Positions 1 to 64,000 of a stretch of DNA of 64,000 nt are shown here, one piece after another. Positions within the stretch are counted from its first letter, which is position 1; each line of letters opens with the position of its first letter. A program made the position numbers and the translations under genes. The notes below the pieces were generated by a model, which saw only the letters and a list, made by a program, of their open reading frames with translations, made no database searches and was not told where the DNA came from. The stretch is from Trichocoleus sp. FACHB-46 (GTDB taxonomy: Bacteria; Cyanobacteriota; Cyanobacteriia; FACHB-46). Location: contig NZ_JACJOD010000076.1 in assembly GCF_014695385.1 (NCBI RefSeq), positions 124,001 through 188,000 on the forward strand. Direction: 5' to 3'.

Positions 1-9
1 CGAACAAGT

Positions 10-984
10 ATGTCTACGCTGGATAGGGCTATTTCTGCATCTGTGCCGCCGGATGCTTCTGAGCATGCGGAAGCCTGGCACGTAAAACCAAGTCCAATTT
101 TGTCAGTACGAGAGTTGCTGGAGTTGAATGAGCGATCGGATCGCCAAGGCTGGCAGCAATTAAGCAGACATCTAACAGTAATGGTGGCTAGCGGTGCTAT
201 CTGGGGTTTGAGTTGGGCGCACTGGTGGATAGCAATTCCAGCATTGGTGGTTTACGGTTTTAGTCTGGCATCGATGTTTGCACCTATGCATGAGTGTGCG
301 CATCGGACGGCATTTGTTAGTCACCCGGTGAATGATGCAGTGGCATGGCTAGCCGGGGTGTTGTCGTTCTACAACAGCACATTCTATCGGCGCTATCACA
401 AGTGGCATCATCGCTATACTCAAATCCCTGGAAAAGATCCGGAGTTGGAGGATATCCCACCGACCAACTGGATGAACTACCTCTGGCAGATGAGTGGCAT
501 TCCCTGGTGGATGGGGAAGGGACGGAGACATATTCAGACTGCGCTCGGACAGTTTGAGGGATGTCCGTATATTTCTGAAACAGCGCGAGGAGAAGTGACG
601 CGATCGATTCGGTGGCAGTTGGCCGTCTATGGCGGCGCGATCGCCCTTTCCATCGCTGTTCAACAACCCTGGTTCTTCATCTACTGGCTGTTGCCACTGG
701 TGGTAGGACAACCAATCTTGCGCTTCGTTTTGCTGGCAGAGCACACAGGTTGCACCCAGGATGGCAATTCTCTGAGTAATACACGCACCACGCTGACAAT
801 GTGGCCGATGCGATTGTTGATGTGGAATATGCCGTTCCATGCGGAGCATCATCTCTACGCATCGATCCCCTTTCATGCTTTACCTAAAGCCCACGAAAAG
901 TTAGCAGGGCAGTTCACTGAAGTAAGACCGGGATATGTGGCAGCCAACCGCCACATTGCTGCTCGGTTTGATGAGGCTGCCTGA
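10..984 (+). CDS. Membrane fatty acid desaturase family protein
   Basis: This is an integral-membrane di-iron desaturase/hydroxylase-type enzyme, expected to oxidise an acyl chain or related lipid. The three histidine boxes of the family are visible: HECAH at residues 94-98, HKWHH at 130-134 and HAEHH at 277-281. Hydrophobic segments lie around residues 55-90 and 205-245. The 324-residue length fits the family. The reading frame is open to the window edge, so the true start could lie upstream of position 1; the ATG at 10 is only the first visible one. Seventy-four bases separate it from the glutamine synthetase gene on the same strand, so co-transcription is possible. The substrate (fatty acid, carotenoid or other) cannot be told from the sequence. 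Confidence 0.85.
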   Translation: MSTLDRAISASVPPDASEHAEAWHVKPSPILSVRELLELNERSDRQGWQQLSRHLTVMVASGAIWGLSWAHWWIAIPALVVYGFSLASMFAPMHECAHRTAFVSHPVNDAVAWLAGVLSFYNSTFYRRYHKWHHRYTQIPGKDPELEDIPPTNWMNYLWQMSGIPWWMGKGRRHIQTALGQFEGCPYISETARGEVTRSIRWQLAVYGGAIALSIAVQQPWFFIYWLLPLVVGQPILRFVLLAEHTGCTQDGNSLSNTRTTLTMWPMRLLMWNMPFHAEHHLYASIPFHALPKAHEKLAGQFTEVRPGYVAANRHIAARFDEAA

Positions 985-1058
985 GTAGTTGGACCAGATG
1001 CTAGACGGCGGAGCACTGTTTTGCTCCAGTGCTAACCCTCTTTTTAGGAAAACCCCAC

Positions 1059-2369
1059 ATGACTCCAGCTCTGTCTGAAATCGCCCGTGAGCGAGGTATC
1101 CGCTTTTTTTTGATCTCGTTTACCGATCTGTTTGGGACGCAACGAGCGAAGCTGGTACCGACAGCGGCGATCGATGCAATGGCAACTAGTGGTGCGGGAT
1201 TTGCGGGGTTTGCCACTTGGCTGGATATGACGCCTGCTGACCCAGATATGTTTGCCCTGCCTGACACCAGCAGCCTGTTTCAATTACCCTGGAAACCGGA
1301 TGTAGCCTGGATGCCCGCAGATCTGGTGACACCCAAAGGGATATCGATTCAGCAAACTCCCCGTCTGGTGCTGAAGCGAGTGCTGCAACAGGCGCAGGAT
1401 ATAGGCTACAGCGTCAAGACAGGAGTAGAATGCGAATATTTTTTGTTGTCAGCCGATGGAGAAACGTTATCGGATGCGTGCGATCGCCAGATCAAACCCT
1501 GTTATGACCAGCAAGCCCTGATGCGGCGATTTGATGTGATTGCTGAGATTTGCGATGCCATGCTCACTCTAGGGTGGGGAGCTTATCAAAACGATCACGA
1601 AGATGCCAACGGGCAGTTTGAAATGAACTGGACCTATGCTGATGCACTCGTGACTGCCGATCGCCATGCTTTCTTTAAGTACATGGTGAAGGCGATCGCG
1701 GAAAAGCATGGACTCCGCGCCACTTTCATGCCCAAACCCTTCGCCCATCTCACCGGGAACGGTTGCCATACCCACTTATCCGTTTGGGATGCGGTAGGCA
1801 CTACCAACCTGTTTCATGATCCCGATGGAGAACTAGGGTTGTCATCCTTGGCCTACCACTTCATCGGTGGGGTTCTCCGTGCCGCCCCTGCTCTCTGCGC
1901 CTTCACCAACCCCACGATCAATTCCTACAAACGCATCAACGCCCCTGCTACCCTCTCTGGGGCAACTTGGTCACCCAATACGATCAGTTACAGCGGTAAC
2001 AACCGGACACATGCCATCCGCATCCCCGAACCTGGACGCTTTGAGCTACGTCTAGCTGATGGAGCTGCCAACCCCTATCTGTTACCCGCCGCCCTCATTG
2101 CCGCAGGGTTAGATGGAATGGTGCAAAAACGAGATCCGGGTCCCCGCTATGACAACAACAATTACACCCAACCCCTCCCTCCAGACACGGCGAAATCTTT
2201 TCCTGACAACCTTCTTGATGCCCTACGCCAGTTAGAAAATAACTCGACCTTGCACGAATCACTAGGAACAGAGTTTGTGCAGTCTTATTTGAAGCTGAAG
2301 CATCAAGAATGGCGCGACTACAGCACCCAAATTACTCCCTGGGAGCGAGAAACTACTCTAGATTGCTAA
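1059..2369 (+). CDS. glnT: Type III glutamine synthetase (GlnT family)
   Basis: This ATP-dependent ligase of the glutamine synthetase superfamily should form glutamine from glutamate and ammonia, or a gamma-glutamyl-amide from another amine. The N-terminal beta-grasp part holds SFTDLFGTQRAKLVP, typical of the GlnT branch. The catalytic domain shows the ATP/glutamate-site pattern NGCHTHLSVWD (about residues 245-255) and the Arg-rich segment NNRTHAIRIPEPGRFELR. At 436 residues it matches GlnT (about 435) and is shorter than GlnA (about 470). A GTG ten codons upstream also opens the frame, but the ATG at 1059 has AGGA nine bases before it and is preferred. GlnT relatives include gamma-glutamylmethylamide synthetases, so the amine substrate is uncertain. 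Confidence 0.85.
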   Translation: MTPALSEIARERGIRFFLISFTDLFGTQRAKLVPTAAIDAMATSGAGFAGFATWLDMTPADPDMFALPDTSSLFQLPWKPDVAWMPADLVTPKGISIQQTPRLVLKRVLQQAQDIGYSVKTGVECEYFLLSADGETLSDACDRQIKPCYDQQALMRRFDVIAEICDAMLTLGWGAYQNDHEDANGQFEMNWTYADALVTADRHAFFKYMVKAIAEKHGLRATFMPKPFAHLTGNGCHTHLSVWDAVGTTNLFHDPDGELGLSSLAYHFIGGVLRAAPALCAFTNPTINSYKRINAPATLSGATWSPNTISYSGNNRTHAIRIPEPGRFELRLADGAANPYLLPAALIAAGLDGMVQKRDPGPRYDNNNYTQPLPPDTAKSFPDNLLDALRQLENNSTLHESLGTEFVQSYLKLKHQEWRDYSTQITPWERETTLDC

Positions 2370-2609
2370 ACTTCGACGGGTGCAGCCAAGGATGAGATGT
2401 GAATTATGTCACTTCCATCGTTAATAATTTCAAGGCGTTGAATCCTCCGGAAGAACCAAGCCAGTAAGCTTGAAACGGCTTAGGGTGGATATAGAGTTGC
2501 AGTCCTCCCTAGGAGCACCCGAAAAACAAAGACTAGTTCTTTGAGACCAATATTTTTTAACTGTGCTACGGCTGCGCTACTGCCCTCACTCGGAGGCTTG
2601 GCGATCGCA

Positions 2610-3473
2610 ATGAGTAAAAACCACGCCTTATTTTTTAACTGGCCTGCTCACTGGACGAGACGACGGTTTGTGCGATTTGGGATCGTGGGGTGCGCTTTAC
2701 CGATCGCGGTCTCTCAAGTAACGCGTTGTGAAAATCAGAATTTATCAGTTATGGGAACTTCAAAGCAAATCGATTCAGCCGCTACAGGCCAACTACGGTC
2801 TCGACCAGAACAGCCTACAGTATTTGGAAAATCTGGGCTGCATCCTCTCCAGTTAAGTGAAAAAAGAGACGGTTTCCTTTATGTGCCTGCTAGCTATCGC
2901 GCCGATCGCCCTGCTCCTTTAGTGGTGATGCTACATGGTGCTGGAGGAGATGCTGAGGGAGCGCTGACTATCCTTCAGCAAATCGTTGATTCAGTCGGAG
3001 CCATTGTATTGGCAGTTGACTCGCGGCGGCAAACTTGGGATGTGATTATGGGTCAATATGGGCCAGATATTGCCTTTATTGATCAAGCGTTGACTCAAAC
3101 CTTTAGCCGCTATGCCATCGACCCTCAGCGAGTTGGAGTAGCTGGGTTTTCCGATGGCGCTTCTTACGCCCTCTCTCTAGGCATCATGAATGGGGATCTA
3201 TTCACCCATGTCCTCGCTTTCTCACCGGGATTTATGGCTCCGATTCGGCAAGCAGGCGATCCACATATCTTCGTCTCTCACGGAACCCAAGATAAAGTTC
3301 TCCCAATTGATCGTTGTAGCCGCAAACTGGTGCCGCAACTAAAAGGAGCTGATTACAACGTCCTGTATCAAGAATTTGAGGGACCGCATACAGTCCCAAC
3401 GGCGATCGCCCGAGGAGCCTTGGAGTGGTTTATTCAAACCGACCCAATCCAAACAAATTCCAACCAAAGCTAA
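2610..3473 (+). CDS. Exported alpha/beta-hydrolase esterase (PHB-depolymerase/LpqC-like)
   Basis: A serine esterase of the polyhydroxybutyrate depolymerase/feruloyl-esterase type. It shows HGAGG (oxyanion hole), GFSDG (nucleophile elbow), an Asp in HGTQDKVLP and a His in EGPHTVP. The N terminus carries a twin-arginine-like segment (TRRRFVRFG, then a hydrophobic stretch), so export by Tat is likely. The frame also opens with TTG at 2541, but the ATG at 2610 places the RR motif at the usual distance from the N terminus and has GGAGG at 2592-2596. That spacing is long, so the start is not certain. It is convergent with the SGNH hydrolase gene. The polymer or ester it cleaves is unknown. Confidence 0.8.
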   Translation: MSKNHALFFNWPAHWTRRRFVRFGIVGCALPIAVSQVTRCENQNLSVMGTSKQIDSAATGQLRSRPEQPTVFGKSGLHPLQLSEKRDGFLYVPASYRADRPAPLVVMLHGAGGDAEGALTILQQIVDSVGAIVLAVDSRRQTWDVIMGQYGPDIAFIDQALTQTFSRYAIDPQRVGVAGFSDGASYALSLGIMNGDLFTHVLAFSPGFMAPIRQAGDPHIFVSHGTQDKVLPIDRCSRKLVPQLKGADYNVLYQEFEGPHTVPTAIARGALEWFIQTDPIQTNSNQS

Positions 3474-3513
3474 GCCCTTCCGGATGCAGTAAGGCGATCG
3501 CTGGAAGGGCTTA
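3471..3513. terminator. Bidirectional hairpin between convergent genes
   Basis: TAAGCCCTTCC at 3471-3481 and its exact reverse complement at 3503-3513 form an 11-bp stem with a 21-base loop. The stem includes the stop codon of the esterase gene. It sits between two convergent genes. There is no clear T-tract, so it may act as a stem-loop barrier or a 3' end stabiliser rather than a classical intrinsic terminator. Confidence 0.55.
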
Positions 3514-3539
3514 GGAGCTGCAAAAAAGTAGTAGAAATT

Positions 3540-4445
3540 TTATGGCAGCAATGCTGAGCGGGAGCTGGCTATTCCCTCAGCTTGAATGGTTGAGAAGGCC
3601 GCTTCACCCAAAATTCGATGCGCTGCTGTGGTAGGGTGAATGCCATCCCAAAACAAAAACTGATTAGGATTGCCACAAGCATTAGAACCTGCTAAACATC
3701 CACCAGTGACATTGGTAAAGCCAAACTTGGTTGGATTGCTGATGGCTTCTCGGTAAAGCGTGTTGGCATCTAGAGTCGCAATCTGTAAATCGGGATGCTG
3801 CTGAGTCAGCACTTTGAGCGATCGCCGTAAGCCTTGATTGTGGGTTTGGCTCAAGGCACTGAGAGTCTTAGCTTGGCCTCCATTCCGGGTAGAAGGAAGC
3901 TGCCCCAAGTCTGGTAGATTTGCCACTAAGATCTTTCTCGCTCCCACTTTGTTCAGCGATGCGATCGCCTGAGTAATATTCTGGATCGGGCCATTGGTGT
4001 TGCTGACTCCTTGCAAGTAGTCATTTGCCCCTGCCCACAACACATACAGAGCTTGAGAATCTGCTTTTGAATGGGTTTGGGTAAATGAGTTGACTTGGCT
4101 GAGCAGCCCCGGAACTAAACTGCTGCGATCGCTGCTAGTTGTGGCCCCACCATAGGCGAAGTTGCTCGTCTGCGCATTAGATAAAGAGAGGCGATCGCCC
4201 AGATACTCCACCCAGACTCGACCATTTGAGTAGCGCCCTTGGTAATACGTGGGACGAGGCGGATACATCCCTCCCGTTGCCCGAAACACAGTGCCTACAT
4301 CTGAAAGGCTGTCTCCAAACACATAGAGCTGATTAATGGGAGTGGAACCTTGAGTGGATAGTGTCAGTGCAACCATAAAACCCAAAAACGCCAGAATTAC
4401 TGCTAAAAGTCCTTTTTTTATCACGTTCAAAATCTTCCTATTCAA
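3540..4445 (-). CDS. SGNH/GDSL-family lipase/esterase, exported
   Basis: A GDSL lipolytic enzyme with block I FGDSLSD, the G/N block LWAGANDYL and the catalytic pair WDGIHPTTAAH near the C terminus. The N terminus has lysines followed by a long hydrophobic segment (about residues 10-30), a signal peptide or membrane anchor, so it acts outside the plasma membrane. It has about 300 residues, usual for cyanobacterial GDSL lipases. The first codon is TTG at 4445 with AAGG only one or two bases before it. A GTG seven codons later (4424) has AGGAAG about ten bases upstream and may be the real start. It could take part in lipid turnover or cell-surface ester hydrolysis. Confidence 0.8.
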   Translation of the reverse strand: MNRKILNVIKKGLLAVILAFLGFMVALTLSTQGSTPINQLYVFGDSLSDVGTVFRATGGMYPPRPTYYQGRYSNGRVWVEYLGDRLSLSNAQTSNFAYGGATTSSDRSSLVPGLLSQVNSFTQTHSKADSQALYVLWAGANDYLQGVSNTNGPIQNITQAIASLNKVGARKILVANLPDLGQLPSTRNGGQAKTLSALSQTHNQGLRRSLKVLTQQHPDLQIATLDANTLYREAISNPTKFGFTNVTGGCLAGSNACGNPNQFLFWDGIHPTTAAHRILGEAAFSTIQAEGIASSRSALLP

Positions 4446-4808
4446 ACCTTCTGCTCAGGAGAGCTAGGTTGGATTACCCAAATGGGAGCCTGTAAGCATC
4501 CTGGAATCGCCCTTGACACTTGCTCTACTCTAGCCATTCCGCTAGTAAGTGCGGAGGAGATAAACCGTACTAAATGGAGAGGATTGTTCTACCCTGTAGC
4601 ACTACAGCTAATACCAATTCCTAAGCGGTGACTTACTAACAGACTTCCGGTCCAATATTCATGCAGAGTCTCAGAGACGTTTACAGGCGGTGCTGCCCCA
4701 GTCACCCGTAAAAGGAAGATTGAGGGAGAAATCTACTTGAAACAGTATCTATCTGACAAAGATGGCTCAGTTTAGATCTAGCTCTCTGGTTGAGCTGGGC
4801 GATCGCGG
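4446..4808. other. Intergenic stretch without recognised gene
   Basis: This 363-base gap lies upstream of the GDSL lipase and downstream of the HAD gene, both on the minus strand. I find no tRNA fold, long hairpin or protein-like frame. It should hold the lipase promoter; I could not pick a convincing -35/-10 pair. Confidence 0.4.
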
Positions 4809-5333
4809 TTAAATCTTCAAAGCCATCTCAGCTCGATGTCTTGCTATCCAGGCCCAAGCCCATTGAAAAGTTATGCCTGCTCGTTGGGCGGCTTGTTCGT
4901 CTTCGGGACGATCGCCCACATACAAGCAGTTTTCTGGTAAGTGATTGTGTCTGACCATCGCCAACTTCAGCATGCCAGGGCTAGGTTTGCGATACTGGCG
5001 GAACCATTTCGTTATGCTGTGGTTGTGGACATTGTGGCGAGTCACGCGGAAGCACTTTCTGCCTTCAAAATCAGGACAGAAGTAGATTTCTTTTAGTTGA
5101 GGAATGAGCTGTAGGGTATATTGCTGTTCTTGAATGCATTGCTTGATGGATTTGTGCCCAGCCGCAACACCGCCTTGGTTGGTGATGCCTACGATGAGCC
5201 AATCTGCGGGATAGCTCTGGATCGCTAGATCTGCCCCAGCAATGATCTGTTGGTCTTGCGGGTGCTGCAAATATAGCTGTCCATCTAGGGGTTCGCGGAT
5301 GGTGCCGTCGAGGTCGAGAAGAAGAAGGCTCAT
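4809..5333 (-). CDS. HAD-IIIA family phosphatase
   Basis: A small haloacid-dehalogenase phosphatase of subfamily IIIA (histidinol-phosphatase / heptose-bisphosphatase / polynucleotide-phosphatase-like). It has motif I DLDGT with the two aspartates at residues 7 and 9, motif II in GITNQGG, motif III Lys in RKPSPGML and motif IV VGDRPEDE. Its 174 residues without a cap domain match this subfamily. Cysteines and histidines typical of the GmhB zinc loop are only partly present (CPDFEGRKCFRVTRH), so a zinc site is possible but not certain. Substrate unknown. The ATG start is unambiguous. Confidence 0.8.
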   Translation of the reverse strand: MSLLLLDLDGTIREPLDGQLYLQHPQDQQIIAGADLAIQSYPADWLIVGITNQGGVAAGHKSIKQCIQEQQYTLQLIPQLKEIYFCPDFEGRKCFRVTRHNVHNHSITKWFRQYRKPSPGMLKLAMVRHNHLPENCLYVGDRPEDEQAAQRAGITFQWAWAWIARHRAEMALKI

Positions 5334-5637
5334 AATAAGAAAACTGCGATCGCCGAAACACTTAGACCAACCACAAGCTCAATTGCTGTCAGCCCTACTT
5401 TCCATACTGATAATTTGCTCAGCACAATTCATCAGCCCTAAGGAGAGATCGCGCTTGGTAGCTAAGCCTACAGGCTCTATCACTACCTGAATAGAGGCCA
5501 ATCGCTCAGGGTACAGTTTGGGCTAACTAATCAGGCTTGGCGTACTGCTCAATATAGCGATCGCCCAATTGTTGACCCTGAGTAACCTGTGGAGTAACTT
5601 GTGGCTGGCCTAATTCGGATGACCGTTTTACAGTGGC
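5334..5637. other. Intergenic gap containing an in-frame extension of the TPR gene
   Basis: The gap lies between the TPR gene and the HAD gene, both on the minus strand. Directly after the TAA stop of the TPR gene (5640-5638) the same frame stays open for 36 codons to a TAG at 5529-5527. The sense is protein-like, rich in Gln, Thr, Val and Pro, ending with YIEQYAKPD. The remainder (5334-5526) shows no gene. Confidence 0.45.
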
Positions 5638-6051
5638 TTAGGCAAAGGGGGTCAATTTTTTCTTCAGCCAAATATCGGCTCTGGCATGGAGATAGCAAGG
5701 ATCAGGATGTAGGGTAATGGCTCGATCATAGGCAGCAAGGGCCGAGCCATACGCTCCCATCTCTACCAACAACAGACCTCGGTTGAACCAGGCTTGGTGA
5801 TATAGCGGATTTATGAACGTGGCTTTGTCATAGCAAGCTAGGGCTTCTGCTTGTCGCCGTAGGGCACTGTAAGCATTACCTTGGTAGTTCCAAGTTTGGC
5901 AGTTATTCGGCTCTAGGCTTAAAGCAATATCAAACGCTGCGATCGCCGCTGGGTATTGCTCAGCCGCACAAAGATCGCAGCCTTGCGCTTGCCACTGTAC
6001 CGCAGAGTTAATCTCTAGTTCTGCTTCTGCTGAAGTCATGCGATCGCCCAC
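5638..6051 (-). CDS. TPR-repeat protein
   Basis: A protein of about 135 residues made of roughly three tetratricopeptide repeats (patterns such as YPAAIAAFDIALSLEPNN, QAEALACYDKATFINP and YGSALAAYDRAITLHPD). It should be a helical scaffold for protein contacts; no signal peptide is seen and the partner is unknown. The frame opens with GTG at 6051, while an ATG four codons later (6039) is equally plausible; GGAGGAG lies upstream at a long spacing. A protein-like frame continues for 36 codons past its TAA, so the gene may have been shortened by a nonsense change. Confidence 0.75.
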   Translation of the reverse strand: MGDRMTSAEAELEINSAVQWQAQGCDLCAAEQYPAAIAAFDIALSLEPNNCQTWNYQGNAYSALRRQAEALACYDKATFINPLYHQAWFNRGLLLVEMGAYGSALAAYDRAITLHPDPCYLHARADIWLKKKLTPFA

Positions 6052-6110
6052 TCAATTCAATCCGTTCTCCTCCATTATGCCGAATATGCAGAACGGCAGC
6101 GCCAATCAAC

Positions 6111-6140
6111 CAGATCGGTCCAGATCGGTGCAGATCGATT
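6111..6140. repeat. Three tandem 10-bp repeats between divergent genes
   Basis: CAGATCGGTC, CAGATCGGTG and CAGATCGATT follow one another without gap, one helical turn apart, in the intergenic region between the TPR gene and the divergent dihydrouridine synthase gene. The spacing would suit a protein binding three times on one face of DNA, but chance slippage is equally possible. Confidence 0.5.
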
Positions 6141-6213
6141 CCTGATAGGATGGTTCAGGTGATCCAGTCTTGAGACAATCTCCACCCCTTCGGCCTTGCA
6201 AGCGAACCTGTAA

Positions 6214-7275
6214 ATGTCACTCTCTCAGATCCTGCCGTTGTCAACTTGTCCGGGACTTAGCTTAACAGCCCTAGCTCCCATGCAGGATGTGACCGATTTA
6301 CACTTCATGAGCGTGCTGGCTCACTATGGCTGTCCCGATTACTTTTTTACCGAGTACTTTCGCGTTCATCCTAGTTCTACGCTCAATAAAAAGATTCTGC
6401 GATCGATTACAGAAAACACGACGGGTCGCCCAGTCTTCGCGCAGCTGATTGGGGAGAGCATTCCTGACTTAGTACGCATAGCCCGCGAGTTAAGCCACTA
6501 TCCGGTTGCAGGCATCGACCTTAACTTGGGTTGTCCAGCTCCCAGAGTTTATCGCAAGAACGTTGGTGGCGGGTTGTTGCGTGACCCAGAACAGGTGAAA
6601 CGAATTCTGAGCGAGTTACGGGAAGCTGTGGCAGGGCGGCTGACTGTCAAAATGCGGCTTGGCTTCGACAACACAGACCACTTCGATCGCCTCCTCGACC
6701 TGATCAATTTATGCGACATCAACTTATTGAGCCTGCATGGTCGTACGGTGAAGGAGAAGTATCATAGCGCTGTGCACTACGACCTGATTGCCCACGCCGT
6801 CCAACGAGTTAGGTGCCCAGTGTTAGCCAACGGTAATGTGACCTCCGCCACCTCTGCCCTATCTATTTTAGAGATGACAGGAGCCGCAGGAGTGATGATT
6901 GGTCGGGCTGCTATTCGTAACCCCTGGATTTTTCAGCAAATCCGCCAAGCCTTGAACGGTCAGCCTGTTTCTGGCGTTCCTCTCAGTGCCGTTCACGATT
7001 ACATTGAGCGCTTGCGCCAAACCCAAACCGCGTCAATGGTGCCAGAGCGGGCGCGGGTCAGCCACATGAAGATGTATCTCAACTTTATTGCTCAAAGTGT
7101 TGATGTTGCGGGAGCCTTCTTAAGGGAGATGCGCCAAGCTCGGACGGAAACGGAACTCTTGGCAGTCTGCGCTCGCCATTTATTAAGCAACCCAGAGACA
7201 GAATTCGCTTTGGAGCCATATCCGGGGCTGGTCGCTCGTCCCACTTGTGAAACTCCCCAAGATTGCTGTGCTTGA
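6214..7275 (+). CDS. tRNA-dihydrouridine synthase (Dus family)
   Basis: An FMN-dependent enzyme that reduces uridine to dihydrouridine in tRNA using NADPH. The TIM-barrel start LTALAPMQDVTD, the catalytic-Cys motif NLGCPAP (Cys107) with the following KNVGGGLL, the KMRLGF strand, LHGRTV and the phosphate-binding ANGNVTS...MIGRAAIRNPW segments are all present. At 353 residues it is complete. It most resembles the DusC-like branch, though the subtype is not secure. The acyltransferase gene follows after 41 bases on the same strand, so the two may form an operon. Confidence 0.9.
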   Translation: MSLSQILPLSTCPGLSLTALAPMQDVTDLHFMSVLAHYGCPDYFFTEYFRVHPSSTLNKKILRSITENTTGRPVFAQLIGESIPDLVRIARELSHYPVAGIDLNLGCPAPRVYRKNVGGGLLRDPEQVKRILSELREAVAGRLTVKMRLGFDNTDHFDRLLDLINLCDINLLSLHGRTVKEKYHSAVHYDLIAHAVQRVRCPVLANGNVTSATSALSILEMTGAAGVMIGRAAIRNPWIFQQIRQALNGQPVSGVPLSAVHDYIERLRQTQTASMVPERARVSHMKMYLNFIAQSVDVAGAFLREMRQARTETELLAVCARHLLSNPETEFALEPYPGLVARPTCETPQDCCA

Positions 7276-7316
7276 TACTTTACCTTTGATACTTTATCTA
7301 CTGATCTCAACATCTT

Positions 7317-8201
7317 ATGAATTTCTGGCAACAGATGACTTCATGGCTCGGTACCGATGTCCGCGATCGCCATTTTCATCGCTTTAATGGTTGGTCTTTA
7401 AAAGATCGTGATCCTGAAGCGATCAAAGCTTGGATGCCGATCTGGGAATGGTTCTATCGTTACTACTTCCGGGTAGAAACAGAAGGGTGGCAGCACATGC
7501 CAGCTAGCGGCAAGGTGTTGATTGTGGGCTCCCATAATGGAGGCTTGGCGTCACCTGATACCTCAATGGTCATGCTCGATTGGTTTCGGCGATTTGGCAC
7601 TGAGCGTCCCGCCTATGCTCTGATGCATCCGACCGCTTGGCAAACTCCTATCTTTGCGGTTCCAGGGGCGCAGGTGGGAGCGATTCAGGCTCATCCGAAA
7701 ATGGCGATCGCGGCCTTGCAAGCCGATGCGGCTCTACTGGTCTATCCGGGAGGTGCCCAAGATATGTTTCGTCCATATAGCTTGCGCCATCGCATTCACC
7801 TGGCAGGACACCGAGGATTTATTAAGCTGGCCTTGCGAGAGTCAGCGCCGATTGTGCCTGTGGTTTCTCATGGGGCGCATGAAACGCTGATGGTTTTAGG
7901 CGACTTTTATGAACAGATGCAGCAATTTCATCAGTGGGGATTTCCTTGGCGACTGGATGGCAACACTGGGGTATTTCCTATCTACTTGGGGCTGCCTTGG
8001 GGAGTGGGAATCGGTCCGTTGCCTAACTTCCCTCTGCCAGTGCCAATTCAAACCCGTGTCTGTGCGCCAGTCGTCTTTGAGCGTTATGGACGAGTCGCTG
8101 CCTGCGATCGCGCTTATGTCGATGCCTGCTACGAACAAGTACGAGCCCACATGCAAAGCGAATTGGATGATTTAGTTGCAAAGCGCCAAGATCAGCCATG
8201 A
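7317..8201 (+). CDS. Lysophospholipid / diacylglycerol acyltransferase family protein
   Basis: A membrane-associated acyltransferase of the PlsC/LPLAT superfamily, probably transferring an acyl group to a glycerolipid. VGSHNGGLASPD carries the His and Asp of the first block, although their spacing is wider than in the standard H-x4-D. VYPGGAQD is the conserved PGG block, and SAPIVPVVSHGAHE is the downstream PIVPV block. Its 294 residues fit the group related to MGAT/DGAT-like acyltransferases in cyanobacteria. The exact acceptor is unknown. No cleavable signal is visible. Confidence 0.78.
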   Translation: MNFWQQMTSWLGTDVRDRHFHRFNGWSLKDRDPEAIKAWMPIWEWFYRYYFRVETEGWQHMPASGKVLIVGSHNGGLASPDTSMVMLDWFRRFGTERPAYALMHPTAWQTPIFAVPGAQVGAIQAHPKMAIAALQADAALLVYPGGAQDMFRPYSLRHRIHLAGHRGFIKLALRESAPIVPVVSHGAHETLMVLGDFYEQMQQFHQWGFPWRLDGNTGVFPIYLGLPWGVGIGPLPNFPLPVPIQTRVCAPVVFERYGRVAACDRAYVDACYEQVRAHMQSELDDLVAKRQDQP

Positions 8202-8296
8202 TTTAACCTGTTTTACCCCAGGGTGTAACGTAGGAAATTAGAACAACTCACTGAAAAACATCGTTGATTAGCGCTTCTCTGAATCAGAGGTCAGAA

Positions 8297-9118
8297 ATGT
8301 CAATGTCTACTAGGAGATCAGGACTATCTCAACTATTGAGCCAGGTATTTAGCAGAAAGATCAAAAACAGGGAGATCAAAACTTCCAAAACCTTTCCTAG
8401 AAGTTTGGTGCTCCTCCCAGTGGTACTCTTTGCTTGCACTGCCCCCAGAGCTGAGCAACCTCAGCGTCCAGAGACAAGCACTGCTGTAGCGACAAAACAA
8501 CCTGTTGAGTTGGTTGGGAATTCTTCAATCGCCAGTCACAAACAGAAAGCAACCTATTCTCTCGTAATTCACCGCAGCGATAAGCGCCTGGAAGTACTCA
8601 ACAGTCAGGGCGATCGCCTGTACGAAGCCCCGATCGGGATTGGGCAGGGTGGCATGAAGGAGAAACAGGACATGGCTGACCTAGTAACGCCGACGGGTGA
8701 GATGACAGTAGACCTAATTCTCTACAAAAAATCTGCTTACAACCAAATCGCGAGCCAGAATGTGCAGCGTTTCGCTCAAAATCCGCAATTTCGTCCCCTG
8801 GTGATTCAACCGCAAGGTTTGGTTCAGCTATTCCAGAACATGAGTCGGCTTGACTTTGATGGCAATGGTAGCCCAGACAAAGCCTATGGCGACGGGTATA
8901 TCGGACTCACCTCAGAAACCACAATTACAGGCCCTAAGATGAGCACGTTTGCTTCAACGCCGTACTGGTTTTCGATCGCGCTGCATGGAACTCCTAATCC
9001 CAAGAATATTGGCCAAGCGAATTCTGGGGGTTGCGTGCATCTGGCCCCCGATACCTTGAAACAGTTGATTGAGCAAAAATGGGTCCAGCTCGGCACCGCC
9101 GTTAAAATTGTGGATTAA
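8297..9118 (+). CDS. L,D-transpeptidase (YkuD) lipoprotein
   Basis: A peptidoglycan-modifying or lipoprotein-coupling L,D-transpeptidase. The YkuD domain starts near YSLVIHRSDKRLEVL and holds the catalytic motif with His in ALHGTPN and Cys in SGGCVHL. The usual Arg two residues after the Cys is replaced by His here. A hydrophobic stretch ending VVLFAC forms a lipobox (Cys47 from this start), so the protein should be lipid-anchored at the outer face of the plasma membrane. The frame also opens at TTG 8264, but the ATG at 8297 has AGAGG six bases upstream and is preferred. The basic N-terminal region before the hydrophobic part is unusually long. Confidence 0.82.
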   Translation: MSMSTRRSGLSQLLSQVFSRKIKNREIKTSKTFPRSLVLLPVVLFACTAPRAEQPQRPETSTAVATKQPVELVGNSSIASHKQKATYSLVIHRSDKRLEVLNSQGDRLYEAPIGIGQGGMKEKQDMADLVTPTGEMTVDLILYKKSAYNQIASQNVQRFAQNPQFRPLVIQPQGLVQLFQNMSRLDFDGNGSPDKAYGDGYIGLTSETTITGPKMSTFASTPYWFSIALHGTPNPKNIGQANSGGCVHLAPDTLKQLIEQKWVQLGTAVKIVD

Positions 9119-9230
9119 GCTAGGATGCTAAATCCGCAATTGTGGGAGCAATGTAACCTACCTCCCGATATAGGCACTGCCATGTGAACACCCATAACAT
9201 TGAGCTTCAGTCGTATTTCAGGTAAGGCAT

Positions 9231-9557
9231 ATGTCATCTCAATTGAGCAGTAAGCCAGAAAAACTTGAGGCCAAGCAAAGTACATTGTTTGATCGCACCT
9301 TTCGAGACAGTGAAGGCAAGATCGTGATTGCTCAGATGCCCAATCTCCCCCTCCTGGTTGGGTTGACAGCAACTGTTCTGCAATCCGTGCTTCCTAGTGG
9401 CAAAATCCAGACCGCATTCGATTTAGTCGCGTTTGGTGCTTTGTTTACTTGGGCCTGGCAGGAACTGTTTGAGGGAGTTAACTACTTTCGTCGATCGCTT
9501 GGCTTGATTGTATTGTTGAGTATGCTGATGCTGGGACTTAACCTCGGTAGAGTGTGA
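9231..9557 (+). CDS. Small two- to three-pass membrane protein, unknown family
   Basis: A 108-residue protein with a polar N terminus (about 35 residues) followed by hydrophobic segments near residues 38-55, 62-78 and 88-104. AAGG lies a few bases before the ATG. I do not recognise the family. The arrangement resembles many small cyanobacterial inner-membrane or thylakoid proteins of unknown role. It follows the L,D-transpeptidase gene by 112 bases on the same strand. Confidence 0.7.
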   Translation: MSSQLSSKPEKLEAKQSTLFDRTFRDSEGKIVIAQMPNLPLLVGLTATVLQSVLPSGKIQTAFDLVAFGALFTWAWQELFEGVNYFRRSLGLIVLLSMLMLGLNLGRV

Positions 9558-9642
9558 ATCCTGCCAGGAAGCTCACGCCGTGAGAAGTCTCGTTAGGTGT
9601 TGAGTCATTTTGGCGAAAAGCTGTATATCCAGTTGGCCTCTG

Positions 9643-9954
9643 TTACAGCGCATCAATCCGATGCAGTGACTCCATCAACTCCTCAATCTCCTCATCACTA
9701 GAGCATTGCTGCACCTGAGATTTGAACCACTCTAACTCTTCTGGTTCTGTGCTTGGCCCTTGGTACACTAGCAGTGTGCCTGCCACTCGTGCCAAGGTGA
9801 GGGGTTCATGAGGCACATGATTCAGCAGGGCATTAGCGTCTTCATATAGCTGTTCTGCTGCCACCTCGTTCAGCGGTTTCCCCATCTGTGACGCAATTTC
9901 CTGCAAGCTTTGCTGAATCGATCGCTGAAGATCTGGGGGGAAAGAATAGTTCAT
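9643..9954 (-). CDS. Hypothetical acidic protein
   Basis: A 103-residue soluble protein, strongly acidic at its C-terminal half (SSDEEIEELMESL) and probably largely helical. No recognised domain. It lies 57 bases downstream of the catalase-like gene on the same strand and may share its transcript. The N-terminal half contains a segment resembling short helical regulators, but no function can be assigned. Confidence 0.65.
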   Translation of the reverse strand: MNYSFPPDLQRSIQQSLQEIASQMGKPLNEVAAEQLYEDANALLNHVPHEPLTLARVAGTLLVYQGPSTEPEELEWFKSQVQQCSSDEEIEELMESLHRIDAL

Positions 9955-10011
9955 GGTGTCTGGGTAAAGGATTTAAATGCTTTAGGATTCATTTTCTCTC
10001 TCGCCACCCTT

Positions 10012-11118
10012 CTAATCAGGCATTTCCTCAATGCTGCGTGGTTCACCCTTCGGCTGCTGATTCATCTCATGACGGTAACGACTGGAGGCTTCGTACACCT
10101 GCCTCCGGACTCGCTGGATTGAACCAAGTGGTCGATGCTCTGCAATGCAGTGCCAGGCGTTGAACGATAGCACTTCATCCACATAAACACGCCGCGCGGG
10201 GCTAAACGCCTCCTGCACTGGAATTGTGAGCTTGGCGATCGCCTGATAGGGACTTTCCTGCTCGGACCACGGAATCGAGGCATCTTCGATCGGCATCGTC
10301 TCCAAATTGGTGCAAAGCTGAGCACGCAGTTCATACTCGGCAGGTTGCTGACGGAAGAAATCGACAATCAGATCGCGCAGAACTGAAGAATCATTGGTTT
10401 CGACCGTTTTGCCCACGAGTGGCTGAAGACTATCTGAGATGGGAACAGCGCTAATTTTGGCAATATAGTCTCCATAACGCAAGGCAGCAGTCGTATAGTA
10501 GGTCTCTCCCAGAATGTGGGTTTCTGGCACCGTGATCCCCAACGCAGTCGGGTAGAGGTCTATTCCTACCTTTTTGGTGACGGCATTCACAGTGCGTAGG
10601 GCAGTGGTCAGAAGTTGTTGCGCCTCCTCAGGGGCACGGACCACAACCTTTTCTTGAAGTAATTGCTCATTGAGGTAGCGAGCGACATTTCCCGATGGAA
10701 AAACCGGGCGGTTGATCATCAAAAAATCTTGGGTCAGTGCGTCTGGTTCAGAGCTAAATAGCTTAGAACCTTCTACGCCGATGACCTTAATGGCCATCCC
10801 CCGAAACGCAGACATGCCATCGGGCATGATGTCACCGGGAGAGGTTGAGAAGCGAATCATTACAGGATAGGTTCGCGGTTCACGGAACAAGCCCTGCGCT
10901 AGCGGTGTAGGCAGGTTGTCATATATCGTCAGTTCCCCTTTGAGCCCACCGTGTCCTTTGGCATGGGCACCGCGCATGGCATGGCGATGTTTGTCAAACA
11001 CCCTTTGCCCCATGCGGCCAACCGAGTCTAAGGTTTCGTGAATGAGCTTGTCTTCGTCGGGTTGTTTGACTTCTACATCGTCCGAGTAGCGAACGTATTG
11101 TTCTCTGGGGCTGGGCAT
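10012..11118 (-). CDS. Catalase-family haem protein (SrpA-like, short form)
   Basis: A catalase-fold haem protein that would decompose peroxide or act as a haem peroxidase. RGAHAKGHGG gives the distal His (His52), FRGMAIKV and DFLMINRPVF match the family core, and RRQVYEASSRYR near the C terminus supplies the proximal haem-ligand Tyr (Tyr342). At 368 residues it lacks the C-terminal NADPH/flavodoxin-like part of full catalases, as in the SrpA-like group. No signal peptide is seen. The ATG start at 11118 has AGGAA upstream. Activity as a true catalase is not assured, because this branch also includes lipoxygenase-associated and peroxidase-like proteins. Confidence 0.82.
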   Translation of the reverse strand: MPSPREQYVRYSDDVEVKQPDEDKLIHETLDSVGRMGQRVFDKHRHAMRGAHAKGHGGLKGELTIYDNLPTPLAQGLFREPRTYPVMIRFSTSPGDIMPDGMSAFRGMAIKVIGVEGSKLFSSEPDALTQDFLMINRPVFPSGNVARYLNEQLLQEKVVVRAPEEAQQLLTTALRTVNAVTKKVGIDLYPTALGITVPETHILGETYYTTAALRYGDYIAKISAVPISDSLQPLVGKTVETNDSSVLRDLIVDFFRQQPAEYELRAQLCTNLETMPIEDASIPWSEQESPYQAIAKLTIPVQEAFSPARRVYVDEVLSFNAWHCIAEHRPLGSIQRVRRQVYEASSRYRHEMNQQPKGEPRSIEEMPD

Positions 11119-11204
11119 TAAGGTTCCTGGTCAGGTTGAGGGGATTATTCTAGACAGTCGTAGTTTAACAATCTGAAATGGAGTCTGCCTTCAAACAGAT
11201 TGAA

Positions 11205-14165
11205 TCAAGTAGCTTGAATCAAGCTAGAAATTACTTCAATCAATTTTTTGGGTTCGATTGGTTTGGAGACATGCTGTTGAAACCCAGCTTGTAGTGCTTG
11301 TTGCTGGTTGAAGTCTCCAGCGTAAGCAGTCAGGGCGATCGCTGCAACTTGCCCACCTTGCTCTGGCGACAACGCTCTTACCTGTTGCATCAGCATGTAG
11401 CCATTCATATCTGGCATCCCGATGTCACTCAGCAGCACATTTGGCCTAGAGTGGATGAGCATGGTCAAGGCTTCAGCAGCAGTCGTTGCGATCAGCACAG
11501 TGGCTCCAGCTTCCTTCAACACAAAGGCCACGAATTCTCGTGAATCCGGTTCATCATCCACCACTAAAACCTGAACCCCATGCAAATCGTAGTCAGATTC
11601 TGGCGATTGACGGCTCTGAGTAGCGATCGCCTGTGTGGGCATCAGTGGAAGTCTGACGGTAAAGGTAGCACCCATGCCAACCCCTGGGCTTTCAACTCCG
11701 ACCGTGCCTCCGTGTAGTTCGACCAAGTGCCGCACGATCGCTAACCCTAATCCCAGCCCGCCAAACTTTCGTGTTGTAGTGGCATCAGCTTGCCGAAAGC
11801 TGTCAAACACATAGGGCAGGAAGTCAGGGACAATTCCCTGTCCAGTATCACCGACTGTAATGTAAGCGTATGAGTCTAAGCGCTCTAGCCGAATCCTGAC
11901 TTGCCCTCCGTTTGGCGTGAACTTTACCGCATTGGAGAGCAGATTCCAAACCACTTGCTGCAACCGAGTAGAATCTCCAGAAACCAATCCCACATCTGGG
12001 TCAAGGTTGCTCTCAATTTGGATTGACTTCGCTTCTGCCGCTAGCCGTACCGTTTCCATCGCCGCTCGAATGATGAAGATCAGATTAATCGCGCTAACTT
12101 CAAGGTTGAGCTTGCCTTGGAGAATCCGGGAAACATCGAGCAAATCTTCAATCAATTCCGATTGCAGTTGGGCATTGCGTTCGATGGTCTTCAACGCCTG
12201 TTGGGTTCTGGCTGCGTCTAGCTTGCCGTTCTGCAAGAGCCTTGACCAACCCAAAATTGGGTTAAGGGGCGATCGCAATTCATGGGAGAGTACTGCCAAA
12301 AACTCATCTTTGAGCCGATTCGCGCGATCGGCTTCGACTCGGGCAGCTTGCTCACGGGTCAGGAGGTGTTCGCGTTCTGCCTCAATATGTTTTTGCTCAG
12401 TGATATTGAGTACAGTGCCAATAAAGCGTTGTGGCTGGTCGGCAGCATCAAAGTAAACTTGTCCTTTTGCCGTAATCCACCGTTCAACCCCATCTTGAAT
12501 CCCGATCGTGCGATATTCTACGCTATACTTGCCGCCCCTGGCTGGGTTCAAAACTTGTTGCACTACTTTTTCTAATCGTTCGCGATCATCAGGGTGTAGA
12601 CCTGCAAAAAAGCTCTCAATGCTGCTCTCCGCTTCTGGGGGTAAGCCAAACATGGCTTTGCAACCTTCATCCCAAATCAGTTGATTAGTGATCAAATCCC
12701 AGTCCCAGGTCCCTAACTGAGCAGATTCGATCGCCATGCGGAAGCGGTTTTCACTGTCGCGTAAGGCTGCTTCGGTGCGGGCCCGATCGACTGCTGCCCA
12801 AGTCCGCTCGGCGACTTCTTCTACTAAAGCCACTTCGTCTGGTGTCCAGTCTCGCGGTCCAGCCATGTGGACTGCTAATACCGCTACAAATTCGTCACCC
12901 TTGACCAGCGGTATGCCGATGTAGGCTCCAATCTGGATCGCAGCGTAGGCTGACCGTTGGGCTGGGGATAGGTTGGGATCGGTTGCCACATTGGGCATGT
13001 ACACCGTACGACCCGCACGGAACGCCGCAAGCAGCTTGGGTCCAAATGAATCAATGGGATAGCCGCCAGCGATCGCGTCGGCACCGTTGACGTAGTCACG
13101 CTCAACCACGTAATCAGCACCGCAAACCTCGAAGTAGGCCACGCGGTTCGCACCGAGATATTCACCCAGCACTCGGCTAGCTGTAGCCTGAATCTCCACT
13201 GGGTCAGCAAGTGGGCGTAGGGTATCGGTCAGAGCAACCCGGAAGGCATCAAACTCGGCAGCACGCCGTGAAACTTCTTCTGCTCGTTTGCGTTCACTAA
13301 TGTCATTGAACAGAACTGCCACTTTGCGCTCGTGCGGCTCACCGACCCGGAAGGCGTAAATATCAAAAAAACGTCCTAGCGCCTCAGCAGAGTTCTCAAA
13401 GCGTATCGCTACACCTGTTAGCGCAATTTTGCCGTAAACCTCCAACCAGTATGCGTCATGCTCTGGGACTAATTCGCGCATTGTTTTGCCAATCGCATCC
13501 ACCAGTCCCGTGTGTTTCTCAAACAGCGGGTTAGCTTCCAGGAAGCGGTAATCGTCTGCTTTTCCGATTTCATCAAACAAAACTTCGATCAAGCAAAAGC
13601 CTTCGTCGATCGACTCAAACAGCGATCGATACTTTGCTTCCGATTCGCGCAAGGCTTTTTCTGCTTGCTGGCGTTCGTCTTCAGCGCGCACGCGATCGCT
13701 AATGTCTCGCGAGATGCACAACAGCCTTTCAACTTGCCCATTTGCTCCCCGAATAGGGCTAATCTTGTTATCCCACCACTTAGGTTCGCCGCTCAGTGTT
13801 GGACGAAATCCTTGAAAAGTGCAAACTTTACCCGCTCTAGCCTTCACGATCGCCTGGATTGCCACAGCCTGAGTCGATCCTTGCCAGAACTCAGTCCAGG
13901 ATGTATTCAGAAACGGCGTAATGTCCTGGATGCTAAGCAGCGCTTGCCCTCGCGGACTCATGAACAGAATTCGCCCCTCTAAATCCAATACCTTGATGCA
14001 GTCATCGCTACTTTCAAGAATCTGCTGATCAAAATCCTGACTTTGGCCTCGTGCCATTGTTGGCTCTACCTGTTCAGCTTCAGCGCTGCCCTGAGCGGTG
14101 TTTTGAGTGATGTTTTGAGATAAATACTTGTCAGAAGCGACAGAGCGACGAAGGCTATCAGTCAT
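11205..14165 (-). CDS. Hybrid sensor histidine kinase (PAS-PAS-GAF-PAS-HisKA-HATPase-REC)
   Basis: A cytoplasmic multi-sensor hybrid kinase of about 986 residues. It has a PAS near residues 45-165 and a second near 170-290, a GAF at about 300-460 and a PAS_3-type domain at about 465-590. The phospho-acceptor follows in SHELRSP (near 627), then the HATPase with N box NLLSNAVKFTPNGG and G boxes GDTGQG and GGLGLGLAIV. A C-terminal receiver carries the Asp in LLSDIGMPD (near 913). No transmembrane segment is visible. The frame extends to 14246, but the ATG at 14165 has GGAG about five bases upstream. It lies 13 bases after the XRE gene, so the two are almost surely co-transcribed. The signal sensed is unknown; there is no obvious haem or bilin Cys motif in the GAF. 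Confidence 0.88.
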   Translation of the reverse strand: MTDSLRRSVASDKYLSQNITQNTAQGSAEAEQVEPTMARGQSQDFDQQILESSDDCIKVLDLEGRILFMSPRGQALLSIQDITPFLNTSWTEFWQGSTQAVAIQAIVKARAGKVCTFQGFRPTLSGEPKWWDNKISPIRGANGQVERLLCISRDISDRVRAEDERQQAEKALRESEAKYRSLFESIDEGFCLIEVLFDEIGKADDYRFLEANPLFEKHTGLVDAIGKTMRELVPEHDAYWLEVYGKIALTGVAIRFENSAEALGRFFDIYAFRVGEPHERKVAVLFNDISERKRAEEVSRRAAEFDAFRVALTDTLRPLADPVEIQATASRVLGEYLGANRVAYFEVCGADYVVERDYVNGADAIAGGYPIDSFGPKLLAAFRAGRTVYMPNVATDPNLSPAQRSAYAAIQIGAYIGIPLVKGDEFVAVLAVHMAGPRDWTPDEVALVEEVAERTWAAVDRARTEAALRDSENRFRMAIESAQLGTWDWDLITNQLIWDEGCKAMFGLPPEAESSIESFFAGLHPDDRERLEKVVQQVLNPARGGKYSVEYRTIGIQDGVERWITAKGQVYFDAADQPQRFIGTVLNITEQKHIEAEREHLLTREQAARVEADRANRLKDEFLAVLSHELRSPLNPILGWSRLLQNGKLDAARTQQALKTIERNAQLQSELIEDLLDVSRILQGKLNLEVSAINLIFIIRAAMETVRLAAEAKSIQIESNLDPDVGLVSGDSTRLQQVVWNLLSNAVKFTPNGGQVRIRLERLDSYAYITVGDTGQGIVPDFLPYVFDSFRQADATTTRKFGGLGLGLAIVRHLVELHGGTVGVESPGVGMGATFTVRLPLMPTQAIATQSRQSPESDYDLHGVQVLVVDDEPDSREFVAFVLKEAGATVLIATTAAEALTMLIHSRPNVLLSDIGMPDMNGYMLMQQVRALSPEQGGQVAAIALTAYAGDFNQQQALQAGFQQHVSKPIEPKKLIEVISSLIQAT

Positions 14166-14178
14166 ACAGTCTCCATCC

Positions 14179-14412
14179 TTACTCTGAAAAGTATTTGGCG
14201 AGCAAATCTTTGCCAGTTTCACCCATCTGATGCAGCAATTGTTCAATCTGCTTCAACGCGATGGGTAAGGGCTTGGTTCGCCCATTTTCCCAGCGATTGA
14301 CGCTCTGAAATGAAACTCCTAGCTTCGCGGCAAACTTGACTTGGGAGAGTGCTAGCCGTTGTCGCGTTTCTCGCACGAGATCCGCTAGCTCCGATGCGGC
14401 GATCGCAGGCAT
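14179..14412 (-). CDS. XRE-family helix-turn-helix regulator
   Basis: A small Cro/CI-type DNA-binding protein of about 77 residues from the ATG at 14412; the frame opens up to 14436 with another possible start. The HTH core is LALSQVKFAAKLGVSFQSVNRWENGRT in two pieces, at about residues 20-47, followed by a short helical tail. It heads an operon with the hybrid kinase gene 13 bases downstream. A perfect 16-bp palindrome lies 33 bases upstream of the ATG, a natural autoregulatory operator. It resembles stand-alone antitoxin-like regulators, but no toxin gene is next to it; the kinase is the only partner. Confidence 0.8.
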   Translation of the reverse strand: MPAIAASELADLVRETRQRLALSQVKFAAKLGVSFQSVNRWENGRTKPLPIALKQIEQLLHQMGETGKDLLAKYFSE

Positions 14413-14444
14413 AAGGCACAAACCATAAAACAGCATTCACTAGC

Positions 14445-14460
14445 TATACCACGTGGTATA
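14445..14460. promoter_or_regulatory. Perfect 16-bp palindrome, candidate XRE operator
   Basis: TATACCACGTGGTATA equals its own reverse complement. It lies directly upstream of the XRE gene (minus strand) and faces the divergent SWIM-cluster gene about 300 bases away. Position and symmetry suit a dimeric HTH repressor controlling its own operon. Confidence 0.6.
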
Positions 14461-14764
14461 AAAAGCTTTCTCCCTCAGAAGACACAGGAAAGACGTTGCT
14501 ATCTCGTCTAAGGAACACTCGTTACAGGAATAAAGTCGAGATCGATCTTATTTTTGTAACTGTTGGCATTACTGCTTGCCGAGGAATTCCACAGTAATGA
14601 AGTAAAGGATGCCGAGGCTCTTTGGTAGAGAGCGAAGCAATTTGGGTTTACTGTTAATCAGAATTATGCGTCTGCCCCATCTGGTGTTAACAGAACTGGC
14701 ATGTTCTAAGCCTCTGGAGCTTTTTTAGAGCCACCTATTTTGGTAAGCGTTGGAGATCCCACTG
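14461..14764. other. Divergent intergenic region with an inverted repeat
   Basis: This region separates the XRE-kinase operon (minus) from the SWIM-MoxR operon (plus). CATTACTG at 14567-14574 and CAGTAATG at 14592-14599 form an 8-bp inverted repeat with a 17-base gap that could be a regulator site or a hairpin. No protein-like frame or RNA gene is seen. The promoter of the five-gene operon should lie here. Confidence 0.45.
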
Positions 14765-16159
14765 ATGTCTGCGACCTGGACCGCTGAGCAAATCTTGGCA
14801 CTAGCCCCCGATGCAAGTTCTGCTAAGAACGGCAAAGGCTTAGCGAGCATTCGCAAATGGGTTGTGTTGGGCCAAGTAGAGCTAGCAGTTTGGGGAGAAT
14901 GTCAAGGCAGTGGCAAAAACCCCTATCGAACGCAGATTGACTTGAGCGAACCCGCGTTTCAGTGCAGTTGCCCCAGCCGTAAGTTTCCTTGTAAACATGG
15001 CTTAGGGCTGTTTCTGGTCTGGGCCGAGCAATCCACTGCCTTTAGTGTTGGCACGCCGCCGTCCTGGGTTGAAGAGTGGCTGAGTTCTCGCCAACAGCGT
15101 CAAGAAAAGCGCACGCAAAAACAAAAACAAGAGCAATCCAAACCGATTGATGCGGCTGCTCAGGCAAAGCGGGCTAGCGCTCGCGCGGCTAAGGTCACGG
15201 CTGGTATTCAAGATTTGCAACTATGGCTTCATGACCTAACTCGTCATGGGTTAGCGACGGTGCAACAAAATTCTTATCAGTTTTGGGACATGCCCGCAGC
15301 TCGGCTGGTAGATGCCCAAGCACCCGGATTGGCTCGACAACTGCGAGAAATGGCAAGCATTCCGTCTTCGGGGTCAGGGTGGGCAGAACGATTGCTGAGC
15401 CGTCTAGGAAAACTTCACCTGCTGCTAGAAGGGTTCCAGCGCTTGGAGTCGCTACCCGCTGAAACTCAGGCCGACATCCGGAGTTTAATTGGTTGGACCC
15501 AAACTCAAGACGAGTTATTGACAGAGGCGATCGCGACAGAGCTACCCAATGAACTTCAAAACGCAGGGCGTGATGGTTCAAAAGAGATACTGCGTGACCA
15601 TTGGTTAGTCCTAGGACAACATCACACCGAAGAAGACCGTCTGCGAATTCGGCGGAGTTGGCTTTGGGGTCAAGAGAGCCAACGCAGCGCCCTATTGCTC
15701 GATTTTGCTCACGGCAAGCAGCCGATGGATGCCAGCTTGATTGCAGGCACAGTTTTGGATGCAGAATTGGTGTTTTATCCTAGCGCTTACCCGCTCCGAG
15801 CCTTGCTGAAAACTCGCCACCACGCTCCAACTCCAATGCAGGAGATGCCAGGTTATCCAACCATTGCGATCGCCTTGCAAGCTTATGCTCAGGCAATGAG
15901 CTGCAATCCCTGGCTAGAGAGGTTTCCAGTTGCGCTCCAAGCGGTAACTCCAGTCTGTGAAGGCAATCATTGGTTTGTGCAGGACTCGGAGGGACGGTTC
16001 CTCAAGCTTAGCGATCGCTTTTCTGGAAGCTGGCAATTGCTGGCCCTGAGTGGAGGGCATCCGGTAGCGCTGTTTGCCGAATGGGAAGGAGAGACGCTAC
16101 TGCCGCTCAGCGTTTGGACAGAAAACAAATTCTATGTTTTGAAGGGTGATGCTCTATGA
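14765..16159 (+). CDS. SWIM zinc-finger protein
   Basis: First gene of a five-gene operon. A SWIM domain is present with the pattern C-x-C-x6-C-x-H (CSCPSRKFPCKHG, about residues 66-78), a zinc-binding module that contacts DNA or protein. The rest (about 464 residues in all) has a Gln/Lys-rich linker and helical and beta parts without a named fold. The frame opens at TTG 14750, but the ATG at 14765 has GGAGA eight bases upstream. Its stop codon overlaps the next gene's start (ATGA), implying translational coupling. SWIM proteins are recurrent neighbours of DUF5691 and MoxR genes in other bacteria. The role is unknown, with substrate recognition the likeliest guess. Confidence 0.85.
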   Translation: MSATWTAEQILALAPDASSAKNGKGLASIRKWVVLGQVELAVWGECQGSGKNPYRTQIDLSEPAFQCSCPSRKFPCKHGLGLFLVWAEQSTAFSVGTPPSWVEEWLSSRQQRQEKRTQKQKQEQSKPIDAAAQAKRASARAAKVTAGIQDLQLWLHDLTRHGLATVQQNSYQFWDMPAARLVDAQAPGLARQLREMASIPSSGSGWAERLLSRLGKLHLLLEGFQRLESLPAETQADIRSLIGWTQTQDELLTEAIATELPNELQNAGRDGSKEILRDHWLVLGQHHTEEDRLRIRRSWLWGQESQRSALLLDFAHGKQPMDASLIAGTVLDAELVFYPSAYPLRALLKTRHHAPTPMQEMPGYPTIAIALQAYAQAMSCNPWLERFPVALQAVTPVCEGNHWFVQDSEGRFLKLSDRFSGSWQLLALSGGHPVALFAEWEGETLLPLSVWTENKFYVLKGDAL

Positions 16160-17706
16160 CTTCGCCCTGGGAAACTCTTGTGACAGCGGCGCTTTTGGGC
16201 ACAGAGCGCCAAGCGTTTACTCCGCCTGCTGAGACTGGCTTGCTGGGTGAATTGCTCTCGCGTTTAGATGCTGCCAACCCGGAAGCAGCTTTACTGGGAG
16301 CGGCGGCAGCTGTCTCTTTGCATCAACAGGTGGGGCAATTGCCCGCGATCGCTCGTAAGCCTTTACCCACGGCTTGCGACTTAGACGATCTACCCCGGTG
16401 TAGTCCTCAAGCGGGTCATCACCTGAGCCTGATGCTAAGCGGAGAGTACGCCAAAGTGTTACCAGAATGGTTAGCGGCAGTAGCGGCGGCAGGGCAGCGA
16501 GTACCAGAATTTAATTTGCCTGCTTTGCTGGATTTGGGCCAGCGCAAAACCGATTTACAAGCCGCAATTGCGCCTGTGTTAGGTAAGCGAGGTCAATGGT
16601 TAGCAGCCCAAAACCCGGATTGGAATTTTGTTACGGCGACTGAGGAGGATACAAGTTGGGAGACGGGCAACCGTGCCGCTCGAAAAGCTTTGCTGAATCG
16701 CTGGCGATCGCAAGAGCCAGAACGCGCCCGCCATGCCCTGGCAGCTACCTGGAAACAAGAAACTGCCGCCGAAAAAACAGCTTTTCTGGAAACTTTTTCA
16801 ACCCAGTTGAGCTTGGCAGATGAACCTTTTCTAGAATCGGCGTTGAGCGATCGCAGCAAGGATGTGCGCCGGGTTGCCGCTGATTTGTTGTCGAGACTAC
16901 CCGACTCCCGCCTCTGCCAACGAATGACAGAACGAGTCCACCGCTACATCAAGTTTGGCCCGAACCAAACCCTAGAAGTCACCCTGCCTGAAGCGCTTGA
17001 TCCTGACCTGCTTCAAGATGGGATTGAGCCAAAAGTACCCTATAACTACTCGATGGGCGAAAAAGCTTGGTGGCTGTTGCAGATTGTAGCGGCCACTCCC
17101 TTAAGCGTTTGGACTTCAACCCAATGCACTCTAGAAGCGTTGGTGCAAGCTGCCGTGCAGAGTGAATGGACTCCAGTATTTTGGCAAGGCTGGAAGCAAG
17201 CGACTATTCGCCAGCGATCGCCAGCCTGGGTGCCTGCTCTGCTGGAGTTTCATCTGGCAACAACCCAAGATGTGACCTATCTCCAGGACGAAGACTTACA
17301 ACAACTTATGGCGCTTTTACCTGAAGCTGAGCAAGAAGCATTGGCGCTCAATCACTTGCAGCTCAAAGGGATAGAAAATTCAGCCGCATTGCGAATGCTA
17401 TATCAGGTGCGTTCAGCCTGGAGTATCCAACTAGGCCGAGCGGTGCTGGACGCGCTCTATCAATACATCACTGTCTTGGAAGCACACCCCTTATGGCACC
17501 TGCTAGAGGCTTTGAAAGAATTTGCCCTCTGGATACCTCCCTCTTTATTAACCGAAGCCATCCCCTTAGCCGCAGCCATTGAGAACCGTAGCAACTGGGC
17601 TGCCAGCACTGATCAGGGTTGTTGGTCTAGAGAAATTGAGAAATTCTTAGCGCTGCTTCAGTTCCGGCAAGATATGTTACAGGCCCTTACCCAGCAATCA
17701 AAGTGA
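16156..17706 (+). CDS. DUF5691 family protein
   Basis: A 516-residue, largely helical soluble protein, recognised as DUF5691 by its opening (WETLVTAALLGTERQ) and by its place between a SWIM and a MoxR gene. The middle contains HEAT-like helical pairs (for example SALSDRSKDVRRVAADLLSRLPD). No catalytic motif is visible. Its start overlaps the SWIM gene stop by four bases and its stop is four bases before the AAA gene, so it belongs to the same translation-coupled operon. Probably a scaffold or adaptor of the complex; function not established. Confidence 0.82.
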   Translation: MTSPWETLVTAALLGTERQAFTPPAETGLLGELLSRLDAANPEAALLGAAAAVSLHQQVGQLPAIARKPLPTACDLDDLPRCSPQAGHHLSLMLSGEYAKVLPEWLAAVAAAGQRVPEFNLPALLDLGQRKTDLQAAIAPVLGKRGQWLAAQNPDWNFVTATEEDTSWETGNRAARKALLNRWRSQEPERARHALAATWKQETAAEKTAFLETFSTQLSLADEPFLESALSDRSKDVRRVAADLLSRLPDSRLCQRMTERVHRYIKFGPNQTLEVTLPEALDPDLLQDGIEPKVPYNYSMGEKAWWLLQIVAATPLSVWTSTQCTLEALVQAAVQSEWTPVFWQGWKQATIRQRSPAWVPALLEFHLATTQDVTYLQDEDLQQLMALLPEAEQEALALNHLQLKGIENSAALRMLYQVRSAWSIQLGRAVLDALYQYITVLEAHPLWHLLEALKEFALWIPPSLLTEAIPLAAAIENRSNWAASTDQGCWSREIEKFLALLQFRQDMLQALTQQSK

Positions 17707-17710
17707 AACC

Positions 17711-18874
17711 ATGACAGACAGCAAGCAAACTACCAAAACCCGCACCTCGAAAAAAGCCGCAACGGTCGAAGCTAGTCCCGCGATCGCTTCAACCCAGACC
17801 ACCTTATTGCGAGAGCACGCCGAGCATCAGTTCGCCCATGAACTCGATGAACTCGCCAAACAAGATACGCGCCAGCGTCCCCCCAACTGGAAGCTCTCTC
17901 CCTGGGCCGTTTCAACCTATCTACTAGGAGGTATCCTCGACAACGGGTTTGAGGTGTCTCCCAAGTACATTGGTAATCGTCGTGTGATTGAAATTGCGGT
18001 GGCAACCTTGACCACCGATCGCGCTCTGCTCCTTTATGGGGTTCCAGGAACGGCAAAATCCTGGGTTTCCGAGCATCTATCTGCCGCGATCGCAGGTGAC
18101 TCAACGCTACTCATTCAAGGTACAGCGGGAACCAGTGAAGAAGCGATTCGCTACGGCTGGAACTATGCGCGGCTGTTAGCAGAAGGCCCATCCATGCAGG
18201 CCTTGGTTCCTAGCCCCATGATGCGCGCGATGGAGATAGGGCAGATTGCCAGAGTTGAGGAACTAACCCGGATTCCCTCAGATGTGCAAGATACACTGAT
18301 TACGATTCTCTCGGAAAAGACGCTACCCATCCCAGAACTGAATACCGAAGCGCAGGCAACCAAGGGATTTAACGTAATTGCCACAGCTAACAATCGCGAT
18401 CGCGGTGTGAATGAACTCTCTAGTGCTTTGAAGCGTCGCTTTAACACCGTGATTCTGCCCGTTCCCGATAGCGCTGAGGACGAGGTGAATATTGTGCAGC
18501 GTCGGGTGACTAGCTTAGGCCGCGCCTTGGAGTTACCCGCTGAACCACCCGCCCTCGAGGAAATCCGCCGAGTCGTCACCATCTTTCGAGAGTTACGCAA
18601 TGGTGTGACTAGCGATGGCAAGACCAAACTGAAATCTCCTACAGGCACCCTGAGTACGGCGGAAGCCATCTCCGTTGTCAGCAGCGGCATGGCGTTGTCC
18701 GCCCATTTTGGAGACGGCAGCTTAAACGCTAGCGATCTGATGGCAGGTCTGGTTGGAGCTGTGATTAAAGACCCAGTGCAGGATCAGGTTGTCTGGAAGG
18801 AATATCTGGAGACAGTGGTGAAAGAAAGAGAGGGGTGGAAAGATCTCTACCGCGCCAGCCGAGAGGTGATGTAA
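17711..18874 (+). CDS. MoxR-family AAA+ ATPase
   Basis: The motor of the operon: a MoxR-type AAA+ ATPase of 387 residues. Walker A is GVPGTAKS (about residues 110-117). The Walker B region is ARVEELTRIPSDVQDTLITILSEK, the sensor-1 region TANNRDRG and the arginine-finger region LKRRF. An alpha-helical lid follows. MoxR ATPases work as chaperones or metal-centre insertases together with VWA proteins (RavA-ViaA and CbbQ-CbbO are established pairs); here the VWA partner is two genes downstream. No membrane segment. The N-terminal 50 residues are charged and likely disordered. Confidence 0.92.
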   Translation: MTDSKQTTKTRTSKKAATVEASPAIASTQTTLLREHAEHQFAHELDELAKQDTRQRPPNWKLSPWAVSTYLLGGILDNGFEVSPKYIGNRRVIEIAVATLTTDRALLLYGVPGTAKSWVSEHLSAAIAGDSTLLIQGTAGTSEEAIRYGWNYARLLAEGPSMQALVPSPMMRAMEIGQIARVEELTRIPSDVQDTLITILSEKTLPIPELNTEAQATKGFNVIATANNRDRGVNELSSALKRRFNTVILPVPDSAEDEVNIVQRRVTSLGRALELPAEPPALEEIRRVVTIFRELRNGVTSDGKTKLKSPTGTLSTAEAISVVSSGMALSAHFGDGSLNASDLMAGLVGAVIKDPVQDQVVWKEYLETVVKEREGWKDLYRASREVM

Positions 18875-18920
18875 CGCGATCGCTGCTTGAGATCTCCAGA
18901 AAAACTGACCCCCTTGAGTT

Positions 18921-21374
18921 ATGTCACCAAGTTCTAATGTTCATATTTTCGGCATTCGGCATCATGGCCCCGGTTCTGCCCGAAGTTTGTTGCAAGCGCT
19001 GCACACCCTACAACCGGATGTGATTTTGGTCGAGGGACCTCCTGATGCGGATGATGTTTTGCCGCTGTTGGCCCAGGCAGACATGAAGCCTCCGGTTGCC
19101 CTGCTAATCTATGCCCCAGATCAACCACAGCAGGCGGTTTATTACCCGTTTGCTGTTTTTTCTCCAGAATGGCAAGCCCTGCACTATGGCCTGAAACACC
19201 AGATTCCTGTCCGGTTCATGGACTTACCGCAAATGCATCAGCTAGGGGTAAGCCCGCTTGAAGAACCCGTCAGGGAACCAGGAAACAGTGACGAAAAAGA
19301 GAACATTGCCACCACCGAACCAGAGGAGCTAACCCCCGACCCAGCGATAGATCTGCAACCTGAAGGCGATCGCCCTTTTTCTCCTACAGACCCCAGTCAG
19401 GCTGTGATCTCGGATCCTCTTACCTGGTTAGCCCAAGCTGCGGGCTATAGCGATGGTGAGCGCTGGTGGGAGCACATGGTAGAACACCGTCAAAACAGCA
19501 CCGATTTGTTCGCAGCCATTCTGGAGGTGATGACAGTTCTCCGTGCCGAAGTCGAGGCTGACCCAGCTTACAGTTCTAGCCTCGCTCAACGCCATCCGCT
19601 CCAGGTTGAGCGAGAAGCTAAGCGAGAAGCTTACATGCGCCAAACCATCCGGGCCGCGCAGAAGGAAGGCAAAGAGCGGATTGCTATAGTTTGTGGGGCT
19701 TGGCACGCTCCAGCCTTAGCCGAGTTGTCAAACGCAAAAGCGGATACTGCAACCCTTAAAGGACTACTCAAAACCAAAGTTCAAACCACCTGGGTTCCCT
19801 GGACTTATGGGCGACTAGCGATGAGCAGCGGTTATGGCGCAGGCATTGAATCCCCCGGTTGGTACCATCACCTTTGGCAAGCAGGTATCTCCGACAAGCC
19901 AAGCTCTGCTTCCGCCTCTCAAATCACCATCAGTTGGATGACCTGCGTCGCTCGTCTGTTGCGGCAACAAGATCTCGATGCCTCCTCTGCCAGTGTAATT
20001 GAGGCAGTACGCTTAGCCGAAGCGTTAGCAGCTTTACGCGATCGCGCTCTACCTAGCCTCATGGAACTAAATGAAGCCACGCAAACCGTACTTTGCTTTG
20101 GGGATGCGCTGCCAATGAAGCTAATCCACGAAAAGCTGATCGTTGGCGAACGCTTGGGGGAGGTGCCCGACGAAACGCCAATGGTGCCTTTGCAGCAAGA
20201 CTTGTTACGACAACAGAAGCGCTTGCGGTTGAAAGTTGATGCCACCGAGCAAACGCTAGATTTAGATTTGCGAAAACCCACCGATCTAGAGCGATCGCAT
20301 CTCCTGCATCGGCTCAGTTTGTTCGGCATCGGTTGGGGTAAACCTCAGAGGAATGCAGGGGGCAAAGGCACCTTCCACGAGTTATGGCGCTTGCGGTGGC
20401 AACCAGAGTTTGTGATCGCTTTAATTGAGGTGGGGATTTGGGGCAACACGATTGAAGCAGCCGCGATCGCCTTTGTCTGTGATGCTGCGAATCGGGCCGC
20501 TGACTTGCCCGCTTTAACCCGACTGATTGACCAAACTCTATTAGCGAACCTGCCAGAGGCGATTCACCACTTAATGGTACGGCTGCAAGCTGAAGCCGCG
20601 ATCGCCAGTGATGTCGCTCATCTCATGGCTGCCCTTCCTCCCCTAGCCAATGTGCTGCGCTATGGCAACGTTCGTCAAATTGACACAGGCATTGTTGGCC
20701 CAGTAGTGGATGGCCTGATCACGCGCGTTTGTATTGGTTTACCCGTGGCTTGTGCCTCGCTCAATGATGAAGCGGCTGCGACTTTGTACAACTTGCTCCT
20801 AGAGATGCATCGAGTCGTGACCCTATTGCAAAAGCCAGAACATCTCGCGGACTGGCAAGCAGTCTTAACTCAACTAGCCGATCAGCGAGGCTTACATGGT
20901 TTGTTAGCGGGACGTTGCTGTCGCTTGCTCTTAGAGTCTGGGGCTTTCAGTGCCGAGGAAACTGCTCAGCGTCTTGGTCTTGCCCTTTCCAGCACCAATG
21001 AACCTGCCCAATCTGCGGCCTGGGTAGAAGGGTTATTGCAAGGCAGCGGTTTGCTGTTACTTCATAACCCAACCTCGTGGCAGGTTTTAGATGAGTGGAT
21101 TAGCACGCTATCGACCGAGCATTTCACAACGGTTTTGCCATTGCTCCGTCGTACCTTTTCGACCTTTTCAGCTCCAGAGCGGCGGCAAATGGGCGAGCAA
21201 GTGCGGCAAGGCAGAAGTGGTAGCTCAGCCAACCTTACTACATCAACTTCAAGTGAAAGCTTCGATCTCGATCGCGCCGATCAGATTTTGGCGATCGTGG
21301 CTCAACTGCTGGGAATTGAACTAGCCCTGCATCATCCCATTAATTCTGTCACCGCCGTCAAGGACACCCATTAG
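18921..21374 (+). CDS. DUF5682 family protein
   Basis: An 817-residue protein recognised as DUF5682. The N-terminal part (VHIFGIRHHGPGSAR, then DVILVEGPPDADD and later IVCGAWHAPALAEL) resembles the TraB/ChaN/EreA-like fold, in which His and Glu residues form a putative hydrolase site. A charged linker occurs near residues 115-160. The long C-terminal half is helical and repeat-like. It lies 46 bases after the MoxR gene and 2 bases before the VWA gene. Whether it is an enzyme is not known; if it is, conserved His of GIRHHGPGS and Glu of VEGPPD are the candidates to test. Confidence 0.82.
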   Translation: MSPSSNVHIFGIRHHGPGSARSLLQALHTLQPDVILVEGPPDADDVLPLLAQADMKPPVALLIYAPDQPQQAVYYPFAVFSPEWQALHYGLKHQIPVRFMDLPQMHQLGVSPLEEPVREPGNSDEKENIATTEPEELTPDPAIDLQPEGDRPFSPTDPSQAVISDPLTWLAQAAGYSDGERWWEHMVEHRQNSTDLFAAILEVMTVLRAEVEADPAYSSSLAQRHPLQVEREAKREAYMRQTIRAAQKEGKERIAIVCGAWHAPALAELSNAKADTATLKGLLKTKVQTTWVPWTYGRLAMSSGYGAGIESPGWYHHLWQAGISDKPSSASASQITISWMTCVARLLRQQDLDASSASVIEAVRLAEALAALRDRALPSLMELNEATQTVLCFGDALPMKLIHEKLIVGERLGEVPDETPMVPLQQDLLRQQKRLRLKVDATEQTLDLDLRKPTDLERSHLLHRLSLFGIGWGKPQRNAGGKGTFHELWRLRWQPEFVIALIEVGIWGNTIEAAAIAFVCDAANRAADLPALTRLIDQTLLANLPEAIHHLMVRLQAEAAIASDVAHLMAALPPLANVLRYGNVRQIDTGIVGPVVDGLITRVCIGLPVACASLNDEAAATLYNLLLEMHRVVTLLQKPEHLADWQAVLTQLADQRGLHGLLAGRCCRLLLESGAFSAEETAQRLGLALSSTNEPAQSAAWVEGLLQGSGLLLLHNPTSWQVLDEWISTLSTEHFTTVLPLLRRTFSTFSAPERRQMGEQVRQGRSGSSANLTTSTSSESFDLDRADQILAIVAQLLGIELALHHPINSVTAVKDTH

Positions 21375-21376
21375 CT

Positions 21377-22558
21377 ATGACTCAACCGTTTGACGAACGT
21401 CTCCGCCGATGGCGTTTAATTTTGGGTGGCGGATCAGCAGATGGGATTTGTACAGGTGGGGATACAGATGGGCTTGATCTGACCCTGAGTGCCGCCGACC
21501 AAGCGATGGATGATGCCTTGAGTGCTTTGTATGACAGCGATCGCCAGGGTAGCTTGGGCAGTTCTTCGCCCAAGGTCGCCCGCTGGTTGGGAGACATTCG
21601 CAGCTATTTCCCCTCATCCGTGGTCAAAGTGATGCAGCAAGATGCGCTCAACCGCTTGAATCTACGGCAAATGTTGCTAGAGCCAGAAATGCTAGAAGCT
21701 GTAGAACCAGATGTACATCTTGTCTCAAATCTGTTATCCCTCAGTGGTGTGATGCCCAGCAAGACCAAAGAGACGGCCCGGATTGTGGTACGGCGGGTGG
21801 TTGAAGAGTTACAGCGCAAATTAGAAAACCCTACTCGTCAAGCCGTAATGGGGAGCTTAAATCGAGCCATCCGCAATCGTCGTCCTCGTCACAACGAGAT
21901 TGACTGGCATCGGACCATTCGCGCCAACCTCAAGCACTACCAACCTGAATACCGCACGATCATTCCTGAAACTCGCATCGGCTATGGGCGCAAACGCTCC
22001 TCCTTGCGAGACATCATTTTGTGCGTAGATCAAAGCGGTTCAATGGCAACTTCTGTCGTCTATGCAGGCATTTTCAGTGCCGTCTTGGCATCCTTACCTG
22101 CGGTGCAAACTCGTCTAGTGGTATTCGACACCGCCGTAGTTGACCTGAGCGATCTTTTACAAGATCCTGTAGAAGTTTTGTTTGGGACTCAGCTCGGCGG
22201 TGGCACCGATATCAATCAAGCTCTTGCCTACTGCCAGACTCTCATTCGCCAACCGCAAGAAACTATCCTGGTGTTAATCAGTGACCTCTATGAAGGAGGT
22301 AATCGCCAGGAAATGTTGAAACGAGTCGCGGCTCTCTCGTCCTCTGGCGTCCAGCTTGTCACACTCTTAGCGCTAAATGATGAAGGTGCCCCTTACTACG
22401 ACCATCAAAACGCTGCATTTATGGCTAATTTAGGCATCCCTGCCTTTGCTTGCACCCCCGATCTGTTTCCAGATCTGATGGCCACAGCGATTAATCGGCA
22501 AGATCTAGGACAGTGGGCCGCTAAGCAAGACATCGTAACAGCTCGCAGCGATCGCTAA
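21377..22558 (+). CDS. VWA-domain protein (CoxE/ViaA-like)
   Basis: Last gene of the operon, 393 residues. The C-terminal von Willebrand A domain has the MIDAS motif DQSGS (Asp near residue 217), the second metal Thr in GGGTDIN and the later Asp in LISDLYEGG, so a divalent-metal adhesion site is intact. The N-terminal half is helical with basic segments (RAIRNRRPRH). VWA proteins of this kind bind MoxR ATPases and present substrates to them. It ends 11 bases from the convergent parB stop codon. Confidence 0.9.
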   Translation: MTQPFDERLRRWRLILGGGSADGICTGGDTDGLDLTLSAADQAMDDALSALYDSDRQGSLGSSSPKVARWLGDIRSYFPSSVVKVMQQDALNRLNLRQMLLEPEMLEAVEPDVHLVSNLLSLSGVMPSKTKETARIVVRRVVEELQRKLENPTRQAVMGSLNRAIRNRRPRHNEIDWHRTIRANLKHYQPEYRTIIPETRIGYGRKRSSLRDIILCVDQSGSMATSVVYAGIFSAVLASLPAVQTRLVVFDTAVVDLSDLLQDPVEVLFGTQLGGGTDINQALAYCQTLIRQPQETILVLISDLYEGGNRQEMLKRVAALSSSGVQLVTLLALNDEGAPYYDHQNAAFMANLGIPAFACTPDLFPDLMATAINRQDLGQWAAKQDIVTARSDR

Positions 22559-22569
22559 CGGCTCTACCT

Positions 22570-23547
22570 TCACTTGAGCATGGCTTCCAGTTGGCTCAGC
22601 AACTCTTCTAACTGCTGAGTTTTTTCTGGACTACTCCACAGGGCTCGATCTTTCTTCGCTTGTTGTACTACTTGGGTTAAGCGCTGCTTTAGGTCTGGCT
22701 GAGCAGCTGGTTTCGTACTGCCATTCAGAGCTTTGACTCGTTGTTTAATTTCGGACAAACTGAGAGATTTACTCACAGCGTCTTTTAATAACCGTCGTCG
22801 TGCCTCTAGATCCTTAATACTGGCAATCACAATTCCCTTGGTATAGTGAATTTTGCCTTGACGAATCCCATCTAAAACTTCGCTCGGTTTCTTTAGGAGT
22901 GGCAGTCGAGTCGCGACAAAAGATTGCCAAGTGATCCGTCCAAAGGCATCAAAGATTTGCTTGACCAGTTCTGCTTCTTGGCTAACCAAAACGTTTTGGT
23001 TAGTTGTCCCTTTAGCAGCGTTATTCATCCGATAAAGGAAACTGATCACTTCTTCAGTGCCATAACCCAACTGAATTTCCAGCAAACGCAGCGTGTTATC
23101 CAGTTCTTCTAGGGCACTAAAATCACGGCGATTGGAATTCTCAGAGATCGCAGCTTGAAATGCAGTGCGGTCGTCCCAGTCGAATACCTTAACTGGAACT
23201 GTCTCCAGCCCTAAAATTTCTGCTGCCTTAAACCGACGCAGTCCTGCAACCAGCTCATACTGGCCCGACTGTCTGGGATGGGGGCGCACCCACAGCGGCG
23301 ATCGAATGCCATTTGGTTTGATGTCGTTGAGTGCCCATTGTTGCAACTCGTCGTTGTCGTAGTAGTGACGAACTGGTTTGCCATCCGGGACAAAGGTAAA
23401 TGTACAGGCGATCGCTTTCCAGGGAATGATCTGCTCTTTGGTTTCTTCAGCAGCTTGCGTAATTTTTTGCGTAGCTGCTTGACCAAAAACAAAGCTTAGT
23501 TCCTCACTGTTGGCGATCGCGTCACTGAGTTTGCGTCGTGTCGTCAT
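22570..23547 (-). CDS. parB: ParB-like partition protein
   Basis: A ParB/Spo0J/Noc family nuclease-fold and CTPase-type protein of 325 residues. The N-terminal domain has WVRPHPRQSGQYELVAG then GLRRFKAAEILG, equivalent to the arginine-rich GERR box of ParB. The Asn/Arg segment ENSNRRDFSALEE and a helical HTH-like middle follow, and a Lys/Gln-rich C terminus probably dimerises. The ATG overlaps the parA stop by four bases. A perfect palindrome identical in its 20-bp core to one upstream of parA lies within this coding sequence (residues around NQNVLVSQ). It looks like a plasmid- or genomic-island-type partition protein; it could also act as a transcription factor. Confidence 0.85.
   Translation of the reverse strand: MTTRRKLSDAIANSEELSFVFGQAATQKITQAAEETKEQIIPWKAIACTFTFVPDGKPVRHYYDNDELQQWALNDIKPNGIRSPLWVRPHPRQSGQYELVAGLRRFKAAEILGLETVPVKVFDWDDRTAFQAAISENSNRRDFSALEELDNTLRLLEIQLGYGTEEVISFLYRMNNAAKGTTNQNVLVSQEAELVKQIFDAFGRITWQSFVATRLPLLKKPSEVLDGIRQGKIHYTKGIVIASIKDLEARRRLLKDAVSKSLSLSEIKQRVKALNGSTKPAAQPDLKQRLTQVVQQAKKDRALWSSPEKTQQLEELLSQLEAMLK
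22982..23003. promoter_or_regulatory. Candidate parS site inside parB
   Basis: TAACCAAAAC is followed directly by its exact reverse complement (20-bp core 22983-23002), extended by one matching pair to 22 bp. The core is identical to the palindrome at 24304-24323. parS sites inside or near par genes are well known in ParABS systems. Confidence 0.65.
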
Positions 23548-24233
23548 GATTCAGCCTCAAACAGCTTCAGGGCTTCGGTTAAAAGTTTGGTGTAGACGTT
23601 GGCTGCCGACTTTGGTGCAGTTCCTTTCATCCGAAACACAGTGCTACCTTGGCCCGGTGCATCTTTGATACATTGGCGATCGGGAAGCGTAGTGTCTAAA
23701 AGCGGCAATAAACCACTTTGCAAAGCTTCTTTCGCTTCTCGCAACAAAACAGTGTTGTCTTTGACAGCATTGAGGTACAGCGCCGCCACAGGTAATCCAC
23801 CCCGAATCTCTCTAGCTTGCCGCACAAACTGCACAATCTTGCCTGTGCTGGCTAAGTCAATCATGGAGTCTCGACAAGGAATTAGGACCATGTTGGAGCG
23901 AATCAGCATCGCTTTGGTGATTTCACTAGCATTACCAGGACCATCCACAATCACCACATCGTAGGACTCTGCCAGCTTGGGCAACTCATCGAAAAGAGTT
24001 TCTGGGTCGCTAATCACTTGGCAAGGCAAATCCAGCTCTTTCAACCACCCTGATGAACTCTGTTGACCGTCCGCATCGACCAAAATTGTCGAATATCCTT
24101 TTTGAGCAAACCAATCAGCTGCATGTACAGCTCCAGTGGATTTACCTGCTCCACCTTTCTGATTGGCAAAGGCTAATATCTTGGGCAACTTCGTCGCCAC
24201 ACTCACTGCTTTTACAGCTTTAGCTCTTGGCAT
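23544..24233 (-). CDS. parA: ParA-family partition ATPase
   Basis: A 229-residue deviant-Walker ATPase (ParA/MinD/Soj). Walker A' is KGGAGKST with the signature Lys; Walker A'-following ILVDADGQQSSSGW and Walker B VVIVDGP are present, as is the switch II-like NMVLIPC. It lacks the N-terminal HTH of long P1-type ParA, so it is the short type. Together with parB it would move DNA or another cargo over the nucleoid. The parAB transcript should start between 24234 and 24330, where the palindromes lie, so autoregulation by ParB or ParA is likely. Confidence 0.9.
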   Translation of the reverse strand: MPRAKAVKAVSVATKLPKILAFANQKGGAGKSTGAVHAADWFAQKGYSTILVDADGQQSSSGWLKELDLPCQVISDPETLFDELPKLAESYDVVIVDGPGNASEITKAMLIRSNMVLIPCRDSMIDLASTGKIVQFVRQAREIRGGLPVAALYLNAVKDNTVLLREAKEALQSGLLPLLDTTLPDRQCIKDAPGQGSTVFRMKGTAPKSAANVYTKLLTEALKLFEAES

Positions 24234-24241
24234 AAGTTAAA

Positions 24242-24260
24242 TAACCAAAACCTATGGTTT
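24242..24260. promoter_or_regulatory. Half site / imperfect palindrome at parA promoter
   Basis: TAACCAAAAC at 24242-24251 matches one full arm of the parS-like palindrome. Overlapping it, AAACC-TAT-GGTTT (24248-24260) is an inverted repeat of its own. It is within 30 bases of the parA start codon, a position suited to repression. Confidence 0.45.
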
Positions 24261-24302
24261 GATAGTATCACTGATTTTGTGCAGTGCAACATTGATCAGC
24301 AA

Positions 24303-24324
24303 TTAACCAAAACGTTTTGGTTAA
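24303..24324. promoter_or_regulatory. Candidate parS/operator palindrome upstream of parA
   Basis: A perfect 22-bp palindrome made of TTAACCAAAAC and its reverse complement, 70 bases upstream of the parA ATG. The inner 20 bp are identical to the site inside parB at 22983-23002. Two exact copies of a 20-bp palindrome 1.3 kb apart are not expected by chance. Confidence 0.7.
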
Positions 24325-24375
24325 ATAAACTTGGTTGGGATTAGTTGAGAAGGTTTCGCGATCGCCAGTCCTTCA

Positions 24376-26187
24376 TTACTGTAGATGAATGACGCTGAGC
24401 CAATCTCCGCCCTCACAACCATTGCCACTAGGTCGCTCTGGCACCCCAGGCCAAATATGATTCCCATCTAAGGCGCAAAGACGACGAACGCTCAACTGTC
24501 CTGTATCTTTTCGAATCACATACAGCTTGTCCTGGGCAACCAAGCCCCAGCACAATCCTGTTACTTCAGACGCGATCGCCACAGATTCTTGAAGTGAAAT
24601 GCCATTAACACTAAAGCACTCTTGCAACTTTGGTGAAATAATACCTTGCTCTAACTCTGCTTGTAACTCTAGATCTAGATTGAATAGAACTTCTTCATTC
24701 AGAATCCAGTCTCCTCGTAGTTCGACAGTGAGCTGATCTAGTTCGCTTGCTTTTATAAATTGCTGCGCTTCAGGCCAAGTCAGCCGAACTGCGTCTGTAA
24801 ACAGGACATTTTCTAGTGCTTCGATTCCACCAATCATCTGAAACTCGTTTTCGACATCTGTTTCACCAATGCGCCAGCAAATTCGTTGCTTCGCTATGGT
24901 AGTGACTCGCACAGGCTGAATTTTAAGCTGATGAACTAGCTGCTGGCTGGCGATCGCGCCTGCATCATGACTCCAAAGCAAAACACTTCGCTGATGGAGG
25001 CCATCTACACGCACTGGTTTAGCAAACTGAATCACCAGTCCTACAGTCTGTACTAGCTCCAGAAATGCGTTTCTAGTCAGCACCTGATCATGATGCCAAC
25101 TTGCATAAATAACTCGATTCAGGTCTGTAGGCGTTGGGTGTGTAAGCGGAGATGCAGTAGAGTTAAGGCTTGAGCCTAGTTCAGTGTCACTATCTGATAC
25201 TTCTAGTAAATCTTCAGTTTGAGCGACAACAGGCGAATAGGCGCGATCGCTACCCAGAAAAAATTCCACTTTTTCTAGATACCGTAAGCACCGTTGATAC
25301 TGGTTTGGGTATTCCTCGGCTACCCGTTTCTCTAAACGTCGAGCGATCGCGGCATCTCGCTTGGCCTCCCCAATTAAGTGGGTATAGCCGAGTTGGTCAG
25401 GCTGTTGAGAGGAGAAAGCTGCTTCTGGGGAATCGAACAGACATTCAATGCTGACGTCGGCAAAGAGCGAATCTGGCAACTGCTGATGATATTCAATACA
25501 AGCTGCCAAAAAATATTGCTCAATCAGCAGGCAATCTCCTAGTTTGTTATCCATCAACGCCAAAGCTGCTTGATTGCCAGGATCAGCAGCAATTCGCAAA
25601 GCCATGTCAGCATAGTGGCGAATAAAGTCTACCTGAGCGCCGCCCATAATACCGCAGCAATAAGCCAGATTTCGGCGCTTGGCAAAATACCAGTTCCACT
25701 CATCCGGTAGCCAACCATTTGTACTTTTGACGCGATGATTAAAAATTTCTGGGCGATACCACCAGCAGGTTGCTAAGGGTTTGCCAAAGACAAAATACTC
25801 CGGGTTCTGAGCAAGCACAGGCGCAGTGTTGACGACCGGGGGCAGCGGCTTCCACAAGAACACATCGTTATCGACATGGATGAAAGGCTGGGTTTGGCTA
25901 CGGTAAGCCCATAGTTTACCTAAAATCCACCAATCTGGGTCTTGAGCTTGCAACGCATTTAACTCAGTTGTAACGCTATCAAACTCTAGCCCCAAGCCAT
26001 CGATCAGCATTTTGGCTCCAGCATCATCCGTCACCAGCGCAGTTTCAGGATAATGTTTTCGCGCGGTTTCGAGCGACAAGATCCAAGCGAGAAGATGATG
26101 TTTTTCACTAAACCAGATGGTTTGGCGATGCGATCGGAAAGGTTTTGTCCAGAACGACCACACCGAGCGGGCGATCGCTTGGTTCAT
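24376..26187 (-). CDS. DUF6734-like glycosyltransferase-fold protein with long C-terminal extension
   Basis: A 603-residue protein. The first 330 residues resemble DUF6734 and GT-A fold sugar transferases: an N-terminal SFWTKPF, a nucleotide-binding-like region ALVTDDAGAKML, and HVDNDVFLWKPL with a DND triad that could be the metal-binding DxD. The C-terminal 250 residues are unlike any family I recognise. No signal peptide or membrane helix is seen. Its ATG overlaps the stop of the upstream TIG/CARDB gene by four bases, so the two are coupled. It may glycosylate a protein of this cluster, but no acceptor is evident. Family assignment rests on recognition of the pattern and is moderate. Confidence 0.65.
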   Translation of the reverse strand: MNQAIARSVWSFWTKPFRSHRQTIWFSEKHHLLAWILSLETARKHYPETALVTDDAGAKMLIDGLGLEFDSVTTELNALQAQDPDWWILGKLWAYRSQTQPFIHVDNDVFLWKPLPPVVNTAPVLAQNPEYFVFGKPLATCWWYRPEIFNHRVKSTNGWLPDEWNWYFAKRRNLAYCCGIMGGAQVDFIRHYADMALRIAADPGNQAALALMDNKLGDCLLIEQYFLAACIEYHQQLPDSLFADVSIECLFDSPEAAFSSQQPDQLGYTHLIGEAKRDAAIARRLEKRVAEEYPNQYQRCLRYLEKVEFFLGSDRAYSPVVAQTEDLLEVSDSDTELGSSLNSTASPLTHPTPTDLNRVIYASWHHDQVLTRNAFLELVQTVGLVIQFAKPVRVDGLHQRSVLLWSHDAGAIASQQLVHQLKIQPVRVTTIAKQRICWRIGETDVENEFQMIGGIEALENVLFTDAVRLTWPEAQQFIKASELDQLTVELRGDWILNEEVLFNLDLELQAELEQGIISPKLQECFSVNGISLQESVAIASEVTGLCWGLVAQDKLYVIRKDTGQLSVRRLCALDGNHIWPGVPERPSGNGCEGGDWLSVIHLQ

Positions 26188-27704
26188 AAGAGATTACTTC
26201 CGATCGCCGTTCCCGAACCATAGTAACCAGGCACAACGACGGTGAAACTATCAGTGCTAGTCACGGTTCCACCTCTTGTCTGAACTGTGACTAGCACTTT
26301 TACCCCTCGTGAGAAGGACGGCACTCTCACCATAATCTGTGTTGCAGTCGGCGTACCGACTATAGTGCCATTCACAGAACCAAACCGAACGGCAGCTGTC
26401 CCCACAGTGAAGTTTTGGCCAGACAGAGTGATAATATCCCCTGCCTTGCCAAATTTGGGCGTAAACTGATCCGGCGCTGCATTGAAGAGGGGAGCAGGAG
26501 GTGGCGGAGGATTCACTACAAACTCACGCACAAATTGATTATTCGTGCGTAATTGATCGAAAATTTGATTACCTGGATCAGCAGTGAAACTAATTTGGTA
26601 AGTGCCAGGTTGGTCAAACTTGTGGGTAAACAGGAGCGCACCATCAGTTGATTGCTGTTGCGATCGCAGAGCCGTATGGGAATACAGCACTTGCTTAATA
26701 GATTGGGTAGGCGTTGCCTGGATATCGTCTGAGTCATCCACTACAGCTCGTAGCATCATCGAACCCGCAGAGTTTAGTGGCGGCACCCTACGAATTCCGA
26801 CCTGAGAGACTTCCCAGCTAACATCAAAGCCCGCAGCATCCACGTTACCTTGGTTACTTAGAATTGCTCGAAATGTCACTTCTTGCCCCGCTACCAATGG
26901 GGTAGGTGAATCTAGCACAACATCTTGAACATTCAGATCCACAATATCGGCTCGCCAGAGTAGCAGATTGGTTTTCTGGTTCGCAGTTTTCACCACCACC
27001 AACCCGCCACCAATGACATTTCGCGGCATTTCTACCGTCAAGCGACTATTAGTGCGATCGCGAATTCTAGCCAGTTTATCTTGAAAGTAAACTTCAACCG
27101 TATCTGTTGGCGCACCGAAGTTGGCACCATCAAGGATCACAGTGCTTCCAGGAGCACCGCTCTCCGGTTTGATTTGCGTAATCAATGGTAAGTTGCGCCA
27201 CAAACGCAACCGCGTTTCACCTAACCCGCTTTTAGACGAAATCTCTGTCAGCATGGCAGGCGTTTGGGTTGCCACTTCCAAATCATTGACGGAGTGAATC
27301 CCAACCGTTTTGAGTTTCTGGATCTCGACACTCTGGATTTCTGGCAGGTCTTCTAGGCGTCGATAATCACCCGTTTCCAGATCGACAGACTTACGGGTTT
27401 CTTGAACTTGGGTATCGAGGGCGGGCGTGAAACCTAGCTTTAAAACAGTAGCCCCCGTTTGACCAGGAGCTACGGTGCGAAACATGAGATGGCCGTTGGG
27501 GTCGCGGCGAACATCCACTTGAAGATCCAGGTTTAACTGGTTGACCATCATGGACAGTCGTCGATTTTGCGACTTGAGAATTAAGGTATCTTGAGCTTGA
27601 TCTAACTCTGCCGTGATCACTTGGATCAGTTCAGATAACTCCCACTCATCATTGGGTAGAGCAGGAGGTTCATTGGGAGTCAGGGGGCGATCGCTATTGG
27701 TCAC
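26184..27704 (-). CDS. TIG/CARDB multidomain protein with trypco2-like N terminus
   Basis: A 506-residue protein with an unusual domain chain. Residues about 17-95 (WELSELIQVITAELDQAQ, then LNLDLQVDVRRDPNGHLMF) resemble the trypsin-co-occurring domain 2 (trypco2) found in bacterial conflict-type protease systems. Residues about 115-165 look like a helix-hairpin-helix (LKTVGIHSVNDL...SGLGETRLR). Then come an IPT/TIG domain (about 170-240), a CARDB-like Ig domain (about 245-400) and a second TIG (about 405-495). No signal peptide is visible, although TIG and CARDB are usually found in surface proteins. The start is GTG at 27704 with a poor ribosome-binding site. The trypco2 call is by eye only. 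Confidence 0.7.
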   Translation of the reverse strand: MTNSDRPLTPNEPPALPNDEWELSELIQVITAELDQAQDTLILKSQNRRLSMMVNQLNLDLQVDVRRDPNGHLMFRTVAPGQTGATVLKLGFTPALDTQVQETRKSVDLETGDYRRLEDLPEIQSVEIQKLKTVGIHSVNDLEVATQTPAMLTEISSKSGLGETRLRLWRNLPLITQIKPESGAPGSTVILDGANFGAPTDTVEVYFQDKLARIRDRTNSRLTVEMPRNVIGGGLVVVKTANQKTNLLLWRADIVDLNVQDVVLDSPTPLVAGQEVTFRAILSNQGNVDAAGFDVSWEVSQVGIRRVPPLNSAGSMMLRAVVDDSDDIQATPTQSIKQVLYSHTALRSQQQSTDGALLFTHKFDQPGTYQISFTADPGNQIFDQLRTNNQFVREFVVNPPPPPAPLFNAAPDQFTPKFGKAGDIITLSGQNFTVGTAAVRFGSVNGTIVGTPTATQIMVRVPSFSRGVKVLVTVQTRGGTVTSTDSFTVVVPGYYGSGTAIGSNLL

Positions 27705-27746
27705 AGAAGCTATGTCACGTGATGAGATGGTAAGAACTAAAAGAAT

Positions 27747-28076
27747 TTAGTCCAGAGGATTTAGCTTTAAGGTAACTCTAAAATGGCTCAAGGCATTGAC
27801 TGATTTTGGCACCAGGGGTGAAGGTAAGGTAGTCATCAGTCGACTCCCTGACAGCGAATTGCCCGATCGCGGCGAGAGATGAAAATGCACCGGGATCGCG
27901 ATCGCAATTTCATCAAGCTTTAAGCTGGGGAGAGCCATTTCCGAAGTCCAGTTCTGAAGATTAGACTCAGCTACTAGTTCCTCAACTTTATTAGGCGCTA
28001 GTTCATGCGTCACCGGAATTTGAGAAATCTCCCCAGCACTCATCACCACTAAGTCACTAAAGCGGATAGCAGGCAT
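27747..28076 (-). CDS. Small protein of unknown family
   Basis: A 109-residue protein, beta-rich in its second half, with MALPSLKLDEIAIAIPVHFHL and a Ser/Gly-rich loop before a last strand FRVTLKLNP. The central segment is reminiscent of the DUF2589-type beta domain, which I could not confirm. No signal peptide. GAGGG lies a few bases before the ATG at 28076. It lies 42 bases before the TIG/CARDB gene on the same strand and is probably part of its operon. Confidence 0.6.
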   Translation of the reverse strand: MPAIRFSDLVVMSAGEISQIPVTHELAPNKVEELVAESNLQNWTSEMALPSLKLDEIAIAIPVHFHLSPRSGNSLSGSRLMTTLPSPLVPKSVNALSHFRVTLKLNPLD

Positions 28077-28104
28077 TCATACCCTCGAAAAATTGGAATT
28101 AGCT

Positions 28105-28190
28105 AACCTCTCCCCAACCCCTCTCCGCAGTAAAGAGAGACTTTAAATCTCGCTCCCCTTCCCTTGAGGGAAGGGGCTGGGGGTTACGTT
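28105..28190. repeat. C-rich/G-rich imperfect inverted intergenic repeat
   Basis: AACCTCTCCCCAACCCCTC at the left is balanced by CCTTGAGGGAAGGGGCTGGGGGTTA at the right as an imperfect hairpin, with TCCCTTGAGGGA-type internal symmetry. Repeats of this look (CCCCAACCCCTCTCC ... GGGGCTGGGGGTTA) are common in intergenic DNA of cyanobacteria and many other bacteria, and are considered small dispersed MITE-like elements. Confidence 0.6.
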
Positions 28191-28238
28191 TAGCTGTGTC
28201 TAACTGTTAACGCTAGTGCACACCGGAGGAGTGAAGCT

Positions 28239-29477
28239 CTAGACAATGGGAGCCAGATCCGACTCTTTCACCGTACCTGTACCATCGTTAAGCGGCTTGT
28301 AGTCAGTCTTAAACTTCAGAGTCACTTGACCGCTCATTTGGGTCAGCGTTTCGATGTTGCCCACCGTAGTTTGATCTACAGTACTGACGCTCAGGTTGTT
28401 GTAGTAAGCGCTGAGGCTAGCATTGCCCCAACCCCACATAGCACCTGCTTTTAGCGAACCACCGAAGCTAGTGCGATTAGTGTTGGTCGTGTTTGTGGTG
28501 GTGGAGTCAGTAGAGGACACCCGGAACAGCAGCTTGGTATTGATTTCGCCTTCGGTGATGACGATCCGGGCCATACCTTCACGCGCCATCTGCCGCAGTT
28601 GGTTCATGCCATCCTTGGCGAGACCATGCTTAACCGCTGTTCGAATAGTAGCAATATCGGTAGCCAGATAATTCTTTTTACCCGTGCTGTCTGCATCACC
28701 AATGCCTGCGGGATCATCTTGATCTAGCTTGCCTTTGTCTTCGTCTTTAATTTGACCATTTGCAACAGAGTCACCCAGGCCGAACACCTCCAGGATGTCC
28801 TCTCGGTAGCCACCTGTAACAGGGGCTAGGAAGTAAAGCCGCTTCAGGTGATAGGAGCGTCGAGGTTGACCCGTTGCAACCTTAAAGGTGGTAGCTGTGC
28901 CGTTGGTAGTCTCTTCAAACGCCATTTCCGCTAGCTTTTCCGAAATTGCATCTTCCGAAACGTTGTCGGAGGCAAATTCCTTCAAGCTCTTGGTTAAGTC
29001 AGATACCATTTCACTGTAGGCTTTCATCTGATCAACGGTAGCTTTGATGATCGAGTTGAAAGTGCCTGTAATTAATCCTTGGGTGAAATCAACAAATGCC
29101 ATCCCGGTTTGCTGGGAGCCTCTTACCGCTGCATCGATCGCCCGCTCTGTCGTGCCATTATTACCTAGGGTTAACGATTCACCCACAGGTTGGACTAAGC
29201 CCATCGCCATCGATTCCAGATTGCCTTCTTGGGGTCGCAAGAATTCCAACAAGGTATCTTGCACAATTGTGGTCACACCTTGGCGCAAGAGTTCGCGTTC
29301 TGCTTCATCACTTCCGATGTTTTCCACATTGCGCTCGATCACTTCCATCAAGCGCTCGACACCACCTGCCACCGCTTCATCTACAGGAGCGATCGCTTCA
29401 GGCTGAGGTTGTAGTTCCATATCAGCACTCAGGTTCTCAGGGTTGGAATCGTTATTTTGCTTGCGATTACGAGCCAT
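28239..29477 (-). CDS. Hypothetical protein of the peptidase/TIG cluster
   Basis: A 412-residue protein with no family I can name. The N-terminal half is helical: an acidic start, then a segment VDFTQGLITGTFNSIIK followed by TVDQMKAYSEMVSDLTKSLKEF, which looks like an amphipathic or membrane-active helix pair. The middle has RRSYHLKRLYFLAPVTGGYRED. The C terminus is low-complexity Ser/Thr/Asn followed by alternating strands with Gly/Trp/Tyr (GAMWGWGNASLSAYY, QVTLKFKTDYKPL). A strong AAGGAGA lies eight bases before the ATG, so it should be well translated. No signal peptide. It sits between the peptidase and the TIG/CARDB gene. Confidence 0.65.
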   Translation of the reverse strand: MARNRKQNNDSNPENLSADMELQPQPEAIAPVDEAVAGGVERLMEVIERNVENIGSDEAERELLRQGVTTIVQDTLLEFLRPQEGNLESMAMGLVQPVGESLTLGNNGTTERAIDAAVRGSQQTGMAFVDFTQGLITGTFNSIIKATVDQMKAYSEMVSDLTKSLKEFASDNVSEDAISEKLAEMAFEETTNGTATTFKVATGQPRRSYHLKRLYFLAPVTGGYREDILEVFGLGDSVANGQIKDEDKGKLDQDDPAGIGDADSTGKKNYLATDIATIRTAVKHGLAKDGMNQLRQMAREGMARIVITEGEINTKLLFRVSSTDSTTTNTTNTNRTSFGGSLKAGAMWGWGNASLSAYYNNLSVSTVDQTTVGNIETLTQMSGQVTLKFKTDYKPLNDGTGTVKESDLAPIV

Positions 29478-29654
29478 GTCTAAAGATCTCCTTGATGTTT
29501 AATAAATCCGAGGCAATTCGACCGCTGAGCACCAGCAAATCAGCAGAAACTATTTGAATCTGTTTTTCCTGATTTGGAGCTTGCAGTGACAGTCAAAAAC
29601 TTTTAGCGAGAAAGTAACGATGTTGTTTGTTCACATCGCAGATAGCGCCTGGTT

Positions 29655-30578
29655 TTAGCAGTTGAGGCCAAATACGCCAGTATCTACCCAGTCCTGTTTG
29701 AGGAGCACCCACCAATCCACCGAAAGTCCACCCTGAATGTAGCTGTAGGGTAACCAACCGTACCCATCTTTACCCCAGCCTGTGCCCCAGGAATTCCGGA
29801 TTAAGATCGCGCCTTTGCTTTTGCTGCCATCAGGTTTAGAATGCTCGATCACGATAGAGTCGTCATAGCCCACAGCTACCATTGCATGCCCTCCCTTGGG
29901 GCGATCGCTGTTGCATGGATATGGCAATTGACCGAGGGTTTCAGGCCGACTAGCATGCATCAAAGGTGTATCAAAGAGCATGGTGCCGAAAGCTAAGGGA
30001 AAACCTGCTGCTAATTGAGTTTTGATCGCCATCAACAACTCGGCAGTATCAATGTCTGGGGTATCTAGACGGACATAGTTAACTGATTTGTAGTTAGCAG
30101 CGAAGGCATAGCAAAACGCGGGTGGTTCTTCGTCTTGCTTGCTAAGGTCGTAGGGCCAGTACTCCTCTGGCGGAGCTCCAAATAATCGTAAAGCTCCCAT
30201 CGCAGTGCGTAAAAACACTCCAACATTGCCTTGGGCTCGCAACAAATTTTTGGTGGCTTTATAAAGAAACAAGCGGGAGCGATGGCTGTACTCACTGAAA
30301 GCCTTTTGTTCTAAGTACTCGGCAATGGCGCTCACAACATGAGCAGTGCAAGACTCGATTTTGCCTTGATCTTCAACTGGAGAGAACCCTGAGCGTAGAT
30401 CAACGAAAGCGGGTAGATCTAACTTTTTGAATTGCCTTTTTTCAATTAGTTCTGCAGATTGACCCATGACAGTTTCCATCATGGGTCGGATAGTTTTACT
30501 GGTCAACCTTAGATCTCGATGATCAGGATAATCGCGTATCCAGCCCATGCCATGTTGACGACTAGCGTTTCCATTCAT
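29655..30578 (-). CDS. Papain-family (C1A) cysteine peptidase
   Basis: A 307-residue peptidase with all catalytic elements: Gln71 and Cys77 in DQGKIESCTAH, His231 in GGHAMVAVGY and Asn262 in IRNSWGTGWG. The N terminus (MGWIRDYPDHRDL) is typical of bacterial and archaeal C1A proteins of the short type. There is no signal peptide and no visible inhibitory propeptide, so it is expected in the cytoplasm, unusual for an active papain-like enzyme unless it is kept in check by a partner. It heads a minus-strand series of unknown genes whose products could be substrates or regulators. Confidence 0.88.
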   Translation of the reverse strand: MNGNASRQHGMGWIRDYPDHRDLRLTSKTIRPMMETVMGQSAELIEKRQFKKLDLPAFVDLRSGFSPVEDQGKIESCTAHVVSAIAEYLEQKAFSEYSHRSRLFLYKATKNLLRAQGNVGVFLRTAMGALRLFGAPPEEYWPYDLSKQDEEPPAFCYAFAANYKSVNYVRLDTPDIDTAELLMAIKTQLAAGFPLAFGTMLFDTPLMHASRPETLGQLPYPCNSDRPKGGHAMVAVGYDDSIVIEHSKPDGSKSKGAILIRNSWGTGWGKDGYGWLPYSYIQGGLSVDWWVLLKQDWVDTGVFGLNC

Positions 30579-30730
30579 GCAATGTTGTGACTTTCGATTT
30601 TCAGGATGAGGTGCGGACTTTTATATGCTTCAGCCCTTGTTTAGTTAATTCCGTATCTTCCCCAATTAGTTACAAAACTTACCGTGCTGTATCGCGTTCT
30701 ACTTAGGGAACTGAGATTACAGGATGTTTC

Positions 30731-30826
30731 GTGTTAGAGGATATTGTTTTCTTAGATGAAACCGCTCTGGTTGTGCCTCAGCTAAGGGACTATATCAATA
30801 AGCAGGTGCGACCTATTCAGCAGTGA
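30731..30826 (+). CDS. Possible 31-codon small ORF upstream of the RNA methyltransferase
   Basis: GTG at 30731 with AGGA six bases upstream starts a 31-codon frame with protein-like sequence (LEDIVFLDETALVVPQL...) ending in TGA six bases before the methyltransferase ATG. It may be a leader peptide, a small protein or the tail of a lost gene. The rest of the 30579-30730 interval shows no gene and should contain promoters for the divergent peptidase and methyltransferase genes. Confidence 0.3.
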   Translation: MLEDIVFLDETALVVPQLRDYINKQVRPIQQ

Positions 30827-30832
30827 GTCAGT

Positions 30833-31957
30833 ATGAATCAGTATTTTGCTACGGTGGCGAATGGTTTAGAGCCGCTCGTCGTTCAGGAATTAGAGCAGCT
30901 AGGGGCACATTCTGTGAAGCCAGGGTTTTGTGGTGCGGCATTTGAGGGCGATCGCACCTTGCTTTATCGCGTTAATCTATGGGCAAGGTTGCCATTCCGC
31001 ATTCTCATGAAGTTGCGCCAGTTTCCTTGCCAGAGTGCCGAAGATCTTTATCGTGGAATTCAGACGATTGATTGGTCAGAGTATCTGACGCCAGATTTAA
31101 CCTTGGCAGTGAACGCTACAGGCAAAACAGATCAGCTCAACCACACCCACTTCACGGCGCTTCAAGCTAAAAATGCGATCGTGGATCAGCAGCAAGAGCA
31201 GTTTGGCGATCGCTCCAATGTCGAGCTGCAAGAACCGGATGTGCAGATTAATATTCATATCGATCGTGAGGGCTGCACAGTCAGCCTGGATAGTTCTGGA
31301 AACAGTTTGCACCGCCGAGGCTATCGTCCTGCGGTTGGAGCGGCCCCGCTGAAAGAGTCTTTAGCAGCAGCCTTAATTCAGCTTTCCGGCTGGCAACCGG
31401 AGCAAATGTTTTATGACCCGCTCTGTGGCTCTGGCACCTTACCCCTAGAAGCTTGTCTAAAGTCGCTCAATATTGCCCCAGGACTGTTTCGGGAACGATT
31501 TGGGTTTGAAACCTGGCTTGACTTTGACCTCAATCTTCTGGAAGGCTTGATTCAAGAGGCGGAATCCAATCAACGGGACACTTTACCTGCACCGATTTGG
31601 GGCAGCGATCGCGATGCCAAGGTGATTGAGCAGGCGATCGCCAATGCCCAAACTTGCGGTGTACTAGACCAGATCTGGTTTTCGGAGATGGATCTTTCTG
31701 AGGTAGTTGCACCAACCGATAGCGGGGTTGTATTCTGCAATCCTCCCTATGGCGAACGATTAGGCCGAGACACCGACTTGGGCGCATTTTATAAACAGCT
31801 AGGCGATGTTCTGAAACAACGGTTTAAAGGCTGGACTGCTTTTATCTTGAGCGGTAACAAAGAGCTAGCTCAGTCGATCGGGCTGAAATCAAGCCAGCGA
31901 ATCGCGGTGTACAATGGAACGCTGCCCTGCCAGTTAATGAAATATGAGCTGTACTAG
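30833..31957 (+). CDS. THUMP-domain RNA methyltransferase (RlmL-N-terminal/YpsC-like)
   Basis: A SAM-dependent RNA guanine-N2 methyltransferase acting on 23S rRNA or a related RNA. The N-terminal ferredoxin-like/THUMP region (about residues 1-160) is followed by the methyltransferase domain with SAM motif DPLCGSGTLPLEA, the acidic SDRD turn and the target-base motif NPPYGERLG. At 374 residues it is the single-domain form, not the fused RlmKL of E. coli. The FAD oxidoreductase gene follows 63 bases downstream on the same strand. Confidence 0.88.
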   Translation: MNQYFATVANGLEPLVVQELEQLGAHSVKPGFCGAAFEGDRTLLYRVNLWARLPFRILMKLRQFPCQSAEDLYRGIQTIDWSEYLTPDLTLAVNATGKTDQLNHTHFTALQAKNAIVDQQQEQFGDRSNVELQEPDVQINIHIDREGCTVSLDSSGNSLHRRGYRPAVGAAPLKESLAAALIQLSGWQPEQMFYDPLCGSGTLPLEACLKSLNIAPGLFRERFGFETWLDFDLNLLEGLIQEAESNQRDTLPAPIWGSDRDAKVIEQAIANAQTCGVLDQIWFSEMDLSEVVAPTDSGVVFCNPPYGERLGRDTDLGAFYKQLGDVLKQRFKGWTAFILSGNKELAQSIGLKSSQRIAVYNGTLPCQLMKYELY

Positions 31958-32020
31958 AGATCTGGACTAAATATCAAATCCAGGCTGGAAGAACGCTCGT
32001 AGCACCACCCAACATCGATC

Positions 32021-33685
32021 ATGCTCCGACTCACCGAAGTAAAACTACCGCTTGATCACCCTGAAGAGGCACTTCAGGCCGCAATCCTCAAAAAGCTGCA
32101 AATTACGCCTGCCGAGCTAGTCAGCTTTTCCATCTTCAAGCGCAGCTATGATGCTCGTAAAAAAGAAGACATTGTTTTTGTCTATATTCTGGACGTAGAA
32201 ACGACTCAGGAGAAGCGGCTGCTCCAGCGATTCAAAAAAGATCCGCATGTTGTGCTCACGCCTGATACGAGCTATCGGTATGTGGCCCAAGCTCCTAACA
32301 CGGCAACTGCATCTTTGGCGAATCGACCGATCGTAATTGGTGCGGGTCCCTGTGGCATCTTTGCGGGGTTGCTGTTGGCGCAGATGGGATTTCGCCCGCT
32401 GATTCTAGAACGGGGGAAGCCAGTCCACGATCGCTCGGTCGATACCTTTGGCTTCTGGAGCAAGGGCAAATTTAACTCTGAATCTAACGCCCAATTTGGC
32501 GAAGGGGGTGCAGGCACTTTTTCGGATGGCAAGCTCTACAGCCGAGTGAAAGATGCCAATCATCACGGTCGAAAAGTCCTCGAAGAATTCGTGAATGCGG
32601 GGGCGGCTCCGGAAATCCTTTACGTCAACAAACCCCACATTGGCACCTACCGACTGGTGAAGATTGTCGAGAATATGCGCCGCACGATCGAATCGTTGGG
32701 CGGTGAATTCCGCTTTGAAAGTCGGGTGCAAACGATTGAGATCGAGGAGCATGGTGAAAATCGGCAAGTGCGTGGTGTGGTCCTAGCCACTGGGGAGTAT
32801 ATCCCCAGCGAACACGTGATTCTAGCCGTGGGGCACAGTGCCCGTGACACGTTTGAGATGCTGCATCAGCAAGGGGTTTACATCGAACCCAAGCCTTTCT
32901 CAATTGGGTTTCGGATTGAGCATCCCCAATCTGTGATTGATCAGTGTCGCCTAGGATCACAGGCAGGCCACCCGGTTTTGGGTGCAGCCGATTATCAGTT
33001 GGTGCATCACTGCTCAAATGGGCGATCGGTCTATAGCTTCTGTATGTGTCCAGGGGGGCAAGTAGTGGCGGCAACCTCAGAAGTGGGGCGGGTGGTCACG
33101 AACGGCATGAGCCAGTATGAGCGTAGCGGTAAAAACGCGAACAGTGGCATCGTCGTTGGCATTACGCCAGAAGATTATCCGGGAAGCCCTCTAGCAGGAA
33201 TGGAGCTTCAGCGTCGCTTAGAAGAGCGGGCTTTTGAGTTGGGTGGTCGCGCCTATGAGGCTCCAGGGCAATTGGTAGGCGACTTTTTGGCCCAGCAGCC
33301 CTCGATTACCCTCGGCAGCGTCAAGCCCTCCTACCGTCCAGGAGTGCATCTCTGCGATCTCAGCTCTAGCTTGCCCGACTATGCGATCGCCGCCATTCGT
33401 GAGGCGCTGCCTGCCTTCGACAAACAGATCAAAGGGTTTGCTATGCACGATGCCGTTTTAACCGGGGTAGAAACCCGAACCTCCTCCCCAATTCGGATTA
33501 AACGCAACACAGAGTATCAAAGCCTCAACACGGCAGGGCTTTATCCGGCAGGTGAAGGGGCGGGATATGCTGGGGGGATTCTTTCGGCGGGTATCGATGG
33601 CATTAAAGTCGCAGAGGCAGTCGCCCTCAACATCTTGCAAGGGGTGAATCCAGGAGCTGGGCAGGCGGCAACTCAGACTGCTTGA
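32021..33685 (+). CDS. NAD(P)/FAD-dependent oxidoreductase (COG2509-like)
   Basis: A 554-residue flavoprotein with a preceding alpha/beta domain (about residues 1-95), the FAD-binding Rossmann motif VIGAGPCGIFAG (about 105-117) and a following Glu in ILERG. The C-terminal ATG motif region is AGLYPAGEGAGYAGGI. It belongs to the uncharacterised FAD-dependent dehydrogenase group often annotated COG2509. The characteristic ESNAQFGEGGAGTFSDGKLYSR segment (residues about 150-170) is conserved in that group. Substrate unknown. It is convergent with the SLH-WG gene. Confidence 0.85.
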   Translation: MLRLTEVKLPLDHPEEALQAAILKKLQITPAELVSFSIFKRSYDARKKEDIVFVYILDVETTQEKRLLQRFKKDPHVVLTPDTSYRYVAQAPNTATASLANRPIVIGAGPCGIFAGLLLAQMGFRPLILERGKPVHDRSVDTFGFWSKGKFNSESNAQFGEGGAGTFSDGKLYSRVKDANHHGRKVLEEFVNAGAAPEILYVNKPHIGTYRLVKIVENMRRTIESLGGEFRFESRVQTIEIEEHGENRQVRGVVLATGEYIPSEHVILAVGHSARDTFEMLHQQGVYIEPKPFSIGFRIEHPQSVIDQCRLGSQAGHPVLGAADYQLVHHCSNGRSVYSFCMCPGGQVVAATSEVGRVVTNGMSQYERSGKNANSGIVVGITPEDYPGSPLAGMELQRRLEERAFELGGRAYEAPGQLVGDFLAQQPSITLGSVKPSYRPGVHLCDLSSSLPDYAIAAIREALPAFDKQIKGFAMHDAVLTGVETRTSSPIRIKRNTEYQSLNTAGLYPAGEGAGYAGGILSAGIDGIKVAEAVALNILQGVNPGAGQAATQTA

Positions 33686-33729
33686 TTCACTCCTGGTTCA
33701 CAACTCTTGCTTCATAACCAATTAATAGA

Positions 33730-35463
33730 CTAACGACCCGGAGCGCGAATATAGCCCCACTCTCCTCCTTCAAGTTGCGTTAAGTATGGGCCTTCAGGCC
33801 CAGGGGCTTGAGTGCTCCAACGTCCACTCAAATTCACGTAGGCCAAACCTTCTGAGAAGGAATTGGCATCTGCAAATTGAGGTGCGATCGCAAACTTGCC
33901 GCTTTTATCGATAAAGCCTGCTTTGTTTCCGAGTCGTGCCATTGCCAGCCCACCGGAGAAGGGAGATACTACGGCTACATCTTCGGCCACGACGGAGGTG
34001 CCATTGCCCGCTTGAGCTTGGGGAGCATAGAACTGCGCCGGAATCGCGATCGCGCCTTGGGCATTAATGAAACCCCATTTATCGGCAATTAATACGCCCG
34101 CTAACCCTTCAGCAAAGGATTGTGCCCGATAGAACTGGGGTGGAATTACTAGCTTGCCGCTTTTATCAATGTAGCCCCAGCGGCTCTCAGCGGTTTGTAC
34201 TGCTGCCAATCCGCCTGCGAACGACTGAGCACCCGCAAATTGGAGTGGAATGACCACCGTTCCGGTTTTATCAATAAAGCCAATCCGATTGTTGCGCTCA
34301 ACCTGAGCTAATCCTTCGGAAAATGGAGCAACTGAGCCATAAGGTTGGATGGGAATCACCCACTGCCCCTGAGGGTTGATGAAACCCCATTGCTGATTGA
34401 GTTGTGCAGCAGCCAATCCTTCGGAAAAGGGGAGAGCGTCGTCGAACTGAGGCGAAATCACAAGTTTGCCTGTGCGGTCAATAAAGCCGACCTTATTGCC
34501 TACTCTAACGGCTGCCAGTCCGGCGGAGAAAGGTTTGGCGCTAGCGAACTGCGGCTCCACTAGCCATTGCCCTTGGCGATCGATATAGCCCCAGCGAGTT
34601 CCCTCAGCATCGGGGACAGCTCCCACAGCCGCAAACCCTTCCGAAAACGGCAAAGCCACATTAAAGCGAGGGGCGATCGCGGTTTTGCCAGCAGTATCAA
34701 TATATCCGTAGCGTCCATCTTTCTGCGCAACTGTAAGCCCTTGAGAAAACTGCCCAAACCCACCTGCTGCAGGAGGAATGGCAAACCCGCTCTGGTTCCC
34801 AGCAATGTACTGACTAGGAACCGTTTGACCGAGTTCTGGTTGGCTAGAAGCTAAAGCTTGGCAAAGGAGTACTGCCACTTCCCCCCTAGTAGCCGCTTGG
34901 TTGGGGCGAAGTTGTTTGACCTGCGGGTAATTCACGACTAAACGGTTCAGCGTCCCTGTGGCGATCGCCCGTTTGGCATAAGTAGGCACTTGAGCGGCAT
35001 CGTCAAAATATTGCCGTAAGACTGCATCAGGCTGGTCGGGGGCCGGATGATTCAAGGCATTGGTAGCAATCGCGATCGCCTGGACTCGCGGAATCGCTTG
35101 AGTCGGTTTAAAGGTGCCATCTGGATAACCAGAAAAAAGCTGCCTTGCCGCCGCATCCTGAATCGCTCGGTAAGCCCAGTAAGTGGTTGGTACATCCCGA
35201 AAGGTGGGGGCCCTCTGCGATCGCGGCAGGTTGTGAAAAGCATTCAGCATCAAGACGGCAAACTCGGCCCGAGTCACGGTCTGGTTGGGCCTAAAGGTAC
35301 CATTTGGGTAACCGTTGACTAATTTGCGTTGCGACAGTTGCTCAATGCAAGCTTGCCCCCAGTGAGTTGAAGTATCAGAAAAGCTCCAAGCGACGGATGA
35401 GTTAACGCTCCACATAGAGAAGGTGGCGATCGCCAGAGTTCCCCACCATTTAGCACCGGACAT
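33730..35463 (-). CDS. SLH-domain and WG-repeat surface protein
   Basis: A secreted 577-residue protein. A signal peptide occupies about residues 1-26. Three S-layer homology repeats (about 28-220, with HWGQACIEQL, YWAYRAIQDAA and LRPNQAATRGEVAVLL) bind the cell-wall polymer. Eight complete WG repeats and one partial follow, each with a core such as WGYIDRQGQWLVEPQF or GFIDKTGTVVIP. SLH proteins are anchored on peptidoglycan or the outer membrane side in cyanobacteria; WG repeats form a beta-propeller-like or solenoid surface for binding. No enzyme motif is visible. The ATG at 35463 fits the signal peptide well. Confidence 0.9.
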   Translation of the reverse strand: MSGAKWWGTLAIATFSMWSVNSSVAWSFSDTSTHWGQACIEQLSQRKLVNGYPNGTFRPNQTVTRAEFAVLMLNAFHNLPRSQRAPTFRDVPTTYWAYRAIQDAAARQLFSGYPDGTFKPTQAIPRVQAIAIATNALNHPAPDQPDAVLRQYFDDAAQVPTYAKRAIATGTLNRLVVNYPQVKQLRPNQAATRGEVAVLLCQALASSQPELGQTVPSQYIAGNQSGFAIPPAAGGFGQFSQGLTVAQKDGRYGYIDTAGKTAIAPRFNVALPFSEGFAAVGAVPDAEGTRWGYIDRQGQWLVEPQFASAKPFSAGLAAVRVGNKVGFIDRTGKLVISPQFDDALPFSEGLAAAQLNQQWGFINPQGQWVIPIQPYGSVAPFSEGLAQVERNNRIGFIDKTGTVVIPLQFAGAQSFAGGLAAVQTAESRWGYIDKSGKLVIPPQFYRAQSFAEGLAGVLIADKWGFINAQGAIAIPAQFYAPQAQAGNGTSVVAEDVAVVSPFSGGLAMARLGNKAGFIDKSGKFAIAPQFADANSFSEGLAYVNLSGRWSTQAPGPEGPYLTQLEGGEWGYIRAPGR

Positions 35464-35760
35464 GAAAAGTTGCTCCTAGCCAGATTGAGTCTCCTTACCA
35501 GTCTGAGCAATTCTCCAGGCTAACCACTACGCCTGATGGGATGAAACTAAAACTGGATCTTTCCCTAGTCTCTTGTTTCATTGGCCCCACTTTGCCTGAA
35601 TTCCTGTTAAGATGAATTTCTGCCAGTACATTCCGGTCTGTTGCTGGCGCATTGGAACTTGCTCATCCAAGCTCTCCAACTGAATCATAAGTTTCCTGCT
35701 CTTAGACTGGTCCCAGGTACTGAATTTGGGATAGGGGCACCACTAGGAGCGATCGCATCC
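35464..35760. other. Divergent intergenic and 5' leader of the helicase gene
   Basis: About 300 bases between divergent genes. An open frame continues upstream from the helicase ATG to 35641 but lacks a supported start or helicase-like residues, so I treat it as 5' leader. Long leaders are usual for cyanobacterial DEAD-box helicase genes. I could not identify a convincing promoter. Confidence 0.4.
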
Positions 35761-37050
35761 ATGACATTTCAACACCTCGGTCTTTCGGCCGACTTGCTTC
35801 GTGCTGTTACTGAGCAGGGCTACACTGAACCTACTCCGATTCAGCAGGCAGCAATTCCCGCCATTTTGAAAGGGCAAGACATTCTTGCTAGTGCTCAAAC
35901 CGGGACAGGCAAGACCGCTGGCTTTACTCTGCCACTTCTGCAACGCCTTAGCGCCAAAACTGCTGGTAAAGGTGATCGCTCACCTCGTGCCCTTATTCTC
36001 ACACCGACTCGTGAATTAGCAGCTCAGGTGGGTGATAGCGTCAAAACCTATGGTAAGTACCTGTCTTTGCGAGCCACTGTTATTTATGGCGGCGTCGGCA
36101 TTGAACCACAAATTCAAACCCTGCGTCGGGGCGTGGACATTCTGGTGGCTACCCCCGGTCGGTTGCTGGATCACTTGGGGCAAAAGACTTTAGACCTTTC
36201 TCAGGTCGAAATCTTAGTCCTAGATGAGTGCGATCGCATGCTGGATATGGGTTTTATCCACGACATCCGCAAGATTCTGGCGAAACTGCCTCAAGCACGG
36301 CAGACCCTAATGTTTTCCGCCACTTTTTCTAAGGCGATTCAGCAGTTGGCTAATACCCTGCTTGACTCTCCTAGCCTGATCGAAGTTGCTCCCCGCAATA
36401 CTGCTGCTGAGCAAGTAGAGCAGGTAGTGCATCTAGTCGATCGCAATCGCAAACAAGAACTCCTTTCTTATATGATTGGGTTCCACAACTGGCAGCAGGT
36501 GTTGGTCTTTACCCGCACCAAGCATGGAGCCAACCGCCTAGCTGAACAGTTGGCGAGAGACGGACTAAAAAGCACCGCGATTCATGGCAACAAAACTCAA
36601 GCCGCTCGCACCCGTGCCTTGAGCGATTTTAAGCAGGGAAAAGTGCGGGTCTTGGTCGCTACCGATGTTGCCTCACGGGGCCTAGATATTGATCAGCTGC
36701 CTCACGTCGTCAACTTTGAGCTACCAGATGTGCCAGAAGACTACGTACATCGCATTGGCCGTACAGGTCGAGCAGGCAATGAGGGCCGAGCGGTTTCCTT
36801 GGTCTGTGGCGATGAATACCCCCTGTTGAAAAATATTGAGCGCTTGCTCAATCGCACCTTTAGTAGAGACATCATTCCAGGATATGAGCCCACCGCCTCA
36901 GCCCAGTCGAAAGCAGACCCATCTAGCCGTAAGCGATCCGGTCAAGGTCGTGGTACTGGGGCAAAAACCCAGGCTCAAGCTGCTTCCACCCAGGGTAAAA
37001 AGCACACCTCCGCGAGAAGCCGCGATCGCAAACAGCTCCGGACTGGTTAA
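35761..37050 (+). CDS. DEAD-box RNA helicase (RhlE type) with DECD motif
   Basis: An ATP-dependent RNA helicase of 429 residues. It has the Q motif ([11 protein letters not shown]), Walker [11 protein letters not shown], motif Ia PTRELA, motif II as DECD (residues 155-158) in place of DEAD, motif III SAT, motif [14 protein letters not shown] and motif [12 protein letters not shown]. The C-terminal 60 residues are Lys/Arg/Gln-rich and probably bind RNA. The frame opens 40 codons earlier, but the homology begins at the ATG at 35761, which has AGGAG 11 bases upstream. It likely helps ribosome assembly or cold-stress RNA remodelling. Confidence 0.9.
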
Positions 37051-37170
37051 GGGTCTGCGTTAGTTCCTCAGCCAGAGCCACACCTGGGAAATGCCACTGA
37101 ATTAGCTATCAGAGTAGGGTGAGTCGAGGAAAATTCTTGATCTTAAGTCGTGAGAGCGCTTAAGACCTAA

Positions 37171-37362
37171 TTTTTAGGGAATTTTAGTACCGCTCCTACA
37201 TCACAACACTTTACAATTGGCAACGTTGCCGTAAGTGTGGAAAAGGGTTCCCTAATATTCCAAGTGGTTGAAATTCAGCCTGTACTAGCTACGAAAGCAA
37301 CACCGATTCCCTCTGAGTATCGCTTGCAGGTGGTCGTCAACGTTTTGTCGCATTTAATCTAA
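37171..37362 (+). pseudogene. Protein-like frame without a good start, upstream of fusA
   Basis: Between TAA 37168-37170 and TAA 37360-37362 a 63-codon frame reads like a beta-rich protein (FTIGNVAVSVEKGSLIFQ, then EYRLQVVVNVL). It contains no ATG or TTG near its 5' end; the earliest possible start is GTG at 37237. It ends nine bases before the EF-G ATG. It may be a gene remnant, a small protein with a non-standard start, or chance. A 12-bp palindrome GGCAACGTTGCC lies within it at 37219-37230. The rest of the 37051-37371 interval shows nothing else. Confidence 0.3.
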
Positions 37363-37371
37363 AGAGCAACT

Positions 37372-39456
37372 ATGAAAGACCTCACTCGTTATCGCAATAT
37401 CGGCATCTTCGCTCACGTTGATGCAGGTAAAACGACCACAACTGAAAGAATCCTGAAATTGACCGGTAAGATCCACAAGATTGGTGAGGTCCATGAAGGT
37501 GCGGCGACGACAGACTTCATGGAACAGGAGCAAGAGCGTGGCATCACGATTCAGTCTGCTGCTACGAGCTGTTTCTGGAACGACCACCAACTCAATATCA
37601 TTGACACCCCAGGTCACGTAGACTTCACCATTGAAGTTTATCGTTCCCTTAAAGTGCTCGATGGTGGTGTCGGTGTTTTCTGTGGTTCTGGTGGTGTTGA
37701 ACCCCAGTCTGAAACCAACTGGCGTTATGCAAACGACTCCAAAGTTTCTCGTGTGATCTACGTTAACAAGCTCGATCGCACCGGAGCTGATTTTTACCGT
37801 GTCGTCAAGCAAGTTGAACAAGTCCTAGGTGCTAAGCCCTTGGTCATGGTGTTGCCCATCGGTGTGGAAGAGCAGTTTAGTGGTGTCGTTGATCTGCTAA
37901 CCCGTAAAGCTTGGATCTGGGATAACTCTGGCGATCCCATGAACTATCAGATCAAAGAAGTTCCTGCCGACATGGCCGATCAGGTCGAGACCTATCGTGA
38001 GCAGTTGATTGAAACTGCGGTCGAGCAAGACGACGAGCTGATGGAGAAATACCTGGAAGGCGAAGAGCTGACCATCGACGAAATTAAGCGGTGTATCCGT
38101 AAGGGCACCATCGACCTAGCCTTCTTCCCCACCTACTGCGGCTCCTCGTTCAAAAACAAAGGGGTACAGTTGGTGCTGGATGCGGTAGTGGACTACCTAC
38201 CCAACCCTACGGAAGTCAAGCCTCAGCCAGAAATGGACCTCGAAGGCAACGAGATGGGCACCTTCGCCTATGTTGACTCTGAAAAGCCATTGCGAGCTTT
38301 GGCGTTCAAGATTATGGACGATCGCTTTGGCGCGCTTACCTTTACCCGGATTTACTCCGGTAAACTATCCAAGGGTGATACAGTCCTTAACACGGCTACT
38401 GGTAAGACCGAGCGGATCAGCCGTCTGGTGGAGATGCACGCCAATTCCCGCGAAGAGATCGAATCGGCTCAAGCGGGTGACATTGTCGCGATCGTCGGCA
38501 TGAAAAATGTCCAGACGGGGCATACCCTCTGCGATCCTAAGAACCCAGCGACATTAGAACCAATGGTCTTCCCAGAACCCGTGATCTCGATCTCGGTTAG
38601 ACCGAAAACCAAAGGTGGTGAGGAGAAAATGGTCGCTGCCTTGACCAAAATGGTGCAAGAAGACCCATCCTTCCACATGATGACGGATGAGGAGAGTGGC
38701 GAAACGATCCTGAAGGGGATGGGTGAGTTACACCTAGATATTAAGGTTGACATTCTCAAGCGGACTCACGGGGTGGAAGTAGAGGTTGGCAAACCTCAAG
38801 TTGCTTACCGCGAGTCGATCACCAAGCGTCTGGAAGATGATTACACCCACAAGAAGCAGTCGGGTGGTTCGGGTCAATTTGCCAAGATTGGCTACGTCAT
38901 CGAGCCTGGTGAAGCAGGTACTGGTTTTGTATTCGAGTCCAAAGTGACAGGAGGCAGTGTACCTAGAGAATACTGGCCAGCGGTGCAGAAAGGCTTTGAA
39001 AGCTGCATTGATAAAGGTGTATTGGCTGGGTTCCCTTGTCTAGACTTGAAGTTCACGCTCCTAGAAGGTGGTTTCCACCCGGTTGACTCGTCAGCAATGG
39101 CGTTTGAGATCGCGGCCAAAGCAGCTTATCGCCAATCGATGCCTAAGGCGAGCCCTCAACTGCTAGAACCCATCATGAACGTAGATGTCTTCACTCCAGA
39201 CAACTACATGGGCGATGTCATTGGCGACCTCAACCGTCGTCGGGGCATGATGAAATCTCAAGAGACAGGCCCGACTGGGGCTCGAATTAAGGCAGATGTG
39301 CCCTTGAGTGAGATGTTTGGCTACATTGGTGACCTCCGGACGATGACCTCAGGTCGTGGTCAGTTCTCGATGTCGTTTTCGCACTATGCGCCTTGCCCAA
39401 ACAACATCGCTGAGGAAGTGATTAAGGAAACCAAAGAGCGCCAAGCTGCTTCATAG
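37372..39456 (+). CDS. fusA: Elongation factor G, stand-alone paralogue
   Basis: A complete translational GTPase of 694 residues with G1 AHVDAGKTT, switch [15 protein letters not shown] in VNKLDR, and domains II-V ending in the [15 protein letters not shown] tail. It moves tRNAs and mRNA on the ribosome or aids ribosome recycling. The gene is not in a ribosomal-protein operon. The domain IV loop region reads [12 protein letters not shown] instead of the SGGRGQYG form of the main EF-G, pointing to a paralogue (cyanobacteria commonly encode more than one). An intrinsic terminator follows. Confidence 0.9.
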
Positions 39457-39510
39457 GGTTAAACGTAGCTTGCTGCTTCCAGTAAGCGTTTGATGTTTCC
39501 TAACGAATAG

Positions 39511-39538
39511 AAAAGCCTCCCACTGGGAGGCTTTTTTC
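39511..39538 (+). terminator. Rho-independent terminator after the EF-G gene
   Basis: AAAAGCCTCCCA is followed almost directly by TGGGAGGCTTTTTT: a 9-10 bp GC-rich stem with a minimal loop and a run of six T. It is 55 bases after the EF-G stop codon. The A-rich left flank may allow it to serve the convergent GST gene as well. Confidence 0.85.
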
Positions 39539-39563
39539 TTAATGATGAGAATTGAGCACAATC

Positions 39564-40784
39564 TCAATTCCTAGCAAAGTTAGCGGGATCTTGATCCCGT
39601 CGATGTTTGACGGGAAGGGGAGGGCTCTGGCGATCGCCCACCAAGGCAGCAGTTGTCTCTAAAGCTGTCCTCAGTTGCTTTGCTGCGTAGATAGACATAT
39701 CGCGGGGCGCGTTAATGCGATCGCGCAAATAACGCAGCGCCAGATCAGACCCCAAGGGTGGCAAACAGGTTTGGTTGGTCATCATGTAGGTGAGGGCACA
39801 CCGTAAAGCTTCATCAAATAGTTTGTCATCAGCAGGATTGACCCGAATAATATTGGCGCGGTGCTTGATTACTCGGTGCAGGGCTTCAGCGCGTGAATTC
39901 TCAGGCTCTGGGTAAGCCACATCAGGTAGCCCAAACCAAGGGCCTTGATCGACTTGGGCTTTGTTCCGCAGCATCTGAGGCTCACCGTTTTCCCAGCAGC
40001 CCCCCATTTGAGGCGGCAAATCATGCACGTGAGTATGAAAATCGCTTTGAGTGCCACAATAGGTTGGTCGGCTTTCCATTGCGGCAAACCAGTTACTTAA
40101 ACGAGGGTTTGCCTCTCGGAGCGAGTAGCCTTTGTAGTAATAAAGACTGGCATTCATGCGCTCGACATAGGGAGTAAAGATCACATCAGCAGTGCCGAAC
40201 TCCTTCAAGAAGTAAGGGCCAGGGGTGCTGCCTAGGGCAAACTCGACCTTATCTACTACGCCTGTAAATTGCTCCCGGTTGCGCTGCTCTTGCTGAGCTG
40301 ATCCGGTTGGGTAGCAAAGCCAAGTACACCAAGCTCTAAAGAGTAGCCGCTCCAACTGCCGCAGTGGCATCACGGTTGGGTCTTTCATGCCAAGACCGAG
40401 GGGACCAAATACCTGCTCTAGGGCGATCAAAATGTCATCACTTTCGGTGATCAGACGTCCATCTAGTTCGATCGCGGGTAGCATGCCCGATGGCACCTTG
40501 CGTTTGTACCAGCTCTCCTTTTCTCCGTAGCAGAACATGGTTACTTTTTCAATGCGGTAAGGAATCTGCTTTTCCTCTAGCCATAGCCAAATTTTCTGGC
40601 AGTAAGGGCACCAAGCGTGATTGTCGCGATATAGCGTGACGCGCACCTCGGACTCGCTGTGCCCGAACAGGCGCAAACAAGCCTGAGCATTGGTAGGCCC
40701 ATTGACCGTATCGACTTGAAAATCGGTGAGGGCTTCTAGTTCAGGCCAACTGAGGGGAGCGATCGCCATAGAGATGGATGTCAT
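39564..40784 (-). CDS. Glutathione S-transferase family protein with C-terminal extension
   Basis: A GST-fold protein of about 406 residues. The thioredoxin-like domain starts at [18 protein letters not shown] with a CPYC pair; [19 protein letters not shown] matches the glutathione-binding strand and helix (Pro and Glu-Ser). A helical C-terminal domain follows (about residues 125-240), and the last 160 residues form an extension with no named domain. The CPYC motif suggests glutaredoxin- or omega-like thiol chemistry rather than classic Ser/Tyr GST activity. The frame opens at TTG 40799; the ATG at 40784 is chosen, although no clear ribosome-binding site is seen. Confidence 0.82.
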
Positions 40785-40854
40785 TAGGGCTCGATTCAAT
40801 GCGGATTAGTTTGGAAAATAGCTTTGTAGCTAGCTCAATGTCAAATTTGCGAAA

Positions 40855-41304
40855 TTAAAGAGCAGTGTTTCCTCCTTCGATCTCCTGCTTGAGCCGCCAC
40901 AAATCTTCGTACAGTTGCCCGTCTGGGGCTTCACCCAAAAATGTAGCAATGACTGCTCCCGCCATGCCACCGAAAGGGCTGTAATCCATTGTTACCTTGA
41001 CTTCTGTGCCCGCTTCGTACTCCGAGCTGCGAAAGCTGACACAGCCTTCGTTAGGCACATTACTACCAGGCAGCGATCGCCAGCAAATTAGCTCATTTTC
41101 TTGGTCCTGCGTGATCTCAGCATCCCATTCAATGTGGTTGCCTAAGGGAGCTTTGGTAATCCAATGAGAACGCTGTTCATCTAACACTTTCACTGACTCT
41201 AGGTGATTCATGAACCGTGGCAAGTTCTCAAAGTTGCGCCAGAACTGATACAGCTCTTGAGGAGAGCGGTCAATCCGAATACTTCTTTCTACATGGATAC
41301 TCAT
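40855..41304 (-). CDS. SRPBCC/polyketide cyclase-like protein
   Basis: A 149-residue START/Bet v1-fold protein (SRPBCC superfamily, cyclase/dehydrase type). It shows the N-terminal strand SIHVERSIRIDRSPQELYQFW, the NLPRFMNHLESVKVL helix-strand and a C-terminal helix DLWRLKQEIEGG. The fold binds a hydrophobic ligand. It is widespread in bacteria next to stress genes; the ligand is unknown. The ATG start at 41304 is clear. Confidence 0.85.
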   Translation of the reverse strand: MSIHVERSIRIDRSPQELYQFWRNFENLPRFMNHLESVKVLDEQRSHWITKAPLGNHIEWDAEITQDQENELICWRSLPGSNVPNEGCVSFRSSEYEAGTEVKVTMDYSPFGGMAGAVIATFLGEAPDGQLYEDLWRLKQEIEGGNTAL

Positions 41305-41470
41305 CGAGTTACCTGTTAGCTAAATGTCTGATTTATCTTGCCTAGACTTTGAGCTTAGATCCCTTTTAGTGAACTTACACCTGCTAGGGGAGAGACCTAT
41401 GAGGGTTTGGCCTAATAGAATGAACCACTTTCTGTGGCCACAGCCTGCCCGGATTCCAGGTCGCTCAAGG

Positions 41471-43480
41471 TTAGTTTGCAGACAAAGCCGCGCTTAGCTC
41501 AGTTATATCGACGGGCTTGACTAAATGCACCGCGAAACCTGCTTGACGGGAGCGATCGCGGTCTTCTGGCTGACCATAGCCGCTTAGAGCTAAGAGTCGG
41601 ATCTGGCTCAAGGCTGGTAGTTGGCGGAGACGACGAGCCAGCTCATAACCATCCATCCCCGGCAGCCCAATATCCAGCACCGCGATGTCTGGCAGAAAAG
41701 ACTGAGCGATTTCCAGCCCTTGGAGACCGTCGTAGGCAACTTCCGTGATATGCCCACAGAGATTTAGCGAGATCGCCAAGACTTCAGCCGCATCCATATT
41801 GTCATCAACGATGAGGATACGAAGTGGCTGCTGACCCGTCGGCGCAGGGATGTCAGCTAGAGTTTTCTCACTTTGAGCCAACTGAGGCGCTAATGGCAAC
41901 CACACCGAGAATTCGCTACCTTGGCCTTTGCCTGCACTCGCCGCTGATACTCGTCCTCCATGTAGGGTGACTAGGTTTTTGACAATTGCCAGTCCAAGCC
42001 CTAAACCTCCCTGCGATCGCTCAATAGACTGCTGCTCCTGGTAGAACAGGTCAAATACTTTGGGTAAGAGTTCAGGTGCCATGCCGTTACCCGTATCGCT
42101 GACACGCAACCAAACTTCGCTGTCTACCCGCTCCGCTAAGATGCTAATCTCACCTCCTGGCTCGGTATATTTAGCCGCATTATTCAGCAAGTTCGCAATC
42201 ACCTGTGCCAACCGTCTAGGATCAGCTTCAATCATGAGGTCTGTGCTAGGCACCCCAATTGTGAGGTTGTGACGGCGTTGTTCCAATAAAGGGCTGCACT
42301 GCTCCACCGCTTCTGCAACGATCGCTGCTAGTTCCAAGGGTTCCTGCTGGAGCGTCAGCTTGCCCCGAGCGAGACGCGAGACATCCAGTAAATCATCGAC
42401 CAGACCTACTAGGTGATGCACTTGACGCTCAATCACTGTCCGTTCTTTGTCTACTTCTGAGATGCCGCGCAGTCGCATCAGGTTCAGCGCAGTCAGGATT
42501 GGCGCGAGCGGATTGCGGAGTTCATGCCCCAGCATAGCCAAGAATTCATCTTTAGCTCGGTTGGCTAACTCAGCTTCACGCTGGGCATTGGAAATCTCAG
42601 TCACTTCAAAGGCAACTACAACGATGCTGTCGGTCTTGTCATACTCATCGGGGAGAGGTTGGTAAACGACCTCAAAGAAGCACTCCTCAATCGTCTGTGG
42701 CTGACCACGATTCAGCATTACCTGGATTCTGCCTATGTAGGGTTGCCCCGTTGTGTAAACAACGTCGAGTAACTCATAAATACCCTGACCCGCCAACTCA
42801 GGCAGCGCCGCCTGCACTGACTTACCCACCACTAGTCTGTGGCCAACCAGTTCCAGGTAGCGCTCATTAGCAAACTCAAAGACAAAATCTGAGCCTCGCA
42901 GGACAGCAATCCCTACAGGCGCATGTTTAAAGATGCGCGATAGTTGGTTGGCATTGGCTTGCAACCGTTTTTCAAGCAGTACCTTTTCGGTTGTTTCTGT
43001 AAATGTGACGAGGATACCTGCGACGTTACCAGCGTCATCTGGAACAGGGCTATAAGAGAAATTGAAGTAGCAATCCTCTGGATAGCCAAAGCGATCGATC
43101 GTGAGCTTAAAATTATCAAAGCCAAAGGACTTGCCCTGCCATACCTCTGCCCACATGGGCCCAATGGTGTTCCAAATCTCTGGCCAAGTTTCTTGGGCAC
43201 TAATTCCTAAAGCTGCTGGATGCTTATCACCTAAAATCGGACGATAGGCGTCGTTATAAAACTGAGTAAATTCCTGGCCCCAAGCAATGTACATTGGCAA
43301 CTGACATTGCAGCAGGATACGAACAGCAATCTTTAGGCTTTGGGGCCAAGCCTCTACCGATCCGACCGGCGTTTTAGCCCAGTCAATCGTCCGCATGAGC
43401 GCACCCATTTCTCCACCACCAGAGAAAGTAGCATGAGCGGCTAACCAATTCGCTTCGTCCCTAGATGCATCCGGTTGCAT
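41471..43480 (-). CDS. Hybrid sensor histidine kinase (PAS-PAS-HisKA-HATPase-REC)
   Basis: A cytoplasmic hybrid kinase of 669 residues. The N-terminal region (about 20-175) is a PAS-like sensor beginning with a motif typical of these kinases (DWAKTPVGSVEAWPQSL). A second PAS is at about 180-300. The phospho-acceptor lies in GHELRNP near residue 320. The ATPase has NLLNNAAKYTEPGG and GGLGLGLAIV. The receiver at the C terminus carries its Asp in VLDIGLPGMDG near residue 601. No membrane segments. It is followed downstream by the SRPBCC gene. Confidence 0.88.
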   Translation of the reverse strand: MQPDASRDEANWLAAHATFSGGGEMGALMRTIDWAKTPVGSVEAWPQSLKIAVRILLQCQLPMYIAWGQEFTQFYNDAYRPILGDKHPAALGISAQETWPEIWNTIGPMWAEVWQGKSFGFDNFKLTIDRFGYPEDCYFNFSYSPVPDDAGNVAGILVTFTETTEKVLLEKRLQANANQLSRIFKHAPVGIAVLRGSDFVFEFANERYLELVGHRLVVGKSVQAALPELAGQGIYELLDVVYTTGQPYIGRIQVMLNRGQPQTIEECFFEVVYQPLPDEYDKTDSIVVVAFEVTEISNAQREAELANRAKDEFLAMLGHELRNPLAPILTALNLMRLRGISEVDKERTVIERQVHHLVGLVDDLLDVSRLARGKLTLQQEPLELAAIVAEAVEQCSPLLEQRRHNLTIGVPSTDLMIEADPRRLAQVIANLLNNAAKYTEPGGEISILAERVDSEVWLRVSDTGNGMAPELLPKVFDLFYQEQQSIERSQGGLGLGLAIVKNLVTLHGGRVSAASAGKGQGSEFSVWLPLAPQLAQSEKTLADIPAPTGQQPLRILIVDDNMDAAEVLAISLNLCGHITEVAYDGLQGLEIAQSFLPDIAVLDIGLPGMDGYELARRLRQLPALSQIRLLALSGYGQPEDRDRSRQAGFAVHLVKPVDITELSAALSAN

Positions 43481-43605
43481 AGGCCTGTGGTCAACAGTTA
43501 TTGATTTGTAGTCCCCTACTTCTCATCCTAGAGGATGCGCTTCTAGAAGCTCAGGATTTGCAGCTTCACTACTGATTTGGCTGGTTACTTACTGGAACTA
43601 AGTCA

Positions 43606-46209
43606 TTAGCGGAGTTGACTAGAATCAGAATTTTTGTGACCTTCCAGTAACACTTCAAAAGTTGTCCAACCTTGGCCACTGTCTACTCGTAGCTCTCCAC
43701 CTATTTGCGCCACTAACTTCTGTACCAAGGCTAGTCCTAGGCCAGTTCCACCTTGCCGCCACGGGTCGGCATGAGGTACACGGTAAAACTTCTCAAAAAT
43801 ATGAGGCAATGCAGCAGGCGGGATTTCCGCTTGATTACTCACTTCAAACTGAGTCCTGAGCGCCGCAGTTTGATCAGGGAGAGCAGGGTCGATCTGCTGC
43901 TCAACTCTCAGTTGAATCTCGCCTTGAGGTGGCGTGTATTTACAGGCATTATTGAGCAACTCAGCTAGTAATCGAGCTAAGCTATTGCGGTCTGACTGAA
44001 TCGGCAGAACATGAAGTGGTAGATCAACTGTGAATTGTTGACCCCGCTCTTGCATTCGGGCTAAAAATGGTTGGATGATACTGGTCAGCCAGTCTTGAAG
44101 CACAATTGTCTCAAGGGATATAGGATAGCGATCTGCTTCAAGTCGCTGTAAGTCTAGCAAGTCATTGATTAGGTTCGCTTCTCTGGCGCACTCAGCTTGT
44201 AGGATTTCTAGGTATTGCTGCTGCCGCTCTGAGGAGGGAGAGAGCTTGAGCATGTGAAGTGCCAGCTTCATGTTAGAAATTGGCGTACGCAGTTCGTGGG
44301 ATACGGTACTCAGGAAGTCATCTTTGAGTTGATGCAGATGTTGCAAAACTTCGACTTGGGCTTGAGCTGCTTGATATAAGCGGGCTTGACGAATGGCGAT
44401 CGCGCACTGATTGGCTGCTTGTTGCACTAAGCGGACCTCTAGGTCATCGAACACGCAGTTGGGCAGGCGAAAGATCCATAGGTCTCCTAAGACTCCCTGA
44501 TCATCAAAGATTGGGCAAGCCAAAATCGCCGCTTGAGGTCTACTAAACTTGGGTGCTAAGCGACAGAACTGTAGGATCTGCCCCTCCAGCAACGCTTGGT
44601 GGACATCTGAGACAGTCTCTAGAGGCAATGCACCGCTCTGACTAGAAGGCCAACCAGGCTTCACCGCCTCGTAGTGGATTGTAATGACGTTTTTCTCTAG
44701 ATCATATAGGGCGGCATTACAGCACTCTGCGATTAGCGCCTGGTTTAATTCCTGTACCACAGTTTCTAGAATCTGGGCTTCATCCAAACTGTCCCGCACC
44801 TTATCTGTAACTCTTTTCAGCAGTGCTTCTAAATCGAGGGCTTGTCCCAGTTGCAAGGTACGTTCTTGTAATTCGGCTGTGCGCTGTGTCACGCGCAGCT
44901 CTAACTCATCCTTCACTGCTTCTAGAGCTGCAAAAGAGCCCCGCAATTGCGCCGCCATCTGGTTATGAGCTTGAGCTAAAACTCTAAATTCATTCACCCC
45001 TCCGAGGCTAACAGTTTGGTTAAAGTTCCCATTGGCTAGGGATTGGGAGGCCGAGCACAAGCGGAGAATTGGGTCAGTAATGCGGTGAGACGTGAGCACG
45101 CCTAGAACGATCGCCACCAGCAACGCCCCTAGGCACAGCAAAACCGTAGTGCGTCGGCTTGCTTCGATGTGCTCCATAAAATCTGCTTCTGGTACTACCA
45201 CTACAATCAACCAATCCAACCCATAACGGTCCGTAAAGGGCATGACTTGCACAAACTGCCGCTGACCCTCCACGACAAAATCGAGTTGTTGGCTCTGCCG
45301 AATAGAGCTAAAACTACCAAAGTATTTTTGTAATTGTTGCGCGGTCAGGCGAGTCATCTGATTTCGGCTGGCGATCGCACTTAGCCGTCGTCGCGGGTCC
45401 GCCACTCCCTCTAGATTCAAGCTAAAAGGTAGCTCAGCCGTTGAACTAGCCACGAGGTTGCCTGAGCGCTCGATGATAAAGGTTTGTCCAGAGCGGCCCA
45501 CCTTCAGCCGGTGCAAAAAGTCATCCAGTTGTGAGAGTGAAACCGTGGCATTGGTCGCACCAATTAAAGTCCCTGCTCCGTCATAAATAGGTCGAGTGGC
45601 ACTGACGGCTAGCCCTCTAGAAGAGAAATAGGGATAGACTGCTGTCCAAGTTGGTTTATTTGCTTGCACCGCCTCTCGATACCAGGGACGAATCCGAGGG
45701 TCGAAGGTGGTATCCAGTCGGATCAATTGCTGGCGATTACCTTGCTGATTAATTGTGTAGGTGTGGTACTTGCCAGCAGTGGAGGTATCGATCACGCGAA
45801 TGACGAGGGTTCCGTCCTGCAAGCGGTCCACAGCATGAATCTCTCCCTGCTCACTGCCAAAGGCGATCGGGCTTAAAGACTGAAACAACTGCATTTGTTG
45901 CCAAAAATGCTGCTCCAAACGCTTGCCGTCTCGCAAATTCAACTCCCCTAAGCGAAACGCACTGGCGTTGAGCGCAGTGACCAATTGCGGAGTTTCTAGA
46001 TAGTCAGCAAGATGCTGATGGACGCGATTTGTAACTTCGTTTCTCAGCTCAGCCGCAACTTCATTGACTGCTCTCTGACCATCTCTTAAGGAAAAATATG
46101 CCGTTAACCCAACCGCCGCGGTAATTTGCAGAACAAAAGGAACAATGAGCGCTACTCTGAGCGGCACATTCGATAAATCTCTAAACAGGGGATGCAAGAG
46201 CTTCTGCAT
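43606..46209 (-). CDS. Membrane sensor histidine kinase (dCache-HAMP-GAF-HisKA-HATPase)
   Basis: An 867-residue membrane kinase. A first transmembrane helix lies at about residues 18-40. A periplasmic double-Cache sensor (about 45-350) contains FDPRIRPWYREAVQ, typical of dCache ligand domains. A second helix lies at about 357-377, then HAMP, a coiled coil, a GAF (about 475-610), the phospho-acceptor in SHELRTP and the HATPase with NNACKYTPPQG and GGTGLGLALV. There is no receiver, so a separate response regulator must exist, perhaps outside this run. It likely senses a small extracellular molecule such as an amino or carboxylic acid. Confidence 0.88.
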   Translation of the reverse strand: MQKLLHPLFRDLSNVPLRVALIVPFVLQITAAVGLTAYFSLRDGQRAVNEVAAELRNEVTNRVHQHLADYLETPQLVTALNASAFRLGELNLRDGKRLEQHFWQQMQLFQSLSPIAFGSEQGEIHAVDRLQDGTLVIRVIDTSTAGKYHTYTINQQGNRQQLIRLDTTFDPRIRPWYREAVQANKPTWTAVYPYFSSRGLAVSATRPIYDGAGTLIGATNATVSLSQLDDFLHRLKVGRSGQTFIIERSGNLVASSTAELPFSLNLEGVADPRRRLSAIASRNQMTRLTAQQLQKYFGSFSSIRQSQQLDFVVEGQRQFVQVMPFTDRYGLDWLIVVVVPEADFMEHIEASRRTTVLLCLGALLVAIVLGVLTSHRITDPILRLCSASQSLANGNFNQTVSLGGVNEFRVLAQAHNQMAAQLRGSFAALEAVKDELELRVTQRTAELQERTLQLGQALDLEALLKRVTDKVRDSLDEAQILETVVQELNQALIAECCNAALYDLEKNVITIHYEAVKPGWPSSQSGALPLETVSDVHQALLEGQILQFCRLAPKFSRPQAAILACPIFDDQGVLGDLWIFRLPNCVFDDLEVRLVQQAANQCAIAIRQARLYQAAQAQVEVLQHLHQLKDDFLSTVSHELRTPISNMKLALHMLKLSPSSERQQQYLEILQAECAREANLINDLLDLQRLEADRYPISLETIVLQDWLTSIIQPFLARMQERGQQFTVDLPLHVLPIQSDRNSLARLLAELLNNACKYTPPQGEIQLRVEQQIDPALPDQTAALRTQFEVSNQAEIPPAALPHIFEKFYRVPHADPWRQGGTGLGLALVQKLVAQIGGELRVDSGQGWTTFEVLLEGHKNSDSSQLR

Positions 46210-46296
46210 GTATCCTAGTTTAGAGCCTGCTTAAAAGTGAGTGGGCAGTGGAGTCATTCATGATAGGTACAAAGCAAAAATTATAATAGCTTTTAC

Positions 46297-46455
46297 TTAA
46301 TACCTTCTAGCCGTGCCTGTCCTGTAGCTTAAGTGTAGCTCAGCAGCCTCACATAATGGTTCGCGCCACGCTTGATCGGAAATTTCTGGCAAGGGATAGC
46401 CGAGCGATCGCATCCCTGCCGAATAATATGCTGAATCATTAGGATGGTTGCCCCA
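46297..46455 (-). pseudogene. Possible gene remnant (low confidence)
   Basis: In the 250-base gap 46210-46457 the minus strand carries a protein-like frame ending at TAA (46299-46297), with sequence such as SAGMRSLGYPLPEISDQAW. It has no supported start beyond an internal ATG and no family I recognise. It may be chance or the tail of a lost gene. Confidence 0.2.
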
Positions 46456-46457
46456 GC

Positions 46458-47861
46458 TTACACAAGAGGTAAGCAAATGCTAAAACAAGTGTTTCCTGGC
46501 TTCGATTCAACCAAAATCGTGCCCTGGTGCCGATTTTCCACAATGCGTCGTACGGCTTCCAAGCCCAGCCCAGAGCCTTTGCCCACAGGTTTGGTCGTGA
46601 AAAATGGCTCAAAGATGCGTGACTGAGTTTCAGGCGGAATGCCATCGCCAGAATCCATGATGTCAACGCGGACAGAATGCTCTTTACGTTGCGTGGTAAT
46701 GGTCAGCACTCCTTTGCCATTCATAGCATCAATGGCGTTATCGATTAAGTTCGTCCACACCTGATTGAGTTCGCTGCCATAAACCAGTAACTTGGGCAGC
46801 TGCTTATCATAACACCGTTTAACTTGAACTCCCTGCTTGAGTTTATGAGCAAACAATCGCAAGGTATCTTCCAATCCTTGATGCACATCTACTTCTTGTC
46901 GAGTGCCTTGATCCAAGTAGGAATAGGACTTCATCGCTTGCACCAGTTCTGAAATTCGCTCTGCTCCCCGCAGACCATGTTTGATCATGGATATCACCTC
47001 AAACGAAAGTGATAGCCATTGCAACCCAATCTCGCGTAATTCAGTGGGGTCATCTCGCCAACGCACCATCAGTTGGTCTAAGGTTTCAGTCTCAACGCCT
47101 CCCTCTGCTAGGGGTTCTGCCAGTTTCCAAGCTTGGCTAACTCCATAGTCTTCTAGCCAATTTTCTAAGATTTCGGTGCGATCGCTCAGAGTTACAGCAT
47201 CTACGCGATTGTTCAGAATCAAGTCATATCCCGTATCCCGCGCCTGTAGCCACTGTTGCGTATGTGCGTCATCCACTTGGCGTTTACCATAAACCAAGTT
47301 CATGCGCTGGAGTTCTAGAATGGCTGGCGGCATCTCTCGCAATGCCCGCACCAGTGCGGCGGCGGGATTGTTGAGTTCATGAGCTAGACCTGCGGCTAGC
47401 GTGCCCAGGGCTGCCATTTTCTCCCGCCCCCGGATGAAGGACTCTAACCCACGCAACCGTTGTTCCACAATACGGAACACCATCCGCTCGAACGTGCGGC
47501 ATTCGTGCAACAGCGTCAGAAAGTCACTGGCCTCAATTTCGTGAAGATGGCAATCTGTGATGGCTCGCAGGGTCACTGGAGCAGGCTCATCTGTCAGGAC
47601 TTGAACTTCTCCAAAGAAGGCGGGTGCTTGATGTCTCCCTAGCGGGATCTCTGTCCCCTCACTGCGACGGGTAATCAGCATTTGACCCTTTACCAGGATA
47701 AATAAGCCCCGATGCGGATCTCGCTCTTGAATTAGTGTCTCTCCAGCCTGCACCATCACAGTTTGAGTGCGATCGCACACCCACTCTAATCGGGTTTGGG
47801 ACAGATGTTGAAACGCCTCCAGTTTGAGCAGGTCTTCGATGCACAACTTGCGATTCACCAT
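46458..47861 (-). CDS. Sensor histidine kinase with CRP-like cNMP-binding domain
   Basis: A soluble kinase of 467 residues. Residues about 10-130 form a cyclic-nucleotide/CRP-like beta-barrel (GLFILVKGQMLITRR, LRAITDCHLHEIEASDF). The acceptor His is in GLAHELNNPAAAL (about residues 163-173). The ATPase domain ends the protein, with NLIDNAIDAMNGKG and GKGSGLGLEAV. No receiver. Its start codon is one base from the stop of the REC-thioredoxin-reductase-like gene, so they form an operon. CRP-kinase plus REC-flavoprotein suggests a redox or ligand-sensing two-component pair in which the REC of the flavoprotein is the phosphate acceptor. Confidence 0.85.
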   Translation of the reverse strand: MVNRKLCIEDLLKLEAFQHLSQTRLEWVCDRTQTVMVQAGETLIQERDPHRGLFILVKGQMLITRRSEGTEIPLGRHQAPAFFGEVQVLTDEPAPVTLRAITDCHLHEIEASDFLTLLHECRTFERMVFRIVEQRLRGLESFIRGREKMAALGTLAAGLAHELNNPAAALVRALREMPPAILELQRMNLVYGKRQVDDAHTQQWLQARDTGYDLILNNRVDAVTLSDRTEILENWLEDYGVSQAWKLAEPLAEGGVETETLDQLMVRWRDDPTELREIGLQWLSLSFEVISMIKHGLRGAERISELVQAMKSYSYLDQGTRQEVDVHQGLEDTLRLFAHKLKQGVQVKRCYDKQLPKLLVYGSELNQVWTNLIDNAIDAMNGKGVLTITTQRKEHSVRVDIMDSGDGIPPETQSRIFEPFFTTKPVGKGSGLGLEAVRRIVENRHQGTILVESKPGNTCFSICLPLV

Positions 47862-47862
47862 G

Positions 47863-49524
47863 TCATACCTTACTTAGATAACGATGGATAAATTGCACCG
47901 CGATCGATCCTTCACCCACACCCGATGCCACCCGCTTCACGGAGTTATATCGCGCATCTCCGGCGGCAAAAATGCCGGGAACACTGGTTTCTAAAAGAAA
48001 AGGCGATCGATCCTGATTCCACCCTTTGGGAGGCTTGCCATCGCGGATTAAGTCAGGCCCAGTCAGGATAAACCCTCGCTCATCTCGCTCTACTACGCCA
48101 TCCAACCAATCGGTTTTGGGCATCGCCCCGATAAAGATAAACAAAGAGGCAGCTTCGACGGTTTCGCTCTCGCCTGTGTGGATGTTTTTGATGACAATCG
48201 CCTCTAGGTTTTTGTCGCCTTTGACTTCCTCAACCGCACAACCGACACAAACTTTGATATTATTTGTCGCTTCTATCTGGTCAATTAAGTACTGCGACAT
48301 ACTCTTGGTTAAGGGCGATCGCACCAACATCACGACTTCGAGGGCATATTTAGAGAAGTGCATCGCGGCTTGTCCAGCGGAGTTGGCACCGCCCACGATA
48401 TAAACGGTTTCACCCTGGCAAGCGATCGCTTCGGTCATCGCTGCTCCGTAATAGACGCCCGCTCCACACAGTTGGTCCATGCCTGGCACATCCAACTTGC
48501 GATAGGCAACTCCGGTTGCTACTAACAGCGCGTGACAACTAATTTCGCTGCCGTCGGCCAAATGCAGAATTCGGTAGGGATTAGTGATTTGGACTGCTGT
48601 TACTTCTTGAGGAGTGAGAATTTCTACCCCAAATCGCCGGGCTTGGGCTACCGCTCGCCGGGCCAAGTCTACCCCACTTAAGCCTACCGGAAATCCTAAA
48701 TAATTCTCAATGCGCGAGCTAGAACCCGCTTGCCCGCCTGGGGCTTGGCGCTCAATCATGACGGTGCTGAGTCCTTCTGAGGCTCCGTAAACCGCAGCGG
48801 CTAACCCTGCTGGCCCGCCACCAATAATAGCCAGGTCGTAGAAAGGACGCTCTGCTTGGGTTTGTAAGCCAATCTTTTCTGCAATCGCCAGATTTGAGGG
48901 TTGAATTAACCGGGAACCATCAGGAAACAAAACTAGTGGCAATTGTTGCTTGCCATCAGCTTCGGCATATTCCACTAGCTGCGTAGCTTCACCTTCTAGT
49001 TCAATATCTAACCATTGGTAAGGGACTTGGTTTCGCGCCAGAAAGTCTTTCACTTGATGAGACAAGGGAGACCAGCGGTTGCCAACTACCCGAATGCCCT
49101 CGAAGGGGGGCCGAAAGGACGCAAACCAGTCGTCTAGCAAATCATCTAAAATCGGGTACAACCGCTCTTCAGGAGGGTCCCAAGGCTTGAGTAGGTAATA
49201 GTCGATCTGGATACTATTGATGGCTCGAATGGCAGCATCTGTATCCGCATAGGCCGTGAGCAAGGCCCGCTTGGAGTTCGGGTACATATCCAGAGCCTGC
49301 TCTAGAAACTCAACTCCGCTCATTTGCGGCATGCGTTGGTCTACCAAGAAGAGCGCCACAAACTCATTGCGTAGCTTGAGCTGTTGTAAGGCATCCAATG
49401 CCGCCTGCCCAGAATCCGCTCGCACAATCCGGAAGCGATCGCCATACTGATGCCGTAAATCCCGTGACACTGTTTGCAGCACATCTGGATCATCATCCAC
49501 GGTGAGAATTACAGGTTTTGCCAT
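47863..49524 (-). CDS. REC-domain thioredoxin-reductase-like flavoprotein
   Basis: A 553-residue fusion. An N-terminal receiver (ILTVDDDPDVL; phospho-Asp in FLVDQRMPQMSG) is joined through a short alpha/beta module (about residues 145-225) to a thioredoxin-reductase-like FAD/NAD(P)H domain with IGGGPAGLAAAVYGASEG, GGQAGSSSRIENYLGF and VGGANSAGQAAMHF. The redox-active CxxC of thioredoxin reductase is missing: the region reads GAGVYYGAAMTEA. It should therefore be a flavin oxidoreductase or signal transducer, not a classical reductase. ATG 49524 is preferred over the GTG at 49527, given AGGAGA upstream. The CRP-kinase follows one base downstream. Confidence 0.88.
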   Translation of the reverse strand: MAKPVILTVDDDPDVLQTVSRDLRHQYGDRFRIVRADSGQAALDALQQLKLRNEFVALFLVDQRMPQMSGVEFLEQALDMYPNSKRALLTAYADTDAAIRAINSIQIDYYLLKPWDPPEERLYPILDDLLDDWFASFRPPFEGIRVVGNRWSPLSHQVKDFLARNQVPYQWLDIELEGEATQLVEYAEADGKQQLPLVLFPDGSRLIQPSNLAIAEKIGLQTQAERPFYDLAIIGGGPAGLAAAVYGASEGLSTVMIERQAPGGQAGSSSRIENYLGFPVGLSGVDLARRAVAQARRFGVEILTPQEVTAVQITNPYRILHLADGSEISCHALLVATGVAYRKLDVPGMDQLCGAGVYYGAAMTEAIACQGETVYIVGGANSAGQAAMHFSKYALEVVMLVRSPLTKSMSQYLIDQIEATNNIKVCVGCAVEEVKGDKNLEAIVIKNIHTGESETVEAASLFIFIGAMPKTDWLDGVVERDERGFILTGPDLIRDGKPPKGWNQDRSPFLLETSVPGIFAAGDARYNSVKRVASGVGEGSIAVQFIHRYLSKV

Positions 49525-49695
49525 CACTCAATCTCCTGTTATTCAACGGCCACAGTTAGGAATTTTGTATACCATTTATCGATTTGATGCTGCATTAACG
49601 TATACATATTCAGCATTTCTAGATAGAGAGCTATCTCAAACGCGATTCCGTTCGGGGAAAAAGCCAGACGCTCACTGAATTGATTAATTGATGGC

Positions 49696-49971
49696 TCAGT
49701 AGTTCTTTCCCTCCTCATCGGTAAAACACCACAGCCATTGTTCTCCTAATTCCGCTGAACTAATCACAGCATGTCCGCTCTCCTCATAATGACGACGTGC
49801 ATGCTGATTTTTGGAGGAATCGCAGCATAGCATCTTGCCGCAGGTCTGACAGATTCGCAGATGTACCCAGCGATCGTTAGTCCGCATGCACTCTTCACAC
49901 CGGAACATGGGGTAGTTAGCCTTCGGAATCAAGTTCTCCAGAGTCATTCCATTGAGATGTTGACAAGGCAT
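49696..49971 (-). CDS. UBP-type zinc-finger protein
   Basis: A 91-residue protein consisting of a zf-UBP (ubiquitin-specific-protease-type) finger: Cys3/His5, the pair CEEC (residues 25-28), then CQTCGKMLCC and H-x3-H and H spacing in NQHARRHYEESGH. The finger binds three zinc ions in eukaryotic relatives and recognises the C terminus of ubiquitin. Bacteria lack ubiquitin, so it should bind another C-terminal tail. It lies just upstream of the REC-flavoprotein gene on the same strand and may share regulation. Confidence 0.85.
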   Translation of the reverse strand: MPCQHLNGMTLENLIPKANYPMFRCEECMRTNDRWVHLRICQTCGKMLCCDSSKNQHARRHYEESGHAVISSAELGEQWLWCFTDEEGKNY

Positions 49972-50048
49972 AGGTTTTTACTATGTGAATGAGTAGGAAG
50001 TTTGTTTGGAGAAGAATAAATAGCCTTTCCTGACAACTCCATATAGTT

Positions 50049-50624
50049 TTATGGAAGGGGATACAGCCATTTGCAAAATAGTTGAGTTAGGTGTGGCATG
50101 ATGAGATAAGTGAGCAAGGCAACACTGAAGCCTGTACTGATCAGTTGCTGGACCAATATAGGCAAATCAGACATTAGTGGTGCCAGCAAATGGTTCGAGA
50201 TAGGAAGCGTGAGAAATACTCCTAGCCACGTCACTAACACCATTTTGTAGCGAGGGGGCGGCATCTCCACTCTGTTTGGGAGTGTAAACCAGGTTTCCAG
50301 TCCGGTTAGGGTTTGAACCGCTTCAGGCTTTTCAATTAGGGGCTGCAATCGCGCCAGCCACTCTTGCCGGATATCAGATTCTAGCCAAGTTTTGAGGTTA
50401 CTGTACTGATCGAATTTGAGGATGGCAACATATTCCGGGTGAGTATGATTCCACGGTCGAATTACATTGACTCCCAAGTGTCCTCTAAACTTTTGGGCAA
50501 CCGCAGCGATACCGTGCAACCACTCTTCATACCCATGCTCGCGCCCAGGGCGAACCGTATGAGAAATGATGGCAGTGACCTGCTGAGTTTTTGCATCTGT
50601 ACCAATTGCTTGGGGTTCAAACAT
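50049..50624 (-). CDS. Antibiotic-biosynthesis-monooxygenase-like protein with membrane tail
   Basis: A 191-residue protein. The first 115 residues form an ABM-type dimeric ferredoxin-like fold (VTAIISHTVRPGREHGYEEWL, HPEYVAILKFDQYSNLKTW). The C-terminal part has two hydrophobic helices (about residues 125-150 and 160-185), so the protein is membrane-anchored. This ABM-plus-two-TM form is a known small bacterial family of unknown role. The frame opens with TTG at 50633; the ATG at 50624 has GAGG nine bases upstream. Confidence 0.8.
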   Translation of the reverse strand: MFEPQAIGTDAKTQQVTAIISHTVRPGREHGYEEWLHGIAAVAQKFRGHLGVNVIRPWNHTHPEYVAILKFDQYSNLKTWLESDIRQEWLARLQPLIEKPEAVQTLTGLETWFTLPNRVEMPPPRYKMVLVTWLGVFLTLPISNHLLAPLMSDLPILVQQLISTGFSVALLTYLIMPHLTQLFCKWLYPLP

Positions 50625-50733
50625 GAAATGCAACCTCAGTGAGCGATCGCTTCAGACCAATGGAGTATCCACTAAATGTTCTGCCAGAAACCAAACCTGT
50701 AACTCGTTCGCAACACTTGACTCACTAACATGA

Positions 50734-51570
50734 TTATCCCTCTTTGAGAAAGTCTAGCAGTGCGGGGTTGACTTGTTCTGCATGAGTCCAGTTGATAGCG
50801 TGAGGACCATCAGGTATCACCACTAGACGACTACCTTTAATGAGATTCGGTAACCTGTTACCAGTGGAAGCGATCGGCAGGATGCGATCAGCCTCCCCTT
50901 GAATGATCAGGGTTGGCACATCAATGTGGGGCAAGTCATCCCGGAAATCGGTCAACCAGGAGGGTACACAGTCCAAGGTTCCTTTCGCAGAAGCTCCTGC
51001 CGCAACATTCCAACTCATCTGGATGGCCTCATTGCTGATGCGATCGCCGAGAAATACATCGACATTAAAGAAATTGTGAAGAAATGTAGAGAGATAGGCG
51101 GGACGGTCTGCGACAATGCTCTTCATAATGCCATCGAAGACGCTTTGATCCACTCCTTCCGGGTTATCGTCGGTCTTCAACAGGAAGGGGGGCACCGGAG
51201 CCATTAGTACTGCTTTACTCACCCGCTCTGAGCCGTACTTGCCGAGATAGCGCGTCACTTCACCCGTCCCCATCGAGAAGCCAACCAGCAAAACATCACG
51301 CAGGTCCAGTTCTGTGATGAGTGTGTTTAAATCTGCGGCGAAGGTGTCGTAGTCATAGCCAAAGGATGGCTGACTAGAGTTGCCAAAACCCCGGCGATCG
51401 TACGTGATGACTCGGTAGCCTGCTGCCAGCAAAACCCCTACTTGCTTTTCCCAGGAATGTCCGTTCAACGGAAAACCGTGAATGAGAACCACAGGCTGAC
51501 CTGTTCCGTGGTCTTCGTAGTAGATATCGATAGTGCCAGAATTTTCTTTGCCAACGGTGACGTAAGACAC
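50734..51570 (-). CDS. Alpha/beta hydrolase (non-haem haloperoxidase/arylesterase type)
   Basis: A 278-residue serine hydrolase: HGFPLNGHSW (oxyanion hole), GFSMGTGEV (nucleophile elbow), Asp in GEADRILPI and His in DGPHAINW. It resembles cofactor-free chloroperoxidases, whose physiological role is usually ester hydrolysis or perhydrolysis. The frame reaches back to 51609, but the GTG at 51570 has an AAAGGAGA box about eight bases upstream and gives the normal family N terminus. Another hydrolase gene of different type lies just upstream. Confidence 0.88.
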   Translation of the reverse strand: MSYVTVGKENSGTIDIYYEDHGTGQPVVLIHGFPLNGHSWEKQVGVLLAAGYRVITYDRRGFGNSSQPSFGYDYDTFAADLNTLITELDLRDVLLVGFSMGTGEVTRYLGKYGSERVSKAVLMAPVPPFLLKTDDNPEGVDQSVFDGIMKSIVADRPAYLSTFLHNFFNVDVFLGDRISNEAIQMSWNVAAGASAKGTLDCVPSWLTDFRDDLPHIDVPTLIIQGEADRILPIASTGNRLPNLIKGSRLVVIPDGPHAINWTHAEQVNPALLDFLKEG

Positions 51571-51663
51571 TTTAAAGTCTCCTTTCTGTGAGTAAGTCTG
51601 TGGAATCATTCACCTGTGCCAAGAGGCTACTCTTCTTGGCCACAAAACAGTATTTCAACTAAG

Positions 51664-52476
51664 CTAGGATGCTTTCATCGCAGCAGTTGCAGCCGCCTCG
51701 ATAAATTTAGCAACCTCTTTGGGATGAGAGACAAAGGGCACATGACTGGACTTGATCTCGCTAGTTTTGGCACCGATGCGTTTTGCCATAAAGCGCTCAA
51801 GTTCAGGGTTGATCGCCCGGTCTTCTTGAGTCACGAGATACCAGGAGGGAATTGTTTTCCAGGCAGCGCGATCCACTGCTTGATTGAAAGCGATACTAGC
51901 GACTGGCTTTTGGGTCGCTGCCATCACTCGGGCCTCAGCTAAGGAAACATCCTGAGCAAAGAACTCATGTAGCTTGGCTCGATCAATGAAGAGAAAGCCT
52001 GCGGTATCAGGCACAATTGCGGTGCTGAGTGGGGGGGCTGCATACCTACCATTCAACTCACTAATTTTTTCGCCTGCTTCGGGGGCAAAACCAGCGATAT
52101 AAACCAATGCCTTGACTTGTGGGTTGGTAGCTGCCGCGCTCGTAATCACGCTTCCCCCATAAGAATGTCCAACCACCACGACAGCACCCTTCTGAGCATC
52201 AATCACTCGCTTAGTGGTGGCAATATCTTCTGGGAGAGAGGTGAGCGTATTCTGCACAGCCGTCACAGTGTAGCCATCTTGTTCTAGCAACGGAATGATG
52301 TGTTGCCAGGATGTGGCATCAGCGAAGGTACCGTGAACCAGAACGATCGCGGGTTTGGAGTTGGAGCTTTGGGTTACTTCCTTAGAAGTGGCTACTTCTG
52401 CACGTATCAGCACAATTATTGAAACACTGAATGCCAGTAGCAACAGCAAAAGTTTTTGAATTTTGATGATTAGCAT
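51664..52476 (-). CDS. Exported alpha/beta hydrolase (EstC-like)
   Basis: A 270-residue serine hydrolase with VHGTFADATSW (HG oxyanion region), GHSYGG nucleophile elbow and a His in SSHVPFVSHP. An N-terminal hydrophobic stretch (residues about 9-25) acts as a signal peptide or anchor. The start codon and the sequence upstream of it match, nearly base for base, an internal part of the DsbA-like gene at 54045-54090. The 5' end of this gene was therefore rebuilt on a relic, and no ordinary ribosome-binding site is seen (GGAG is only one or two bases from the ATG). Substrate unknown. Confidence 0.8.
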   Translation of the reverse strand: MLIIKIQKLLLLLLAFSVSIIVLIRAEVATSKEVTQSSNSKPAIVLVHGTFADATSWQHIIPLLEQDGYTVTAVQNTLTSLPEDIATTKRVIDAQKGAVVVVGHSYGGSVITSAAATNPQVKALVYIAGFAPEAGEKISELNGRYAAPPLSTAIVPDTAGFLFIDRAKLHEFFAQDVSLAEARVMAATQKPVASIAFNQAVDRAAWKTIPSWYLVTQEDRAINPELERFMAKRIGAKTSEIKSSHVPFVSHPKEVAKFIEAAATAAMKAS

Positions 52477-52606
52477 ACTCCACCAAATAGCCGCTTCTTC
52501 ATACTTGTTGATAGGATGAATTTGAGGTTGAGGGAACTACCGAAACACAAAACATAGATAGTCTCCCGCAGCAGAGGTCGCATCGAGCTATCTTTGGATT
52601 GTCTTA
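52474..52606 (-). pseudogene. Relic of the DsbA-like gene
   Basis: Two blocks align with the intact DsbA-like gene (53839-54444). CATACTCCACCAAATAGCC matches 54045-54063 with the following TTGTTGAT; TTGAGGTTGAGGGAACT...CGAAACACAAA...CATAGATA matches 54172-54230 with few changes. About 80 bases between the blocks are deleted, and the frame is broken. It runs straight into repeat copy A, as the intact gene's upstream region leads to copy B. Confidence 0.75.
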
Positions 52607-52616
52607 ATTTGCATCA

Positions 52617-52731
52617 CCCTAATTTAGGGAACTCCCTCAGATCTGTCGTCCATTCCAAGTTCATACTTGCAGCCACACAACGATCAGCCATTAGGCAATC
52701 TGAAGTATGGGGTTGGCATCCAACTTAAGTT
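52617..52731 (-). repeat. Copy A of a three-copy 115-bp intergenic element
   Basis: Bounded by the palindrome AACTTAAGTT (52722-52731) and the inverted repeat CCCTAATTTAGGG (52617-52629). Read on the minus strand it matches copies B (54529-54643) and C (61996-62111) over its full length, with closer identity to C. It sits upstream of the decayed DsbA relic and the exported hydrolase gene. Confidence 0.75.
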
Positions 52732-52767
52732 CAGATCTATCTCAAACTTAGAGGCAAAACTCATAGT

Positions 52768-52907
52768 GCCGTCATTAATGAAGATACGGATATGGCTGTG
52801 ATTACTCAGGCTAAAGATGAGGTTGAGGCGATCGCGCTGTTCCGCCAAGTGCAACCCGATGTAGCCTTAATGGATTTGCATTAAAACGAAGGATTGCCAG
52901 TCTGTAA
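52768..52907 (+). pseudogene. Relic of the NarL-type response regulator
   Basis: The translation from 52768 matches residues 24-60 of the intact regulator at 61330 (pattern INE-x-x-DMAVI, then LFRQVQPDV-x-LMDL). It then jumps by a deletion of about 420 bases to the last codons (LKR-x-IASL-stop), ending at TAA 52905-52907. The join is out of frame. The phospho-Asp region is kept but the output domain is lost. Confidence 0.8.
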
Positions 52908-52922
52908 GCTTGGCACCTTAGC

Positions 52923-53147
52923 TTACTCCCTTCCCGCCCAAAGATTAGGAACTAAGTGAAAAGATAAGCCCGGATAATCCGGTGCGATCAGATGGAATTT
53001 ATCAGCAAGCGCAGGCATGAGATTGCGGAACATGTGAGAGGAGGTCGGGAAGCGGTGCAACAGCAAAATCGTTGGATTGTCACGGGAACCAACTTCTCGA
53101 TAAAAGATATCTAAACTATCGATCGCGATCGTGCAATATGTGATCAT
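52923..53147 (-). pseudogene. Truncated alpha/beta hydrolase (N-terminal fragment)
   Basis: The 74 codons match only the first quarter of an epoxide-hydrolase-like alpha/beta hydrolase (FYREVG, then [10 protein letters not shown] and HLIAPDYPG). The chain ends in unrelated sequence after DYPG, without nucleophile, acid or His. The oxyanion HG motif reads LLHRFP, with Arg in place of Gly. Both features mark it as a non-functional remnant. Confidence 0.75.
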
Positions 53148-53209
53148 GGAATGCCCCCTAGTGGACTTATTGGTTTATTGAAGGCAAAACTGTGGTGCAT
53201 TTACGGCAA

Positions 53210-53779
53210 CTACTTTGGCATGGGTTGCCACGTCGAGAAGTTAGCAAGGTGTGCCCAGTAAGAACTCAATCCAATAAACGTAAAGATGAGAGCTGCCGTA
53301 ATTAATACAATTGCTCCAATACTTCGCAGAAACCAATTCTTCTTGAAGTAGAGCGTTGGGGCAGAGAAAACTCCTCCGAGACCAACTAGAATGAACCCAA
53401 GTCCTGCCAACAGGGAAATCGGTATTGCGCCTAGGTTGATGATACGAAAGCCAATTACAAGCGATACAAGTCCTGCAAAGAAGCCATAAGCACCGAGGGT
53501 CAGCAGGTCCCAACCCATTGCCAGAGCGAGTGAAGTTCCGACGAGGAGAATGCCAAACAGGACTGTTGTTTCACCAAAAGCAATATTGAAACTACCAATC
53601 ACAGGCCAAGTCAACGTCATGTGTAAGCCAGTGACTAACGCGATCGCACCCACGACCCCGAAGCCTGGAATCCAACGTCTCTGATTTGACTCACCCAGAC
53701 CGAAATACACATAGGCAGCTAATAGAGCCAGGCCAGCCGCCAGGTTAATGAGCATGAGTGTAATGTAATCAATAAACAT
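53210..53779 (-). CDS. DUF981 family membrane protein, copy 1
   Basis: A 189-residue polytopic membrane protein with about six hydrophobic helices, starting MFIDYITLMLINLAAGLALL; I recognise it as DUF981-like. It is nearly identical in layout to the copy at 62908-63483 (most residues the same, including the stretch FNIAFGETTVLFGILLVGTSLA). The upstream leader is also shared (AAAACCGA and GGAGATCT before the ATG), so the duplication included the translation start region. No catalytic motif is recognised. It lies 59 bases downstream of the DsbA-like gene, probably in one transcript. Confidence 0.85.
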   Translation of the reverse strand: MFIDYITLMLINLAAGLALLAAYVYFGLGESNQRRWIPGFGVVGAIALVTGLHMTLTWPVIGSFNIAFGETTVLFGILLVGTSLALAMGWDLLTLGAYGFFAGLVSLVIGFRIINLGAIPISLLAGLGFILVGLGGVFSAPTLYFKKNWFLRSIGAIVLITAALIFTFIGLSSYWAHLANFSTWQPMPK

Positions 53780-53838
53780 GAGATCTCCTATAAATGCTCG
53801 GTTTTATTGAGACGTAGATAAAGAGTGTGGAATGCTGA

Positions 53839-54444
53839 TTAATCACCTGAATTGGGGGCAATAGCTGCCATCAATGGCTCAATGTCCCAGCGATCGCGAT
53901 ACCGCCTCCCATTGATAAACAGGGCTGGCGCAGCTTCGACGCCACTTTGCATTCCGCTGGTGATATCCTCATTGATACGATCGCGGTGCACTTGTCTGCT
54001 GATGGCTCGCAAAAACTGGCAGATATCGAGTCCGAGATCATTGGCATACTCCACCAAATAGCCACTGCCTAAGGCTTGTTGATGGGTGAATAACATATCG
54101 TGCATCTGCCAGAACTGCCCCTGTGCCCCTGCTGCTAGAGCTGCTGCCGCTGCCTTTTGAGCTTGAGGATGGAGTTGAAGTTGAGGGAACTGCCGAAACA
54201 CAAAGCATAGATAATTTTCCTCCGCGAAGGTCACATCAAGCTGTGCTTGAATTGCCTTAATTAAGGAATAAAGTTCTTTACACTCAAGACACTGATAATC
54301 TCCATACTCAACGAGCACCACGTTGGCATCGAGTTTTCCCTGGCGGTAGTCTCGCTCGGAGGGAGGTAGCACTAACGAGTTGCGTTCACTCTGTATCTCC
54401 ATTGGAGAATCGCCAGATGCTTCTTCAGAAATATCGTGACTCAT
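53839..54444 (-). CDS. DsbA-like thioredoxin-fold protein
   Basis: A 201-residue thioredoxin-fold oxidoreductase of the DsbA/DSBA-like group. The strand-turn VLVEYGDYQC holds a CLEC active site (Cys52 and Cys55) instead of the usual CPxC. The helical insertion (AAAAALAAGAQGQFWQMHDML) and the cis-Pro region GVEAAPALFINGRRYRD are typical. No signal peptide is visible, so it may act in the cytoplasm, unlike classic DsbA. The frame opens at TTG 54462; the ATG at 54444 is favoured. It is preceded by repeat copy B. A decayed copy lies at 52474-52606. Confidence 0.85.
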   Translation of the reverse strand: MSHDISEEASGDSPMEIQSERNSLVLPPSERDYRQGKLDANVVLVEYGDYQCLECKELYSLIKAIQAQLDVTFAEENYLCFVFRQFPQLQLHPQAQKAAAAALAAGAQGQFWQMHDMLFTHQQALGSGYLVEYANDLGLDICQFLRAISRQVHRDRINEDITSGMQSGVEAAPALFINGRRYRDRWDIEPLMAAIAPNSGD

Positions 54445-54528
54445 GCTAAACCTGAGAAGCAAAGAGGGTTCATTATACGAGACGTACTGTGAAATCTCTT
54501 TGCCTCAGCCCTAGAACTGTTTGTATGA

Positions 54529-54643
54529 CCCTAATTTAGGGGACTAACGCTAAGCTGTCTTCCATTCAAGGTCCATTGTTGAAGCCATACAACGATCAAT
54601 CTTTGGGTAATCAAAGGTATTGGCTTGATGTCAAACTTAAGTT
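54529..54643 (-). repeat. Copy B of the three-copy 115-bp element
   Basis: Bounded by AACTTAAGTT (54634-54643) and CCCTAATTTAGGG (54529-54541), the same length as copy A. It separates the TetR stop codon (one-base overlap) from the DsbA-like gene, whose start codon lies 85 bases further on the minus strand. Position suggests a promoter or regulatory region for the DsbA-like and DUF981 genes. Confidence 0.75.
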
Positions 54644-55254
54644 CATAGATTGGAACAAGCTTGCAATGCCATCTCAACCACCTGTAGGAGGTCTGCGCGG
54701 CTGGCTCCACTGGAGGCTTGGACGGACATGCCAAAGTTGACAGTTAGGACAAAGCGGGCCAAGGCAGCGGGGTCAGTATCAGACGACAAATCCCCTTCCG
54801 CGATCGCCCGCTCAAAGCGATCGCAAATTGTTGCCTCGATTAATATTCGGCGTTCTGCCAGTTCTTGATAGAGTGGATCGCTTGGATCAGCACATGAAAG
54901 CACAGTTTGGGCATAGAGGCATCTTGGCGGATTGTCTGGATTCGTCAGCAAATCAACCACCCCATACATCATTCGCTCGATCACTTTACGGGCAGTCGGC
55001 TCCTTTAGAGCTTGGGCCATGTAGGGTGTTTGTTGCTCTTGGTAAAGATCGAGCACCTTACGAAATAGAGTTTCCTTATTACCAAAAGCCGCATAGAGGC
55101 TGGGACGGTTAATCCCCATTGCCTCCGTGAGTTCGGTCAAGGATGTTCCCAGATAGCCCTTGCGCCAAAACACCTGTAGAGCTTTTTCTAAGGCTTCGTC
55201 GATATCGAAAGCGCGAGGACGTCCCTGAGCAGTGTGAAGTTTTCTCGTTTCCAT
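54643..55254 (-). CDS. TetR/AcrR-family transcriptional regulator
   Basis: A 203-residue repressor. The HTH region is ALEKALQVFWRKGYLGTSLTELTEAMGINRPSLYAAFGNKE in pieces near residues 15-55. The ligand-binding domain follows, ending in the helix RADLLQVVEMALQA. The ATG at 55254 lies inside a 14-bp inverted repeat, so autorepression is likely. The frame extends to a TTG at 55287, but the homology starts at the ATG. There is no obvious ribosome-binding site, so it may be leaderless or weakly translated. It is divergent from the giant kinase gene and could control it too. Confidence 0.85.
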   Translation of the reverse strand: METRKLHTAQGRPRAFDIDEALEKALQVFWRKGYLGTSLTELTEAMGINRPSLYAAFGNKETLFRKVLDLYQEQQTPYMAQALKEPTARKVIERMMYGVVDLLTNPDNPPRCLYAQTVLSCADPSDPLYQELAERRILIEATICDRFERAIAEGDLSSDTDPAALARFVLTVNFGMSVQASSGASRADLLQVVEMALQACSNL

Positions 55255-55266
55255 ACTGTTCAGTAT
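55253..55266. promoter_or_regulatory. TetR operator-like inverted repeat over the start codon
   Basis: ATACTG-TT-CAGTAT is a 14-bp interrupted palindrome covering the TetR start codon. TetR regulators commonly bind such sites in their own promoters; the divergent kinase start is 78 bases away. Confidence 0.6.
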
Positions 55267-55343
55267 AAAACTTTCTTGACACCCCAAGTTAAGCAGGAGA
55301 TACTTTCTGTACCGATTGGTAAATAAATTACAGGCTAGTAATT

Positions 55344-58300
55344 ATGATTTCCTTACCAAACGTCATTGTTCAAGGAAAGCTTTACGAAAGCCGCAACTCT
55401 CTGGTTTACCGAGGGATTAGAAAATCAGATCACTTGCCGATCATCCTCAAAGTTCTTAAGCAAGACTATCCCACTCCATCCGAACTGATTCGTTATAAGC
55501 AGGAATATGAAATCACCCAATCACTTAATCTTGAGGGAGTGATCAAAGCTTACGCACAGCAGGATTATCAAAGAACGCTCGTCATTCTTCTAGAAGATTT
55601 TGGTGGCAAGTCCTTAGAAAAATGGATTCGGGACGCTGCTAAGTCATACTGCCCCATGCCTCTACCTGAGTTTCTGCGTTTTGCAATTACGGTTACGAAG
55701 ATCTTGGGGGACATTCATACTGCCAACGTAATTCATAAAGATATCAACCCCAGTAATATCGTGCTCAATCCCCAAACGGGACAAGTTAAAGTTATCGATT
55801 TTGGTATTTCTACACGTCTGGGTCGCACTAATCCTACCTTTAACAACCCCCATATTCTAGAAGGTACTTTAGCGTACATTTCCCCAGAGCAAACTGGGCG
55901 CATGAACCGCTCGTTGGATTATCGCACTGATTTTTATTCCCTCGGTATCACCTTCTACGAACTGCTCACTGGACAGTTACCGTTTCCTACCGCTGACATT
56001 CTTGAATTAGTTCATTGTCACATCGCCAAACAACCTGTGCCGCCGCATGAGTTGAATGCAGAGATTCCTAAAGCCATGTCAGATATGGTTTTAAAGCTGA
56101 TGGCGAAAAATGCGGAAGATCGCTATCAGAGTGCATGGGGCATCAAAGCGGATTTAGAACTCTGTGCTCAGCAGTTAACAGAAACAGATCTAATAGGTAA
56201 CTTGCAGCTGGGGTTGCATGATGTTTCTGATCAGTTTCAAATTCCCCAAAAATTGTATGGACGCAGCGCAGAGATTGCGGCCCTACTGGCATCATTTGAC
56301 AGAGTGGCCGCAAGAATTAAAACAGGGATAACAGAAATAAAAAGGGAAGAAAACACAGGGGATATAGATATCTCTCGTTCCTCGATTCCTATACCTTCTG
56401 AAAGGTTGCTCGTCTCTGGCTATGCTGGTGTTGGCAAATCAGCTCTGGTTCAGGAACTTTACAAACCTATCACAGCAAGACGTGGCTATTTTGTCTCTGG
56501 TAAGTTTGACCAATTGCAGCGCAATACTCCCTATAGTGCGATCGCCCATGCTCTACAAAAATTAGTGCAACAACTGCTGGGCGAACCCGATGAGCAGTTG
56601 CAACAGTGGCGATCGCGCCTACTTGCAGCGTTGGGAAGCAATGGGCAACTAGTTGTTGATGTGATTCCTGAATTGGAATTGATTGTAGGCAAACAGCCCC
56701 CTGTCATAGAAGTGGGAGCAACAGAAGCACAGAATCGTTTCAACCGCATCTTTCAGCAATTTTTACGGGTGTTTTGTTCAGAGTCACATCCTTTAGTAAT
56801 CTTTTTAGATGATTTGCAGTGGATCGACTCCGCCACGCTGAAGCTAATTGGACTGATGTTACTGGATGAACAAGCCCAATCGCTATTTTTGATCGGAGCC
56901 TATCGAGATAATGAAGTACATCCAACTCATCCATTGACTTTAGCGCTAGAGAGCTTACGGAAACAGGGAGCGGTGTTTCAAGAAATTGTTCTTCGACCTT
57001 TAATGCTAGAACCGTTAAGCCAGTTGCTTGCTGAGACACTACATCAGGATGTTGAAACCGTTCGTTCTCTAGCTCAGTTAGTATTGCGTAAAACCGAGGG
57101 CACCCCTTTCTTTGTCAATGAATTTTTGCGAATGTTGTATGGCCAAAATCTGTTGACTTTTGATGCTGCACACCGAAGCTGGCAGTGGAACATTGCTCAG
57201 ATTGAAGCCCAGAATATCACTGATAATGTCGTAGATCTGATGCTAGTCAAGTTGAAGAAACTGCCAAAGGACACGCAGCGTCTTTTGCGGCTAGCCGCTT
57301 GTATTGGATCTGAATTTGATTTGGATACTTTAGCGCTCGTTTGTGAGCAGTCTTCCAACAGAGTATTTCGAGATTTGCTGCCAGCGCTCCAGGAAGGATT
57401 TATTCAGCCTCTCTCTGAATTAGATCAAGACCTATTATTTCAGCAATACAAGTTCCTGCACGATCGCGTCCAGCAAACTGCTTATGCTTTGATTGATCCA
57501 TCACAAAAACACATTATTCATCTGCAAATTGGTCGCAATCTCCTCGAAAAAACTTTATTAGAACCTCTGTCAGACTGGCTATTTAAATCAGTTGATCATC
57601 TAAACTACGGGATTAACCTTGTTACTGATGCTGATGAACGAATTGAGATTGCCAAGTTAAATTTGATGGCAGGGCGTAAGGCAAAAGCCGCGATCGCCTA
57701 CAGAGCAGCAAAAAAATATTTAGCTCAAGGAAGAGAATGGCTAACATTTTCTAGCTGGCAGAGTCATTATAACCTAACCTTAGAGTTGTATATAGAAACC
57801 ACAGAAGTTTCGTATTTATGTGGTGAGTTTGAAGATGTAGAGCAGTGGGCAGGAGTTGCTCTGATAGAAGCCAAAACGGTTCTCGATAGCGTAAAGCTCT
57901 ACGAAATTAAAGTTCAAGCATACATCGCGCAGAAACAGCTAGTAAAAGCCATTAACACTGCATTACAAGTTTTGCAGCAGCTAGGAATTAGTTTCCCTAA
58001 AACGCCCACCCCATCGGAAATTCGCCGTGAACTAGACGCGACCACATCTCTCTTTGACAATTGCCAGATCGGGGACTTAATCCATTTGCCAGAAATGATC
58101 GAACTGGAAAAATTAGCGGCGATGCGAATCCTATCCAGCATCACGATCACTGCCCAAATCGCTGCTCCTAATTTGACACCGCTACTTGCATCCAAACAGG
58201 TCAACCTGTCTATTCTGTATGGCAATGCATTTGTGTCTCCCTTTGCTTACGCCACCTTTGGGTTAATTCTTTGTGGTGTGGTCGGAAACATAGAGTCTGG

Positions 58301-61300
58301 CTATGAGTTCGGACAGCTTGCTATAAGGCTTTTATCACAGTGTCATACCCATGCCTTGAAAGCCAGGACTTTGAATATCGTAAATAATTTTATTATTCAC
58401 TGGAAAGAACATGCTAGAGAGCTATTGAAGCCTTTGTTAGAAGGCTATCAAAGCGGGCTAGAAACTGGAGATTTAGAATTTGCTGCCTATTGTGCTTATA
58501 CTTACTGCTTTCAATCCTATGCGAATGGAAAAGAACTCATAGAAGTTGAACACAATATGGCGATCTATGGAGAAGCAATTCGTCAAATTAAGCAAGAAAC
58601 AGCATATACCTGGAATCAGATATTTCGGCAGGCCATCATAAACTTGACAGGACAATCGGCCAACCCAACCCAACTAGTTGGCGAATCCTACAATGAGGAC
58701 AATGAACTGCCAAAATACGAATCCAGAAATGATGGAAGCAGCATCTTTTCTGTCTATTTTAACAAACTTTTCCTATGCTACCTTTTTTCTGAATATGCTC
58801 AAGCTGTTGAAAACGGAGTCCTAGCGGGAAGTTATCTGATTCGATTAACAGGCACATCTCTTGAGCCTCTGTACTATCTCTATATTTCTCTCGCAAGGCT
58901 CGCAATATATCCTGAAAGCAGCAATCAAGTACAGAAAGAACTCCTCCAAGAAGTTACCCTAAGCCAGGAGAAAATGAAGCTATGGGCACATCATGCGCCA
59001 ATGAACTATTTGCATAAATATAATTTAGTTCAAGCAGAGACGGCACAAGTTTTGGGGCAGTGGTTTGAGGCGGAGGAGTTTTATGAACAAGCGATTCAAG
59101 GAGCTAGGGAAAATGAATATATTCAGGAAGAGGCATTAGCATACGAATTGGCTGCAAAACATTATTTGGCGCGTGGTCGCGAAAAGTTTGCTCAAACCTA
59201 CATGAAAGAAGCTCACTACTGTTATGAACGTTGGGGAGCCACAGTGAAGGTGAAAGATTTAGAAACTCGCTACCCACAGTTTTTTCCTCAAGCGTCTGAT
59301 GTGGTTTCGCCAACCTATAAAACTTCTGAAACCACCTCTAATCGCTCAGACCTTGCTTTAGATTTAGCGGCTGTGCTGAAAGCCTCTCAGGCGATATCCA
59401 GTGAAATTGAATTGGATCAGTTGCTCCGCTCCTTAATGCAAATTTTAATCGAGACTGCTGGGGCTCAAACCGGATGCTTGATTTTAGAAAATGCAGGTGA
59501 ATGGGCGATCGAAGCAGCTTGTGAACTTAGTCAAGGAGAGAACGTCTGTACTACGAGAGTGCTGCAATCGCTTCCAACGACAAATCATCTACCAGAATCA
59601 ATTATTCAGTATGTGATTCGAACTCACGAATCTGTCATCTTGAATGACGCTACTCGTGAAGGCAATTTTATTCATGATCCCTATATTCAGCACCACAAAA
59701 CTCGATCGCTTCTCTGTTTACCGCTGCTGAATCAAAGTAAGCTTGTGGGCGTGCTGTACCTGGAAAATCAATTAGCAACCGGAGTTTTTTCACCAGAGCG
59801 ATCGCAGGTGTTGAATCTACTATCTAGCCAGGCAGCGATCGCCATTGAAAATGCCAAACTTTACTCCAAGCTCCGCACAAGTGAAAGCCACATGACACAA
59901 TTTCTAGAAGCCGTTCAAGTGGGAATTGGGGTATTAGATGCAACAGGCCGCCCCTACTATGTCAATCAACGGGGAACTCAATTATTGGGAAAAGGTATTG
60001 ACCCTGTCGCGTCACCAGACTATTTTTCGGAGATCTATCAAGTTTATCTATCAGGCACCAATCAGATATATCCAACTGAGAAAATGCCAATCGTCCGAGC
60101 GCTGAATGGTGAACGCACTAGGATTGATGATATGGAGATTCATCAAAACGACAAAATCATTCCAGTTGAAGTCTGGGGAACACCAATCTTTGACGAACAG
60201 GGTAATGTGACATATGCGATTGCAGCCTTTCAAGACATTACGGAACGTAGACAAACCGAACAACTCCTAACCGATTACAACCGTACCTTAGAGCAACAAG
60301 TGGCGGAACGAACGGTAGCCCTACAGAAAAGCGAAGCCGAACTGCGTCGTCGAGAACAAGAACTACGGCTGATCACCGACACTCTCCCTGCTCTAGTCGC
60401 TTATGTAGATGGCAATCGTCGCTATCAATTTATTAACCGTACCTACGAGGTCTGGTTCAATCGCAGTCGAGATGAGATTTTAGGTAGATACGTCCATGAA
60501 TTGCTCGATGAAACCGTTTATCAGAGAGTTGAACCGTTTATTCATCAAGTATTTACAGGGCAAACTGTAAGCCTGGAAGCAGAAGTTCCCTTCCCAGTGG
60601 GTAAAAAGTCCATCAGTGCTACCTTGATCCCCGATTTTGATGTCAATGCTCAAGTGGGAGGATTCTACAGCCTCATCACAGACATCAGCGACCAAAAACG
60701 TGCCGAAGAAGCCTCCATTCTAGAAGAGCGCAACCGCATGGCGCGAGAAATTCACGATACATTGGCGCAAGCCTTTACAGGCATTCTGCTGCATACTGGA
60801 GCAGCGACAGAGTTAATGACCAAGAAACCAGAGACTGCTCAGGCACACCTGGAAACTGTGGATGAATTAGCCCGCACCGGATTAGCTGAAGCCCGCCGAT
60901 CCGTGACGACCCTCCGACCTAAATTGTTGGAGGAGGGAAACTTGTATCATGCGCTCAATCATCTAACTCATCAAATGAAGTCTTCCACAAAGACTCATCT
61001 CACCTGTCAAACCATTGGTGAAGTTTATGCTTTACTACCCGATGTGGAAAATAACCTATTACGTATCGGACAAGAAGCTTTAACCAACGCCATTAAATAT
61101 GCCAACGCCACTGAAATTTGTATTGAGTTGGTGTACGAGAAGACGCAATGTCTATTACGAGTGAAAGATGATGGACAAGGGTTTGAAGTGGAAGTATACC
61201 CAACTCAGGGATTTGGTTTACTGGGGATGAGTGAACGGGTTGAGCAGATTGGCGGTGAATTAACCATCAGCAGCCAGCCGAATCAAGGTACAGAAATCAT

Positions 61301-61322
61301 TGTCATCGTAAACCGGGAGTAA
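55344..61322 (+). CDS. Giant Ser/Thr kinase-AAA-GAF-PAS-histidine kinase
   Basis: A 1992-residue signalling protein. Residues about 10-270 form a Ser/Thr protein kinase domain with HKDINPSN (catalytic Asp near 133) and the DFG metal motif near 152. Residues about 300-700 hold a STAND/AAA-type ATPase with Walker A GYAGVGKS (about 358). A long helical repeat region reaches about 1320. A GAF domain is at about 1345-1505, PAS domains at about 1515-1632 and 1672-1785. A NarL-partner-type histidine kinase ends it, with HisKA_3 acceptor REIHDTLAQ (His near 1802) and HATPase GQEALTNAIKYA, GFGLLGMSERV. No membrane helices. The response regulator gene starts seven bases after its stop, so they form an operon. 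This architecture is common in filamentous cyanobacteria. Confidence 0.93.
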   Translation: MISLPNVIVQGKLYESRNSLVYRGIRKSDHLPIILKVLKQDYPTPSELIRYKQEYEITQSLNLEGVIKAYAQQDYQRTLVILLEDFGGKSLEKWIRDAAKSYCPMPLPEFLRFAITVTKILGDIHTANVIHKDINPSNIVLNPQTGQVKVIDFGISTRLGRTNPTFNNPHILEGTLAYISPEQTGRMNRSLDYRTDFYSLGITFYELLTGQLPFPTADILELVHCHIAKQPVPPHELNAEIPKAMSDMVLKLMAKNAEDRYQSAWGIKADLELCAQQLTETDLIGNLQLGLHDVSDQFQIPQKLYGRSAEIAALLASFDRVAARIKTGITEIKREENTGDIDISRSSIPIPSERLLVSGYAGVGKSALVQELYKPITARRGYFVSGKFDQLQRNTPYSAIAHALQKLVQQLLGEPDEQLQQWRSRLLAALGSNGQLVVDVIPELELIVGKQPPVIEVGATEAQNRFNRIFQQFLRVFCSESHPLVIFLDDLQWIDSATLKLIGLMLLDEQAQSLFLIGAYRDNEVHPTHPLTLALESLRKQGAVFQEIVLRPLMLEPLSQLLAETLHQDVETVRSLAQLVLRKTEGTPFFVNEFLRMLYGQNLLTFDAAHRSWQWNIAQIEAQNITDNVVDLMLVKLKKLPKDTQRLLRLAACIGSEFDLDTLALVCEQSSNRVFRDLLPALQEGFIQPLSELDQDLLFQQYKFLHDRVQQTAYALIDPSQKHIIHLQIGRNLLEKTLLEPLSDWLFKSVDHLNYGINLVTDADERIEIAKLNLMAGRKAKAAIAYRAAKKYLAQGREWLTFSSWQSHYNLTLELYIETTEVSYLCGEFEDVEQWAGVALIEAKTVLDSVKLYEIKVQAYIAQKQLVKAINTALQVLQQLGISFPKTPTPSEIRRELDATTSLFDNCQIGDLIHLPEMIELEKLAAMRILSSITITAQIAAPNLTPLLASKQVNLSILYGNAFVSPFAYATFGLILCGVVGNIESGYEFGQLAIRLLSQCHTHALKARTLNIVNNFIIHWKEHARELLKPLLEGYQSGLETGDLEFAAYCAYTYCFQSYANGKELIEVEHNMAIYGEAIRQIKQETAYTWNQIFRQAIINLTGQSANPTQLVGESYNEDNELPKYESRNDGSSIFSVYFNKLFLCYLFSEYAQAVENGVLAGSYLIRLTGTSLEPLYYLYISLARLAIYPESSNQVQKELLQEVTLSQEKMKLWAHHAPMNYLHKYNLVQAETAQVLGQWFEAEEFYEQAIQGARENEYIQEEALAYELAAKHYLARGREKFAQTYMKEAHYCYERWGATVKVKDLETRYPQFFPQASDVVSPTYKTSETTSNRSDLALDLAAVLKASQAISSEIELDQLLRSLMQILIETAGAQTGCLILENAGEWAIEAACELSQGENVCTTRVLQSLPTTNHLPESIIQYVIRTHESVILNDATREGNFIHDPYIQHHKTRSLLCLPLLNQSKLVGVLYLENQLATGVFSPERSQVLNLLSSQAAIAIENAKLYSKLRTSESHMTQFLEAVQVGIGVLDATGRPYYVNQRGTQLLGKGIDPVASPDYFSEIYQVYLSGTNQIYPTEKMPIVRALNGERTRIDDMEIHQNDKIIPVEVWGTPIFDEQGNVTYAIAAFQDITERRQTEQLLTDYNRTLEQQVAERTVALQKSEAELRRREQELRLITDTLPALVAYVDGNRRYQFINRTYEVWFNRSRDEILGRYVHELLDETVYQRVEPFIHQVFTGQTVSLEAEVPFPVGKKSISATLIPDFDVNAQVGGFYSLITDISDQKRAEEASILEERNRMAREIHDTLAQAFTGILLHTGAATELMTKKPETAQAHLETVDELARTGLAEARRSVTTLRPKLLEEGNLYHALNHLTHQMKSSTKTHLTCQTIGEVYALLPDVENNLLRIGQEALTNAIKYANATEICIELVYEKTQCLLRVKDDGQGFEVEVYPTQGFGLLGMSERVEQIGGELTISSQPNQGTEIIVIVNRE

Positions 61323-61329
61323 GCATCTC

Positions 61330-61959
61330 ATGAGTCAACCAGCGACTATCCAGGTTCTGCTTGTGGATGATCATGCCATTGTCCAACAGGGATTGGCAGC
61401 TATCATCAATGAAGAATCGGATATGGCTGTCATTGGTCAGGCCAAGAATGGGGTTGAGGCAGTTCAGTTGTTCCGTCAAGTGCAACCCGACGTGACCTTA
61501 ATGGACTTGCGGATGCCACAAATGGGAGGGGTGGAAGCAATTACGGCAATTTGCACTGAGTTCAATACCGCTCGCATCATTGTATTGACTACCTATGACG
61601 GAGATGAGGACATCTATCGGGGGTTGAGAGCAGGTTCAAAGGGATATTTACTTAAAGACTGTAAACCTAATGAACTGAGAACTGCGATTCGTACAGTTCA
61701 CGAGGGGCTACAATATATTCCCCCTCACGTTGGGGCTAAGTTAGCACAGCGCATGACCCATCCAGAGCTGACCGATCGCGAATTAGAGGTGCTTCAGTTG
61801 GTCGCTCAGGGGATGAGCAATCTGGAAATCGGTGCTGCTTTGAGCATTACTGAAAGCACTGTCAAGTCCAACATCAACCGCATTTTAAGCAAGTTAGGCG
61901 CTAAAGACCGCACCCAGGCTACCATCATTGCCTTAAAGCGAGGAATTGCCAGTCTGTAA
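61330..61959 (+). CDS. NarL/LuxR-type response regulator
   Basis: A 209-residue regulator with a receiver (acidic pair Asp13-Asp14, phospho-Asp59 in LMDLRMP, Thr in VLTTYD, Lys in LLKD) and a C-terminal LuxR HTH (about 146-205; LTDRELEVLQLVAQGMSNLEI and STVKSNINRILSKLGA). It is the partner of the giant kinase gene, 7 bases upstream. The AACTTAAGTT/CCCTAA element directly follows its stop codon. A decayed duplicate of this gene is at 52768-52907. Confidence 0.93.
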   Translation: MSQPATIQVLLVDDHAIVQQGLAAIINEESDMAVIGQAKNGVEAVQLFRQVQPDVTLMDLRMPQMGGVEAITAICTEFNTARIIVLTTYDGDEDIYRGLRAGSKGYLLKDCKPNELRTAIRTVHEGLQYIPPHVGAKLAQRMTHPELTDRELEVLQLVAQGMSNLEIGAALSITESTVKSNINRILSKLGAKDRTQATIIALKRGIASL

Positions 61960-61995
61960 AGCCTGTCATATCGACTTAAGTTTGATTTCAAGTTG

Positions 61996-62111
61996 AACTT
62001 AAGTTCGATGCCAACCCAATACTTCAGGTTGCCTCATGATTGATCGTTTTGTGGATTCAAGTATGGACCCTGAATGGACGACAGATTTGAGTTATCCCCT
62101 TAAATTAAGGG
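61996..62111 (+). repeat. Copy C of the three-copy 115-bp element
   Basis: Bounded by AACTTAAGTT (61996-62005) and CCCTTAAATTAAGGG (62097-62111). A second ACTTAAGT occurs at 61974-61981, just after the regulator stop. Same orientation relation to a downstream gene (MOSC) as copies A and B to theirs. Good candidate promoter/operator region. Confidence 0.75.
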
Positions 62112-62200
62112 CATCTAAACGGTTGCAGAGTTGAAGCGAAGAAAATGGACGGCTGTAGAAGGCTGCCATTGCCTCACGACCCAAAGCTGTGGAACTGAAA

Positions 62201-62854
62201 ATGAAACTCATCTCTGTCAATGTGGGGCTGCCACGGGAAGTGACCTGGAAAGGGAAAACAGTGAGAACTGGAATCTTCAAAGAGCCAGTCCCAGCCAGTG
62301 CAAGGGTGATGGTGCGATCGCTGAACCTAGACGGGGATGGCCAAGCTGATCTCTTGGTTCATGGGGGATTAGACAAAGCAATTTATGTCTATCCTTTTGA
62401 GCATTATGATTACTGGCGCGCTGAGTTGCCTGACACAGACCTAACGCTAGGCATTTTTGGTGAAAATCTCACAATCACTGGACTGAGAGAAGACGAAGTA
62501 AACATTGGCGATCGCTTTCAGATTGGCACAGTCAAACTGATGGTGACACAACCTCGCCTCCCTTGCTACAAACTGGGGATTCGGTTTGGGCGACCCGATA
62601 TGGTAAAGCGATTTCTCGCCAGTCGTCGCACTGGATTTTACTTTTCCGTTTTGCAAGAAGGAGAAGTCGGAACGGGAGACACTCTAGAGTTGGTGAGCCG
62701 AGATAACAACAAGATCACGGTTGCCGACATCACTCAGCTTTATGTGCGTGAGAAAAACAATCCAGAGCTACTTCACCGCGCAACTCAACTCGAAGCTTTA
62801 CCCAAAAGTTGGCGCGACTATTTCCAGGAACAAAGTCGTCGTCAAGATGGGTAG
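62201..62854 (+). CDS. MOSC-domain protein (YiiM-like)
   Basis: A 217-residue protein: an MOSC domain with the conserved Cys in QPRLPCYKLG and the VHGGLDKAIYVYP and GIFGENLTI segments, followed by a helical C-terminal extension as in YiiM. MOSC proteins use molybdenum cofactor; E. coli YiiM relatives reduce N-hydroxylated bases and give resistance to base analogues. A GTG four codons upstream (62189) also opens the frame; the ATG at 62201 begins the family N terminus (MKLISVNVG). It is downstream of repeat copy C. Confidence 0.88.
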   Translation: MKLISVNVGLPREVTWKGKTVRTGIFKEPVPASARVMVRSLNLDGDGQADLLVHGGLDKAIYVYPFEHYDYWRAELPDTDLTLGIFGENLTITGLREDEVNIGDRFQIGTVKLMVTQPRLPCYKLGIRFGRPDMVKRFLASRRTGFYFSVLQEGEVGTGDTLELVSRDNNKITVADITQLYVREKNNPELLHRATQLEALPKSWRDYFQEQSRRQDG

Positions 62855-62907
62855 ATTAACTCAATTTTTACCTAAACTTCGCTAAAACCGAACATGTGGG
62901 AGATCTT

Positions 62908-63483
62908 ATGTTTATCGATTACCTCACACTCATGCTCATTAACCTGGCGGCTGGACTCGCTCTGTTAGCTGCCTATGTCTATTTTGGTCTGGGTGAGCCA
63001 AATCAGAGACGCTGGATTCCAGGCTTTGGGGTTGTCGGTGGGATCGCTTTAGCCACTGGTTTACACATGACATTTACCTGGCCCATTATTGGTAGTTTCA
63101 ATATTGCCTTTGGTGAAACAACGGTTCTGTTTGGCATTCTCTTCGTCGGCACTTCACTCGCTCTGGCAATGGGTTGGGACCTACTGACCCTCGCTGCTTA
63201 TGGCTTCTTTGCAGGACTTGTATCGCTTCTAATTGGCCTTCGCATCATCAACCTGGGAATCACACAACTTCCTCTGCTTACAGGCATTGGGTTCATTTTA
63301 GTTGGCTTGGGAGGAATTTTTTCTGCTCCGACGCTCTATTTCAAAGAAAACCGATTCTTGCGAACGATTGGAGCAATTGTGTTAATTGTGGCAGCTCTTA
63401 TCTTTGCTTTTATTGGATTGAGTGCCTACTGGGGACATCTTGCTAACTTCTCGACGTGGCAACCCCAAACCCTGACAAAATAG
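62908..63483 (+). CDS. DUF981 family membrane protein, copy 2
   Basis: A 191-residue membrane protein with about six hydrophobic helices, paralogous to the gene at 53210-53779. The two share most residues and the leader AAAACCGA...GGAGATCT. A GTG at 62896 in frame is closer to the start of the frame, but the ATG at 62908, preceded by GGGAGATCT, is the start shared with copy 1. It lies 53 bases after the MOSC gene, so the two may be co-transcribed. Function unknown. Confidence 0.85.
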   Translation: MFIDYLTLMLINLAAGLALLAAYVYFGLGEPNQRRWIPGFGVVGGIALATGLHMTFTWPIIGSFNIAFGETTVLFGILFVGTSLALAMGWDLLTLAAYGFFAGLVSLLIGLRIINLGITQLPLLTGIGFILVGLGGIFSAPTLYFKENRFLRTIGAIVLIVAALIFAFIGLSAYWGHLANFSTWQPQTLTK

Positions 63484-63523
63484 CTACGTTTCTATTGAAA
63501 TTCATTACGCTCTTCTGCAAATA

Positions 63524-63901
63524 ATGAAAACTCTTCTGAAAAGAGCCGCCTTATTTCTGGCTCTGCCAACCAGCGTCTTAGCTAATTTCTCTTTACCTGC
63601 CTTTGCTGATTCTACGGCTGGCATCATCCTGAGCACGAGATGCCAGGGTGACCACAACATCAATATTTGGCAGAATTCTACTTCCGGTGAACTGCTCTAT
63701 CGCGCGACTAGTCCCTATGGCAATCTAAGTTTGGGCAGAGGAACCAGCCAAACGACGGAAGGTGTTCGAGTGTATAGGTTTCGGAACAAAAATTATGAAT
63801 ACTGGGTGTGGGATGGCACGTTGGATAACCCCCAGTCCGGAACTTTCGAAGTGTATAAAAACAACCGAATCTTGCTACAGCAACCCTGTACGAAAATCTG
63901 A
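63524..63901 (+). CDS. Secreted small protein with one disulfide
   Basis: A 125-residue protein. A signal peptide of about 28 residues ends at AFADS. The mature part is about 97 residues, beta-rich with Trp, Tyr and Asn, and has just two cysteines (in STRCQGD and QQPCTKI) that probably pair. No family recognised. It lies 40 bases after the DUF981 gene, possibly in the same transcript. Its AT content and style resemble the neighbouring genes. Confidence 0.7.
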   Translation: MKTLLKRAALFLALPTSVLANFSLPAFADSTAGIILSTRCQGDHNINIWQNSTSGELLYRATSPYGNLSLGRGTSQTTEGVRVYRFRNKNYEYWVWDGTLDNPQSGTFEVYKNNRILLQQPCTKI

Positions 63902-63977
63902 ATCCTCTGTAGGTATTCTTCATTTTCTTGAAACTCACTGCTTGCGATCCCTCAATAACTTTACAAGGGGTAATTTC

Positions 63978-64000
63978 ATGACTACGTTTCACACGGTTGC
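63978..64000 (+). CDS. Start of next gene, cut by the window edge
   Basis: ATG at 63978 is preceded by AAGGGG seven bases upstream, and the frame (MTTFHTV...) runs off the end. Only seven complete codons are visible, so no identification is possible. Confidence 0.4.

Follow-up and report, generated by a model that had tools for sequence, protein, structure and literature searches.

Kaur et al. introduced Trypco2 as a domain that is encoded next to trypsin-like peptidases in conflict systems under regulation (PMC7159879). In the Trypco-trypsin/VMAP MoxR-vWA ternary systems described there, Trypco2 is encoded beside a peptidase, the distribution is patchy and the partner domains vary. These properties are shared by the gene module analyzed here, one copy of which is located in the window, i.e. 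the complete stretch of 64,000 nucleotides of Trichocoleus sp. FACHB-46 DNA that was investigated. The NucA-trypsin system (Kaur et al. 2020, System 3) is also similar, since it combines several peptidases, including S8 enzymes, with wall-attacking domains and occurs in alphaproteobacteria.

The cluster in the window encodes a papain-like peptidase (C1), a 412-aa protein (P412), a 109-aa protein (P109), a 506-aa protein with Trypco2, helix-hairpin-helix (HhH), TIG and CARDB domains (TIG protein) and a glycosyltransferase-like protein (GT) (Table 1). It differs from the Trypco-trypsin/VMAP systems in several respects. The peptidase of the module is of the C1A or S8 type, not trypsin, and trypsin domains were found only inside large proteins of two related loci (L026 and L038), not as a peptidase encoded beside the Trypco gene. 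MoxR, vWA and VMAP are absent from the window cluster; a DUF5682 and VWA_CoxE pair is encoded nearby on the other strand, but not beside the orthologous cluster L022. Furthermore, Trypco2 is a small separate protein in the ternary systems and is fused to HhH-TIG-CARDB here, and the P412 family is not mentioned in the available description. Thus, the theme of an adaptor plus a peptidase is common to both, but since the trypsin and MoxR-vWA-VMAP core is missing, the window cluster is not a canonical MoxR-vWA/Trypco-trypsin system. The NucA-trypsin system differs in that no NucA nuclease was present among the proteins scanned here, and neither P412 nor the Trypco2-TIG core protein is part of its description as available to us. 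The module looks like a conflict or defence system that has not been described before.

The five genes and their products

The five open reading frames form a 6.2-kb run on the minus strand (24376-30578), in agreement with the preliminary description of this DNA. Orthologues exist for all of them, and dN/dS values against these orthologues are 0.06-0.21 where dS is not saturated, indicating purifying selection; for the C1 gene dS is saturated, with pN at 0.11-0.13 and pS at 0.80. The five reading frames are therefore genuine selected genes. Hydropathy analysis (Kyte-Doolittle) detected no signal peptide in the five proteins, and none of their 19-residue stretches is hydrophobic enough to form a membrane helix. 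In P412 the highest 19-residue mean was 1.02, and the membrane-active-looking helices proposed earlier were not confirmed. None of the five proteins had a match in PADLOC-DB 2.0.0, and for their relatives the matches were limited to generic ones of the subtilase, IetS and trypsin types and to weak hits. The cluster itself contains neither a sensor NTPase nor an EAD nor a PADLOC defence gene, and adjoining it no secretion or tail gene was recognised. The cluster is flanked by the DUF5682/VWA_CoxE pair and a ParA/ParB pair, and the latter is likewise not found beside the cluster in L022. Between the P412 and P109 genes a GC-rich inverted repeat was noticed by eye, which might be mobile or act as a terminator.

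Table 1. Location of the features discussed (window positions unless a locus is named)
Feature	Position	Strand	Remarks
C1A (xylellain-type) papain-like cysteine peptidase (C1)	29655..30578	-	307 aa; Pfam, 3OIS alignment, hydropathy
P412	28239..29477	-	412 aa; family without Pfam or PDB match
GC-rich inverted repeat	about 28150-28190		CCCCTTCCCTcAAGGGAAGGGG
P109	27747..28076	-	109 aa; conserved, directly upstream of the TIG gene
Trypco2/HhH/TIG adaptor-like protein	26184..27704	-	506 aa; GTG start; Pfam, profile-profile
Trypco2 domain of the 506-aa protein	27477..27644	-	residues 21-76; Pfam, profile-profile
DUF6734 glycosyltransferase-like protein (GT)	24376..26187	-	603 aa; Pfam
C-terminal part of GT	24376-25263	-	295 aa
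ParA/ParB pair	22570-24233	-	flanks the cluster
DUF5682 + VWA_CoxE pair	18921-22558	+	flanks the cluster
Tagged open reading frames in related loci	L027:2927-5725; L029:263-5075; L030:46-1098; L068:14654-17284; L070:2653-3825; L074:13458-19098		N-terminal tag, see text

The 307-aa protein matches Peptidase_C1 with a score above the Pfam cut-off (E=1.3e-7). Its closest solved C1 enzyme is 3OIS, which we take to be xylellain, and Gln71, Cys77, His231 and Asn262 align with the catalytic residues of this structure (E=5.6e-27). The peptidase is thus intact, as had been proposed. In xylellain an N-terminal segment covers the active site. C1 has an N-terminal segment with the sequence GWIRDYPDHRD, and its residues 7-26 show a weak similarity to the N-terminal part of 3OIS, in a local alignment that is not significant on its own. 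The earlier statement that the enzyme has neither signal peptide nor propeptide is therefore correct for the signal peptide and not quite right for the propeptide. A hydrophobic N-terminal segment is lacking in C1 of the window and in the C1 proteins of G137 and G170, which does not fit the exported nutrient protease named in the preliminary description as the finding that would contradict it. With the Gln-Cys-His-Asn set, an N-terminal segment of the form GxxxDxxDxRD and no signal peptide, C1 belongs to the short bacterial C1A peptidases called xylellain-type (PMC10380794); what sets it apart is its position beside the P412/Trypco2-TIG core.

The TIG protein has the architecture Trypco2 (21-76), HhH-like (about 115-172), TIG, CARDB and TIG, and the GTG start of its gene is conserved in relatives. 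The proposed domains were found with different clarity: the two TIG stretches (3e-18) and CARDB (3.5e-8) exceed the cut-off, and the HhH part gives only weak matches (TfoX_C 0.014, DUF4332 0.035). The match to Trypco2 (PF19631) is below the Pfam cut-off of 24.2 bits for the window protein (E=0.0023, 18.6 bits) and above it for a relative (G045/L025, 25.4 bits). Comparison of a profile of the TIG protein N-termini with one of independent Trypco2 proteins yielded P=9e-5 over 80 columns, while the controls gave P=0.3 (reversed profile) and 0.57 (S8 profile); in addition, window-type TIG proteins score above every reversed control with the Trypco2 HMM. Homology of the TIG protein N-terminus to Trypco2, which had been suggested from likeness alone, is well supported by these profiles at the family level. 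P109 might tentatively be regarded as a small Trypco2-like domain (P=0.0016 against the Trypco2 profile). A P109-like protein is present in most cyanobacterial copies of the module, and the counterpart in loci with an S8 peptidase, similar in position and sequence pattern, matches the profile of the TIG protein N-termini (P=8e-5).

The coupling of the transferase to the TIG gene, also part of the preliminary description, is seen in a 4-nt overlap of both genes (26184-26187). GT is a clear member of the DUF6734 family (PF20508) over residues 8-301 (E=1.3e-54, 186 bits, cut-off 27). It differs from other members in this coupling to an adaptor gene and in its C-terminal extension of 295 aa: the orthologues stop after about 310 aa, and no good relative of the extension was found among the 30 genomes searched.

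P109 and P412 had been considered as novel types, and indeed neither has a credible Pfam match. For P412 a member-by-member scan likewise gave no consistent Pfam match, and the PDB contains no sequence relative. A suspected relationship to DUF2589 was dropped, since this family was not listed in the scan, and profile-profile comparison gave no homology to Trypco2 (P about 0.6). AlphaFold models of the window protein and a relative reached pLDDT values of 52.7 and 62.1, and these models, which are of low confidence, indicate long helices and, after them, a possible long beta-hairpin at the C terminus. Fold searches returned nothing significant (best VIA-align Z 4.2, not meaningful), be it among solved or viral structures. 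Concerning pore formation, P412 has no hydrophobic helix, and the long beta-hairpin is predicted at low confidence only.

The module in other genomes

Relatives of P412 were found in 12 of 291 cyanobacteria with a single-sequence search and in 15 of 390 cyanobacterial genomes with a profile search, a patchy distribution. Every sufficiently flanked locus encodes both P412 and the Trypco2/HhH/TIG protein, except L069, a degenerate second copy. The hosts of this core are cyanobacteria, Rhodobacteraceae and a Burkholderia with a megaplasmid. The order P412-P109-TIG-GT recurs in four genomes (window, L022, L023 and L024/L034, the latter two being one Leptolyngbya record), and L033 contains P412, P109 and the start of the TIG gene before the contig ends. 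Thus, the gene set is conserved, as proposed, apart from C1, which is not an obligate member.

Most loci encode an S8 (subtilisin) peptidase together with the core (L026-L031, L036-L038, L068-L070, L089, L090); the C1A peptidase is found in the branch of the window. In Okeania (L036), Ruegeria (L038) and Burkholderia (L089) the S8 and TIG genes share 4 nt. Okeania has P412, P109 and TIG proteins of the window type together with an S8 peptidase. Since the same core occurs with S8 in distant relatives, S8 and C1 seem to be two alternative additions to it. With S8 in nearly all distant relatives, the link to peptidases is stronger than could be known from the window sequence. The S8 homologue of G137 (L067) does not adjoin a module. 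Taken together, these comparisons show that a P412-family protein and a Trypco2-HhH-TIG protein form a constant core, which is accompanied by an S8 or C1A peptidase and exchangeable downstream genes.

C1 itself is linked to the module in four genomes. An intact C1 beside an intact gene set is present only in the window and L024/L034, and it adjoins P412 in the window and L024; in L022 it is broken by an internal deletion, and in L118 it lies beside degraded TIG and GT pieces. It is absent from L023 and L033, two loci that keep P412-P109-TIG. Hence, C1 travels with the module but can be dispensed with. All C1 proteins at least 77% identical to that of the window are encoded beside the module or its remnants; identity drops to 54% or less for the next relatives, which are located elsewhere. 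Relatives at about 40-52% identity adjoin WD40/nSTAND1 proteins. In three loci (L125, L126 and L127) the C1 peptidase has a length of about 1000 aa and is encoded next to WD40 or nSTAND1-WD40 proteins, and in L125 and L126 it contains peptidoglycan-binding repeats. Of 281 cyanobacterial genomes, 69 encode C1A peptidases belonging to this broad family.

Outside the window the module has toxin-like partners (EndoU, Amidase_2, M15, C70, C92 and trypsin). S8-type operons encode EndoU as well as peptidoglycan-binding and SLH domains, and those of L026, L038 and Burkholderia contain wall-degrading, C70 or trypsin domains. Very large multi-enzyme proteins with Amidase_2, C92 and C70 are found in comparable operon settings in a cyanobacterium (L026:14535-19145, with M15 and trypsin in addition) and on the Burkholderia megaplasmid (L089:7143-10907). 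Downstream of the Trypco2-TIG gene, 11 open reading frames carry an N-terminal NRL[LF]xLE-like motif ([NS][RS]L[LMF]xLE), compared to 0 of 575 other reading frames scanned; since one gene appears twice among them (L074:18046-19098 and L030:46-1098), they represent ten distinct genes. This motif may serve as a tag for docking or sorting.

The Tolypothrix copy of the module is located on one or more mobilizable plasmids and the Burkholderia copy on a megaplasmid. In the genus of the window one genome lacks the module and another carries it at a different site. There, the module proteins are 71-80% identical to those of the window, compared to 98% for a flanking methyltransferase, and dS is 1.0-2.0 for the cluster and 0.45 for the flanking gene. 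Divergence and location thus indicate that the module moves or was acquired separately. An origin from phages was rejected: neither phage records nor viral contigs contain a match, and no convincing PHROG was found for P412.

Possible functions of the module

We tentatively interpret the five genes as a rare, mobile conflict module that is coupled to a protease and centred on a Trypco2 adaptor, here in the version with a C1A peptidase; we give this reading somewhat less than an even chance. It is based on the co-occurrence of P412 and Trypco2-TIG proteins with S8 or C1, on the identity of Trypco2, a domain defined from peptidase-linked conflict systems (PMC7159879), on the patchy spread, the plasmid and megaplasmid carriage and the differing site within the genus, and on the toxin-like partners elsewhere and the WD40/nSTAND1 neighbours of distant C1 relatives. 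In such a module the TIG protein would act as a scaffold that keeps the peptidase near its target. The peptidase would otherwise be restrained by its own N-terminal segment until a trigger sets it free, and the freed enzyme would cut or release a partner, most likely P412 or a downstream protein, with harm to the invader or the infected cell as the presumed result. GT would be a variable effector or modifier in the window copy. Several observations argue against this interpretation: the cluster lacks a sensor NTPase, an EAD and any PADLOC gene, two loci retain P412-P109-TIG without C1, no fold is recognisable for P412, and the TIG, CARDB, SLH and solute-binding domains of these or related proteins are of types that are usually extracellular.

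The main rival is assembly or maturation of a cell-surface or extracellular structure, which is possible but rather unlikely. P412 would then provide structural subunits, S8 or C1 the maturation protease and TIG, CARDB and SLH the surface parts; GT would decorate the structure, and the tagged or toxin-like downstream proteins would be its cargo. The tandem P412 paralogues (four close together in L026 and four in L089, where a fifth match, E=5e-63, lies at 10915-12060) are consistent with such subunits, as are the tag common to downstream proteins, the fusion of SLH and DUF1565 to the TIG protein of L036, an SLH protein encoded in L073, a downstream block, and a peptidoglycan-binding domain gene adjoining S8 in L028 and L090. 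However, the five window proteins have no signal peptide or membrane segment, secretion and tail genes were not recognised beside the cluster, and no solved or viral structure was matched. Housekeeping-type proteolysis or protein modification without a conflict role, e.g. regulated turnover combined with glycosylation, would agree with the purifying selection and the frequency of the broad C1A family, but is improbable given the very patchy presence, the plasmid carriage, the different locations in sister genomes, the degraded copy in L118 and the toxin-like partners. It is less probable still that C1 is a chance neighbour and that P412-P109-TIG-GT alone is the functional unit: the loci with a missing or broken C1 point this way, but all close C1 relatives lie beside the module or its remnants, and S8 accompanies the same core in distant relatives. 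A protease-coupled conflict module is the most likely function among those considered. A bolder version of it, which we regard as a long shot, would be a mobile self-destruct or counter-invader machine of cyanobacteria and proteobacteria, in which the Trypco2-TIG scaffold holds an interchangeable S8 or papain-like protease and P412 is a protease-activated, membrane-breaching effector that enables wall-degrading or other tagged cargo to act.

The module connects P412, a family of uncharacterised proteins, and Trypco2, a domain recognised as a putative adaptor, with proteases that can replace each other, all within a mobile unit that crosses phyla, and its five-gene version in the window is compact and small enough for direct testing. 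If it is a conflict system, papain and subtilisin enzymes would be added to the trypsin and caspase enzymes of protease-triggered defence.

Follow-up and report, generated by a model that had tools for sequence, protein, structure and literature searches.

A probable deletion scar of a second kinase-regulator module, with its promoter-like element retained, in Trichocoleus sp. FACHB-46

Introduction

The cyanobacterial dual kinases of the cbSTKIII/HstK class join a Ser/Thr kinase domain to GAF and histidine kinase domains (PMC2176072). The giant kinase of the locus described here resembles them in its domain set; DsbA, MOSC or a shared promoter region go unmentioned in the parts of that account available to us, and the portion of the literature covered by our search yielded nothing on a module made of DsbA, a repeated element, a kinase and a regulator.

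Such a module is found in Trichocoleus sp. FACHB-46, within the 64,000-nucleotide stretch that was analyzed and is called here the window (contig NZ_JACJOD010000076.1, or G000:C76:124001-188000, of a genome of 6.56 Mb in 92 contigs). All coordinates are those of the window unless a contig or locus is named. We propose that the segment 52465-52965, beside the intact module, is the scar that deletions left of a second copy of this signalling module and that the repeated element is the promoter region of the module, a reading to which we give a probability of about two in three.

Results

The intact module

The gene order of the region is ABH1(-), ABH2(-), scar, DUF981(-), DsbA(-), element B, TetR(-), kinase(+), regulator(+), element C, MOSC(+) and DUF981(+). 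Based on ORFs and Pfam domains, the intact module spans 53839-61959 in the window and has the composition that an earlier sequence-only reading had described. It includes a DsbA-like gene (53839-54462, minus strand), element B (54523-54662, minus), a TetR-family gene (54643-55287, minus), a hybrid Ser/Thr and histidine kinase of 1992 amino acids (55344-61322, plus; Pfam Pkinase, AAA_16, GAF, PAS, HisKA_3 and HATPase_c) and a NarL-type response regulator (61330-61959, plus; Response_reg and GerE). Element B was identified by profile upstream of the intact DsbA gene and overlaps the 3' end of TetR. Element C (61970-62114, plus; profile scores of 112.2 and 100 bits) sits between the regulator and MOSC. 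A second genome of the same genus (G002) has the same divergent module with TetR, and among all the loci annotated TetR stands next to the module only in these two genomes. No dsbA match was found in the sister genome G001. The gene families, as assigned by Pfam, suggest redox and small-molecule chemistry and nothing more specific.

The repeated element

The aligned copies of the element have a common core of about 115 bases. In most of them the 5' end carries a AACTTAAGTT palindrome, frequently joined by a similar second site some two helical turns upstream, and deeper in the core there are a GACGACA motif and a TAAATTAAGG block. At the outer end of many elements (61970-62000 in the window, and other copies) two AACTTAAG-like sites are spaced by about 23 bases; the pair is a candidate for the regulator binding sites. 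In most annotated loci the element directly follows the stop codon of the regulator and precedes DsbA or MOSC; elements with no regulator beside them, namely element D and those of genome G065, precede dsbA, MOSC-DUF981 or cupin genes. Three loci of the latter (L154, L153 and L155) have elements before dsbA, MOSC-DUF981 and cupin genes with no adjacent regulator, and look like one scattered regulon.

A sequence profile found the element in 65 of 388 cyanobacterial genomes of the class, a count that admits E values up to 0.01, comes from a profile containing copies from this genus and may include chance hits among its weakest matches. Eight matches belong to this genome, four of them on this contig. 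We rejected the idea of a mobile (MITE-like) repeat, since most annotated copies keep a single orientation and a fixed place, either between the regulator and a DsbA, MOSC or cupin gene or directly in front of such a gene, the exceptions being copies with no recognised gene behind them. The element would instead be the promoter and operator region of the target genes of the module, and its place and conservation suggest that it may be controlled by the module's regulator. A simple sigma-70 scan located no site in element A or B.

Structure of the scar

The segment 52465-52907 contains, in sequence, a DsbA relic (minus), element A (minus) and two pieces of a NarL-type regulator (plus). This order had been proposed from the letters of the DNA, and blastn inside the window recovered every block where it had been placed; the relic blocks also match the strands of the intact locus at 53839-61959, as had been claimed. 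All three blocks gave significant alignments (E 3e-8 to 8e-28), with a weaker one for the last regulator piece (E 6e-4).

The DsbA relic (52465-52609, minus) shows 80-82% identity to 54036-54262 and is collinear with the dsbA gene of G002. Its two parts, 52465-52521 and 52513-52609, match 54036-54091 (82%, E 3e-8) and 54166-54262 (80%, E 1e-18), both within the intact DsbA gene. It keeps codons about 67-99 and 124-142 of that gene and contains two in-frame TAG stops. Element A (52612-52753, minus) scores 104.9 bits with profile R1 and 83.5 bits, at 52617-52750, with the held-out profile R2, and was also scored by weight matrix. It is intergenic and promoter-like, points toward the DsbA relic and ABH2 and lies 135 bases before ABH2. 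Its segment 52608-52733 is 75% identical to 54520-54645 of element B (E 5e-18), and 52617-52750 is 80% identical to 62110-61977 of element C in reverse (E 8e-28). The regulator relic (52765-52907, plus), also detected by tblastn, matches the intact gene at 52772-52879 (61403-61510, 81%, E 7e-22) and at 52876-52907 (61928-61959, 88%). The latter piece of 32 bp is weak taken alone and was accepted because it shares the TAA stop and comes directly after the first. What remains of the regulator is residues about 23-61 and, stop included, its last 9-10 codons; about 417 bases are gone between the two pieces, and the first piece is also interrupted by a TAA.

Concerning the left side of the scar, element B, DsbA, ABH2 and ABH1 follow one another in G002, where the listed ABH2 frame starts 41 bases past DsbA; the order element, DsbA, ABH2 is also seen in a Nostoc plasmid locus (L120). 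A junction alignment showed collinearity between the window and G002 over element A, the DsbA relic and ABH2, provided that three deletions are allowed: the 5' third of dsbA plus its leader, some 70-80 bases within dsbA, and about 320 bases from mid-dsbA into the 5' end of ABH2. The last one removed the native ABH2 start and fused the C-terminal end of the DsbA relic to ABH2 at 52476. The ABH2 hydrolase gene (51664-52476, minus; ORF and Pfam) therefore has its predicted start codon within the DsbA relic, an ATG that is dsbA sequence read in another frame. ABH2 and the downstream ABH1 hydrolase gene (50734-51609, minus; ORF and Pfam) are otherwise intact, with dN/dS values against G002 of 0.12 and 0.06, respectively.

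The DsbA and regulator relics show what defines bacterial pseudogenes: truncation, internal deletion and stop codons with respect to an intact homologue. The dsbA and regulator genes of the putative second copy are dead through at least five deletions plus stop codons; the five are the three from element A to ABH2, one between element A and the regulator piece and one inside the regulator.

Content of the lost copy

Compared with the intact modules of the same locus and of G002, the scar has the same DsbA, element and regulator, in the same orientations and from the same family members, but lacks TetR, the kinase and most of DsbA and the regulator. The sequence-only reading derived it from a duplication of the whole module, about 8 kb long and inclusive of TetR and kinase, after which these two genes and most of the regulator were deleted. 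Order and orientation are indeed those of the intact locus. However, blastn inside the window gave no TetR match in the scar, and neither blastn nor tblastn found a kinase remnant at 52750-52772 or elsewhere in it.

The outer end of element A also speaks against such an origin. Element B and its G002 counterpart have the TetR stop codon at their outer edge, and the outer 24 bases of A match each of these ends at 6 of 24 positions (p about 0.6). The same bases match regulator-adjacent copies better, namely C37b and L021 (15/24, 0 of 1000 shuffles) and element C (12/24, p 0.016), in a comparison of more than 30 copies with uncorrected p values where several regulator-adjacent copies match no better than chance. 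Since the outer end of A is unlike the TetR end and TetR accompanies the module only in this genome and G002, TetR was probably missing from this position in the lost copy, except if the end of A has been overwritten by gene conversion.

Nor is element B a favoured source of element A, which is 84% identical to D, 82% to C and 75% to B and falls in a group with D, apart from the DsbA-type element B. The AU test depended on the columns used: the grouping of A with B had a p-AU of 0.028 on 196 columns and of 0.17 on 115 columns. Gene conversion may blur the origin of the elements, because promoter copies of one genome tend to cluster (A, C and D here; G2_B and G2_C in G002).

We also considered that a short module had been copied, with promoter and DsbA divergent from a regulator and neither kinase nor TetR, so that small deletions would suffice. 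A locus of this kind exists, with an element divergent from a regulator 365 bases away and no recognised kinase or TetR between them (L014, the same as L156), but it stands alone among the annotated loci and lacks a DsbA behind its element, whereas whole modules of divergent layout exist in this genome and in G002. We regard this origin as unlikely. Among the annotated loci, a DsbA-promoter unit divergent from the kinase-regulator pair is limited to these two genomes, and the best reading is therefore a lineage-specific paralogous module that lost pieces. Of the earlier proposal, a paralogous module reduced by several deletions is what stands; of TetR and kinase, which it took to have been copied as well, the scar shows no remnant. 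An uncollapsed copy, to be sought in sister strains, was found in neither G001 nor G002, the two other genomes of the genus that were compared.

The right edge

The regulator stop is followed by 12 bases and then by 46 bases (52920-52965, minus) with the last transposase codons and terminus of an insertion sequence, which we take to be of IS630 type. Elements of this family target TA. The same end occurs 93% identical over 44 bases beside element D, twice in G001 (C1) and once in G002 (C81), the last three at 85-89%, with different DNA beyond each copy. A transposase frame terminates beside all four of these other copies, with a DDE_3 domain in the one next to element D. The end at 52920-52965 is thus one found at unrelated places, beside a DDE transposase and with TA at the border. 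The copy by element D (G000:C76:205323-205366; L005 19323-19366) is directly upstream of it, so an insertion sequence struck the outer site of that promoter region too; the TA within the CTTAAG palindrome may be a preferred target. We rejected a single insertion with one side by the regulator relic and the other by element D, since relic and element are both faced by the same IS end.

Beyond the IS end lies the N-terminal relic of a third alpha/beta hydrolase, ABHc (52965-53151, minus; blastn matches to many loci), whose segment 53008-53151 is 67% identical to residues 2-49 by tblastn. It is followed by an intact DUF981 gene (53210-53779, minus; Pfam), an inverted copy of 62896-63483. The two DUF981 genes form an inverted pair of 86% DNA identity (53222-53806 and 62883-63465) flanking the intact module, and the G002 gene is closer to the left member of the pair (dN 0.062 vs 0.115). 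Both ABHc and the left DUF981 are inverted relative to the copies beyond MOSC. The window has in this way about 1.36 kb between DsbA and ABH2, with DUF981, hydrolase relic, IS end, regulator relic, element A and DsbA relic, whereas G002 has no second copy there. An inverted DUF981 gene and a hydrolase relic between the copies, together with the IS end, indicate that the layout did not come from one tandem duplication; IS activity or recombination probably contributed to it.

These features could also mean that the scar has an independent origin, as separate fragments assembled by IS630 activity and by recombination at the repeated promoter elements. The IS end at its edge, the inverted DUF981 copies and the grouping of A with D, both close to the same IS end, agree with this, but element A, the DsbA relic and ABH2 keep their collinearity with G002, the DsbA and regulator blocks have diverged similarly and the regulator piece is oriented as in the module. 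We consider such an assembly decidedly unlikely.

Age of the duplication

In the first regulator block the identities were 0.81 for relic and window copy, 0.79 for relic and G002 and 0.79 for window copy and G002; in the larger DsbA block they were 0.80, 0.78 and 0.76, respectively. The window copy and G002 differ at 50 sites in three blocks; of these, the relic shares the state of the window copy at 27 and that of G002 at 21, and departs from both at 2. Its differences are largely synonymous, with 18 synonymous differences from the window copy and 25 from G002, both small numbers. This three-way equal divergence implies a duplication about as old as the species split. The copy-number change had been called recent, but the identity of about 80% to the intact copy equals the distance between the two species over the same stretches. 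The synonymous differences lean towards the window copy; even so, given a divergence of between-species size, we find a recent duplication of the complete 8-kb module quite improbable.

Trees built from the coding blocks of the relic did not resolve; in them the partial row of L050 had been misplaced, and the same seems true of L012, L016, L018 and L025 in the second, short block of the regulator, but none of these five loci enters the counts given here. The second copy probably died later than it was made, because many differences of the relic are of the kind seen between working genes.

State of element A

With the held-out profile R2, built without any member of the genus, element A scored 83.5 bits, against 76.4 for B, 85.4 for D, 85.2 for G2B, 86.4 for G2C and 100 for C. 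With a weight matrix made from 27 rows that exclude the genus set, the scores were 124.7 for A, 117.8 for B, 138.5 for C and 126.1 for D. When random changes were introduced in the numbers that separate A from C, D, G2_B, B or the consensus, a score like that of A was reached in 0 of 4000 runs each, and at 5% change from the consensus 82% of the runs reached it. Element A keeps all 33 columns conserved at 95% or more and departs at 4 of 45 columns at 90% conservation; at columns conserved at 85% the departures are 7 of 58 in A, 3 of 56 in B, 0 of 55 in C and 2 of 56 in D. By these sequence scores, element A has not decayed and resembles working copies. A young collapse accounts for its state as well as present use does.

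Element A most likely drives ABH2-ABH1 at present, judging from these scores and its position. A more specific proposal is that the scar is a working fusion where element A, controlled by the regulator, would transcribe ABH2-ABH1, ABH2 would start at the ATG donated by dsbA, and surplus modules of this family would shed their genes but retain the promoter cassette. This we advance tentatively, at somewhat less than even odds. Alternatively, the scar would be no more than inert debris, with an element A that has no gene to drive and an ABH2 expressed from another promoter or by read-through from DsbA-DUF981. In favour of this, an intact-looking A is also what a young collapse would produce, and one sigma-70-like match was located inside ABH2 (52443-52415, minus), in a scan with fewer matches than in shuffles. 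Against it are a terminator-like hairpin ahead of the scar (52982-52970, minus; again fewer than in shuffles) and the fact that element A outscores B, which fronts an intact gene. We hold the inert state to be doubtful.

Discussion

Returning to the deletion scar of a second copy as our preferred reading, the module would consist of the hybrid kinase, the NarL-type regulator and target genes behind a conserved promoter region. The second copy would have arisen in this lineage, functioned for most of its life and collapsed later, presumably because its genes were redundant beside intact copies (there are four other dsbA genes). One deletion joined mid-dsbA to the 5' end of ABH2, an IS630-type end borders the copy, and element A may have been kept as what is now the nearest promoter of ABH2-ABH1. 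In the sister species these two genes are positioned behind dsbA and its element.

The locus offers a base-level example of the decay of a duplicated signalling module, in which coding sequence was lost, the promoter region was kept and a neighbour gene was re-plumbed. If the working fusion is true, module decay rewires a regulon rather than erasing it. The repeated element represents a conserved promoter-like region common to dsbA, MOSC and cupin genes in many cyanobacteria, and it makes the regulon of the hybrid-kinase module predictable and testable.

A similar arrangement is found on plasmid p057_G of Nostoc sp. C057, with a tandem of kinase, regulator, DsbA, kinase, regulator, DsbA and ABH. 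As in the window, there are two adjacent copies and a hydrolase behind the second DsbA; unlike the window, the array is on one strand throughout and uncollapsed, and the regulator relic described here is inverted relative to its layout. Two tandem modules with strongly shortened kinases are also seen in Phormidium tenue FACHB-886 (L024 3893-8508). In the genome of the window, contig C46 has a headless module (L113 1292-1619) in which the regulator is reduced to its DNA-binding end (residues 147-209) and stands before an element and an intact DsbA, with cupin, MOSC and hydrolase genes downstream. A decayed copy also occurs in Leptolyngbya sp. FACHB-321 (L028), with DsbA fragments, a C-terminal kinase fragment and an N-terminal regulator fragment (residues 1-35). 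These fragments adjoin an intact module and ABH2-type genes, as in the window, but they have other breakpoints and canonical orientation and give no sign of a common event. The decayed copies in C46, L028 and L024 indicate that the decay of surplus modules is not unique to the window.
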